Origin: Hyphomicrobiales bacterium | GTDB lineage: Bacteria > Pseudomonadota > Alphaproteobacteria > Rhizobiales > Kaistiaceae | Direction: 5' to 3' | DNA: 36,803 bases | Assembly: GCA_024222895.1 (NCBI GenBank) | Contig: JAAEOR010000150.1 | Location: forward strand, 1 to 36,803 | In this document: piece after piece, positions 1-36,803 of the stretch | How the letters are laid out: every line of letters begins with the position of its first letter | Numbering within the stretch: position 1 is the stretch's first letter | Program-made: the position numbers and the translations under genes | Notes under the pieces: generated by a model | What the model was told of the DNA's origin: nothing | Databases searched by the model: none | The model's input: the letters and a program-made list of their open reading frames with translations, nothing else

Positions 1-88
1 GCCTGGGTCGGCACAGAACCATCACCGCTCGCCCTATCAAGTGAATGTGCCATTTCATTCTCCGGATGCGTGGCGCAACAACGCGGGC

Positions 89-1069
89 TCAGGCGTGACG
101 TATGGAGACGACGTTGTCGGAAACCGGCGGCGTTTCATGTCCAAGGCTTTGACACGCCGGCGGTAAGCCTGCATCCCAGCGACCGTAATCAGCAACCAGT
201 CGGTCTCGCTCGATAACCGGTATCTCGGACATTGGCGGCGAAACGCGACGCCACTCCGGATCTTCAAGCGACGCCGCAACAACCGCCTTTGCGGACGGAA
301 CGAATGGTCTGCGCGACAGGATGACATCCCCGGCGAGAATCATCTGCCGGAGCCTCCTGCGATCATACGCTGACGGCAGGTCCATCATGACGCGCAGCAA
401 CCGCGGCATCACATTGGCCAATCCGCACACCGTGCCTCGCAGACCCGTTGCAAGCAAATCAGGGACGTGCGTCTCCTCTCCCGTAAAGATCGAAAGATGC
501 GAAAAACGCCGAACCAGCATTTCGGTGTAATCCGGATCGCCGCCGCTGTCCTTGACCCCGGCAATCATGCCCGGATAGCGCTCGTCGAGCCGGCGGATGA
601 CATTGGGGGTGACGGGAACACCCGAAATGCCGGGGAAGTGATAGAGGTAGAGGTTCAATTGCGGTCGGTCGGTGCGATCGATCACCGCCTTGAAGAAGTG
701 AAACGTTCCGTCCTCGCTGATCCCGTCGCGAAAGGCGCAGGGCGGCATCAGCAACACACCGTGCACGCCCTGATCCGTCGCCTGCCGGGTGAGGCGGACG
801 ACGTCCGGGACAGGCAAGGCGCCAACGGATACGATGATCTTCTGCGGATCGATACCGGCGGCGGTCACCGCACTGAGCGTCTCCATCCGGTCTTCAACCG
901 AGAACGCAGCGCCCTCGCCTGTCGTTCCGAACAGGGCAACGCCGTCGCATCCCTGTTCCAGCAACTGGCCGACACGCGTAATCAGTCTCGATCTATCCGG
1001 CCGCAGATCGACACCGATCGGCGTAGAGGCAGCAACAACGAGGCAGTTGGTGAGGGGCAGTCCACGCAT
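89..1069 (-). CDS. Dihydrodipicolinate synthase (DHDPS/NAL) family lyase
   Basis: A 326-aa class I aldolase/lyase of the DapA/N-acetylneuraminate lyase superfamily. Seen: the GTTGEG pyruvate-binding motif at residues 48-53, the YLYHFP motif with the proton-relay Tyr near 143, and the Schiff-base Lys in GVKDSGGD near 173. Members of this family act as synthases, aldolases, dehydratases or deaminases on 2-oxo acids, so the reaction is not determined. It is divergent from the aldehyde dehydrogenase gene at 1483 and lies near hyuA/hyuB and a TRAP transporter. By inference it is a catabolic lyase rather than the lysine-pathway DapA. The ATG at 1069 has only a weak ribosome site. The C-terminus carries about 30 extra residues beyond the usual barrel. 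The family is secure; the substrate is unknown. Confidence 0.88.
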   Translation of the reverse strand: MRGLPLTNCLVVAASTPIGVDLRPDRSRLITRVGQLLEQGCDGVALFGTTGEGAAFSVEDRMETLSAVTAAGIDPQKIIVSVGALPVPDVVRLTRQATDQGVHGVLLMPPCAFRDGISEDGTFHFFKAVIDRTDRPQLNLYLYHFPGISGVPVTPNVIRRLDERYPGMIAGVKDSGGDPDYTEMLVRRFSHLSIFTGEETHVPDLLATGLRGTVCGLANVMPRLLRVMMDLPSAYDRRRLRQMILAGDVILSRRPFVPSAKAVVAASLEDPEWRRVSPPMSEIPVIERDRLVADYGRWDAGLPPACQSLGHETPPVSDNVVSIRHA

Positions 1070-1482
1070 TCGGAAGGTCTCGAAATGGCCGGCTACCGTG
1101 CAACGCCGCCCGCGCCGTCAAAAGGCAGGATTGATTGCCGATTGTCAACATTTTACTTGACGGCATCGGCCTGCTGTTGTGACCTGTCTGCCAAAGGGCC
1201 CGTCTGGCGACAAGGCAGCTCAGCCCAACAGGTTGAAAACATGGCGCAAAATCCCGCCGGTGAATTGCGGACGGCGTTTGGAGGTCCGGTATCCTGACGT
1301 CGTCGTCAGCCTTGCCCACGATCACCGCGACGCAATGTCAAAGGGCGGCAAGCGGCGGGACGTGCCGTCAGCGCCGAGTTCGCAACACCGCATGATACCG
1401 AGCCGCAGGTCCCCACCGGGATTGCCAATGCCCCTCCGGCCTCGGAACAAGAACGATTGGCCATGAGCAAGGAACAGACGAC
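1070..1482. promoter_or_regulatory. Divergent intergenic region between the DHDPS-family and aldehyde dehydrogenase genes
   Basis: This stretch of 413 bases has no credible gene: the open frames across it have no ribosome site and no recognisable protein. It must hold the promoters of both flanking genes. The notable sequence is the ATTGTCAACA box at 1141-1150, followed by TTGAC at 1157-1161. The second half, about 1200-1470, shows nothing I recognise. Confidence 0.5.
1141..1161 (+). promoter_or_regulatory. Candidate operator (ATTGTCAACA box)
   Basis: ATTGTCAACA at 1141-1150 resembles the ATTGTCGACTAT box in the gntR promoter and the GTTGTCGAT box in the hyuA promoter. GTCAA (1144-1148) and TTGAC (1157-1161) also form a short inverted repeat. 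It is inferred to be a binding site for the GntR/FCD regulator encoded at 8040. This is similarity between sites in one window only. Confidence 0.35.
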
Positions 1483-2952
1483 ATGTCGGCAATGAAAGAG
1501 TTGGTCAAGGGGACGGATCGCTACAGCCAGTATATCGCTGGCGCGTGGCAGCCCTCGACGGTCAAGGAGTGGCTGGAGGTGGAGGATCCCGCAACTGGCC
1601 AGGTGATCGCCTCGGTGCCGCGGGGCAGCGAGCAGGATGCCGACCGCGCGGTGGTCAGCGCCCATCGCGCCCAGCCGGAATGGGAAGCGCTACCGCCGAT
1701 CGAACGGGCGGACCTGCTGAAGAAACTGGCACGCCTTATCCTGGAGAATCGCGAGCGCCTGGCGCAAGTTGTGATCGCCGAACAGGGCAAGCCGCTGAGC
1801 GAAGCCCGTGGGGAAATCGAGGGCGCCGCCCTGTACCTGACCCACGCCGCGGAAGAAGCACGGCGCATTACCGGCGACATCCTTCCCTCCGACAACCCGG
1901 ACGAACAGATCTGGATTCAGCGTGTCGCCCACGGCGTCGTCATCGCACTGACCGCATGGAACTATCCCGCGGCGTTGACGTGCCGGAAGATCGGCCCGGC
2001 GCTGATTGCCGGAAACACGGTTGTCGTCAAATCGCATGAGGGCACGCCGATTTCCGCGCTCGAAATCGCCCAGCTTTCGATACAGGCCGGCTTTCCGCCC
2101 GGCGTCATCAACGTCATCAGCGGCACCGGCGAAGGCGTGGGTCAGGCGCTGGTCAAGCATCCACTGACGCGCCTGATCACGCTGACCGGCAGCGTCCGGG
2201 CGGGCAAGGCCGTCTTCCGGTCGGCGGCAGAGGACCTGAAGATTCTTCGGCTCGAACTGGGTGGCAAGGCACCCTTCATTGTCGCCGAAGACGCGGACAT
2301 CGGCGCCGCGGTACGCGCCGCCGTGGTATCGCGTTTCGAGAATTGTGGCCAGATCTGCATCTGCAATGAGCGCATGTATGTGCATGAGAAGATCGCCGAC
2401 GAATTCCTCGACAGGTTCGTCGCCGCCGTAAAGGGCCTCAAGGTGGGGAACCCCCGAGAACTGGTGGACGTCGGCCCAAAATTCAGCGGGCCGGAACTCG
2501 ACAAGGTCGAAGGCATGGTGAATGCGGCCGTCGACGCGGGTGCGGAGGTTCTGACTGGCGGTGCACGCCTGACCCAGGGAGAGTTTGCCAGCGGCCATTG
2601 GTTCGCGCCGACCGTCCTCAAGGTCGAAGACAACGCCATGGAGATCATGCAGGACGAAGTGTTCGGCCCTGTCGTTCCCGCGATGACCGTCACCGACTTT
2701 GATGAGGGGCTGCGACTGGCCAATGAGAGCCGTTACGGGCTTTCGGCATACGTCTTCACCAAGGATCTGCGGCGGATGATGCGCCTGGTACGAGAATTGA
2801 AATTTGGCGAGATCTACGTCAACCAGCAGGGCGGCGACGTGGTCCACGCGCACCATGCCGGCATTCGCGACAGCGGCATCGGCGGCGAGGACGGCAAATA
2901 TGGCCTGGATGGCTACTTCCAGAAAAAGACGATCTACGTGAACTACGGCTGA
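1483..2952 (+). CDS. Aldehyde dehydrogenase, AldA (lactaldehyde/glycolaldehyde dehydrogenase)-like
   Basis: A 489-aa NAD(P)-dependent aldehyde dehydrogenase of full family length. Seen: the AWNYP motif (Asn160), the general-base Glu258 in LELGG and the nucleophile Cys292 in NCGQICIC. The C-terminal HHAGIRDSGIGGEDGKYG block is close to the E. coli AldA type. The enzyme oxidises an aldehyde or semialdehyde to the acid in the cytoplasm. AAGGAA lies eight bases before the ATG at 1483; an ATG at 1492 is a possible alternative. The gene converges on the hyuAB-SDR operon with a 43-base gap. The inferred role is a late oxidation step in the island's pathway, for example on a semialdehyde released by the DHDPS-family lyase. 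The physiological substrate is not fixed by sequence. Confidence 0.92.
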   Translation: MSAMKELVKGTDRYSQYIAGAWQPSTVKEWLEVEDPATGQVIASVPRGSEQDADRAVVSAHRAQPEWEALPPIERADLLKKLARLILENRERLAQVVIAEQGKPLSEARGEIEGAALYLTHAAEEARRITGDILPSDNPDEQIWIQRVAHGVVIALTAWNYPAALTCRKIGPALIAGNTVVVKSHEGTPISALEIAQLSIQAGFPPGVINVISGTGEGVGQALVKHPLTRLITLTGSVRAGKAVFRSAAEDLKILRLELGGKAPFIVAEDADIGAAVRAAVVSRFENCGQICICNERMYVHEKIADEFLDRFVAAVKGLKVGNPRELVDVGPKFSGPELDKVEGMVNAAVDAGAEVLTGGARLTQGEFASGHWFAPTVLKVEDNAMEIMQDEVFGPVVPAMTVTDFDEGLRLANESRYGLSAYVFTKDLRRMMRLVRELKFGEIYVNQQGGDVVHAHHAGIRDSGIGGEDGKYGLDGYFQKKTIYVNYG

Positions 2953-2995
2953 CCCCCAGCACCCGGATGGCAATACGGGAGACCCGCTCGGCCAC

Positions 2996-3778
2996 CTATT
3001 CCGGCTGGGAAGCGTAGGCCTTGTAGGCGGAATAGGCGAGCCAGCCGCAGTCCACCGGAATCGTCGCGCCGGTAATCGCACTGGCGGCATCCGAACAGAG
3101 AAAGTGAATCGTCTCGGCCACTTCCCGAGGCTCGACGAACCGACCAAGGGCGGTCTGATCCAGCACCGCCTTCGGGTCTCGAGCGCCGCTGTCGATGCGT
3201 TCCTGCATGGCAGGGGTCAGCGTGTAGCCTGGCGCCACGGCATTGACCCGTATGCCGCCGGGTCCGAACTCCGCGGCCATTGTCTCGGTCATCGACTTCA
3301 GCGCCGCCTTGCCGGGCGCGTATGCGGGCTGGGGCGAAGCCCGGAACGTGGTGAGCGAGCACATGTTGACAATGGCCCCGGTCCCGAGCGCGGTCATCCT
3401 GCGGGCAAAGGCCCGATCGACCAGCATCGTCCCGCGGACGTTGACCGCCCAGACCCGGTCGAACTCGGCTATGTCGAGATCCGTCACCCGAACGGCGTTC
3501 TGTAAAACGCCACCCGAATTGACCAAGGCGTCAACCCGATCGAACGCCTCATAGATTGCCTCGACGAAGGTAGCGACCGATGCCTCGCTCGAAACATCAA
3601 CAGCGATGAAGCGGCATTCCTGGCCGGCCTCGCGGATACCCCGTGAAACCGCTTCCCCCCGTTCCGCGTCGATATCGCCAATCACGACACGCCAGCCGTC
3701 GGCGGCAAAGCGGCTGACACATGCCTCGCCGATGCCGCTGGCACCGCCGGTAACAACGACCGTCTTGATTATGCTCAC
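2996..3778 (-). CDS. Short-chain dehydrogenase/reductase (SDR)
   Basis: A 260-aa classical SDR. Seen: the Rossmann TGGASGIG motif at residues 10-17, Asp35 after the second strand (favouring NAD), NSGG in place of the usual NNAG at 88-91, and catalytic Ser141 and Tyr153-x3-Lys157. It probably oxidises a hydroxy acid or reduces a keto intermediate. The start is a GTG directly abutting the hyuB stop codon, with AAGGA seven bases upstream, so the gene is the third and translationally coupled member of the hyuA-hyuB-SDR operon. The C-terminus (CGWLAYSAYKAYAS) is usual for the family. The substrate is unknown. Confidence 0.9.
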   Translation of the reverse strand: MSIIKTVVVTGGASGIGEACVSRFAADGWRVVIGDIDAERGEAVSRGIREAGQECRFIAVDVSSEASVATFVEAIYEAFDRVDALVNSGGVLQNAVRVTDLDIAEFDRVWAVNVRGTMLVDRAFARRMTALGTGAIVNMCSLTTFRASPQPAYAPGKAALKSMTETMAAEFGPGGIRVNAVAPGYTLTPAMQERIDSGARDPKAVLDQTALGRFVEPREVAETIHFLCSDAASAITGATIPVDCGWLAYSAYKAYASQPE

Positions 3779-5569
3779 CTAAGCATCCTTCCGGTTGTCA
3801 CGTGCCCGGCCGAGCTCGCCACGACGCGCCGTCGTTTTTCCTCTGTCGATTGCAAGGCGCGTATTTCGGTCATCGGCAAACACCACGCCATACTGCTCCG
3901 AGGCGACACTTTGGCTGATCTTCTGATTGCGCAGGTCCTCCTCGATCGCGTCGAGGTCGCGCAGGAGCGGATCGCCATAGCCTCCGGCACCAGCCTGCTC
4001 GTGGCGGACCACCGTGTCACGGCCGACGATCCGGGTGAACTTCCCCGGCAGGTCTTCGGGCACGCCGTCCGGATTCAATATGTTGCGGGACGGAGCGCCA
4101 GGCCCACCGCCATACAGTCCATAGGGCCGCGTCGATGTGCGATCGGCGCGGACCTGCAGGATCGTGTCGTCGGCCAGAATGCGATATTGCCTGACCAGTC
4201 CGATGCCGCCGCGATATTGTCCCGCGCCGCATGAGTCGGCCCGCAGAGAATACTCTTCCACCCGCAACGGGTAGCGCGCTTCGAGGGTCTCGACGGGCAG
4301 GTTGGACATATTCTGGGACGGGTTGGTGATGCCTTCGACGCCATCCTTGTCCGGTCGCCCACCCCACGCACCGTTGATCATGTCGACGAGAACGAACGGC
4401 TCGGCCGTTTCACTGTCATAGCCACCGATCGCGATGACCGTATTGCCACCCTCGCCCGCCGCCATGATCTTGTCCGGCGCAATCTTCGCCAGGGCTCCCA
4501 GAACCGTGTCGACAACCCGGTAACCGGTCAGAGCACGCGCCGCGACCGGCGCCGGCATGTCCGGATTGAGGATCGAGTGTTTCGGAGCCTTGACGACGAT
4601 TGGCCGGTAGACGCCCGCATTGTTGGGAACATCCTGGGATAGCGCGCAGCGGATGGACAGATAGGCCGAGGACTTGGTGAAGGAGAAGGTCGCGTTTATG
4701 GCGCCACGCACCTGCGGCGCGGAGCCGTCGAAATCGATCATCAGGCTGTCACCATCAACGGTGATCGCACAGCAGATCGGGATCGGCTCGTCGGTGAATC
4801 CGTCCCCGTCAATGTAGTCGGTGAAGCGATATGTACCGTCAGGCCAGGCTGCGATACCGTTGCGGGTCAGATCCTCGCCATAATCCAGAAGCGCATCGAA
4901 ATAGGCGTTCAGCTCGCGAGCACCGTAGCGCTCCAGAAGACGGCGGATTTCGCGCTCTCCGATCGAGCAGGTCGCGAGTTGCGCATCGAGATCGCCGATC
5001 ACCAGATCAGGCAGTCGCACATTGGCTCTGATGATATCGTAGATTGCCCGGTTGGGCTTGCCGCCGTCGTGGAGGCGCGACGGGGGGATGCGCAGGCCTT
5101 CCTGGAAAATCTCGGTCGAGTCGGCGGCATTGGACCCCGGCACCCGGCCACCCATGTCGCAATGATGGGCGACAACCACCGAGTAGCCCTGAACCCGCTC
5201 TTCATGGAAGATCGGCTTGATCATGAAGATGTCCGGCAAATGCATGCCGCCGGCGTATGGATCATTGAGAACATAAACGTCGCCCGGACGGGCATCATCG
5301 GCGAAGCGCTCGACAATCACCGCCATGGCGTCGGGCACGGCGCCGAGATGCAGCGCCACCGTTTTGGCCTGGCTGAGGATCTGTCCGTTTCGGTCGCACA
5401 GCGTCGCCGAGTAGTCGAGGATGTCGCGCACGATCGGCGAACGCGCCGTCCGCATCACAGTCCCGGCCATGTCGTCGACAATCGTGTCGAGAGCGCTCTT
5501 GAGCACCGCGAACGTGATCGGATCGATCTTCACGGCGCTATCGTCAACGGGCGCACCTTGCTCAGACAT
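3779..5569 (-). CDS. hyuB: Hydantoinase B/oxoprolinase family subunit
   Basis: A 596-aa HyuB-family subunit, the partner of HyuA in ATP-dependent hydantoinases, 5-oxoprolinases and acetone/acetophenone carboxylases. Seen: the N-terminal DPITFAVLKSALDTI block, NDPYAGGMHLPDI, the HHCDMGG metal-type cluster, EGGNTVIAIGG, and the Gly-rich AGAGGYGDPL region near the C-terminus. The length fits the family (about 520-600). The start codon overlaps the end of hyuA by eight bases, so the two subunits are coupled. With HyuA it should hydrolyse a cyclic amide or imide, or carboxylate a ketone, at the cost of ATP. The tail beyond about residue 560 is Arg-rich and variable. The family is secure; the substrate is unknown. 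Confidence 0.92.
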   Translation of the reverse strand: MSEQGAPVDDSAVKIDPITFAVLKSALDTIVDDMAGTVMRTARSPIVRDILDYSATLCDRNGQILSQAKTVALHLGAVPDAMAVIVERFADDARPGDVYVLNDPYAGGMHLPDIFMIKPIFHEERVQGYSVVVAHHCDMGGRVPGSNAADSTEIFQEGLRIPPSRLHDGGKPNRAIYDIIRANVRLPDLVIGDLDAQLATCSIGEREIRRLLERYGARELNAYFDALLDYGEDLTRNGIAAWPDGTYRFTDYIDGDGFTDEPIPICCAITVDGDSLMIDFDGSAPQVRGAINATFSFTKSSAYLSIRCALSQDVPNNAGVYRPIVVKAPKHSILNPDMPAPVAARALTGYRVVDTVLGALAKIAPDKIMAAGEGGNTVIAIGGYDSETAEPFVLVDMINGAWGGRPDKDGVEGITNPSQNMSNLPVETLEARYPLRVEEYSLRADSCGAGQYRGGIGLVRQYRILADDTILQVRADRTSTRPYGLYGGGPGAPSRNILNPDGVPEDLPGKFTRIVGRDTVVRHEQAGAGGYGDPLLRDLDAIEEDLRNQKISQSVASEQYGVVFADDRNTRLAIDRGKTTARRGELGRARDNRKDA

Positions 5570-7673
5570 CGACGGTCACCACAATGCTGCCGTCCAGACC
5601 ATTCTCGGCGCGCGTACCAGGGGCTACGACAATCGTCGTATCGGCGCTTTCGAGCACCAGCGGTCCGTCCATCGCGCCGGAAAAGGCCTGGCGATCCATT
5701 ACAGGCGTATCACGCCGCGGGCGACCTCGGGCGAAGTAGATCGACCGGGTTTCGGTACCAGCAGTATCGACCGAGGATTTAGGTGCCTTTATGTCCTTGT
5801 TCCCACGATCGGGCCCCCAGTTCTGTTCGCTGCCATCGCGAGTGATCCCCGTCGCCGTGAGCCGGACATTGACGGCCTCGATCCCGTCCTCGGAAACATA
5901 GCCGTACATCTCTTTATAGAGAGCGAGGAAGCGCGGCCTCAGATCCGCGAGTTCGTCGGTCAGCCGAAGCGGATCGAAACCCACCTGCAATTCGGCTTCC
6001 TGACCGGTGAACCGCAGGTCGATCTCGAAGCGCAATCCCATGGTTTCGCGGCCATAACCCTCCGTCGCCAGTTCACGCGTCGCTTCGTCGGCCAGGGTAT
6101 CTGAAATCTCTTGCAGGACAGCAGGAGTGATGCGATCGAGCGGCTGATGAATGCTGCGGATATGGAAGTGCTCGACCGAGCCCGACAGCATGCCCATTGC
6201 CGTGAAGACCCCCGGCGCCGGCGGAAACAGGACCTCGGGGATATCCAATGACCGCGCCAGATCACAGGCATGGATAGGACCTGAACCACCATAGGCAAGC
6301 AGCTTGAAATCGCGCGGATCCAGACCGCGCTCGACCGTGACGGCGCGGATGGCGCGTGCCATGTTCGCATTGGCGACGGCGCGGATGCCGAACGCTGCCT
6401 CCTCGATCGACAGGTCGAGCGGCTGGGCGACATCGCGGTCGATCGCAGCCCGTGCCTTTTCGACATCGAGCACCAGCGACCCGCCGGCAAGCCGGTCTGG
6501 CAGAAATCCGAGGACGAGATTGGCATCGGTCACGGTGGGCTTCTCGCCACCAGCGCCGTAACAGGCTGGCCCGGGTTCGGCCCCCGCCGAGACCGGTCCG
6601 ACATAAATCAGGCCAGCGGCATCGACATAGGCTATCGATCCGGCGCCGTTGCCGATTTCCGCGACATCCACGGTCGGCACGCGCATCATGTAGCCGCCTG
6701 CCTTGATGAATCGGCTTGGTGTCGAAACACCGGCGCGAAACTCGTACTCGGTAGTGCGGGTCACCTTTCCATTCTTGATGAGCGAAGCCGACGCCGTCGT
6801 TCCCCCCATGTCGAAGGCAACGACATCGCGTGCGCCGATCCGCTCGCCAAGATGACCGGCACCGACAACACCGGCTGCACGACCGGAGGAGATGAAGAAG
6901 ACGGGCTTGTCCTGCGCCAGTGCGGCACGCGCCAGCCCTCCATTGGAATTGCCAACCAGGAGCGGAGCCGCAATGCCGATCTTCGACAGCCCGGTCTGCA
7001 GAGACTTGAGATAGGCCCGCATGACCGGGAGCACATAGGCGTTCACCACGGTTGTCGACGTTCTTTCATATTCGCGCTGCTCGGGGAGAACCGATACCGA
7101 AGTGGTAACCGCCATCGCCGGATAAGCCTGGCCAAGCAGCCTCTCGGCCTCACGCTCATGAGCGGGATTGCGGTAGGAATTCAGAAAACACACGGCAATG
7201 GTCTCGATGCCTTCGTCCTGGAAGAAGGTGCCAATCTCGATGAGTTCCGTCCGATCCAGCCTGGCAATGACGGTCCCATCGGCGCCTATCCGTTCCGTCA
7301 CACCACGGCGCCAGCAGCGAGGCACCAGCGGCTGAGGCTTGTCCCAAGACAGATCGAACATGCCAGGCGTTCGCAGGCGTCCGATCTCCAGGACGTCGCG
7401 AAAACCACGGGTGGTCACGAGTCCCGTTCGCCCGCCGGTCTTCTGGAGGATGGCGTTCGAACCGACCGTGGTGCCGTGGCGCACGGCGACGATGTCCCCG
7501 GGTTCCAGTCCGGACTCTCTCAACGTCTGGAGTGTTCCGGTAAGGACGGCCTGCTCGGGATTCGTCGGCGTTGAGGCGGTCTTTTGCGAGACGATCCGGC
7601 CGCGGTCGGTGATCAACACGATGTCGGTGAATGTGCCACCAATATCGACGCCAATGCGACCGGTTTCGCGCAT
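5562..7673 (-). CDS. hyuA: Hydantoinase A/oxoprolinase family ATPase subunit
   Basis: A 703-aa HyuA-family subunit with an ASKHA-type ATPase fold. Seen: GVDIGGTFTD at residues 8-17, HGTTVGSNAILQ at 66-77, FDMGGTTA at 287-294 and YGGSGPIHACDLA further on; these are the nucleotide-binding signatures of the family. The open frame extends to 7712. I chose the ATG at 7673 because GGAGTGAG lies just upstream and the protein then begins directly at the conserved first strand; the 7712 ATG has no ribosome site. It forms a complex with HyuB, which starts inside its last codons. The inferred role is phosphorylation-driven opening of a lactam, hydantoin or similar substrate. Confidence 0.92.
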   Translation of the reverse strand: MRETGRIGVDIGGTFTDIVLITDRGRIVSQKTASTPTNPEQAVLTGTLQTLRESGLEPGDIVAVRHGTTVGSNAILQKTGGRTGLVTTRGFRDVLEIGRLRTPGMFDLSWDKPQPLVPRCWRRGVTERIGADGTVIARLDRTELIEIGTFFQDEGIETIAVCFLNSYRNPAHEREAERLLGQAYPAMAVTTSVSVLPEQREYERTSTTVVNAYVLPVMRAYLKSLQTGLSKIGIAAPLLVGNSNGGLARAALAQDKPVFFISSGRAAGVVGAGHLGERIGARDVVAFDMGGTTASASLIKNGKVTRTTEYEFRAGVSTPSRFIKAGGYMMRVPTVDVAEIGNGAGSIAYVDAAGLIYVGPVSAGAEPGPACYGAGGEKPTVTDANLVLGFLPDRLAGGSLVLDVEKARAAIDRDVAQPLDLSIEEAAFGIRAVANANMARAIRAVTVERGLDPRDFKLLAYGGSGPIHACDLARSLDIPEVLFPPAPGVFTAMGMLSGSVEHFHIRSIHQPLDRITPAVLQEISDTLADEATRELATEGYGRETMGLRFEIDLRFTGQEAELQVGFDPLRLTDELADLRPRFLALYKEMYGYVSEDGIEAVNVRLTATGITRDGSEQNWGPDRGNKDIKAPKSSVDTAGTETRSIYFARGRPRRDTPVMDRQAFSGAMDGPLVLESADTTIVVAPGTRAENGLDGSIVVTVDV

Positions 7674-7718
7674 TCTCACTCCGCTCGATCCGACGATATG
7701 GACCTTCGCCATACCAGT

Positions 7719-7747
7719 TTATTGTCAGCAATCGACAACCAAGTCAA
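7719..7747 (-). promoter_or_regulatory. Candidate hyuA-hyuB-SDR promoter with internal operator
   Basis: Reading the minus strand, TTGACT (7747-7742), a 17-base spacer and a weak -10 CAATAA (7724-7719) precede hyuA. The spacer contains GGTTGTCGATTG (7740-7729), which matches the box in the divergent gntR promoter. The -35 is good and the -10 poor, so either activation or a misplaced -10 is possible. The assignment is inference from sequence only. Confidence 0.35.
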
Positions 7748-7841
7748 TTGGCGTGCAACCGCGGCGCGCTCCGCTCAATGTCATCCAAAAACGTCAAGAA
7801 GAGAAGGAAACCGACCGAACTAGTTGATTGGAGATGGTCTA

Positions 7842-7870
7842 TTGACGATTGTCGACTATCTGCCTATCGT
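7842..7870 (+). promoter_or_regulatory. Predicted gntR-dctPQM promoter with operator in the spacer
   Basis: TTGACG at 7842-7847, a spacer of exactly 17 bases, and TATCGT at 7865-7870 form a good sigma-70-type promoter. Inside the spacer, ATTGTCGACTAT (7848-7859) is a 12-base near-palindrome centred on GTCGAC. A regulator bound there would block RNA polymerase, so autorepression by the downstream GntR/FCD protein is likely. The leader to the chosen start is about 160 bases. The rest of the 7674-8039 gap shows no gene. Confidence 0.55.
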
Positions 7871-8039
7871 TCCGCATGTGCTGGCCGGCAGCGTCCTGCG
7901 CTGGCTTGCCTGCAGGCGTCTTTGGAAGAGGAACGTCCGAATTGTCTGAGCCGGGCTGTTTCAGCTAGTGATCGTCGTGCCCGCCGTTCCGCTTGACGAA
8001 GTGGTGCCGGCCTCCGTCACGATCGAAGGACATGCTGCA

Positions 8040-8708
8040 ATGACCACACTCGCCAGCCTCAAGACGCAGGAACGGTTGCTTGATCGACAGGCTGCAAACA
8101 GCATCCGCCAGCAGATCGTCAACGGAACCATGCCGCCGAGCCACCGCCTGCTGGAGGCGGTCCTTGCACGTGAGCTTGAGGTCAGCCGAGGAACGATTCG
8201 ATCAGCGCTGATGCAACTGTCGAACGAGGGTCTCGTTCGCCAGGTGGCGTTCACCAAATGGGAAGTGGCCGAGGCGTCAGCGGCCGAAGCGTGGGAGCTC
8301 TATACGCTCCGGGCGGCGCTTGAGGGGTTGGCCGCAAGTCTTGCCTCCCAACACGCCACCCCTGAGGAACGAGAAAATCTGGATCAGGTCTGCCGGGATC
8401 TGGAGGCCGCCGTTGAAGCCGACGAACGAGAAGCGGCGACCGACGCCGACTTCCTGCTGCACAAGACAATCGTCGCGATGTCAGGTCATCGCCGACTGGT
8501 TCGTGAGCACGAGCGTCTCATCCTCCAGGTTCGCTTCCAGATGTTTCACATCGGCTTCACGCCACGTAACTATCGCGACCTTGTCGACGATCACCGGGCA
8601 TTGGCCCGGGCGGTGATGGAAGGCGACGCCGAGCGCGCCGAGCAGCTCGCGCGAAACCACAATATCGACGAGATCCAGCATCTTCTGGCAGTCAAATCAG
8701 GAGCCTAG
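8040..8708 (+). CDS. GntR-family transcriptional regulator, FCD (FadR/VanR) subfamily
   Basis: A 222-aa regulator. Its N-terminal winged helix-turn-helix (about residues 10-75) contains PSHRLLEAVLARELEVSRGT. The C-terminal all-helical FCD domain carries the likely metal/ligand residues: Asp and His in DADFLLHKTIVAMSGH, and later His residues in DDHRAL and RNHN. FCD proteins usually bind an organic acid and release DNA. The open frame reaches back to a GTG at 7968, but the ATG at 8040 has GAAGGA about nine bases upstream and begins where the family does. It lies 42 bases before dctP and divergent from hyuA, so it is inferred to control the whole catabolic island. Confidence 0.9.
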   Translation: MTTLASLKTQERLLDRQAANSIRQQIVNGTMPPSHRLLEAVLARELEVSRGTIRSALMQLSNEGLVRQVAFTKWEVAEASAAEAWELYTLRAALEGLAASLASQHATPEERENLDQVCRDLEAAVEADEREAATDADFLLHKTIVAMSGHRRLVREHERLILQVRFQMFHIGFTPRNYRDLVDDHRALARAVMEGDAERAEQLARNHNIDEIQHLLAVKSGA

Positions 8709-8750
8709 TCCGCGACCGGAACGCCCGGCGCCAAAAGCAAGGGAGAGACG

Positions 8751-9776
8751 ATGATGCAAAGAACGACAAGCGACAAGCTCAGGACCACGCGTCGGCATAT
8801 CCTCGCCGCCGCAGTAGCCGCCTTGATGGTGCCAATGGTCGCATCCGGTGGCTACGCACAAGACAAGAAAGTCATCCGCATTTCGACGCCGGCCAACGAT
8901 GCCGAGTGGCAGGCGAAGGGCCTGCAGAAATTCAAGGAGATGGTTGAAGCGAAGGCGCCAAACATCGAGGTACAGATTCACCTCAACGCGACGCTGTTCG
9001 ACCAGGGTACCGAGATACCGGCGATGCAGCGTGGCAATCTGGAAGTCGGCATGCTGTCCCCGCAGGATATCGCCAGCTATATCCCGGAATACTCCGTCTT
9101 CACCGCCGGCTACCTGCTTCGCGACGCGGAGCACATGCATTCCGTTTTCGACACCAGCGACGTCGCCGACGAGTACCGGCAGCGCGTCAAGGACGATGTC
9201 GAGGTAGTCATCCTCGGGACGCAATATCTCGGCACCCGCCACGTCATCCTGCGCGAGTTGCAAGACGTCAAGACCCCGGCCGATCTGGAGGGGGTGAAGA
9301 TGCGTGTGCCGGGTTCCGACACCTGGCAGTTCCTGGGTAGTGCCCTGGGAGCCAACCCGACCCCGATCGCGTTCGATGAAGTTTACCTGGCCTTGTCGAC
9401 CGGTACAGTCGATGGCTTGGAAAACCCGATAGCCGACATGATTGCGGCGAAGTTTGACGAAGTCAGCGAGCAGCTCGTGTTGACGGGACATATGGTGGCG
9501 CCCTTGTTCTTCGCCATGTCGTCCTCCTTCTGGGACAGCCTGAGCGAAGAGGAACAGGCCGTTGTCGCCGAAGCAGTGGCCGCGCAGTCCGCGCTGGTCG
9601 ACGAGGGCACCCTGGCCACCGAAGCCGACGGCGTTGCCCTCCTCGAGAGTCATGGAATGACGGTTACGACACCTGATCTCGATGCCTTCCGCTCGCACGT
9701 TCAGCAGCAATACCTCGACAGCGACTATGCCAAGGAATGGCCGGAGGGGTTGCTGGAGCGGATCAACGCGCTTTAG
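8751..9776 (+). CDS. dctP: TRAP transporter substrate-binding protein (DctP family)
   Basis: A 341-aa periplasmic solute receptor of a TRAP (ATP-independent, Na+-coupled) importer. The signal peptide spans about residues 1-36, with basic TTRRHIL followed by a hydrophobic stretch and a likely cut after GYA; the Arg14-Arg15 pair gives a weak Tat-like look. Mature-domain family signatures are GVKMRVPGSDTW (with the carboxylate-binding Arg), FDEVYLALSTGTVDGLENP and the downstream helix. The usual ligands are organic acids. GGGAGAG precedes two adjacent ATGs (8751 and 8754). It is followed by a hairpin and then dctQ and dctM. Its ligand is presumably the island's substrate. Confidence 0.93.
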   Translation: MMQRTTSDKLRTTRRHILAAAVAALMVPMVASGGYAQDKKVIRISTPANDAEWQAKGLQKFKEMVEAKAPNIEVQIHLNATLFDQGTEIPAMQRGNLEVGMLSPQDIASYIPEYSVFTAGYLLRDAEHMHSVFDTSDVADEYRQRVKDDVEVVILGTQYLGTRHVILRELQDVKTPADLEGVKMRVPGSDTWQFLGSALGANPTPIAFDEVYLALSTGTVDGLENPIADMIAAKFDEVSEQLVLTGHMVAPLFFAMSSSFWDSLSEEEQAVVAEAVAAQSALVDEGTLATEADGVALLESHGMTVTTPDLDAFRSHVQQQYLDSDYAKEWPEGLLERINAL

Positions 9777-9828
9777 GCTGCGTGGCGGGAATAGCCGCCT
9801 CGCACTGAAGGCTTTGTTCTGACATGGG

Positions 9829-9859
9829 AGCGCGGTCTTTCGGCCGCGCTTCTTGCTTG
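9829..9859 (+). terminator. Hairpin between dctP and dctQ (attenuator or mRNA stabiliser)
   Basis: AGCGCGG (9829-9835) and CCGCGCT (9844-9850) form a seven-pair GC-rich stem with an eight-base loop, followed by TTCTTGCTT. Because dctQM lie in the same direction with their own ribosome sites, this is probably a partial terminator or 3' stabiliser giving more binding protein than permease. Confidence 0.55.
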
Positions 9860-9869
9860 GAGGGAGTAA

Positions 9870-10349
9870 ATGTATCGCGCGACGCGTTGGTTCTCGGTGA
9901 GCGTAGAGGTCTTGTGCGTGGTCGCCTTTGCGGCGCTTTTTGCCGTGTTCATGTTGCAGGTCGTCTACCGCTACGTTCTCAATGACCCGCTTTCGTGGAC
10001 GCAGGAAGTCGCCGAGATCCTCTATGTCTGGGTCGTTTGCGTCGGTGCTGCGACGATCGTGACCGAGCGCGAACACGTCTCGTTCAACTTGATCTACGCG
10101 TCGGTGCAGCCACGGCTTCGTCGACTTCTTGCCATCGCCGGCACCGGCTTCGTTACCCTGGTGCTGGTGGCGACCCTTTACGGGAACTACGATTTCATCG
10201 CTTTCACATCACGGCAGAAGACCCCTACCCTGCGGATTCCGATGAGCGTTGTGTTCAGCGCCTTTGGCGTCTTCATGGTGTTGGTCATCATCAATGGCGC
10301 CGTACGGCTGTATCGGCTGACAAGACCGGGTTGGGAACGGCAGCCGTAG
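9870..10349 (+). CDS. dctQ: TRAP transporter small permease subunit (DctQ family)
   Basis: A 159-aa inner-membrane protein with four hydrophobic segments (about residues 12-33, 45-62, 84-106 and 124-144), as expected for DctQ. YRYVLNDPLSWTQEVAEILYVW is typical of the family's first loop and second helix. It joins DctM to form the membrane part of the importer. GGAGGGAG lies just before the ATG. Its stop codon is separated from the dctM start by one base. Confidence 0.9.
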   Translation: MYRATRWFSVSVEVLCVVAFAALFAVFMLQVVYRYVLNDPLSWTQEVAEILYVWVVCVGAATIVTEREHVSFNLIYASVQPRLRRLLAIAGTGFVTLVLVATLYGNYDFIAFTSRQKTPTLRIPMSVVFSAFGVFMVLVIINGAVRLYRLTRPGWERQP

Positions 10350-10350
10350 A

Positions 10351-11643
10351 ATGAGCGTCGCCGCCGCGATCATGTTCGCCCTGTTTATCGGCGCCGGCGC
10401 AATCGGCGTTCCGATCGGCTTCGCGATGATCGCGACCGGGCTCATCTATCTTGTGCTCATCGGCGGCGACATCGGACTGGTTGCTGCCCAGGGAATCAAT
10501 GGACTGTTCTCGTCCTTCATTCTGCTCGCGGTACCATTGTTCATTTTCGCCGCCGAGGTCATGACTGCGAGCAACATCTCAGACCGTTTGCTTCAATTCG
10601 TCCTGATGACCATCGGCCGGCTGCGTGGCGGCCTGGCTTACGTAAACATCGCCGTCAGTATCATTTTCGCGGGCATGAGCGGCAGCGCGCTGGCCGACGC
10701 CGCCGGCCCCGGAAAGCTGATGATCAACATGATGACCAGGAACAACCGCTACCCTCGCGGTTTCGCCGGTGCCCTGACGGCTGCGTCCGCTACCATCGGA
10801 CCGATTATCCCCCCTTCGATCCCCATGGTCATCTACGGAGCAATCTCCGGCACCTCGATCGGCGCGTTGTTCCTGGCCGGGGTGATCCCGGGGCTGATGA
10901 TGGGGCTTGCCCTTTCCATCCAGGTCTATTTCGTTTCGCGACGCCGCGGCTTCCCGGTTGAGCATGCTGTTCCGCTGTCCGAATTCCGGCGAACAACGTT
11001 TCGCGCTGTGCCCGCGCTCATGCTGCCGGTTATCCTGCTTGGCGGGATCTATTCAGGCGCGGTCACGCCAACAGAGGCGGCAGCTGTCGCTGGCGCTTAC
11101 GCCCTCCTCCTCGCCTTCATCTATCGCGAGATGAACCTGCGGACACTGTACCAATCACTTCTGTCCTCATCGCGAGCAACCGCAATCGTGGCCATCACCG
11201 TGATCGGCGCACTGTTCTTCAACTACGTGGTGGCAAGCGAACAGATACCCAATGCCCTCGGCGAATGGCTCATCGGACAGGGTTTATCGCCGGTGGCGTT
11301 CCTGTTGCTGGTCTCTCTTCTCTTCCTCGCTCTCGGGGCAGTGCTCGACACCCTGTTGATGTTGCTGATCATGGTGCCGATTCTCATGCCATCGGTTCAT
11401 GCGCTCGGCGTCGATCCGGTGCATTTCGGAGTCGTCATCATCATCAACATGATGATCGGGCTGATCACCCCACCCTATGGTGAGTTGCTGTTCCTGATCA
11501 GCGGCGTGTCACGGATTCCGCTCGCCGAACTCATCCGTGAAACCTGGTTCTTCATTCTCACTCTGGTTACCGCGCTGCTCGCCATTCTGCTCCTGCCCGA
11601 CGTGGTTCTCTTCATCCCAAGGTCGGCGGGATATGGAGGATAG
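10351..11643 (+). CDS. dctM: TRAP transporter large permease subunit (DctM family)
   Basis: A 430-aa polytopic inner-membrane protein with about twelve hydrophobic segments, the transport subunit of the TRAP system. Seen: MSGSALADAAGPGKLMINMM, the IGPIIPPSIPMVIYG motif in the middle, and the repeat-related MMIGLITPPYGELLFLISG near the C-terminus, both conserved in DctM proteins. Its length is normal. It overlaps nothing and starts one base after the dctQ stop, so it is probably coupled to dctQ. It is the last gene of the gntR-dctPQM operon. Confidence 0.93.
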   Translation: MSVAAAIMFALFIGAGAIGVPIGFAMIATGLIYLVLIGGDIGLVAAQGINGLFSSFILLAVPLFIFAAEVMTASNISDRLLQFVLMTIGRLRGGLAYVNIAVSIIFAGMSGSALADAAGPGKLMINMMTRNNRYPRGFAGALTAASATIGPIIPPSIPMVIYGAISGTSIGALFLAGVIPGLMMGLALSIQVYFVSRRRGFPVEHAVPLSEFRRTTFRAVPALMLPVILLGGIYSGAVTPTEAAAVAGAYALLLAFIYREMNLRTLYQSLLSSSRATAIVAITVIGALFFNYVVASEQIPNALGEWLIGQGLSPVAFLLLVSLLFLALGAVLDTLLMLLIMVPILMPSVHALGVDPVHFGVVIIINMMIGLITPPYGELLFLISGVSRIPLAELIRETWFFILTLVTALLAILLLPDVVLFIPRSAGYGG

Positions 11644-11664
11644 GCCGTCCTATCGGACGCCGGT

Positions 11665-11724
11665 GCTGATCGAGTCCTGGCAGATGCAACACTGAAGACC
11701 CGGCCGCCGGCCACCTCGATCAGC
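11665..11724. repeat. Inverted repeat downstream of dctM
   Basis: GCTGATCGAG (11665-11674) is perfectly complementary to CTCGATCAGC (11715-11724) across a 40-base, very GC-rich loop containing GGCCGCCGGCC. There is no T-run, so it is not a classical intrinsic terminator. It may be a Rho-associated or protective structure at the end of the TRAP operon, or chance. Confidence 0.3.
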
Positions 11725-11870
11725 GTCGGGAAGCTACGGTGCCGTATCGAGCGGCATGGCCACGGTGGTGTCCGATCGCGATTGGACCCCTTGGACTCGT
11801 CAGTATTGGCCCTTTTCGCCCGACCAGCCCACCGCTTACCTTTTCGGTTCGACGGCGGGGAGGAACGATC

Positions 11871-12110
11871 ATGAACGGGACCGGATCGGTGAAAACCGGT
11901 GCACCCGGCACCATGTCGTCGCGCTGCTGTCAGGCTACCGGGTCTACCGCGAGTCTCGTGATCGGCGTTGCGTTTCCTCACCCACCTCGGCTTCTGTCGT
12001 TTCCGCCAGCTCAACCACGTGGTTGCCGTCTCGTTGCCAGCCGACGCTGTGTCGGTCGGGCAGCGGCGCCCGCGTCGGGCGAGCGTTCCTCGAAGGGAGA
12101 AAAACTATGA
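11871..12110 (+). CDS. Candidate leader ORF upstream of the ABC binding protein
   Basis: A 79-codon open frame beginning with ATG at 11871, preceded by GGGGAGGA (11857-11864) at an ideal six-base spacing. Its TGA overlaps the ATG of the binding protein (ATGA, 12107-12110). The predicted peptide is rich in Arg, Pro and Cys and resembles no family I know, so it may be translated for regulation rather than for product, or not be a gene. The strong ribosome site and the exact coupling are what support it. The preceding stretch 11644-11870 has no other gene. Confidence 0.3.
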   Translation: MNGTGSVKTGAPGTMSSRCCQATGSTASLVIGVAFPHPPRLLSFPPAQPRGCRLVASRRCVGRAAAPASGERSSKGEKL

Positions 12111-13087
12111 CAATGAGATCCGGCAAATTGCTTCAGGCCGCCAGCATTCTCGGAGTGGTCATGCTTGCGACTCCGGCCCTGGACACGGTCGCCTTTGCGC
12201 AGGACGATGACATCTCGATCTATTTCGTCGGCTGCGCGGCACCAACTGGCTTTCACGGTTACCTGGCCCGCGGCGCCGCGGAGGCTGGCGAGAACCTCGG
12301 CGTCAACGTCACCTACATTTTTCCGGATAAGCTGACGATCCCCAATCAGATCCAGAAGATTGAGGAAGCGATCGCTGCCCAGGCCGATGGCATTGCGATT
12401 TGTGTGTTCACCGAAGATGTCGCCTACACCGAAGTCGTTGCGGCCGCAAATGCCGCCGGGATCCCGGTCGGTAGCGCTGCGGCGCCACCGGCTGGCAAGC
12501 AGGTCCGTGATCCCGACGACATCTTCCTGTTCCGGACCGGCTCGGACGAACGCGCGGCCGGTGCGTTGACCGCACAGCGGCTTATTTCCATGGGCGTCAC
12601 CGGGCGTGTTGTCGTCGGTGACCAGCAGCCCGGCGACGCCACGTGCCGTGATCGCGCCGACGCCCAGATCGAAGCGCTCAAGGCGGCCGGCATCGAAGCT
12701 GATTTCCTGGAACTGACGATGGATCCGGGCCAGCAATCGGAGGCTATCTTCAACTATCTGCGGCGCAATCCGGACACCGCGGCCGCAACCAGCGTCTGCG
12801 ATGTTATCGATGGGTTCCTGTCAGCCAAGGCCGACAGCGGCCGCGACGACCTGATCATCACCGGGTATGACATCGTCGCCCAATCGCTCGAAGCGATCCG
12901 CGACGGCCGGCAGGCCTTCACCATCGACCAGCAGCAATTCTGGCGTGGCTATATGCCGGTATCGCTTCTGGTCCACAACATTAAATATGGACTGCTCCAG
13001 GCCAACTACTTCCTGACCGGCCCAACGATTGTCGACAAGACGAATGTCGAGCAGGTCGCCGAGCTGGTCGAGCAAGGGTACCGCTAG
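12107..13087 (+). CDS. Sugar ABC transporter periplasmic binding protein (ribose/fructose type)
   Basis: A 326-aa member of the type I periplasmic binding proteins (RbsB/FrcB-like). The signal peptide is about residues 1-31, ending in TVAFA-QDDD. The mature part shows two Rossmann-like lobes, with IQKIEEAIAAQADGIAI and EVVAAANAAGIPV typical of the sugar-binding family, and conserved TGYD and QQQFWRGY segments in the second lobe. The open frame extends to 11756, but the ATG at 12107 has AAGGGAGA upstream and starts the signal peptide. The stop codon lies inside the first arm of a long palindrome. The ligand is unknown; an acylated or amino sugar would fit the neighbours. Confidence 0.9.
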   Translation: MTMRSGKLLQAASILGVVMLATPALDTVAFAQDDDISIYFVGCAAPTGFHGYLARGAAEAGENLGVNVTYIFPDKLTIPNQIQKIEEAIAAQADGIAICVFTEDVAYTEVVAAANAAGIPVGSAAAPPAGKQVRDPDDIFLFRTGSDERAAGALTAQRLISMGVTGRVVVGDQQPGDATCRDRADAQIEALKAAGIEADFLELTMDPGQQSEAIFNYLRRNPDTAAATSVCDVIDGFLSAKADSGRDDLIITGYDIVAQSLEAIRDGRQAFTIDQQQFWRGYMPVSLLVHNIKYGLLQANYFLTGPTIVDKTNVEQVAELVEQGYR

Positions 13088-13161
13088 TGGTCCGACTCCG
13101 ACATTTGCTACCCACCTGCGGCACTCTCCCAAGCAAATGTCGGAGTCACCAGGACCACTAG
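13084..13161. repeat. Long palindromic element, unit 1
   Basis: The left arm CTAGTGGTCC (13084-13093) plus GACTCCGACATTTGCT (13094-13109) pairs perfectly with AGCAAATGTCGGAGTC (13132-13147) and GGACCACTAG (13152-13161). Four unpaired bases (ACCA, 13148-13151) interrupt the right arm, giving 26 pairs with a bulge and a 22-base loop. The stem includes the stop codon of the binding-protein gene. It shares CTAGTGG ends and a GACATTTG core with unit 2 just downstream. There is no T-run, so it looks like a REP/MITE-type repeat rather than a plain terminator. Confidence 0.85.
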
Positions 13162-13174
13162 CAACTATTTGATT

Positions 13175-13253
13175 CTAGTGGAGCTTCTGAATTTGACATT
13201 TGAATAAGAGCCTTGCAGCGAGCGGGACTCAAATGTCAAATTCGCTCCACCAG
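13175..13253. repeat. Long palindromic element, unit 2
   Basis: The left arm CTAGTGGAGC (13175-13184), four unpaired bases TTCT, then GAATTTGACATTTGA (13189-13203) pairs with TCAAATGTCAAATTC (13229-13243) and GCTCCACCAG (13244-13253), with one mismatch in the outer stem and a 25-base loop. The layout is the same as unit 1: ten outer pairs, a four-base bulge and 15-16 inner pairs. Here the bulge is on the left arm instead of the right. The two units are 13 bases apart and fill the gap before the permease gene. Confidence 0.85.
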
Positions 13254-13334
13254 ACCACCGACTTACGGGCAGGAGGGGATCGGAACCTCCCCCTGCCCTT
13301 TTGGCTCCCATAGCCCACTTTGCGAAGGACCGGG

Positions 13335-14495
13335 ATGGCTGAGGATTCGAAACAGAGCGCTCCCGGCAACCGATCTTCGCGTGGTGTCGTTTTCGGTGAG
13401 GCGGGACGGCGGTTCATGCTGCGCCCCGAGTCTACGGCCCTCGCCGCTGTCGTTATCCTGTTCATCGTATTCACTGCGCTCGCTCCGCAGCTGTTCCCGG
13501 CCAGGCTAACCTATATCAGCATCATGGCGGTCGCGGCCGAGCTCGGCATCATGAGCATCGGCGTGACCCTGTTGATGATTGGAGGCCACTTCGACCTGTC
13601 GGTCGGCGCAGTGCTCGGCCTCACCTCCTTTGTTGCTGTGGTCCTGATGCGCGATTTCGGCCTGTCGCCGGTGATCGCCACGCCGGCAGCAATCGCTGTT
13701 GGCGCCGCGCTCGGCGCGGTGAACGGCCTGATCGTCGTCCGTTTCCGGATCCATTCCTTTGTGGTGACTCTCGGCACCATGCTGATCTGGCGCGGCGTCC
13801 TGATTGCACTGACCGGCGGCTTCCCGATGACGGTCGAGATTCCGCCCTTGTTCAAGGACATCATGTCAGGCCCCCTGATCGGCGGTTTTCGCATGTCGAT
13901 GGTCTGGTTCCTGGTCATGGGCGTCATTGGAACGGTACTGCTGACACGAACCAAATTCGGTAACTGGGCCCAGGCATGTGGTCAGAACCCGCAAGCGGCT
14001 CGCAATCTTGGTGTGCCGGTCGACCGCGTCACCATCATCCTGTTCATGATTGCTTCCGCCTGCGCCGCCCTGTCGGGAGTGATACAGGTAGCCCGTTTCG
14101 CATCTGTCGACGCGTTGCGCGGCGAACAGATGGAACTGCAGGCCGTCGCGGTGACGGTAATCGGAGGTACCCTCCTTTCAGGCGGTTATGGAAGCGTCAT
14201 CGGAACCGTCCTCGGCGCCATAACGTTTGGAATGATCCAGGTGGGTCTGGTATTGGCCGGCGCCCCCGGGCATTTCTTCCGAACACTGACCGGCCTTATT
14301 GTTGTTCTCGCCGTTATCCTCAACACGGATGTCGCCCGCCGCCTGGCAAGATCGCGTCCACTCGGTGGCTTCAAGCGAAGCAGCGCCGACGCGGACGCCG
14401 CGATTGCGGCCGAAGGAGCGACGGATGACATGCCGGATGTCCCCCAACGCGACGGCGTCCAAACGCCCGGTGAGGCCGGAGGACCAAAGCCATGA
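13335..14495 (+). CDS. Sugar ABC transporter permease (RbsC/FrcC-like)
   Basis: A 386-aa polytopic inner-membrane protein of the ribose/xylose/fructose-type permease family. It has a soluble N-terminus of about 30 residues, then eight or more hydrophobic segments. Seen: IGGHFDLSVGAVLGLTS, the family's signature (usually GGIDLSVG), AARNLGVPVDRV as the ATPase-contact loop, and TVIGGTLLSGGYGSVIGTVLGA. I chose the ATG at 13335, which has GAAGGA upstream, over a TTG at 13320. Its stop overlaps the ATPase start (ATGA). The C-terminal 50 residues are hydrophilic and variable. Confidence 0.93.
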   Translation: MAEDSKQSAPGNRSSRGVVFGEAGRRFMLRPESTALAAVVILFIVFTALAPQLFPARLTYISIMAVAAELGIMSIGVTLLMIGGHFDLSVGAVLGLTSFVAVVLMRDFGLSPVIATPAAIAVGAALGAVNGLIVVRFRIHSFVVTLGTMLIWRGVLIALTGGFPMTVEIPPLFKDIMSGPLIGGFRMSMVWFLVMGVIGTVLLTRTKFGNWAQACGQNPQAARNLGVPVDRVTIILFMIASACAALSGVIQVARFASVDALRGEQMELQAVAVTVIGGTLLSGGYGSVIGTVLGAITFGMIQVGLVLAGAPGHFFRTLTGLIVVLAVILNTDVARRLARSRPLGGFKRSSADADAAIAAEGATDDMPDVPQRDGVQTPGEAGGPKP

Positions 14496-15334
14496 CCGAC
14501 AGGTCGGGCCCTACATCGGACCGTCTGCCGATGGGCAGTGGCGCCGGGGACTCGCTGCGAGACAACCGGACGATCCAGCCGATCCCGGAAGACGCCGTTC
14601 CGGTCATGGAGGCGGTCGGGGTTTCCAAGGGATTTGGCGCGACAACGGCGCTGGTTGACGTCTCACTCAAAGCCTATGAGGGTCGCATCCTCGCCCTGTT
14701 GGGTGACAACGGTGCCGGAAAGTCGACGCTGATCAAGATCTTGTCGGGAGTCTTTCCGCCCGACGGAGGAGAGTTGCGCTTCCACGGCAAACCCGTGACG
14801 TTTTCGAATCCCGGCCAGGCGCGCCAGCGCGGCATCGCCACGGTGTTCCAGGACCTTGCGGTTTGCGAACTCCTCTCAGTGACGCGCAACGTCGTCCTCG
14901 GTCGTGAACCGCAAAAGTGGGTCGGTCCGCTCAAGTGGCTCGACCTCAAACGTGCCGACGCGATGGCGCGCTCCGCACTGCACAGGCTTGGCGTACGCTG
15001 GGAGCGCGGCCTCGAAGAGCGCGGTATGAACATATCGGGTGGCGAGCGCCAGTCTCTGGCCATTGCCCGGGCCATGTTCTTCGGCTCGTCATTGCTGATC
15101 CTGGACGAGCCTACCTCGGCGCTCGCCGTCCGGCAGGCGGGTCGGGTTCTCGACCACATCGCCAGGGCCCGCGACGAGGGGCAGGCCGTGATCCTCATTA
15201 CTCACAATTTCCGACACGCCCTTTCGGTCGCCGACGATCTGACGGTACTCGCACAAGGACGGGTCGCCGGTACCTTTCGTCGAGATCAAATCGAACTGGA
15301 GGAGTTGACCGAACTCGTCGCAAGCGTGGGTTGA
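14492..15334 (+). CDS. Sugar ABC transporter ATP-binding protein (single-domain, FrcA-like)
   Basis: A 280-aa ABC ATPase with one nucleotide-binding domain, unlike two-domain RbsA; the binding-protein, permease, ATPase gene order matches frcBCA-type fructose importers. Seen: Walker A GDNGAGKST at 71-79, a Q-loop in VFQDLAV, the signature ISGGERQ (a variant of LSGGQ), Walker B LLILDEPTS, and the switch His in LITHN. An N-terminal extension of about 36 polar residues precedes the domain. It is coupled to the permease by a four-base overlap and energises import at the inner face of the membrane. Confidence 0.93.
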   Translation: MTDRSGPTSDRLPMGSGAGDSLRDNRTIQPIPEDAVPVMEAVGVSKGFGATTALVDVSLKAYEGRILALLGDNGAGKSTLIKILSGVFPPDGGELRFHGKPVTFSNPGQARQRGIATVFQDLAVCELLSVTRNVVLGREPQKWVGPLKWLDLKRADAMARSALHRLGVRWERGLEERGMNISGGERQSLAIARAMFFGSSLLILDEPTSALAVRQAGRVLDHIARARDEGQAVILITHNFRHALSVADDLTVLAQGRVAGTFRRDQIELEELTELVASVG

Positions 15335-15367
15335 CCCGCTGCCGATCCTGTTCGGCCGCGATTGCCA

Positions 15368-16843
15368 TCAGCCTTGCCGGCTGCCTCGCTCCAGATCCTG
15401 AAAAGCCAATCGCAAGCGTTCGACACCGCGGCGCGTGGTATCCTGGTCGACACCGGCATATCCGAGAAACATCCCCTGCTCGGGTTCTGCAAAACGGTAG
15501 TGCGGGGACATCCGCGAGAAGTCGACGCCGCGCTTCATCGCTGCGACCAAAACATCGCCATCGTCCATCGGTCGCTTGAAGCGGCCCATCAGCTGCATGC
15601 CGGTATCGATCTCCCGCACGGACAGCCATCGATCGAGACGTGTGTTGCACATTGCAACAAACTCCCGCTGCCGGCGGGCGTAGAGGCGCCGCATGCGGCG
15701 CAGATGAATGGCAAAGAAACCCTGGCTGATGAAATCGGCCACTGCGGCCTGAAGCAGGAGCGGCGGATACTGGCCGCTGACGCTCACCGCGGTCTTGAAG
15801 CCCTCGACCAGCGTCGGGGGAACCACGATGTAGGCAACGCGCACCGACGGGAACATCGTCTTGGAAAGGGTGCCCACATAGATCACCCGACCGCTGTCGT
15901 CCAGGCCCTGCATTGCAGGTATCGGGTGGCCGCGGAAGCGGTACTCGCTGTCGTAGTCGTCCTCGACGATCCAGGCGTCGTGTTTCTCGGCGATCTGCAG
16001 GAGTCGGAGCCGAACCTCCATGGGCATCACCAGGCCCAACGGCCATTGGCAGGACGGCGTGACAAAGATCAATCGCGGCGACGGATTGGCTTTTTCAATA
16101 CCCCATCCCCCCGGTCCCACCGGAAGCGGCGCGGGCCTACCGCCTGCGCTGACAAAGGCATTATAAGCACCGGCATAGCCGGGGTCTTCGATCCAGAAGC
16201 AATCACCGGGATCCATGAATAATCGACCGATCAGATCGAGAGCCGCCTGTGCACCGGTGACGACGATGATCTGGTCCGGCTCGCAATTCACACCGCGCGA
16301 GACGCCGAGATACTCAGCGATTGCCAGACGCAGCCGTGGGTGCCCGGCGACCAGATGATACCCAAACAGGTCCTCGCGGATGTTGCGCATATTTGCGGCC
16401 ACCAGCCTGGCCCAGGTCGTGAACGGAAAGGCCTGAATTTCGGGATAACCGGGATGGAAGGCGATCCGGTCGGGGATCGTCCGATCCCGCCAGAGCGATG
16501 TCATCAGCCGGCCGCGTTTCGACAGTCCGGGCAGCCGCGATGCGTGTCGACCGACCTTCGTTCGGCCGACATATTCAGGCAGTGCCGCCACCCGGGTCCC
16601 GGAGCCAGCCGCCGACTCGAGGTAGCCTTCAGCCTGCAAGGCATCGTAAGCGCCGATCACCGTATTTCGACTGACTCCGAGATCGTTTGCGAGCTCACGA
16701 GTCGCCGGCAGTCGCATTCTCGCGGCCAGTCGCCCGTCCAGAATCTGCGATCTCAGGCTTTCATAAAGCTGACGATAGAGAGGTGTGGCGGAGCCGCGGT
16801 CGAGCGCGAGCATATCAAGTGGAAGCTGACGTCGACGCGGCAT
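15368..16843 (-). CDS. MocR-type regulator (GntR helix-turn-helix fused to aminotransferase fold; GabR/PdxR-like)
   Basis: A 491-aa PLP-dependent transcription factor. The N-terminal GntR-type winged helix (about 20-85) includes RLPATRELANDLGVSRNT. The remainder is a fold-type I aminotransferase domain with NxxxG-like contacts, EDDYDSEYR at 294-302 (pyridine-binding Asp) and the internal-aldimine Lys328 in GTLSKTMFPSVR, so PLP binding is probably kept. MocR proteins sense PLP-amine adducts and often control neighbouring genes. It lies between the ABC importer and the divergent deacetylase gene. Two GTACCA direct repeats sit upstream, one beside its own ribosome site, suggesting autoregulation. 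Confidence 0.92.
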   Translation of the reverse strand: MPRRRQLPLDMLALDRGSATPLYRQLYESLRSQILDGRLAARMRLPATRELANDLGVSRNTVIGAYDALQAEGYLESAAGSGTRVAALPEYVGRTKVGRHASRLPGLSKRGRLMTSLWRDRTIPDRIAFHPGYPEIQAFPFTTWARLVAANMRNIREDLFGYHLVAGHPRLRLAIAEYLGVSRGVNCEPDQIIVVTGAQAALDLIGRLFMDPGDCFWIEDPGYAGAYNAFVSAGGRPAPLPVGPGGWGIEKANPSPRLIFVTPSCQWPLGLVMPMEVRLRLLQIAEKHDAWIVEDDYDSEYRFRGHPIPAMQGLDDSGRVIYVGTLSKTMFPSVRVAYIVVPPTLVEGFKTAVSVSGQYPPLLLQAAVADFISQGFFAIHLRRMRRLYARRQREFVAMCNTRLDRWLSVREIDTGMQLMGRFKRPMDDGDVLVAAMKRGVDFSRMSPHYRFAEPEQGMFLGYAGVDQDTTRRGVERLRLAFQDLERGSRQG

Positions 16844-16847
16844 GAAG

Positions 16848-16889
16848 TGGTACCTTCCGATTGGCGCAAACCTGACCTTTACATGGTAC
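16848..16889 (-). promoter_or_regulatory. Candidate MocR operator: two GTACCA direct repeats
   Basis: On the minus strand GTACCA occurs at 16889-16884 and again at 16853-16848, separated by 30 bases. The second copy lies directly between the ribosome site (GGAAGG) and the ATG of the MocR gene. B. subtilis GabR, the best-known MocR protein, is recalled to bind two ATACCA direct repeats with a similar spacing. The site is shared by the divergent deacetylase promoter. Confidence 0.5.
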
Positions 16890-16967
16890 TGGACTCTCCT
16901 TCAGTTGTCCTCTTTACCGAGAAAGCGCGATGCACAGTTTCTGGACCTAGAAATCGGGAGAACCGAT

Positions 16968-17828
16968 ATGGCCGCGTCAAAACGCGTCATCATTCATGAA
17001 GACGATGTGGGTATGACCCACGGGGCGAACACAGCGTTTGTTGCGCTGTCCGAACACGGTAGCTGCACATGCGGTTCAGTCATGGTGCCCTGTCCGTGGT
17101 TTCCCGAGGCGGTGGAGATCGCCGGCAACAATGCGGATCTCGACCTTGGCGTCCATCTGACACTGACCAGCGAACAGCAACCATACCGCTGGCGACCGCT
17201 CACCGCGCCACCTCGCTCGGCGGGCCTTACCGATGAACTGGGCTGCTTCTGGCCAGATGTGCCCAGCGCCCGAAAGGCTGCGCCCGAAGCCGTCGAGGCG
17301 GAACTCAGGGCGCAACTTGATACCGCGCTCGCAGCCGGAATCGACGTGACCCACCTCGACGCGCATATGGGCACCGCTCAAATGCCTGAGTTTACCGCCA
17401 TCTATCGCCGCATTGCACGTGAGCACCGGCTGCCGGTGCTGCTGGTCAAGGAACTGGACCACTACAATCCGGCATCCTATGCCGGACCGCTGGACACGGC
17501 GCTCTACGACGCTGAAGTTGTCGCCGCACGGGCCGAAGGCCAGCCGATCGTCGACATCGTCTTCGAGACACCATGGGACCGATCGACCGACGCGGAAACC
17601 GCCTATCGTCAAATCTTCGCCGAGATCGGCGAGGGTCTGACCTTCCTCTCCATGCACTTCAACCAGCCGGGGGATTTCGAAGTGGTCAATCCCGAGGCGG
17701 CCCCAATCCGAACGGAGGAGTATGCGTTGTTCCACTCGGATCGGATCGCGGCGTGGGTGAAAGAGTTCAACCTTGACCTTATCGGCATGCGGCCGCTACG
17801 CGAGGCGCTTCGCTCCAAGTCGGCCTGA
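16968..17828 (+). CDS. YdjC/ChbG-family carbohydrate deacetylase
   Basis: A 286-aa protein of the YdjC/ChbG polysaccharide-deacetylase-like family, which removes N-acetyl groups from amino-sugar oligomers. Seen: the metal-binding HEDDVGMTHG near the N-terminus, LGVHLTLTSE as the second motif, and THLDAHMGTAQMPEF as the third His motif; later SMHFNQPGDFE and LIGMRPLREA are usual for the family. The open frame runs back to 16842, but the ATG at 16968 has GGGAG eight bases upstream and is where the conserved region starts. It is divergent from the MocR gene and likely co-regulated with it. It is cytoplasmic (no signal peptide), so it would act on imported sugar. Confidence 0.85.
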   Translation: MAASKRVIIHEDDVGMTHGANTAFVALSEHGSCTCGSVMVPCPWFPEAVEIAGNNADLDLGVHLTLTSEQQPYRWRPLTAPPRSAGLTDELGCFWPDVPSARKAAPEAVEAELRAQLDTALAAGIDVTHLDAHMGTAQMPEFTAIYRRIAREHRLPVLLVKELDHYNPASYAGPLDTALYDAEVVAARAEGQPIVDIVFETPWDRSTDAETAYRQIFAEIGEGLTFLSMHFNQPGDFEVVNPEAAPIRTEEYALFHSDRIAAWVKEFNLDLIGMRPLREALRSKSA

Positions 17829-17834
17829 TCCCAA

Positions 17835-17862
17835 AGCTTCCGGTGCCAGCCGGAGCCGCAGG
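17835..17862. terminator. Weak hairpin between the convergent deacetylase and aminotransferase genes
   Basis: GCTTCCGG and CCGGAGC around a short GC-rich loop lie in the 42-base gap between two convergent stop codons. The stem has one bulged base and no T-run on either strand, so termination here is only plausible. Confidence 0.3.
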
Positions 17863-17870
17863 CGTTCAGG

Positions 17871-19121
17871 CTACGCCGACGGGCCCATGTCGAACTTCTT
17901 GGGATCGAGTGGTCCGGTTGGCCTGGTTGCGGCCTCGTCCGCACTTGTGCCGCCGAGCGCCACCTGGCTCGCTGCCTCGATGTTGTGAATGATCGCATCG
18001 GTCTCTTCGTCAGTATGATCGGGATGGGTCGGCACCATGACCGTGCGATTCAGGATCTCCAGCGAACGAGCGCACATGTCCTTCGAGTAGGTCGTGCGGC
18101 AGTCTGCATTGTCCGGATGATTGTACGGATTCATCGCAGGATGCGCGGCTCCGATGCCCATCAGGACCTGGTCCCATTCCGTGTAGGTGTGTCGCCCCGT
18201 CTTGCCGGCGATCACGACAGGAAAGACGTCGACAAAACGCGCCGCCAATTCCGCCGTCGGCAGGAGATACATGACATGCGCCGCACAATCGTAGTCGGGG
18301 CTGTTCATCGGCGACAACTTCAGTCCGAGATTATCGAGGCGAGCCGTCGCCGCCACGATCTTCTTCTTTTCAGCCCGCATCGCCGAAATCATGCCATCGA
18401 TCCGGTCGAGCTGAACGTTGAGCATGGCCCCCATGAGTTCCGAAGCGCGACCGCCATTTCCGGCGAAGGGCTTTATCCCCTCCGCACGGCCCGTCCAGTA
18501 GTAATGGCAGGGATCAATGGCGCATCGCGCCCGCTCGGCAATCTCGTCATTCGAAGTGGCCACGGCGCCCCCTTCACCCGACGTCATGTTCTTGTAGTAG
18601 TTGAAGCTGAAGGCGCCGATGTCGCCGATAGCGCCGAACTTGCGGCCCTCGTAGCCGCCTCCAACGCCCTGGCAGGCGTCTTCGATGACTTTGAGATCGT
18701 GACGCCTGGCGATCTCCATGATGGCGTCCATGTTACAGGCGGCTCCCCACATATGGACTGGTACAATCGCCTTGGTGCGCGGCCCGATTGCCGCCTCAAT
18801 CGCCGCCGGATCGACAGTGATGCTTTCGTCGATATCGACAATCACGGGTATCGCGCCCGTGGTCAGCACGGCCGTTGCCGTCGCCATATATGTGTGAGCC
18901 GGGATCAGGACCTCGTCGCCGGGTCCGAGTCCGACAGCAATCATGGCCGCGGACAACGCATAGGTACCGCTGACCACCAGCCCTGTATGACGGACATCGA
19001 GGTAGTCGGCATAACGCCGTTCGAAGCGCTCGCACTCGCTGTCGTCCTCATAGCGGAACAGTTTCCCGGAACGAATGACGTTTGCGAGTGCTTCTATTTC
19101 CTCTTCGCCGACGACGTACAT
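17871..19121 (-). CDS. DegT/DnrJ/EryC1/StrS-family PLP aminotransferase
   Basis: A 416-aa enzyme of the sugar-nucleotide aminotransferase family. Seen: SGTYALSAAMIAVGLGPGDEVLIPAHTY, the cofactor-binding EDACQGVGG (the family usually has EDxAQ, with the same role for Asp) and the PLP Lys177 in FSFNYYKNMTSGEGG. The open frame extends to 19199; the ATG at 19121 has GGAGAG upstream and begins at the family N-terminus. Members make or interconvert amino-deoxy sugars and related amines. Its place beside a deacetylase, an ABC sugar importer and a MocR regulator suggests amino-sugar metabolism; no glycosyltransferase or nucleotide-sugar gene is nearby. Confidence 0.88.
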   Translation of the reverse strand: MYVVGEEEIEALANVIRSGKLFRYEDDSECERFERRYADYLDVRHTGLVVSGTYALSAAMIAVGLGPGDEVLIPAHTYMATATAVLTTGAIPVIVDIDESITVDPAAIEAAIGPRTKAIVPVHMWGAACNMDAIMEIARRHDLKVIEDACQGVGGGYEGRKFGAIGDIGAFSFNYYKNMTSGEGGAVATSNDEIAERARCAIDPCHYYWTGRAEGIKPFAGNGGRASELMGAMLNVQLDRIDGMISAMRAEKKKIVAATARLDNLGLKLSPMNSPDYDCAAHVMYLLPTAELAARFVDVFPVVIAGKTGRHTYTEWDQVLMGIGAAHPAMNPYNHPDNADCRTTYSKDMCARSLEILNRTVMVPTHPDHTDEETDAIIHNIEAASQVALGGTSADEAATRPTGPLDPKKFDMGPSA

Positions 19122-19357
19122 GATCGCTCTCCGCGGTTCAGTCCAACTTTGCCGCGACAGTACACCGTTTATGGTTCCCTCTGAAGAACCAGTCCCCAAG
19201 GGGTCGTTGGGGCCACTTATGCCGCCTCACAACCGACGTGCGCGACGGTTCCGTCGGCAAAGGGGATTGCAGTCCATGGTTTTGCTTTATGCCGATACTC
19301 TGGCATCCTCGGCAGGATTCTGCGCGCCGATGGGCAGCGCACTGAGAAGGAGTGCCC

Positions 19358-20113
19358 ATGGCCGAAACCCGGCGAGCCGACAGTTCCGACCAAGACCACA
19401 GGCGCCGGGAGGTGCTCGACCGGCTTGACCGAGTGAGCGATCCCGAACTCGACGAGTCGGTCGTAAAGATGGGCTTCATTGGTGATCTGGAGGTGGATGG
19501 CTCCGAGGTCGCCGTCACCTTTCGCCTCCCGACATTCTGGTGTGCGGCGAACTTTGCGTTTCTCATGGCCGAGGACATGTGCATCGCCATCGAAGCACTC
19601 GACTGGGTGGACCGGGCGACCATTCACCTTGCGGATCATTTCGCAGCCGAGCGCATCAACCGGGGCATCGCAGACGGTCTTTCGTCCGAGCGCGTCTTTG
19701 CCGATGAAGGTGCCGGTGGCCTTCAGGAGATCAGAACAACGTTTCGGGAGAAGGCCTTTCTCGGCAGGTAGGCCGTTCTTCTTGATGCCCTGGTCGAGCG
19801 CGATGATCCGGCGGGCGCGCTGGCGCTGCGCAAGGACGGCCTGGCTGATCTGATCCATGCCGACGATGACGAGCTTGCAGAGGCGGCATCGCGCTATCTG
19901 TCCGCCCGTCGCCACGATGGCGGCCCAACTGGTCCGGATGATCCCGCCTTCACAAAACTCGACGGGAGCCCGGTGCGTGAGTCGGAGTTCGCAGGCGATC
20001 GTCGAATGACGCGACGCGTGCTTCGCGCCGCCCGCGCCAACGCCGAAATGTGCCGCATCTATCTCGCGGCGCGATACGATGATGAAACCGATTCGGAGGG
20101 CGCGAAGACGTGA
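19358..20113 (+). pseudogene. DUF59/MIP18-type iron-sulfur assembly protein interrupted by an in-frame TAG
   Basis: The first part (19358-19771, 137 aa from ATG) is a DUF59/PaaD-like domain: VSDPELDESVVKMGFIGDLEV, then RLPTFWCAANFAFLM and ADHFAAERINRGI. It ends in FREKAFLGR followed by TAG at 19769-19771. The same frame stays open for another 113 codons to TGA at 20113 and encodes protein-like sequence (LLDALVERDD, ANAEMCRIYLAARYDDE). From memory, long members of this family read KAFLxRQ here and end in N-x-CR-x-L-x-x-RY, so a CAG-to-TAG change fits. AGAAGGAG supports the ATG. It could be a nonsense-mutated gene, a read-through gene, or a functional short DUF59 protein. A ferredoxin-reductase gene follows. 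Confidence 0.65.
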
Positions 20114-20247
20114 GCTCAATTGGTTTGTTCGGACCGGGAGACTCGGCTGGCGTCGAGTAGTCTTCCAGGACGCGCGGCGCAACACCAAATGACCAACCGC
20201 GCCCAAGGCAGCCACCACGGATTCTTCAGGTCACGGCGGAGCGAATA

Positions 20248-21483
20248 TTGGGACAGGATAGCATTATCGTAGTCGGCGGGGGCCATGGCGGCTCGCAAGT
20301 CGTGGCAAGTCTGCGGTCGGAGGGATACGAGGGCCGGCTGACCCTGATCACGGCCGAGACGGATATCCCCTATCAGAGACCTCCCCTCTCCAAGGCCTTC
20401 CTCAAGAAAGCAGACCATGAGCTGCTGCCGCTGCGGCCGGCTTCCTTTTACGAAAAAAACGCCATTGATCTGCAGCTCGGCACGGAGGCGGTTTCGATCG
20501 ATCGCCGTGGTCGCGCCCTCTTGCTTGGCGACAACCGCCGCCTGCCGTTCGACCGGCTGGTGCTTGCCCCGGGTGCCAGGCCGCGGTTACCGGCGATCGA
20601 CGGCATCCGCCTCGACGGCGTTTTCGCGCTACGCGACGCCAGCGACGCGCGGCGAATCCGCGACCAACTGTTTATGTCGGATTCCATCGTCGTCGTCGGC
20701 GGCGGATTCATCGGCCTCGAAATCGCCGCCACAGCTCGGCTGCTTGGCAAAAGGGTGACAGTCCTGGAAGCCGCTGATCGACTGATGGGTCGTGTTGTCG
20801 CTCGGCAGATATCCGAGTACTTCCTGTCACTCCACCGCGGCTGGGGAACCGACGTCCGCCTCAACACGCCGGTTGGTCACATCGTCGGCAGCAGCGGCGG
20901 GGTCGCAGCCGTCGAAACCGCAATGGGAGACCGGATCGACGCCGACATGGCAATCATCGGTATCGGCGTCGAGCCAAATATCGAACTCGGTGAAAGCGCG
21001 GGACTCGCTACCGACAACGGCATCGTCGTCGACAAAAACATGACCACGAGCGCGGGCGAGATTTACGCCATCGGCGACTGCGCCGCATTCGAGCATTGGG
21101 AGCTGGGGCGCCGGGTTCGACTCGAGTCTGTTCAGAATGCCGTCGATCAGGCGAAGGCGACCGCCCGAGCACTCGTCGGCAAGGCGGAGCCCTATCGCGA
21201 TGTACCGTGGTTCTGGTCCGACCAGGGCGACTTCAAGCTACAGATGGTCGGGCTTTCCAACAACGCCACGAGCGGCGTCGTTCGCGGCATCCCGGACGAC
21301 GGAACCTTCTCGGTGTTTCACTTCGACAATGATCGGCTGGTTGCGATCGACTCGGTCAACCGCGCTGCCGACCACATGGTCGGCAGGCGGATGTTGGCGG
21401 CCGGAATATCTCCGTCACCAGAGGCGTGCGCAGATCCGAACACAGATTTAAAGGCACTGATTCGCCGGCCAGCCAGCGGCTAA
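20248..21483 (+). CDS. FAD/NAD(P)-dependent ferredoxin reductase
   Basis: A 411-aa flavoprotein of the rhodocoxin/putidaredoxin/BphA4-type reductase family. Seen: the FAD-binding VVGGGHGG at 8-15, PYQRPPLSKAFL at 41-52, the NAD-binding VVGGGFIGLE at 149-158, IYAIGDCAAFEH (second FAD contact), and the C-terminal reductase domain with WFWSDQGDFKLQMVGL. It passes electrons from NADH to a ferredoxin or Rieske partner of an oxygenase; no partner ferredoxin or oxygenase is in the window. The start is TTG at 20248 with GGAG six bases upstream. With the DUF59 gene before it, it hints at an Fe-S or di-iron oxygenase system encoded elsewhere or lost. Confidence 0.9.
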   Translation: MGQDSIIVVGGGHGGSQVVASLRSEGYEGRLTLITAETDIPYQRPPLSKAFLKKADHELLPLRPASFYEKNAIDLQLGTEAVSIDRRGRALLLGDNRRLPFDRLVLAPGARPRLPAIDGIRLDGVFALRDASDARRIRDQLFMSDSIVVVGGGFIGLEIAATARLLGKRVTVLEAADRLMGRVVARQISEYFLSLHRGWGTDVRLNTPVGHIVGSSGGVAAVETAMGDRIDADMAIIGIGVEPNIELGESAGLATDNGIVVDKNMTTSAGEIYAIGDCAAFEHWELGRRVRLESVQNAVDQAKATARALVGKAEPYRDVPWFWSDQGDFKLQMVGLSNNATSGVVRGIPDDGTFSVFHFDNDRLVAIDSVNRAADHMVGRRMLAAGISPSPEACADPNTDLKALIRRPASG

Positions 21484-21509
21484 TCGGGATAAGCCAGGAT
21501 CGCCGATGG

Positions 21510-21962
21510 CTACGTCAGCAGTCCTTTGACCACCGTGCTTGCCTTGCCGAAATCCATCTGGCCGCGATAGCGCGACTTCAGCGTCTTCATACACTTGCCG
21601 ATGTCGCGAAGACCGTGGGCTCCGGTTTCCTTGATCAGTTCCGAACAAACCGAACGCATCTGATCATCGTCGAGCTGGCGCGGCAGGAATTCCTGGATGA
21701 TCGTGATTTCCTCACGTTCCTGCTCAGCCAGATCGAGGCGGTTTCCCTCCTCGTAGGCTTTGGCCGAATCGAGCCGCTGTCGTATCATCTTGACGAGGAT
21801 CGCCGTTACGTCTTCGTCGTCGACCGGATCCTTTCCGGCCCCACGGGCGGCAATGTCACGATCCAAAATCGCCGCATTGACAAGCCGAAGGGTCGAGGTC
21901 TTCCGTTTGTCCTGGTCCAGCGTCGCCTGTTTAAGGGCCGCACCGATCCGCTCACGCAGCAT
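21510..21962 (-). CDS. yqeY: GatB/YqeY domain protein
   Basis: A 150-aa all-helical YqeY protein of normal length. Seen: MLRERIGAALKQA at the start, RLVNAAILDRDIAARG, EREEITIIQEFLPRQL (the family hallmark) and the C-terminal MGxxMK-like IGKCMKTLKSRYRGQMDF. YqeY resembles the tail domain of GatB tRNA amidotransferase, but its own role is unproven. AGGAGGT precedes the ATG. It is divergent from carA, an arrangement common in alphaproteobacteria. Confidence 0.93.
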   Translation of the reverse strand: MLRERIGAALKQATLDQDKRKTSTLRLVNAAILDRDIAARGAGKDPVDDEDVTAILVKMIRQRLDSAKAYEEGNRLDLAEQEREEITIIQEFLPRQLDDDQMRSVCSELIKETGAHGLRDIGKCMKTLKSRYRGQMDFGKASTVVKGLLT

Positions 21963-22074
21963 GAGAACCTCCTGAAGACGCGACGCGAGAGAATACCTTC
22001 GCCCGGCCGCGGGCGCAACTTTCAGCGCACTTGTAAGTACTTGATTCCGTTGAACTATGAATTTTAGTCCACAG

Positions 22075-22103
22075 TTGACGTGGTGACATGGCTAACCTAG
22101 GTT
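22075..22103 (+). promoter_or_regulatory. Predicted carA promoter
   Basis: TTGACG (22075-22080), exactly 17 bases, then TAGGTT (22098-22103) form a credible housekeeping promoter. It gives a leader of about 75-80 bases before the carA start at 22187. I see no attenuator hairpin in that leader. Confidence 0.55.
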
Positions 22104-22186
22104 GCCCGCGCGGTACGCGCTCCGTCGCCGCCGTCTCCGATACTCCATCGGACCCTGCATATGGTTCCAATGACACGGAAATCAAG

Positions 22187-23377
22187 ATGGCCGACACTGG
22201 GTGGCATGAGCCGCGCCCAACCGCCCTCCTTCTCCTCGCCGACGGGACCGTCATTGAAGGACATGGCATAGGCGCCAAGGGCGAAGCAGTCGGCGAGGTC
22301 TGCTTCAATACGGCGATGACCGGCTACCAGGAGATTCTCACCGATCCGTCCTACGCCGGTCAGATCATAACCTTCACTTTCCCTCATATCGGCAATGTCG
22401 GTGTCAACGACGAAGACATCGAGACAGTCAACATGGCGGCCGCTTCCGGGGTGCGCGGCTGCGTTCTCAAGGCCGACGTAACCGATCCGTCGAACTATCG
22501 GGCCGCCCGCGGTCTCGACCAGTGGCTAAGGACACGCGGCATTCTCGGAATTGCCGGAATTGATACCCGCGCGCTGACAACGCTGATCCGCGAAAAGGGC
22601 ATGCCGAATGCCGTTATCGTTCACGACCCGAGCGGTCGGTTCGACCAGGTGAAGCTGGCAGAAACCGCACGGGGCTGGCCCGGGCTGGTCGGAATGGATC
22701 TCGCCAGGGACGTGACAGCGGCGCAGTCCTATTCGTGGGACCAGACGTCCTGGGAATGGGGAAAGGGCCACGGCGAATTAACCGCGGCGCATCACCGCGT
22801 GGTGGCCATCGACTACGGAATCAAACGCAACATCCTGCGGCTGCTGGCCGATCACAACTGCGCGGTCACCGTCGTGCCAGCAACGGCTGATGCCGACGAT
22901 ATCCTTGGACGCAACCCGGATGGTGTTTTTCTATCAAATGGCCCGGGCGACCCGCAGGCAACCGGGGCCTACGCCGCACCCACGATAGGCAAGATCATCG
23001 ACTCCGGGGTTCCGACCTTCGGCATTTGCCTCGGCCATCAGATGCTCGCCCTCGCCCTCGGTGCCAAGACAATGAAGATGCACCAGGGGCATCACGGCGC
23101 CAATCACCCCGTCAAGGACCTGACGACAGGCAAGGTCGAGATCACGTCGATGAACCACGGATTCGCGGTGGATACTGAATCGCTTCCCGAGGAGGTCGAG
23201 CAGACGCATGTTTCGCTCTTTGACGGCTCGAACTGCGGAATCCGTCTGAAAGATCGGCCGGTTTTCTCGGTCCAGTACCACCCCGAAGCGTCACCCGGTC
23301 CGCGCGACAGCCGCTACCTCTTCCAGCGTTTTGTCGACCTCATGGACAAGCGCCGGACGGCAACCGCACCGTCTTGA
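22187..23377 (+). CDS. carA: Carbamoyl-phosphate synthase small (glutaminase) subunit
   Basis: A 396-aa CarA of normal length. It releases ammonia from glutamine for CarB, feeding pyrimidine and arginine synthesis. The N-terminal small-subunit domain contains FNTAMTGYQEILTDPSYAGQ. The C-terminal class I amidotransferase has nucleophile Cys281 in FGICLGHQ and the His365/Glu367 pair in QYHPEASPGP. The open frame reaches back to 22088, overlapping the predicted promoter, so I use the ATG at 22187. carB is not downstream: the next gene is on the other strand. Confidence 0.96.
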   Translation: MADTGWHEPRPTALLLLADGTVIEGHGIGAKGEAVGEVCFNTAMTGYQEILTDPSYAGQIITFTFPHIGNVGVNDEDIETVNMAAASGVRGCVLKADVTDPSNYRAARGLDQWLRTRGILGIAGIDTRALTTLIREKGMPNAVIVHDPSGRFDQVKLAETARGWPGLVGMDLARDVTAAQSYSWDQTSWEWGKGHGELTAAHHRVVAIDYGIKRNILRLLADHNCAVTVVPATADADDILGRNPDGVFLSNGPGDPQATGAYAAPTIGKIIDSGVPTFGICLGHQMLALALGAKTMKMHQGHHGANHPVKDLTTGKVEITSMNHGFAVDTESLPEEVEQTHVSLFDGSNCGIRLKDRPVFSVQYHPEASPGPRDSRYLFQRFVDLMDKRRTATAPS

Positions 23378-23434
23378 TACCCAGGGCTGGCGCGCATTTC
23401 TCAGCGCAGTGGAAGGCGCACCGGGAATTGCGCG

Positions 23435-24352
23435 CTAGATGTTTGCGGGTTCGAACGTATCGCAGGTGTCGAGGGTGCCTTGCTCGTAACCGCGTCTGAA
23501 CCAGCGGCTGCGCTGTGCCGAGGTGCCGTGATTGAAACTCTCCGGGACCACATAGCCCTGGGTCCGTTGCTGGATGGCGTCATCGCCGATCTGGGCGGCG
23601 GCGTTCAGGGCTTCGTCGATGTCGCCGATTTCGAGTATGCCCCGCGCCTCGGCGTCATGGGCCCAGATCCCCGCCAGACAGTCGGCTTGCAGTTCGAGGC
23701 GAACGGAAAGCTCGTTGGACTCAGCCCTGCCCGCGTCCCGCCGCGCAGCGTTGACCTTCGGCAACACGTCAAGCAAGTTCTGGACATGATGGCCAATTTC
23801 ATGAGCGATCACATAGGCTTGAGCGAAATCTCCGGGCGCCTGGAAGCGACTGCGAAGATCCCGATAGAAGTCGAGGTCGATGTAAACCTTCTGATCGCCC
23901 GGACAGTAGAATGGTCCTGATGCCGAACTGGCGAATCCGCAAGCTGATCCCGTTCGGCCGGAAAAGAGCACCAGCGTTGGCTCCCGATAATCACTGCCGC
24001 CATCGCGAAATATACGGCCCCATGTGTCTTCGGTGTCGGCGAGAACAACGGACACGAACTGGCCCGCCTCGTCGTCGGGCGCACCCAACTCGCCGGTCGG
24101 GCTGACACTGTCTCCACTCACCATTGGACTGTTGCCGCCACCCAGCAATTCGAGCGGGTTGATTCCCGTGATCCACGCAATGGCTACAAGCACGATTATC
24201 GCACCGATTCCGAGCCCGCCGCCGGTCCTCGTCCGGCTGCCGGTTGGAAAACCCGGGGACCGGCCGGTGCGGCGGCGGAAGCCCCCGGAGCCGCTGCTCG
24301 AGCGCCGTCGGTCATCGACGTTGCTGCTTTGCTGCCGTCCACGCCACCGCAT
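23435..24352 (-). CDS. YpfJ-like neutral zinc metallopeptidase
   Basis: A 305-aa membrane-anchored protein of the neutral zinc metallopeptidase family (YpfJ/KPN_02809). It has an Arg/Ser/Gly-rich cytoplasmic N-terminus (1-45), one transmembrane segment (about 47-64) and then a periplasmic domain. The domain carries the HExxH zinc motif HEIGHH at 184-189, and the conserved FYCPGDQKVYIDLDFY and QADCLAGIWAHDA; the Glu/Asp in the latter probably serves as a further ligand. The ATG at 24352 has a perfect AAGGAGG; an upstream in-frame start does not. Its substrate is unknown. Confidence 0.9.
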   Translation of the reverse strand: MRWRGRQQSSNVDDRRRSSSGSGGFRRRTGRSPGFPTGSRTRTGGGLGIGAIIVLVAIAWITGINPLELLGGGNSPMVSGDSVSPTGELGAPDDEAGQFVSVVLADTEDTWGRIFRDGGSDYREPTLVLFSGRTGSACGFASSASGPFYCPGDQKVYIDLDFYRDLRSRFQAPGDFAQAYVIAHEIGHHVQNLLDVLPKVNAARRDAGRAESNELSVRLELQADCLAGIWAHDAEARGILEIGDIDEALNAAAQIGDDAIQQRTQGYVVPESFNHGTSAQRSRWFRRGYEQGTLDTCDTFEPANI

Positions 24353-24525
24353 CGTAATCCTCCTTGTTGACCTCACCCGTCAACGGATGGCGTCCGTGCT
24401 GGTTTCAACCGCAGTGTCACCGCCTGGCCGGTCCGACAAACGAGGCGGTGCCAGCGTAGCGGGAGCAAGCCTGACGCTTGGCCAAACGGATGTGGCCGAA
24501 TGGCAACAGAGACAGGCAACCGACC

Positions 24526-24972
24526 CTATTTTGACATCGACCGCCGACAGACGCTTCGGCTGACCCAGGCATCATCGCCGATTTCACTGTGGACGAATCG
24601 GATCGTGTCGGCGTCGACAATGGTGCCGCTATGTCTGTGTGAATCCTTGTATGCGACCATCTCGACTGCCTGATTGTCCCAGTCGATCACGCCATAGGTC
24701 GTGACCTTGCCGGTGAACGACGACTGGCCCTCCTGATTGCCCTTGACGTCGGCGGCCGGCGGCAGGTCCCAGACCATGTCAGCGACGAAAAGCCCATCCT
24801 TCTGATCATGGACCTCGTACGTGTAGGTCAACGTGGTCCACTCGCCGCGGATCAGCAGTGGTGCAGGGTCACAGGTCCAAGCGCCGGTCAGATCCGGAAT
24901 GTCCGCTTGCGCGGACACCGGTCCGGCCATTCCCACTATCAACAGCGCGGTGACGCTCAACGTCTTGTACAT
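24526..24972 (-). CDS. Small secreted protein of unknown function
   Basis: A 148-aa protein with a clear signal peptide (about 1-22, ending in PVSAQA) and an excellent AAGGGAG before the ATG. The mature part begins DIPDLTGAWTCDPAPLL, a pattern seen in small secreted beta-rich proteins that start with LTGxW. Two Cys residues (in WTCDP and RSVCRR) could form a disulfide. It reads as beta-strand rich with alternating Thr/Val/Tyr. I do not recognise the family. The neighbours (metallopeptidase, Gfo/Idh) give no clue. Confidence 0.7.
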   Translation of the reverse strand: MYKTLSVTALLIVGMAGPVSAQADIPDLTGAWTCDPAPLLIRGEWTTLTYTYEVHDQKDGLFVADMVWDLPPAADVKGNQEGQSSFTGKVTTYGVIDWDNQAVEMVAYKDSHRHSGTIVDADTIRFVHSEIGDDAWVSRSVCRRSMSK

Positions 24973-25111
24973 GGTCCACTCCCTTCACGGAATCAGCCGG
25001 TCAATCGATAAATCATGCCATTCTCACGCCCTGGTTGGCAACCGGGCTGCAGCGGAGCAACCGATCGCGCCCATGACCGGATTCCATTGATAGCCCGCAA
25101 CCAACATCGCT

Positions 25112-26107
25112 TTACAGCCGCTCGGGTGCACCATCATTGCTTGCCGACTTCACGATGGCCTCGAAGATCCTGATATTGTCGACCAGTTCCTCAGGCGTGA
25201 AGCGATAGACATCGCGACCTTCAACCGCGTCGACCCAAGCCTCGAAATTCAGCGTGACCGTATCGGTTGCCTCATAGGTCACCTGGCGGCGGCGCTCCGG
25301 GGCATCGGAGTGCACCAGATAGGTGGGTTTGCCACGATCGATATTGGCCTCATTGAGTATCTCTACCCAGCCGCTGTCGCCGAACACCGTGACGCGCGCG
25401 TAAAACGGTGTTGCGGACAACGAGGTGAGGTTCGCCCGGATGCCCGATTTGAACAGGATACTGGCGGAAACAAAGTCCTCGGCCGGCGGATCAAAGACCA
25501 ATGCCCCCTTCCGGGCGCGCACTTCGGCCACCGGACCGGCCAGATGGGCGAAAAGATCGGTCACGTGAATCCCGACGGCCGTCATCATGCCGGCGGGCGC
25601 ATGGGTCGGGTCAAGCCGCCAGTTGGACGCGCCAAGATGGCGAAACTGGTCGTGGCTGATATTTGCCTCGAAGAGCAGGAGCTTGCCCAGATCGCCGGAA
25701 TCGACCAGCCGTTGAAGTTCTTCGAAGGCCGGGTCAAAGCGGCGCTCGTGGCCAATGCCCAGCACCTTGCCTGCCTTCCGGCACGCCTCAACCACCCGTC
25801 GGGCGCCGGCGGCGGTCATCGTCAAGGGCTTCTCGCAGAACAGTTCCTTGCCGGCGGCAATGACACGAAGCGCCTGCTCCTCATGAAGCGCGTGCGGTGT
25901 CGCCAAAACCACGCCCTCAACGGCCGGATCGCGCAGGACTTTGTCGAGATCCGCTTCAAGGGCAAAATCATATGGCTGCCGAAACGCCGCAATGTCCTCC
26001 GGCGGTGACGGATCGACTCCGTACAGGACGTCGAAGCGCCGGCTCTTTTCGAGGCAGGCGATGATTTGCTTGCCCCACCAACCGAGACCTGCGACGGCAA
26101 CTCTCAT
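25112..26107 (-). CDS. Gfo/Idh/MocA-family NAD(P)-dependent oxidoreductase
   Basis: A 331-aa sugar/inositol-type dehydrogenase. Seen: the nucleotide-binding VAVAGLGWWGKQ at 3-13, ATPHALHEEQAL, the conserved ELFCEKPLTMT at 88-98 (catalytic Lys in EKP) and GIGHERRFDPAFEEL. The C-terminal alpha/beta domain is of normal size. It oxidises or reduces a cyclic polyol, sugar or related hydroxy compound. The open frame extends to 26230, but the ATG at 26107 has GGAGGTGGG upstream and overlaps the stop of the preceding small ORF (ATGA). It is the last gene of a panE - small ORF - oxidoreductase operon. Confidence 0.9.
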   Translation of the reverse strand: MRVAVAGLGWWGKQIIACLEKSRRFDVLYGVDPSPPEDIAAFRQPYDFALEADLDKVLRDPAVEGVVLATPHALHEEQALRVIAAGKELFCEKPLTMTAAGARRVVEACRKAGKVLGIGHERRFDPAFEELQRLVDSGDLGKLLLFEANISHDQFRHLGASNWRLDPTHAPAGMMTAVGIHVTDLFAHLAGPVAEVRARKGALVFDPPAEDFVSASILFKSGIRANLTSLSATPFYARVTVFGDSGWVEILNEANIDRGKPTYLVHSDAPERRRQVTYEATDTVTLNFEAWVDAVEGRDVYRFTPEELVDNIRIFEAIVKSASNDGAPERL

Positions 26108-26295
26108 GTAGCCCACCTCCAATGAAACCGGCGGTAGACCAAGGTGGCCTGACCCTTCGCCACCGCGGCACGCCGCGCCTCGGTGACCAGCCAGCGAACA
26201 TCTATCTTGATCCAGCCCCGATCCTCCCACAACGTCTTGTCGGATTTGATGGTTTCGGGGACGATCTTGAAGCGGCCGATTTCGGTAACGGCCAT
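26104..26295 (-). CDS. 63-aa conserved-looking small ORF, coupled to the Gfo/Idh gene
   Basis: A 63-codon frame from ATG at 26295 (GGGA about eight bases upstream) whose TGA overlaps the next ATG. The residues are protein-like: GRFKIVPETIKSDKTLWEDR, then GWIKIDVRWLVTEA, then a basic end with VYRRFHWRWAT. The DRGWIKIDVRWLVT stretch reminds me of the N-terminus of some cupin-type dioxygenases, so it could be a shortened cupin; that is a recollection, not a match. No membrane segment and no Cys. Its exact coupling argues it is translated. The function is unknown. Confidence 0.55.
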   Translation of the reverse strand: MAVTEIGRFKIVPETIKSDKTLWEDRGWIKIDVRWLVTEARRAAVAKGQATLVYRRFHWRWAT

Positions 26296-26371
26296 GGTTT
26301 CGTCCCTGCCGGGTGATGCGTCTTCGATCAAAATACCGTCTTCACGATGCTGCTCGCGATCGAAAGTCCCA

Positions 26372-27397
26372 TCACAGGATTGACCTCAACAAATCCGCGT
26401 TGGAGGGATCCGGCTTGAGTTCGCCGCGCTCGATCCGCTGCGCAATGTCGACAAGCTTCGCGTTGACCGGCGTCTCGCCGCCAAGTTTCGCCTGCTCGCG
26501 CACGACAAGGCCGTTGATTTCATCAACCTCGGCGCGACGGCCCTTGGTCCAGTCCTGCAAGACGGTCACCAGCGTGTCGGGATGAGTCCATCCGGTAAGG
26601 ACCGCATCGAGAAGCGCCGTCGCATGGTGATCCGGGTCATTCGCCTCGATGCGGGTCTCGCCAAGGATCGGGACAAGATCGTGACCCAACGCGAGCGCCG
26701 TCCTTAACGCCTCACGGCCCGACGCAATCATCACATCGTGTATCCCGGCGACCTTGACGGCCTCGGCAAGCGGCAGGTTGAGAATAGCGGAGGGCAGGAA
26801 TTCCGCCGCGTTGACAACCAGCTTCATCCATTTTGCCGAACGGATGTCATCCTTGATTTCCACAGTGCCGGCATGGCGCAAGACCTCCACGATCTCGCCT
26901 TCGCGGCCCCGGGTTGTATCGTCGTAGGCGCCGATGCCGAACCAGGTCCCGGACGGCGGCGTCTGACGCACGACTACACCGGGTTCGAACATGCTTCCGG
27001 CAACCTCGATCACGGCGCCGATGGTCCGCTCCGGCCCGACGATCGAAGCGATGTCGTCCAATGTCATCCCGTTTTGCAGGCCGACGACGAGCCCGTCCCT
27101 CGCAACAAACGGTTTGATCAGTTCGCATGTCCAGCGCGTATCGTAGGCTTTGACGCCGATCAGAACGATGTCGAAAGAATGTCGCAGCGCCGCCATTTCG
27201 CACAGATGGAACACTCGGACCGCCGTGGTGATTGCCTCGTCGGGCATCTCGACGCGTAGCCCTCTGGCGCGCATCGCCTCGATGTGGGCCGGCCATTGCT
27301 CGACGAAGGTGACATCCAGCCCCGCGTGAATCAGGTCAGCGCCAAAGGCCGCTCCGTTCGCCCCGGTCCCGACGACCGCAACCCGCTTGCCAGCCAT
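26372..27397 (-). CDS. 2-dehydropantoate 2-reductase family (PanE/ApbA)
   Basis: A 341-aa ketopantoate-reductase-family protein. Seen: the Rossmann VAVVGTGANGAAFG at 6-19, VLIGVKAYDT with the first conserved Lys, QNGMTLDDIASIVG, and SAKWMKLVVNAAEF holding the second catalytic Lys and Asn. The C-terminal helical domain ends in the typical ELKPDPSNADLLRSIL. Many paralogues are not PanE but act on other 2-keto acids. Its operon with a Gfo/Idh oxidoreductase, away from other pantothenate genes, favours a catabolic role; I therefore do not assign panE. Confidence 0.88.
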   Translation of the reverse strand: MAGKRVAVVGTGANGAAFGADLIHAGLDVTFVEQWPAHIEAMRARGLRVEMPDEAITTAVRVFHLCEMAALRHSFDIVLIGVKAYDTRWTCELIKPFVARDGLVVGLQNGMTLDDIASIVGPERTIGAVIEVAGSMFEPGVVVRQTPPSGTWFGIGAYDDTTRGREGEIVEVLRHAGTVEIKDDIRSAKWMKLVVNAAEFLPSAILNLPLAEAVKVAGIHDVMIASGREALRTALALGHDLVPILGETRIEANDPDHHATALLDAVLTGWTHPDTLVTVLQDWTKGRRAEVDEINGLVVREQAKLGGETPVNAKLVDIAQRIERGELKPDPSNADLLRSIL

Positions 27398-27925
27398 TCA
27401 ACATTCCGTTGCCAGGTGGGTGCCCATCAACCCGACCGATTAACCGTTGATCAGGTCCGATGGAGGTCAAGCGGTCAATAACACATGCTTTCCAAGCGAT
27501 CGCCCCGTGGCTCGACTGTATTCAAACTCATCAATCGTCGACGCCCGAACAGACTGCAGCCAAATCGGCGCGACCAGCATGCCGATGATGCCCCTGAACG
27601 ACCATGAACCTTGAACAGCGAAGCGAGGAGTGAGGACATTCCAAAGGTCCTGATGGACTGAGTCGCATTCCGCCCCAAATTGCGCAACGTGTGGCACAAC
27701 GAATCAGCAGACTATGCATACGTGCACGTGCTGTGCGGCCTCCTTCCGCTCACTGCGGGCACTATTGTCGGTTGAGCGCGATCGCTACACGATCACCTTC
27801 GGAAGTGCTATGGACAGCAACCGATCGCTTCTTTACCGCGACGGCCGCACTGTGGTTGCCACCCAAACTTCCAGAGTTGCAGTTGAACGCCAATCGAAAA
27901 CGCCGCGATCTTAAGTAGACGTTAG
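27398..27925. other. Gap without a recognisable gene
   Basis: About 530 bases separate the panE-like start from the MFS remnant. Several short frames are open on both strands, for example minus 27697-27467 ending in ATGRSLGKHVLLTA, and plus 27714-27914, but none has a ribosome site or a family I recognise. By its position next to clear pseudogenes it is probably eroded coding DNA. Confidence 0.4.
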
Positions 27926-28210
27926 GCGTTTCCGCCTCGCAGACTGCACCGTGACCTCGCGGACCGACGGGGCGTCCTCGCCGCCGGCGGGATCGGGAAC
28001 GCTCTGGAATGGTACGACTTCACGATCTACGGGTTTCTTGCACCGGTCCTGACCACTCAGTTTTCCCGACCGGCGACCCGACCACGTCGCTCCTTGCCGC
28101 CTTCGGCGTGTAACGAGCTGAGCCAGGCGTTCTACCTCGCCGCTTTCGGGGCCATCGGTGTGATCGCGCTCCTGACCACGAGGGAGACGCGGCAAGTGGA
28201 TCTCGATTGA
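27926..28210 (+). pseudogene. MFS transporter remnant (metabolite:H+ symporter type), frameshifted and internally deleted
   Basis: One 94-codon frame encodes RRGVLAAGGIGNALEWYDFT and IYGFLAPVLTTQF, the first helix of MHS-type MFS permeases. It then loses sense, while the other frame continues the family sequence as FPTGDPTTSLLAAFGV, implying one T lost from the T-run at about 28060. After that the frame jumps to NELSQAFYLAAFGAIGVIAL and LTTRETRQVDLD, the C-terminal end of an MFS protein. Some 300-400 internal residues are missing, and there is no start codon in frame. It is a dead permease gene, once about 1.2-1.3 kb. Confidence 0.8.
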
Positions 28211-28240
28211 ACCGCCTGCCCATCGTTGAGCTTTGGTTGT

Positions 28241-28669
28241 TCAATCGGCCGGCGGCCCGGCCATTGCTGCCAGCATCTCAATGTGGTCCGACACCGACAG
28301 CCATGTCGGCTTGTTGCGCGCGAATACATACCGTTGCGGATCACCCCAGAACGATGGATCGTCGAAGGTTCCGCCAGCGAAGCCATGAAAGTCCGGCAAG
28401 AACTCCAAAGTCCATCCGACAGTGGTGCCGCAAGTGGGACAGAACTTTGTCTTGATCCAGCGGCCGGCGTCGGACGTTAGCGAGAAGACTGTCGGTTCCC
28501 CCTGCAGGAAAACGACATCGGCCTTATCGAAATAGACCGAAACCCCAAGGACGCTGCCGGTTCGCCCCTGGCACCATCGACAGGAGCAAGCGCTGACTCG
28601 TTTGGGTGATCCCGTGCCGCAGTAGCGGATCGCGCCACAGAAGCATCCCCCCTCATGCTTTGATTCCAT
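28241..28669 (-). CDS. GFA-family (glutathione-dependent formaldehyde-activating-like) zinc protein
   Basis: A 142-aa protein of the GFA/CENP-V family. The family zinc ligands are visible: C9 and C11 in GGCFCGAIRY, C28, C30 and C33 in ACSCRWCQ, and CPTCG further on. It is typical in length. Most members have no proven activity; the founding one binds glutathione and formaldehyde. GGGAGG lies about ten bases before the ATG at 28669; an ATG at 28687 is an alternative that would overlap that site. It appears intact although genes on both sides are broken. Confidence 0.88.
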   Translation of the reverse strand: MESKHEGGCFCGAIRYCGTGSPKRVSACSCRWCQGRTGSVLGVSVYFDKADVVFLQGEPTVFSLTSDAGRWIKTKFCPTCGTTVGWTLEFLPDFHGFAGGTFDDPSFWGDPQRYVFARNKPTWLSVSDHIEMLAAMAGPPAD

Positions 28670-28738
28670 CGATTCCGATCCTCCCATTGCTCACGGTCTC
28701 CAGCTTGTTAAGTGGCCCGGTTGCCGCGACGCGGCGTC

Positions 28739-29490
28739 TCACATATCCGGCATCGGCGTACCGTCCCAGGAAATGTCCTCCAGGAGGGCCGTCTCGAGGC
28801 CGACGTGCTCGCGCCTTGCGACGGCGATCGAGTACCCGCAGTTTGTGAGATAGAGGATCGTCGGCAGAAGGTCGCGGCCGGACACCAACGCATCGGGAGT
28901 GATCAGGAGTTGATGCACGCGTTCCCGGGCCCTCACATTCAGCCCGCCGGTGACAATAGTCGAGCGTCATACTGGCGCCGTGCCCCCGCCTCGACCAAAC
29001 GCACTCTGCTCGGCTCGCCCGGCACGGCCTCGCAAACCCACTCCGCCGGCGTTATAAAGACGCCGGCATCGAGCCGTGGATCGCACTTGATCATGACAAA
29101 GCCATTGGCGGTCCGACGGTAGTCGAAACCAAGGAAGCCGGTGCACTCGAAATCGGCCGACAGCTTCTCGACGAACGGCAGTGCCCAGAATCGTCGATCG
29201 ATTGAAATTGAACGGAGAAACCGCCGGTCGAAGCGATCACCGGCTCGTACGCACAATGAACCGACACTTTGCCATCCGGCACCGCGCTCAGCGAACAAGC
29301 ATCCTTACCCTCTCCAAACTCCTGGACGACCCATGGATTGTCGTCGGTTGGCGCGCAACACCCGGCGATCAGCAGTACTTTGGTCTCACCTGTCAGGACG
29401 GCTCTCCCTGACGTCTTCCGGCCTCGGGACGGCCATCCACGCTCAGTCGCCAGCATAGACCCTCGTCGCAGTCCAACAATGGAATGGCCC
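28739..29490 (-). pseudogene. ATP-grasp domain protein, two frameshifts and lost ligands
   Basis: Three minus-strand frames together spell an ATP-grasp protein. The first (about 29490-29190) has NPWVVQEFGEGKDACSLSAV and STGGFSVQFQSIDD. The second (about 29190-28965) has FVEKLSADFECTGFLGFDYR and VMIKCDPRLDAGVFIT. The third (28965-28739) has GRDLLPTILYLTNCGYS and EHVGLETALLEDISWDG. Frameshifts fall near 29185 and 28965. The metal-binding IECNPR motif usual for the family reads IKCDPR, so both ligand residues have changed. The N-terminal half is missing; its place is taken by the end of the YHYH gene. It is a decayed ligase-like gene. Confidence 0.8.
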
Positions 29491-29506
29491 GGGAACCTCT
29501 GCAATT

Positions 29507-30505
29507 CTATCGGGCTCGCCTGGAAAACAATGGATTCGGAGTGCCGGTCAAGCAAGCGATCACCCAAGGAAATGCGTCGGTGACGTAGTAGCCGTACACC
29601 CCGTTGACGGTCATACCGTTGCAGGCATCGAGATCTCCGGCGTCGGTAAACTCATAGTCGGCGCGATATAGACCAGTGTAGAGCCCGCCAGGATTGCCAT
29701 CTCCGCTCGGGCGCTCGCCGGTTCGCAAAGTGTACCCGGAAACCGCTTTGCGAAGGTCTCCCATTTCGCCGCGAAAATAGGAGCCAAAAATCGGAAAACC
29801 GTCAGCCGCAAAACCGATCAAGGGTGAACCGTTTGGTCCGGGCTCGCTGTCAAACAGCGCCATTGGATTGCCGTGATAGTGGTATCTGCCGTCGGGCTGT
29901 GAATGACCATGGTGATCATCCTCGGCGAAGGGAGCCAGCGGCGACATCGGATCGATGAGCCAGGGATCGATGGCCGGACAACCGGCAAGGACGTTGCCGT
30001 TGCGATCGGCCCGGCGGCCATCGGGATCGTAGCAACCGGCAGATAGAATATGAACGACCACGCCGTTCAAGAGAACAGCATCGAACCGCCCATGCGTTAG
30101 GGGAGACGGTTTTCCAGTGGCCCTCGGCCTGCGCGGCACTATGAAAGAGCTGGCTATTTCGGCAACGGCTGTAGCGAAACCGCGCTCCGATCCTCCGCCA
30201 AAATCATGATTGGGAATGCTGTTTGACAGAATCGTGCACGATTCTTCATCGGCCGTGACGATCACAGCGCCATCGAACGGGCGTTGTTGCTGAAGGTCCA
30301 TGACCTCCGAGGTATATGCCAAGTCGTAGCTCGCGCAATCGGGTGATGTTTTGGTCAAGATCGCGTCGGTAATGTCGACCCGCTTTGGGGAACTGGCGAC
30401 GATTTCGACGATCTCGGCGATGCTTTGCGCGGTGGCACACGCCGAGAACAAGAGGTACCCCGCAAAGGCCCACCAGGTAACCAAACACGCGCGGTTGCGG
30501 GTCAT
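29507..30505 (-). CDS. Secreted YHYH-domain protein
   Basis: A 332-aa exported protein with a signal peptide (about 1-26, through SACATA; the FSAC could be a poor lipobox). The C-terminal two-thirds is a YHYH domain: FDAVLLNGVVVHILSAG, ADRNGNVLAGCPAIDP, the naming motif DGRYHYHGNP, and IGFAADGFPIFGSY followed by YTLRTGERPSGDGNPGG. Its biochemical role is not known; His-rich and Asp-rich segments (AEDDHHGHSQ) suggest metal binding. The N-terminal ~120 residues are not recognised. I chose the ATG at 30505, after GGGGGA. Confidence 0.85.
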   Translation of the reverse strand: MTRNRACLVTWWAFAGYLLFSACATAQSIAEIVEIVASSPKRVDITDAILTKTSPDCASYDLAYTSEVMDLQQQRPFDGAVIVTADEESCTILSNSIPNHDFGGGSERGFATAVAEIASSFIVPRRPRATGKPSPLTHGRFDAVLLNGVVVHILSAGCYDPDGRRADRNGNVLAGCPAIDPWLIDPMSPLAPFAEDDHHGHSQPDGRYHYHGNPMALFDSEPGPNGSPLIGFAADGFPIFGSYFRGEMGDLRKAVSGYTLRTGERPSGDGNPGGLYTGLYRADYEFTDAGDLDACNGMTVNGVYGYYVTDAFPWVIACLTGTPNPLFSRRAR

Positions 30506-31019
30506 TTTCCCAACGTCCCCCATTTATCATCAAGTCGGCACGACCGATCAACGCGGATCATCTCGCGGGTTCGTCTCAACGCCATGCAGATCGTTCGATC
30601 ACGGCGAACTGATCCCTGTGATCTCTGTCGGACCGTTGTCGTACCGGAGCATCAGGCCGTCCGATCCACGCGTCAATGGTGTGACCTGGAAAACGACCCG
30701 AACGCCGTTCCGCTGGTGCTATCGCCAATACTATACTCGCTCTTGGTCACGCCCACGAACCCATGACAGCAGAAAAAAGTCGGTGTTCGAGGAGAACAGG
30801 TATCGAAACCAAGCCCTGACACCAAGATCGTTGGTGCGCCCCCCTTTGCAGGAGACGAGCATGATTTCGTGAGATCCTTTCCGTGCACATCCGAGGCGAT
30901 CCACCCGGCCGGATTCGTTGCCACCGGTGGCCGACCCGGTGAATCACGGCTGACGAGAAAACCTTCTCGTTCCAGAACGCCAGGGTCTGTACCCAATTAT
31001 TCTATCGGGAGTACGCCAG
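30506..31019 (-). other. Gap with a weak, broken reading frame
   Basis: These 514 bases have no intact gene. On the minus strand one frame reads a protein-like stretch (MLVSCKGGRTNDLGVRAW, then FRYLFSSNTDFFLLSWVRG) from about 30860, meets two stop codons near 30735, and continues in the same frame with VVFQVTPLTRGSDGLMLRYD and NGPTEITGISSP to a stop near 30600. It may be a decayed small secreted-protein gene or chance. No known family is visible. Confidence 0.3.
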
Positions 31020-31430
31020 ATGACCGATGATTTTCCGCTCGAGGGTGTCGCCCTCACCCATATCCTCGTGGTCGGCGAGATGAACCGCTCAGTGGCGTTC
31101 TACCGAGACGTCCTCGGGGCCGACCTATTCCGCGAGTATGGAGGCACGTCAGCCGTCTTTCAGTTCGCCGACGCCTGGCTACTGCTGGTTACCGGCGGCG
31201 GGCCCACCGAGGACAAACCGGGCGTGACCTTCGTGCCACCGGAAACACCAAACCGCGTCGGTCACGCCATGACCATCCGGGTCACCGACTGTCGAGCGGC
31301 TTATGCGACGCTCACCGGTCGCGGTGCCGACTTCCTGACCCCACCCATGGATCACGGTGTCGAAATTCGTTGCTTCTTCCGCGACCCCGATGGCCATTTG
31401 CTGGAGATCAGCGAGGCGCGACCGGCCTAG
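31020..31430 (+). CDS. VOC-superfamily (glyoxalase/dioxygenase-like) protein
   Basis: A 136-aa single-domain vicinal-oxygen-chelate protein. Seen: LTHILVVGEMNRSVAFYRDVLG with first metal ligand His14, the second beta-alpha-beta unit with HAMTIRVTDC, and FRDPDGHLLEISE with Glu129 as last ligand. Such proteins are lyases, isomerases or resistance proteins that act with a divalent metal, usually as dimers; the substrate cannot be named. GGGAG precedes the ATG. It stands alone between a decayed stretch and the cspA promoter. Confidence 0.85.
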   Translation: MTDDFPLEGVALTHILVVGEMNRSVAFYRDVLGADLFREYGGTSAVFQFADAWLLLVTGGGPTEDKPGVTFVPPETPNRVGHAMTIRVTDCRAAYATLTGRGADFLTPPMDHGVEIRCFFRDPDGHLLEISEARPA

Positions 31431-31503
31431 CGGCGCACCCGTCATTGCCCACTAAGTCGGTGTGGTTCCAACTAGAATGTCAGGGAATCAGGGCCCTTGA
31501 CGA

Positions 31504-31532
31504 TTGCGTGGCGCCCACAGCTTGCGTATAGA
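31504..31532 (+). promoter_or_regulatory. Predicted cspA promoter
   Basis: TTGCGT (31504-31509), 17 bases, then TATAGA (31527-31532). The start would lie near 31540, giving a leader of about 140 bases before the cold-shock gene, the long-leader layout expected for a temperature-controlled csp mRNA. Confidence 0.5.
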
Positions 31533-31680
31533 CTGCAGTGTTCCAGATTTTGCTCTGCCTTGCTGCGTCTACCCGGTAACGGGGATTTCCTCAAGACACC
31601 GCGAACTCGGATACGATGGCCGTGCGATGGTCGCCGGCCCATAACGACGCGCTTCGCGCCTCGAAAAGGAACTGTCTGAA

Positions 31681-31884
31681 ATGGCGATTGGTACTGTCAA
31701 ATTCTTCAACACCCAGAAAGGCTATGGCTTCATCGAGCCGACCGACGGCGGCAAGGACGTCTTCGTTCATATCTCGGCTGTCGAGCGCTCCGGGATGCAG
31801 ACGCTGCGTGAGGGCCAGAAGGTCAGCTACGAAGTGGTCAGCGATCGCGGCAAGGACGCGGCATCGAATCTGCAGGACGCGTAA
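31681..31884 (+). CDS. cspA: Cold-shock domain protein
   Basis: A 67-aa CspA-family RNA/DNA chaperone, full length. Seen: [20 protein letters not shown] with RNP1 (KGYGFIE, 13-19) and RNP2 (VFVHIS, 27-32), and the usual end [18 protein letters not shown]. It melts RNA secondary structure in the cold or during growth transitions. AAAGGAA precedes the ATG. A hairpin and a small charged ORF follow in the same direction. Confidence 0.95.
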
Positions 31885-31911
31885 GCGGCCTGACCTGCTA
31901 AACGGCAACGA

Positions 31912-31950
31912 GTTCGGCGCCCAGCGCCGGACTCACCGGAGGCGCCGAAC
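31912..31950 (+). terminator. Hairpin between cspA and the small downstream ORF
   Basis: GTTCGGCGCC (31912-31921) and GGCGCCGAAC (31941-31950) are perfect complements across 19 bases; the loop itself can fold through CCGG-ACTCA-CCGG. No T-run follows, so it is more likely an mRNA processing or stabilising structure, or a weak attenuator, than a full terminator. Confidence 0.5.
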
Positions 31951-31978
31951 CCGAAACGACCAATCTGGAGAACGACGA

Positions 31979-32176
31979 ATGGCCTTCAAGCCGAACTACC
32001 GGCAGGCTCGGAACGAACGAAGTCGCACGAAGGCTGGCAAAAAGCAGGAAAAGCTGCGCCGCCGCGAAGAAACTGCCGCCCAGCGCAAGAGTGACCAGGA
32101 GCCGGACGCGCCGTCTGAAGACACTGAGTCTGAAGACACTGAGATTGAATTGCGACCGCCTGCTGAAGAGACCTAG
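31979..32176 (+). CDS. Small basic/acidic protein downstream of cspA
   Basis: A 65-aa protein with GGAG eight bases before the ATG. The N-terminal 38 residues are strongly basic and helix-prone (MAFKPNYRQARNERSRTKAG, then KKQEKLRRREETAAQRK). The C-terminus is acidic with two copies of SEDTE, encoded by a perfect 15-base tandem repeat. From memory, small MAFKPNYxQxR proteins recur after csp genes in alphaproteobacteria. The function is unknown; nucleic-acid or ribosome contact is a guess from charge. Confidence 0.7.
   Translation: MAFKPNYRQARNERSRTKAGKKQEKLRRREETAAQRKSDQEPDAPSEDTESEDTEIELRPPAEET
32114..32143 (+). repeat. Perfect 15-bp tandem duplication inside the small ORF
   Basis: TCTGAAGACACTGAG occurs twice head to tail (32114-32128 and 32129-32143), duplicating SEDTE in frame. 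Perfect identity suggests a recent slippage event, tolerated in the acidic tail. Confidence 0.9.
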
Positions 32177-32356
32177 ACCGCAGGACAGTTGTTCCTCGGC
32201 AGATCCCAATAAGCAACATCAACCCATCACGCCGAGGTTCTGGCTAACGCCGCCGGACCGTAACGCGTTCGGCCATGACCAAACACCATGGTGGCATCCG
32301 GGCGAGTTTTGGCGATATCATCATCCATTGCGTAGGGATCGCGAGGGGGCGGTTTT

Positions 32357-33499
32357 GTGAGACGAAGCGTGAATTATCGATTCGCCGGCATCGTCGCCCT
32401 GGGCGCCATCGCGACTCTGGCTGGCTGCGGTGGAAGTGCGCCCCCCGGATTTGATCCTTCCGCCGGGCCGCCGCCGGCCGTCAGCGTTGTGCCGGTCACC
32501 GAAAAGGATTTTGCCCAGAGTCAGGAATTCGTCGGCAAGACGGAGGCGTTCAGCCAGGTCGACCTGCGGGCCAGAGTGACCGGCTTCCTGTCCGAGCAGA
32601 CATTCGCCGAAGGTACGGATGTCGCGGCGGATGCGCTTCTCTTCAAGATTGACCCGTCGGAATACGCCGCTGCCAAGGCTGCGGCCACCGCTGGCGTTGA
32701 ACGTGCCAAGGCCATTCTCACCGAGGCCGAGCAGCAGCTGGCCCGGACCCAGGAACTGGTCGATCGCGGGACGGTCCCCGAGGCGAATCTCGACGAGGCA
32801 GTCGCGACGGAGGGACGGGCACGCGCGGATGTTTCGGCCGCCAACGCCGATCTCAAGATCGCCGACCTCAACCTCAGCTACACCGAAATCCATGCACCCA
32901 TCGCCGGGCGTATCGGGCGAAGTGCCGTCGATGTCGGCAATCTGATCGGCCCCGATACCGGCATTCTCGCCACCGTCATCGAACTGGATCCGATCCGGGT
33001 GGGCTTCTCATTGGCCGAGCGGATCTATCTTGAAGTCGTTCCGGCCATCGAAGCCGGCAAAGTTCCTGACCTGCTGCCGCAACTCCGTCTGGCCGACGGC
33101 GAGATGTTTGATCAGGTCGGCGCGATCGCCTTCGCGGACAATCAGGTCGATCCCAATACCGGAACGGTGCGCGTCTACCTCGACTTTCCGAATCCGAAAA
33201 AGCTCCTGCTGCCCGGCCAGTTCGTCAATGTCGTCCTAACCAGCGCCGAACCGCAGAAGCAGATCCTCATCCCGCAAGTTGCGGTTCAGCTCAACCAGTC
33301 GGGCCCGTTCGTGCTGGTTGTCGGGGGCGATAACCGCGTTGAGCTTCGCCAGATCGAGACGGGTGCCCTGGCCGGGCCTGACATCGTCGTGAAGAGCGGA
33401 TTGACCGTCGGCGAGCAGATCATTATCGATGGAATTCAGAAGGTCAGGCCCGGCGGCGAAGTGACTGTATCCAGCGTCACGCCGCAGGTCGGCGAGTAA
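32357..33499 (+). CDS. RND efflux periplasmic adaptor (membrane fusion protein), lipoprotein
   Basis: A 380-aa AcrA/MexA-like adaptor. Lipobox LAGC at residues 21-24 predicts an inner-membrane lipid anchor. Then come the beta-barrel/lipoyl half ([20 protein letters not shown]), a long coiled-coil hairpin rich in Ala/Glu ([20 protein letters not shown]) and the second lipoyl half ([20 protein letters not shown]). It ends with the membrane-proximal domain ([20 protein letters not shown]). The start is GTG at 32357 after a GAGGGGGCGG site. It links the pump to an outer-membrane channel. The stop shares one base with the pump start codon. Confidence 0.93.
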
Positions 33500-36400
33500 T
33501 GTTCAGCGCTTTTTTCATCGACCGCCCGAAATTCGCATTCGTCATCGCGATCGTGATGGTACTGGCGGGCACCCTGTCGATGTCGTTGCTGCCGATCTCC
33601 GAATACCCCGAACTGACTCCGCCGCAGATTCAGGTGGCCGCGACCTATCCGGGCGCCAGCGCCGAGGTGGTGGAAGAAACCGTCGCGGCGGTCATCGAAG
33701 CGGAAGTGAATGGTGTGGAGGGCATGACCTACATGTCCTCCAAGAGTTCAAATGACGGTAGCTACAGTCTGACGGTGACCTTCGATGTCGGTACCGATTC
33801 CGATCAAGCCCAGGTCAACGTACAAAACCGTGTCTCGGCGACCACGGCTCGGCTACCGGAGGAGGTGAACCGCCAAGGTGTCAATGTCAGCCAGCAGTCC
33901 AGTTCGATTCTCCTAGTCCTCTCGGTGTTTTCACCCGAGGAGAGCTACGACGACGTCTTCCTGAGCAACTACACGAGCATCAATATCCGCGACACCCTCT
34001 CCCGTGTCCCGGGCGTCTCAGACGTTTCGCTGCTCGGAGAACGCGACTACGGCATGCGTATCTGGCTGCAACCCGACCGCTTGAGCAGCCTCGGCCTCAC
34101 CGGTACCGATGTCATCCAGGCGATCCAGGACCAGAACATCCAGGTTTCGCCAGGCGCGATTGGGGAGGAGCCGGCGCCGAGCCTTCAGCAATTTCAGTAT
34201 CCGCTTCGGGCCAAGGGACGGCTGTCTCAACCGGAGGAGTTCGAACAAATCATCCTTCGCGCGGACAGCGATGGCACAATCGTTCGGCTGTCGGATGTGG
34301 CACGGGTTGAACTTGGCGCCGCCAGCTATAGCTGGTTCGGGCAACTCAATGGCGCCCCTGCTGCCCTCGTCGCCGTCTATCAGCTCCCTGATGCGAACGC
34401 CCTTGAGGTCTCGCAAATGATTCGCGCCAGGATGGAGGAGTTGTCGGCACGGTTTCCCGATGATCTGGAATACTCGGTTCCCTACGACACGACGCTCTAC
34501 GTCGAAACGTCAATCCAAGAAGTGGTCGTGACCTTGTTTCAGGCGCTGGTCCTGGTCGTGGTCGTGGTCTTTGTATTCCTGCAGGATTGGCGGGCGACAC
34601 TGATACCGGCGATCGCCATTCCCGTTTCTTTGATCACGACCTTTGCAGCGTTGCTGGCGCTTGGCTACACGATCAACACGATCAGCCTGTTCGGCCTCAT
34701 CCTAGCCATCGGTATCGTCGTCGACGACGCAATCATCGTCGTCGAAAACGTCCAGCGGCATCTGGCAGACGGACTCGATTCCAGGGCCGCCACGCGAAAG
34801 GCAATGTCAGAAGTTACCGGCCCCGTGGTCGCGACGACTCTGGTCCTTCTGGCAGTTTTCGTTCCGATCACGTTCACACCTGGATTGACCGGCCGTCTGT
34901 TTGTCCAGTTCGCCGTCACAATCGCTTTTGCCGTCTGCTTTTCTTCGATCAACGCTCTCACATTGAGCCCGGCTCTTTGCGCCGCAATTCTGCGCGCGCC
35001 CAAGCAGGTGAAACGGGGCCCGCTGGCATGGTTCGAAGGCCTGCTTAACGTAACCCGTAATGGATACGTTGCGATCGTTCATCGCCTCATCCGCATCGCC
35101 GCCCTTGCGATGGTTGCTTTTCTTGCCGTGGCCGCCCTGACAGCGTGGATGGGCACATCCATCCCCACGGGCTTCCTGCCGCCGGAAGACCGCGGCGCCT
35201 TTTTTGTGGATATCAGGCTTCCCGACGGCGCCGCCTTGCAGCGAACCGCGGTCGTGCTCGATGAGGTCGAGGCGATTCTGGAGCAGACCCCTGGCATCGC
35301 CGATGTGATTACAGTGGGCGGGTTCAGCATATTGTCCGGGGCGATTGCGCCGAACGCCGCGTTCGCCATCGCGGTGCTCGACCCGTGGGATGAGCGCGAC
35401 ACGCCGGAACTGGGGCTTCGCGGCGTTCTGCTCGGGGTCGCGCCAAAGCTGCTGTCGCTCCCCAGCGCCACGGTCCGACCGTTCAATCCGCCGCCAATCC
35501 CCGGGCTCGGGACGACCGGCGGGTTCGAGTTCGTGCTCCAGGACACCGAAGGTCGCAGTCCGGCCGCGTTGGGTGCCGCGGTGAACGGCATGATCATCGA
35601 GGCAAACGGCAACGCTGATCTCAGCCGGGTTTTCAGCACCTACCAGGCCAACTCACCGCAATATTTCATCGACCTCAACCGCGAGATCGCCAAGACGCGC
35701 GGCGTCGATATCGGTGACGTATTTCAGGTCTTGTCCGCCAATTTCGGCGCTTACTACGTCAATGATTTCAATCAATTCGGCCGACTCTATCGTGTCTTCG
35801 TTCAGGCTGAGGCGGAGGCCCGCGCGACGCCCGATCAAATCGGCAAACTGTTCGTCCGCAACCATGAGGGCGACATGGTGCCGCTGAGCGCGCTGGTGAC
35901 CGTGTCTCCGATTTTCGGCCCGGAAACGATTGAACGCTACAATTTGTTCAGGTCAGCGACGATCAATGGTGACGCGGCCGCGAACAAGAGCTCCGGCGAG
36001 GCAATCGCCGCCATGGAGGGCCTCGCGCAGACAACCTTGCCACAAGGGTTCACCTATGAGTGGACCGGTATGTCGCTGGAGGAAATCAAGGCCGGTGCTG
36101 CGGGCATGAGCATCATGTTTCTTTCCGTGCTGGTCGCCTATCTCTTTCTTGTCGCTCAATACGAGAGCTGGACCACACCACTGCCGGTCATGCTTTCGGT
36201 CGTTTTTGCGGCGTTTGGCGCCCTGGGCGCCTTGCTATCATTCGGCGCCGCGCTGAATGTCTACGCCCAGGTCGGACTGGTACTGCTGATTGGGCTGGCG
36301 GCGAAGAATGCCATTCTCATCGTCGAGTTCGCCAAGAACCTGCGCGAATCCGGCACAGAAATCGTTACGGCAGCCGAAGACGCAGCCCGTCTGCGATTCC

Positions 36401-36639
36401 GCGCGGTGATGATGACCGCGTTCTCCTTCATCCTTGGCGTTCTTCCCCTCGCCCTCGCGGTTGGGGCCGGCGCCGGCGCAAGGCGTTCGGTCGGTATCAC
36501 CGTCCTGGCAGGGATGCTGGCGGCAACAGTTTTCGGGATCGTGTTCGTGCCGGTTCTCTACGTCGTCTTCACCCGGATGCGGGAATGGGTCAAACGCAGC
36601 CCCAAGCAGCCGGCCGAGGCCAACTCCACCGGGTCGTGA
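33499..36639 (+). CDS. RND multidrug efflux pump, HAE1 (AcrB/MexB) family
   Basis: A 1046-aa inner-membrane proton-driven pump of normal length with twelve transmembrane helices and two large periplasmic loops. Seen: the [20 protein letters not shown] start, the proton-relay Asp409-Asp410 in [13 protein letters not shown] (TM4), Lys936 in [17 protein letters not shown] (TM10), [20 protein letters not shown] in the second loop, and [16 protein letters not shown]. It exports lipophilic compounds; specificity is unknown. It is coupled to the adaptor (TAATG). No TolC-type gene or TetR-type regulator is adjacent, so the channel is probably shared. Confidence 0.96.
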
Positions 36640-36641
36640 CC

Positions 36642-36691
36642 GGCTGCTGCCACCGCCGCTCCCCATCGGCGGGCGACGGCAGCAGCCTTTT
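36642..36691 (+). terminator. Intrinsic terminator of the RND operon
   Basis: GGCTGCTGCC (36642-36651) pairs perfectly with GGCAGCAGCC (36678-36687), with an inner GCCG/CGGC pairing in the loop, followed directly by TTTT. It lies three bases after the pump stop codon. This is the clearest Rho-independent terminator in the window. Confidence 0.88.
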
Positions 36692-36803
36692 GGCCGACCG
36701 GCCACCCGGACTGGCTACGCGCCCTTGAAGGCCAGCGCCAGCCGCAGGCTCACGCCTTTGAAACGCGGGGCAAATGCATCAATGGGGATTTAGTAAAGCG
36801 TCA

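Follow-up and report, generated by a model that had tools for sequence, protein, structure and literature searches.

Of the systems described so far, the CIR family of Caulobacter (the CcrM-associated intergenic repeats of Chen and Shapiro 2003, taken here from PMC2229807) comes nearest to the element analyzed here. In that description, GANTC is the CcrM site, a GANTC lies at or overlaps the terminal loop of one arm of the repeat, and the mobility of the family is left unexplained (PMC2229807). In Brucella, the insertion sequence IS711 inserts at YTAR in the Bru-RS repeats (PMC2266754, PMC3163539), and in Pseudomonas syringae, MITEPsy1 has been caught transposing, with a 4-base duplication (PMC3189936). 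Among autonomous elements, IS870 depends on a 5'-CTAG-3' target for creating the stop codon of its open reading frame, as stated in the title of Fournier et al. 1993.

The window analyzed here, a stretch of 36,803 nucleotides from a Hyphomicrobiales bacterium (contig JAAEOR010000150.1), contains two paired hairpins, H1 and H2, that are one dispersed parasitic DNA element, 170 bases long at this locus (Table 1). Judging from its ends, its target and its copies in other genomes, this element is very probably a miniature transposon (MITE) that belongs to the IS870 group of the IS630 family, is non-autonomous and is moved in trans by an IS870-type DDE transposase at CTAG.

Table 1 Features of the two-hairpin element and of the genes around it (positions in the window)
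Feature	Position	Strand	Detail
Upstream gene, periplasmic binding protein (Peripla_BP_4)	12101–13087	+	open frame from 11756
Whole two-hairpin mobile element	13084–13253	+	CTAG left, CCAG right (CTAG in most copies)
Left CTAG, presumed target tetranucleotide	13084–13087	+	Agrobacterium vitis empty sites with a single CTAG
Hairpin H1	13084–13161	+	fold and covariation
H1 outer stem	13084–13093/13152–13161	+	10 pairs
H1 inner stem	13094–13109/13132–13147	+	16 pairs
GANTC (CcrM methylation site)	13094–13098	.	position 11 of H1 end, as in IS870-group 3' end
H1 loop	13110–13131	+	22 bases
H1 bulge	13148–13151	+	4 bases, 3' arm
Linker between H1 and H2	13162–13174	+	13 bases; one GANTC begins inside at 13171
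Hairpin H2, mirror plan	13175–13253	+	fold and covariation
H2 outer stem	13175–13184/13244–13253	+	9 of 10 pairs in this copy
H2 bulge	13185–13188	+	4 bases, 5' arm
H2 inner stem	13189–13203/13229–13243	+	15 pairs
H2 loop	13204–13228	+	25 bases
GANTC	13226–13230	.	position 24 of H2 end, as in IS870-group 5' end
Downstream gene, ABC permease (BPD_transp_2)	13320–14495	+	
Next gene, ABC ATPase (ABC_tran)	14492–15334	+	

A sequence-only reading of the window had described two bulged hairpins with a common plan and with their bulges on opposite arms, and both are present. Their arrangement is a mirror symmetry in which each bulge lies towards the middle of the element. The same reading called them a tandem pair; the two hairpins are indeed adjacent, but elsewhere H1, linker and H2 move together as one unit of 165–172 bp. 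A covariance model matches 13084–13253 with an E value of 3.4e-47, this copy being itself among the 55 elements used to build the model. The predicted DNA fold of the element reaches −52.2 kcal/mol, compared with −22.5 ± 3.2 kcal/mol for 200 shuffled sequences (z = −9.3), none of which is as low, and the RNA folds of the + strand have z scores of −9.6 (H1) and −5.2 (H2). Two familiar classes of structure were rejected. A known structured RNA finds no Rfam family above cut-off, the scan returning only four microRNA matches far under the gathering cut-off (best 23.8 bits, compared with 100), and an intrinsic terminator is absent from 12900–13450 in a scan limited to loops of 3–8 bases, with no T-run 3' of either hairpin.

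The element was also said to start inside a stop codon and to separate a binding-protein gene from its permease gene, which is what the gene context shows: the upstream open frame stops with the TAG at 13085–13087, inside the left CTAG, and Peripla_BP_4 and BPD_transp_2 genes flank the element. In Aminobacter, too, a copy separates a binding-protein gene from a permease gene. Across copies, and with crude gene calls behind all of the following counts, none of the 90 elements with enough flank lies within a predicted gene; their neighbors are arranged in tandem in 46 cases, convergently in 24 and divergently in 14, with five elements far from any gene and one unresolved. The 3' ends of neighboring genes touch an element edge in 42 of 94 cases, and 61 of 206 element ends fall on the stop of a 100-codon frame, compared with 51 of 272 other CTAG sites. 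The start inside a TAG stop follows from CTAG targeting together with the loss of insertions within genes, and CTAG targeting thereby explains why such elements frequently begin in a TAG stop codon.

Further copies, for which the sequence-only reading had advised looking in this genome and its relatives, are plentiful. The genome, a draft of 7.1 Mb in 1,186 contigs with 7.6% contamination, holds at least 42 full-length rows, comprising the copy in the window and 41 others that are 79–95% identical (40 of 119 candidate regions scored). A search of the same genome for the left end with at most three mismatches found 85 sites, compared with one for the reversed control. When the copies are aligned, the element has sharp edges and the flanks are unrelated. 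Seven of 60 relatives carry the element, in very uneven numbers per genome; counting this genome, 8 of 61 have a match, the one in G029 being only 31 bases long. In a sample of the class, the covariance model matches 20 of 384 genomes besides this one (21 of 385 with this one), in a search whose strict filters can lose weak matches. An end-pattern scan of public genomes gave at least 110 stretches and, among the matches listed, those with titles naming a group below phylum are, we presume, all from Alphaproteobacteria. A Brucella daejeonensis contig contains a 167-bp copy.

Two sets of copies underlie the comparisons below. Two-hairpin copies of 165–172 bp number 116, partly from the end-pattern matches listed, and passed an outer-end pattern that permits at most five substitutions per end and at most two on at least one end. 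This pattern itself partly imposes the similarity of the ends, the CTAG, the G, A and T (not the final C) of the position-11 site and the G at position 24. Repeat loci L024, L034, L044, L046 and L049 and transposase loci L031–L033 were left out beforehand. At less than 90% identity, 55 of the 116 were kept, 43 of them found through the end-pattern scan and 12 through whole-element similarity. The second set, 30 copies from the window's own genome, was collected by BLAST with no end pattern; one partial match was dropped, and so was L018, which occupies the place of L024. In this set, 21 copies have CTAG at the left end and 21 have it at the right end. Two tandem pairs of copies each have one common CTAG, as expected if one copy inserts into the terminal CTAG of another.

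Variants of the element accompany the full-length copies. Relatives of 112–133 bp, found as model matches, mostly keep the plan and often the bulge; their stems are greatly altered and their loops are smaller. This shorter class (L241–L255) comprises two-hairpin elements from six other genomes, mostly with CTAG-like ends and with small loops. In seven single-hairpin forms (L062, L069, L098, L120, L126, L127 and L159), the H1 outer arm is joined to the H2 outer arm and the bulge is absent by eye; these seven resemble deletions between repeated inner arms. Of the 20 single-hairpin matches, several are two-hairpin copies truncated where the fetched stretch ends, and at least seven are true joins by eye. 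Seven IMG/VR contigs (L169–L175), which may be bacterial stretches, carry the end pattern, and L171, L172 and L175 have two element copies each.

Traces of insertion come from Agrobacterium vitis, three genomes of which carry copies at differing places, 93–98% alike; the element at the L144 locus, for example, is 93–98% identical to copies elsewhere in the two other genomes. We compared six A. vitis loci. At four of them the element is absent in relatives, where just one 4-base site remains between the aligned flanks: a single CTAG in both relatives at L203 and at L201 (queried with the right flank only), a single CTTG in one relative at L106 and a single CCAG or CCAC in the relatives at L144. 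One 4-base site was found in all seven comparisons over these four loci, and it was exactly CTAG in four of the seven; the two loci with CTTG, CCAG or CCAC count against a strict CTAG target. At L202, the relatives lack the element together with a neighboring repeat, and this locus was excluded from the target-site count; at L200, the comparison gave no empty counterpart. The repeat near the right flank of L202 occurs about 100 times among the matches listed, in three A. vitis genomes. The net gain per insertion is the element plus one target copy, which fits duplication of TA or of CTAG alike. At an A. vitis plasmid locus, all seven records covering at least 80% of the query span the copy, and empty-site comparisons of Rhizobium SSA_523 with Neorhizobium SOG26 and in Phyllobacterium, where the flanks are too diverged, were uninformative. 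With many copies, unrelated flanks, occurrence in some relatives and presence or absence with empty sites in A. vitis, the suggestion made from the window alone that these hairpins belong to a family of mobile repeats is borne out.

In two A. vitis genomes, the end-pattern search also picked out a repeat that is a 1.15-kb insertion sequence (IS), with identical copies at two places in one of these genomes. Its 359-residue protein is an IS630-family transposase (NCBIfam E value 7e-77; DDE_3 match), and a public plasmid record with a 100% protein match annotates this IS as IS870. The 3' end of IS870, CTAGTGGTTTGATTCCAACACTTG, agrees with the H1 consensus, CTAGTGGTCCGATTCCGACATTTG, at 20 of 24 bases; beyond the CTAG, the agreement is 16 of 20 bases, and none of 200,000 shuffles was as good. 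Against single elements, the best agreement is 22 of 24 (the element on a Martelella plasmid) and the median is 19. We read eight IS870-like elements, the A. vitis one and seven that were fetched, and six of them enter the end tables; the elements of Sphingobium V4 and Novosphingobium P6W, in which CTAG is absent after the 3' end, were left out and have the same GANTC positions by eye. In one of the six, the 3'-end match to H1 over bases 14–30 (10.3) is below the shuffle maximum (11.0). Past base 13, the H2 end is nearer to the IS 3' end (mean 8.9–10.8 of 17) than to the 5' end (6.9–9.0; shuffle maxima 8.1–9.8), so H2 is tied to the IS 5' end by its GANTC position alone. The three IS with printed last codons all have a TAG stop formed at the CTAG end.

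Element and IS870-group IS occur together in two A. vitis genomes, on one Martelella plasmid and on one Sphingobium plasmid; A. vitis CG78 carries the element and gave no match to the IS870 ends. An IS870-like protein (E ≤ 1e-30) was found in 2 of 61 genomes, namely one of eight element carriers (G056) and one of 53 non-carriers. The draft genome of the window has no such protein at this threshold, which counts against the IS870-group reading, and its two IS630 matches have no element-like end at fewer than six edits in the fetched stretches, that of L032 being cut by the contig end. Three loci of that genome (L031, L032 and L033) hold two IS630-type matches and one broken Y1 transposase match, with element ends absent nearby. 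In G056, a genome with 75 end-pattern sites, L228 is an IS630-family element whose protein is 67% identical to that of IS870; its downstream CTAG end, CTAGTGCACTG, is unlike the element ends.

GANTC sites connect the two ends of the element with those of the IS. Each of the six intact IS870-group elements has three to five GANTC sites in the whole IS, one of them at position 24 of the 5' end and another at position 11 of the 3' end. Of the 55 elements, 44 have GANTC at H1 position 11 and 28 have it at H2 position 24, both counted from the outer ends, and within 40 bases of the element ends it is found elsewhere in one case only. For most of the 55, the search pattern dictated part of the position-11 site, whereas the IS and the 30 BLAST copies were chosen otherwise; in the latter, GANTC is present at H1 position 11 in 28 and at H2 position 24 in 28. 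The copy in the window has both sites. In total, the 55 elements contain 149 GANTC sites, compared with a mean of 35 and a maximum of 51 in shuffles, which ignore the doubling produced by paired arms. By this mark, as read from sequence, H1 is the counterpart of the IS 3' end and H2 that of the IS 5' end, and the occurrence of CcrM sites in such repeats acquires a simple reason, as they occupy the same positions as in IS870-group ends. We tentatively propose that the long GANTC-bearing repeats of Alphaproteobacteria (this element, its shorter relatives, probably CIR and perhaps Bru-RS) could be one IS870-group-driven superfamily of two-hairpin MITEs, in which the CcrM sites at positions 11 and 24 would be functional methylation sites of the ends. 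If this is true, CcrM methylation would link the transposition of IS870-type elements with DNA replication in Alphaproteobacteria, a part that Dam plays for IS10 in enterobacteria.

The hairpins themselves are preserved by compensatory change. In the 55 elements, 95.5% of cells pair as the two-hairpin structure requires, and every slid register scores far below the true pairing. Both sides have changed in 24 of 50 pairs, compared with 10.2 in shuffles, and cells with two-sided change number 125, compared with 26.6 ± 4.2; of five measures of covariation, one (further pair types) gave 52 compared with 49.4, a value that 58 of 500 shuffles reach. This test is fair because 43 of the 55 elements were found by an outer-end pattern that is blind to the inner arms. 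Pairing of outer end with outer end shows no covariation above shuffles in the same 55 elements. Taken together, these results indicate that each outer arm tracks its own inner arm and not the opposite end, which counts against the MITE reading, as a classical MITE would not need such pairing.

Selection on structure, the cause proposed in the sequence-only reading, is compatible with the strong compensatory change within each hairpin, but copying from arm to arm could also yield it. Such copying at replication (quasi-palindrome correction), in place of selection on structure, is a possible source of the covariation, although not the one that we favor; it concerns the covariation only and is compatible with the IS870-group MITE explanation. 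Quasi-palindrome correction needs adjacent, nearly perfect arms, and the arms of each hairpin are adjacent and nearly perfect. The lack of mutual covariation between the two ends of the element is also as expected for copying inside each hairpin, and the measure of further pair types, not above shuffles, points the same way. Copying would, however, tend to erase the bulge, and a bulge of a few bases is retained in most of the 55 copies; most of the shorter relatives, too, hold the plan with other stem sequences. Whether selection or arm-to-arm copying keeps the hairpins paired despite sequence drift is now directly testable.

The same compensatory change (24 of 50 pairs; 125 cells) could suggest that the element is mainly a host RNA element under selection, such as an mRNA stabilizer, processing site or terminator, with mobility secondary. 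The stable RNA folds of H1 and H2 and the position between binding-protein and permease genes, here and in Aminobacter, also fit that explanation. We nevertheless consider it unlikely: the distribution is patchy (21 of 385 genomes, this one included), the flanks are unrelated, the element is present or absent between A. vitis strains, neither hairpin has the T-run of a terminator and the scan (loops 3–8) found none, and the orientation of the neighbors varies (46 tandem, 24 convergent and 14 divergent of 90). A local effect on the host is a separate matter. The REP of malE–malF is a model for a stabilized binding-protein mRNA, and it is plausible that the element stabilizes the binding-protein mRNA at this locus, where its transcribed hairpins would protect that mRNA relative to the permease mRNA.

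Movement by a DDE transposase from another group with TA or YTAR targets, for example the IS711 enzyme, is a further alternative. IS711 duplicates TA at YTAR and inserts into the Bru-RS of Brucella (PMC2266754, PMC3163539), and MITEPsy1 targets CTAG or YTAA with ends like those of an IS5-family element (PMC3189936), so IS630 cannot be identified from the target alone. The ends of the IS870 group, in contrast, agree with the element over a long stretch and in the positions of GANTC, and we regard another DDE group as highly unlikely. Movement as a REP- or BIME-like repeat by a REP-associated tyrosine (Y1) transposase, the enzyme that the sequence-only reading had proposed looking for, is scarcely credible: BIMEs and REPINs are paired mirror-oriented hairpins with bulges, which the element resembles, and it is intergenic and often at gene 3' ends, but despite dozens of copies the window's own genome has a single Y1_Tnp match (positions 1–40 of 121, with an internal TAG), the empty sites retain one CTAG-like tetranucleotide, and the ends show the IS870 pattern including the GANTC positions, so that ends and target point to an IS630/IS870-type transposase.

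The element has several features expected of an IS870-group MITE. It is short, has no transposase gene and exists in many dispersed copies; its terminal inverted repeats are common to the autonomous IS870, strongly at the H1 end and weakly past base 13 at the H2 end; and its empty sites keep one copy of the target. An IS870-group transposase would be the mobilizer: acting in trans, it would bind the ends of the element, in which the outer arms of the two bulged hairpins, mirror images on either side of a 13-base linker, would act as terminal inverted repeats. Insertion at the TA of a CTAG target would leave CTAG at both ends, TA and not the whole CTAG probably being duplicated, and CcrM methylation of the ends may tune transposition. 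This reading supplies a concrete candidate mobilizer and a target rule for the widespread palindromic intergenic repeats of Alphaproteobacteria; among the matches listed, the open-licence literature contained no link of such repeats to IS870.

Several described repeats resemble the element in part. The repeat directly beside it in Aminobacter, which we take to be RIME1, differs from it in sequence, and identity of the element with RIME1 was rejected. Used as a query, that repeat matches 93 Sinorhizobium records, whereas the element matches 13 plasmid records and none of Sinorhizobium. Other rhizobial palindromic repeats, presumably RIME-like, adjoin the element at L166:1284–1390 and at the right flank of L202. 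RIME1 is like the element in being a rhizobial intergenic repeat, as described in PMC2573895. RUP of Streptococcus pneumoniae is also a short repeat with TA targets and with indirect evidence for an IS630-family transposase, but it is 107 bp long and belongs to another phylum, and two separate bulged arms do not figure in its description in PMC2229807. MITEPsy1 of P. syringae is a 100-bp MITE that likewise inserts at CTAG or YTAA, but its printed ends are unlike those of the element, and its authors link them to ISPsy2 of the IS5 family (PMC3189936). Bru-RS1 and Bru-RS2 of Brucella, compared by description, share palindromic structure at 103–106 bp and are the repeats into which IS711 inserts at YTAR (PMC2266754, PMC3163539).

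CIR, as described in PMC2229807, shares with the element two inverted-repeat arms and a linker, TA termini, GANTC, an intergenic location and alphaproteobacterial hosts. The GANTC at H2 position 24 falls at the stem–loop border (28 of 55 elements; 28 of 30 copies from the window's genome), in keeping with the CIR feature given at the outset. CIR, known to us by description, differs in its length of about 110 bp, compared with 165–172 bp for the element, and the relatives of 112–133 bp share the plan of the element. On this comparison by description, the element is filed as an IS630-family MITE and not as a proven CIR. IS870 and ISAr1, both of the IS630 family, come close in sequence: like the element, they have CTAG at both ends, a 3' end that reads CTAGTGG(A/T)TTGATTCCAAC, GANTC sites at the positions given above (11 at the 3' end, 24 at the 5' end) and a TAG stop at the CTAG end. 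IS870 differs in being about 1.15 kb long and in encoding its transposase, whereas the element is geneless and has both ends folded as bulged hairpins.
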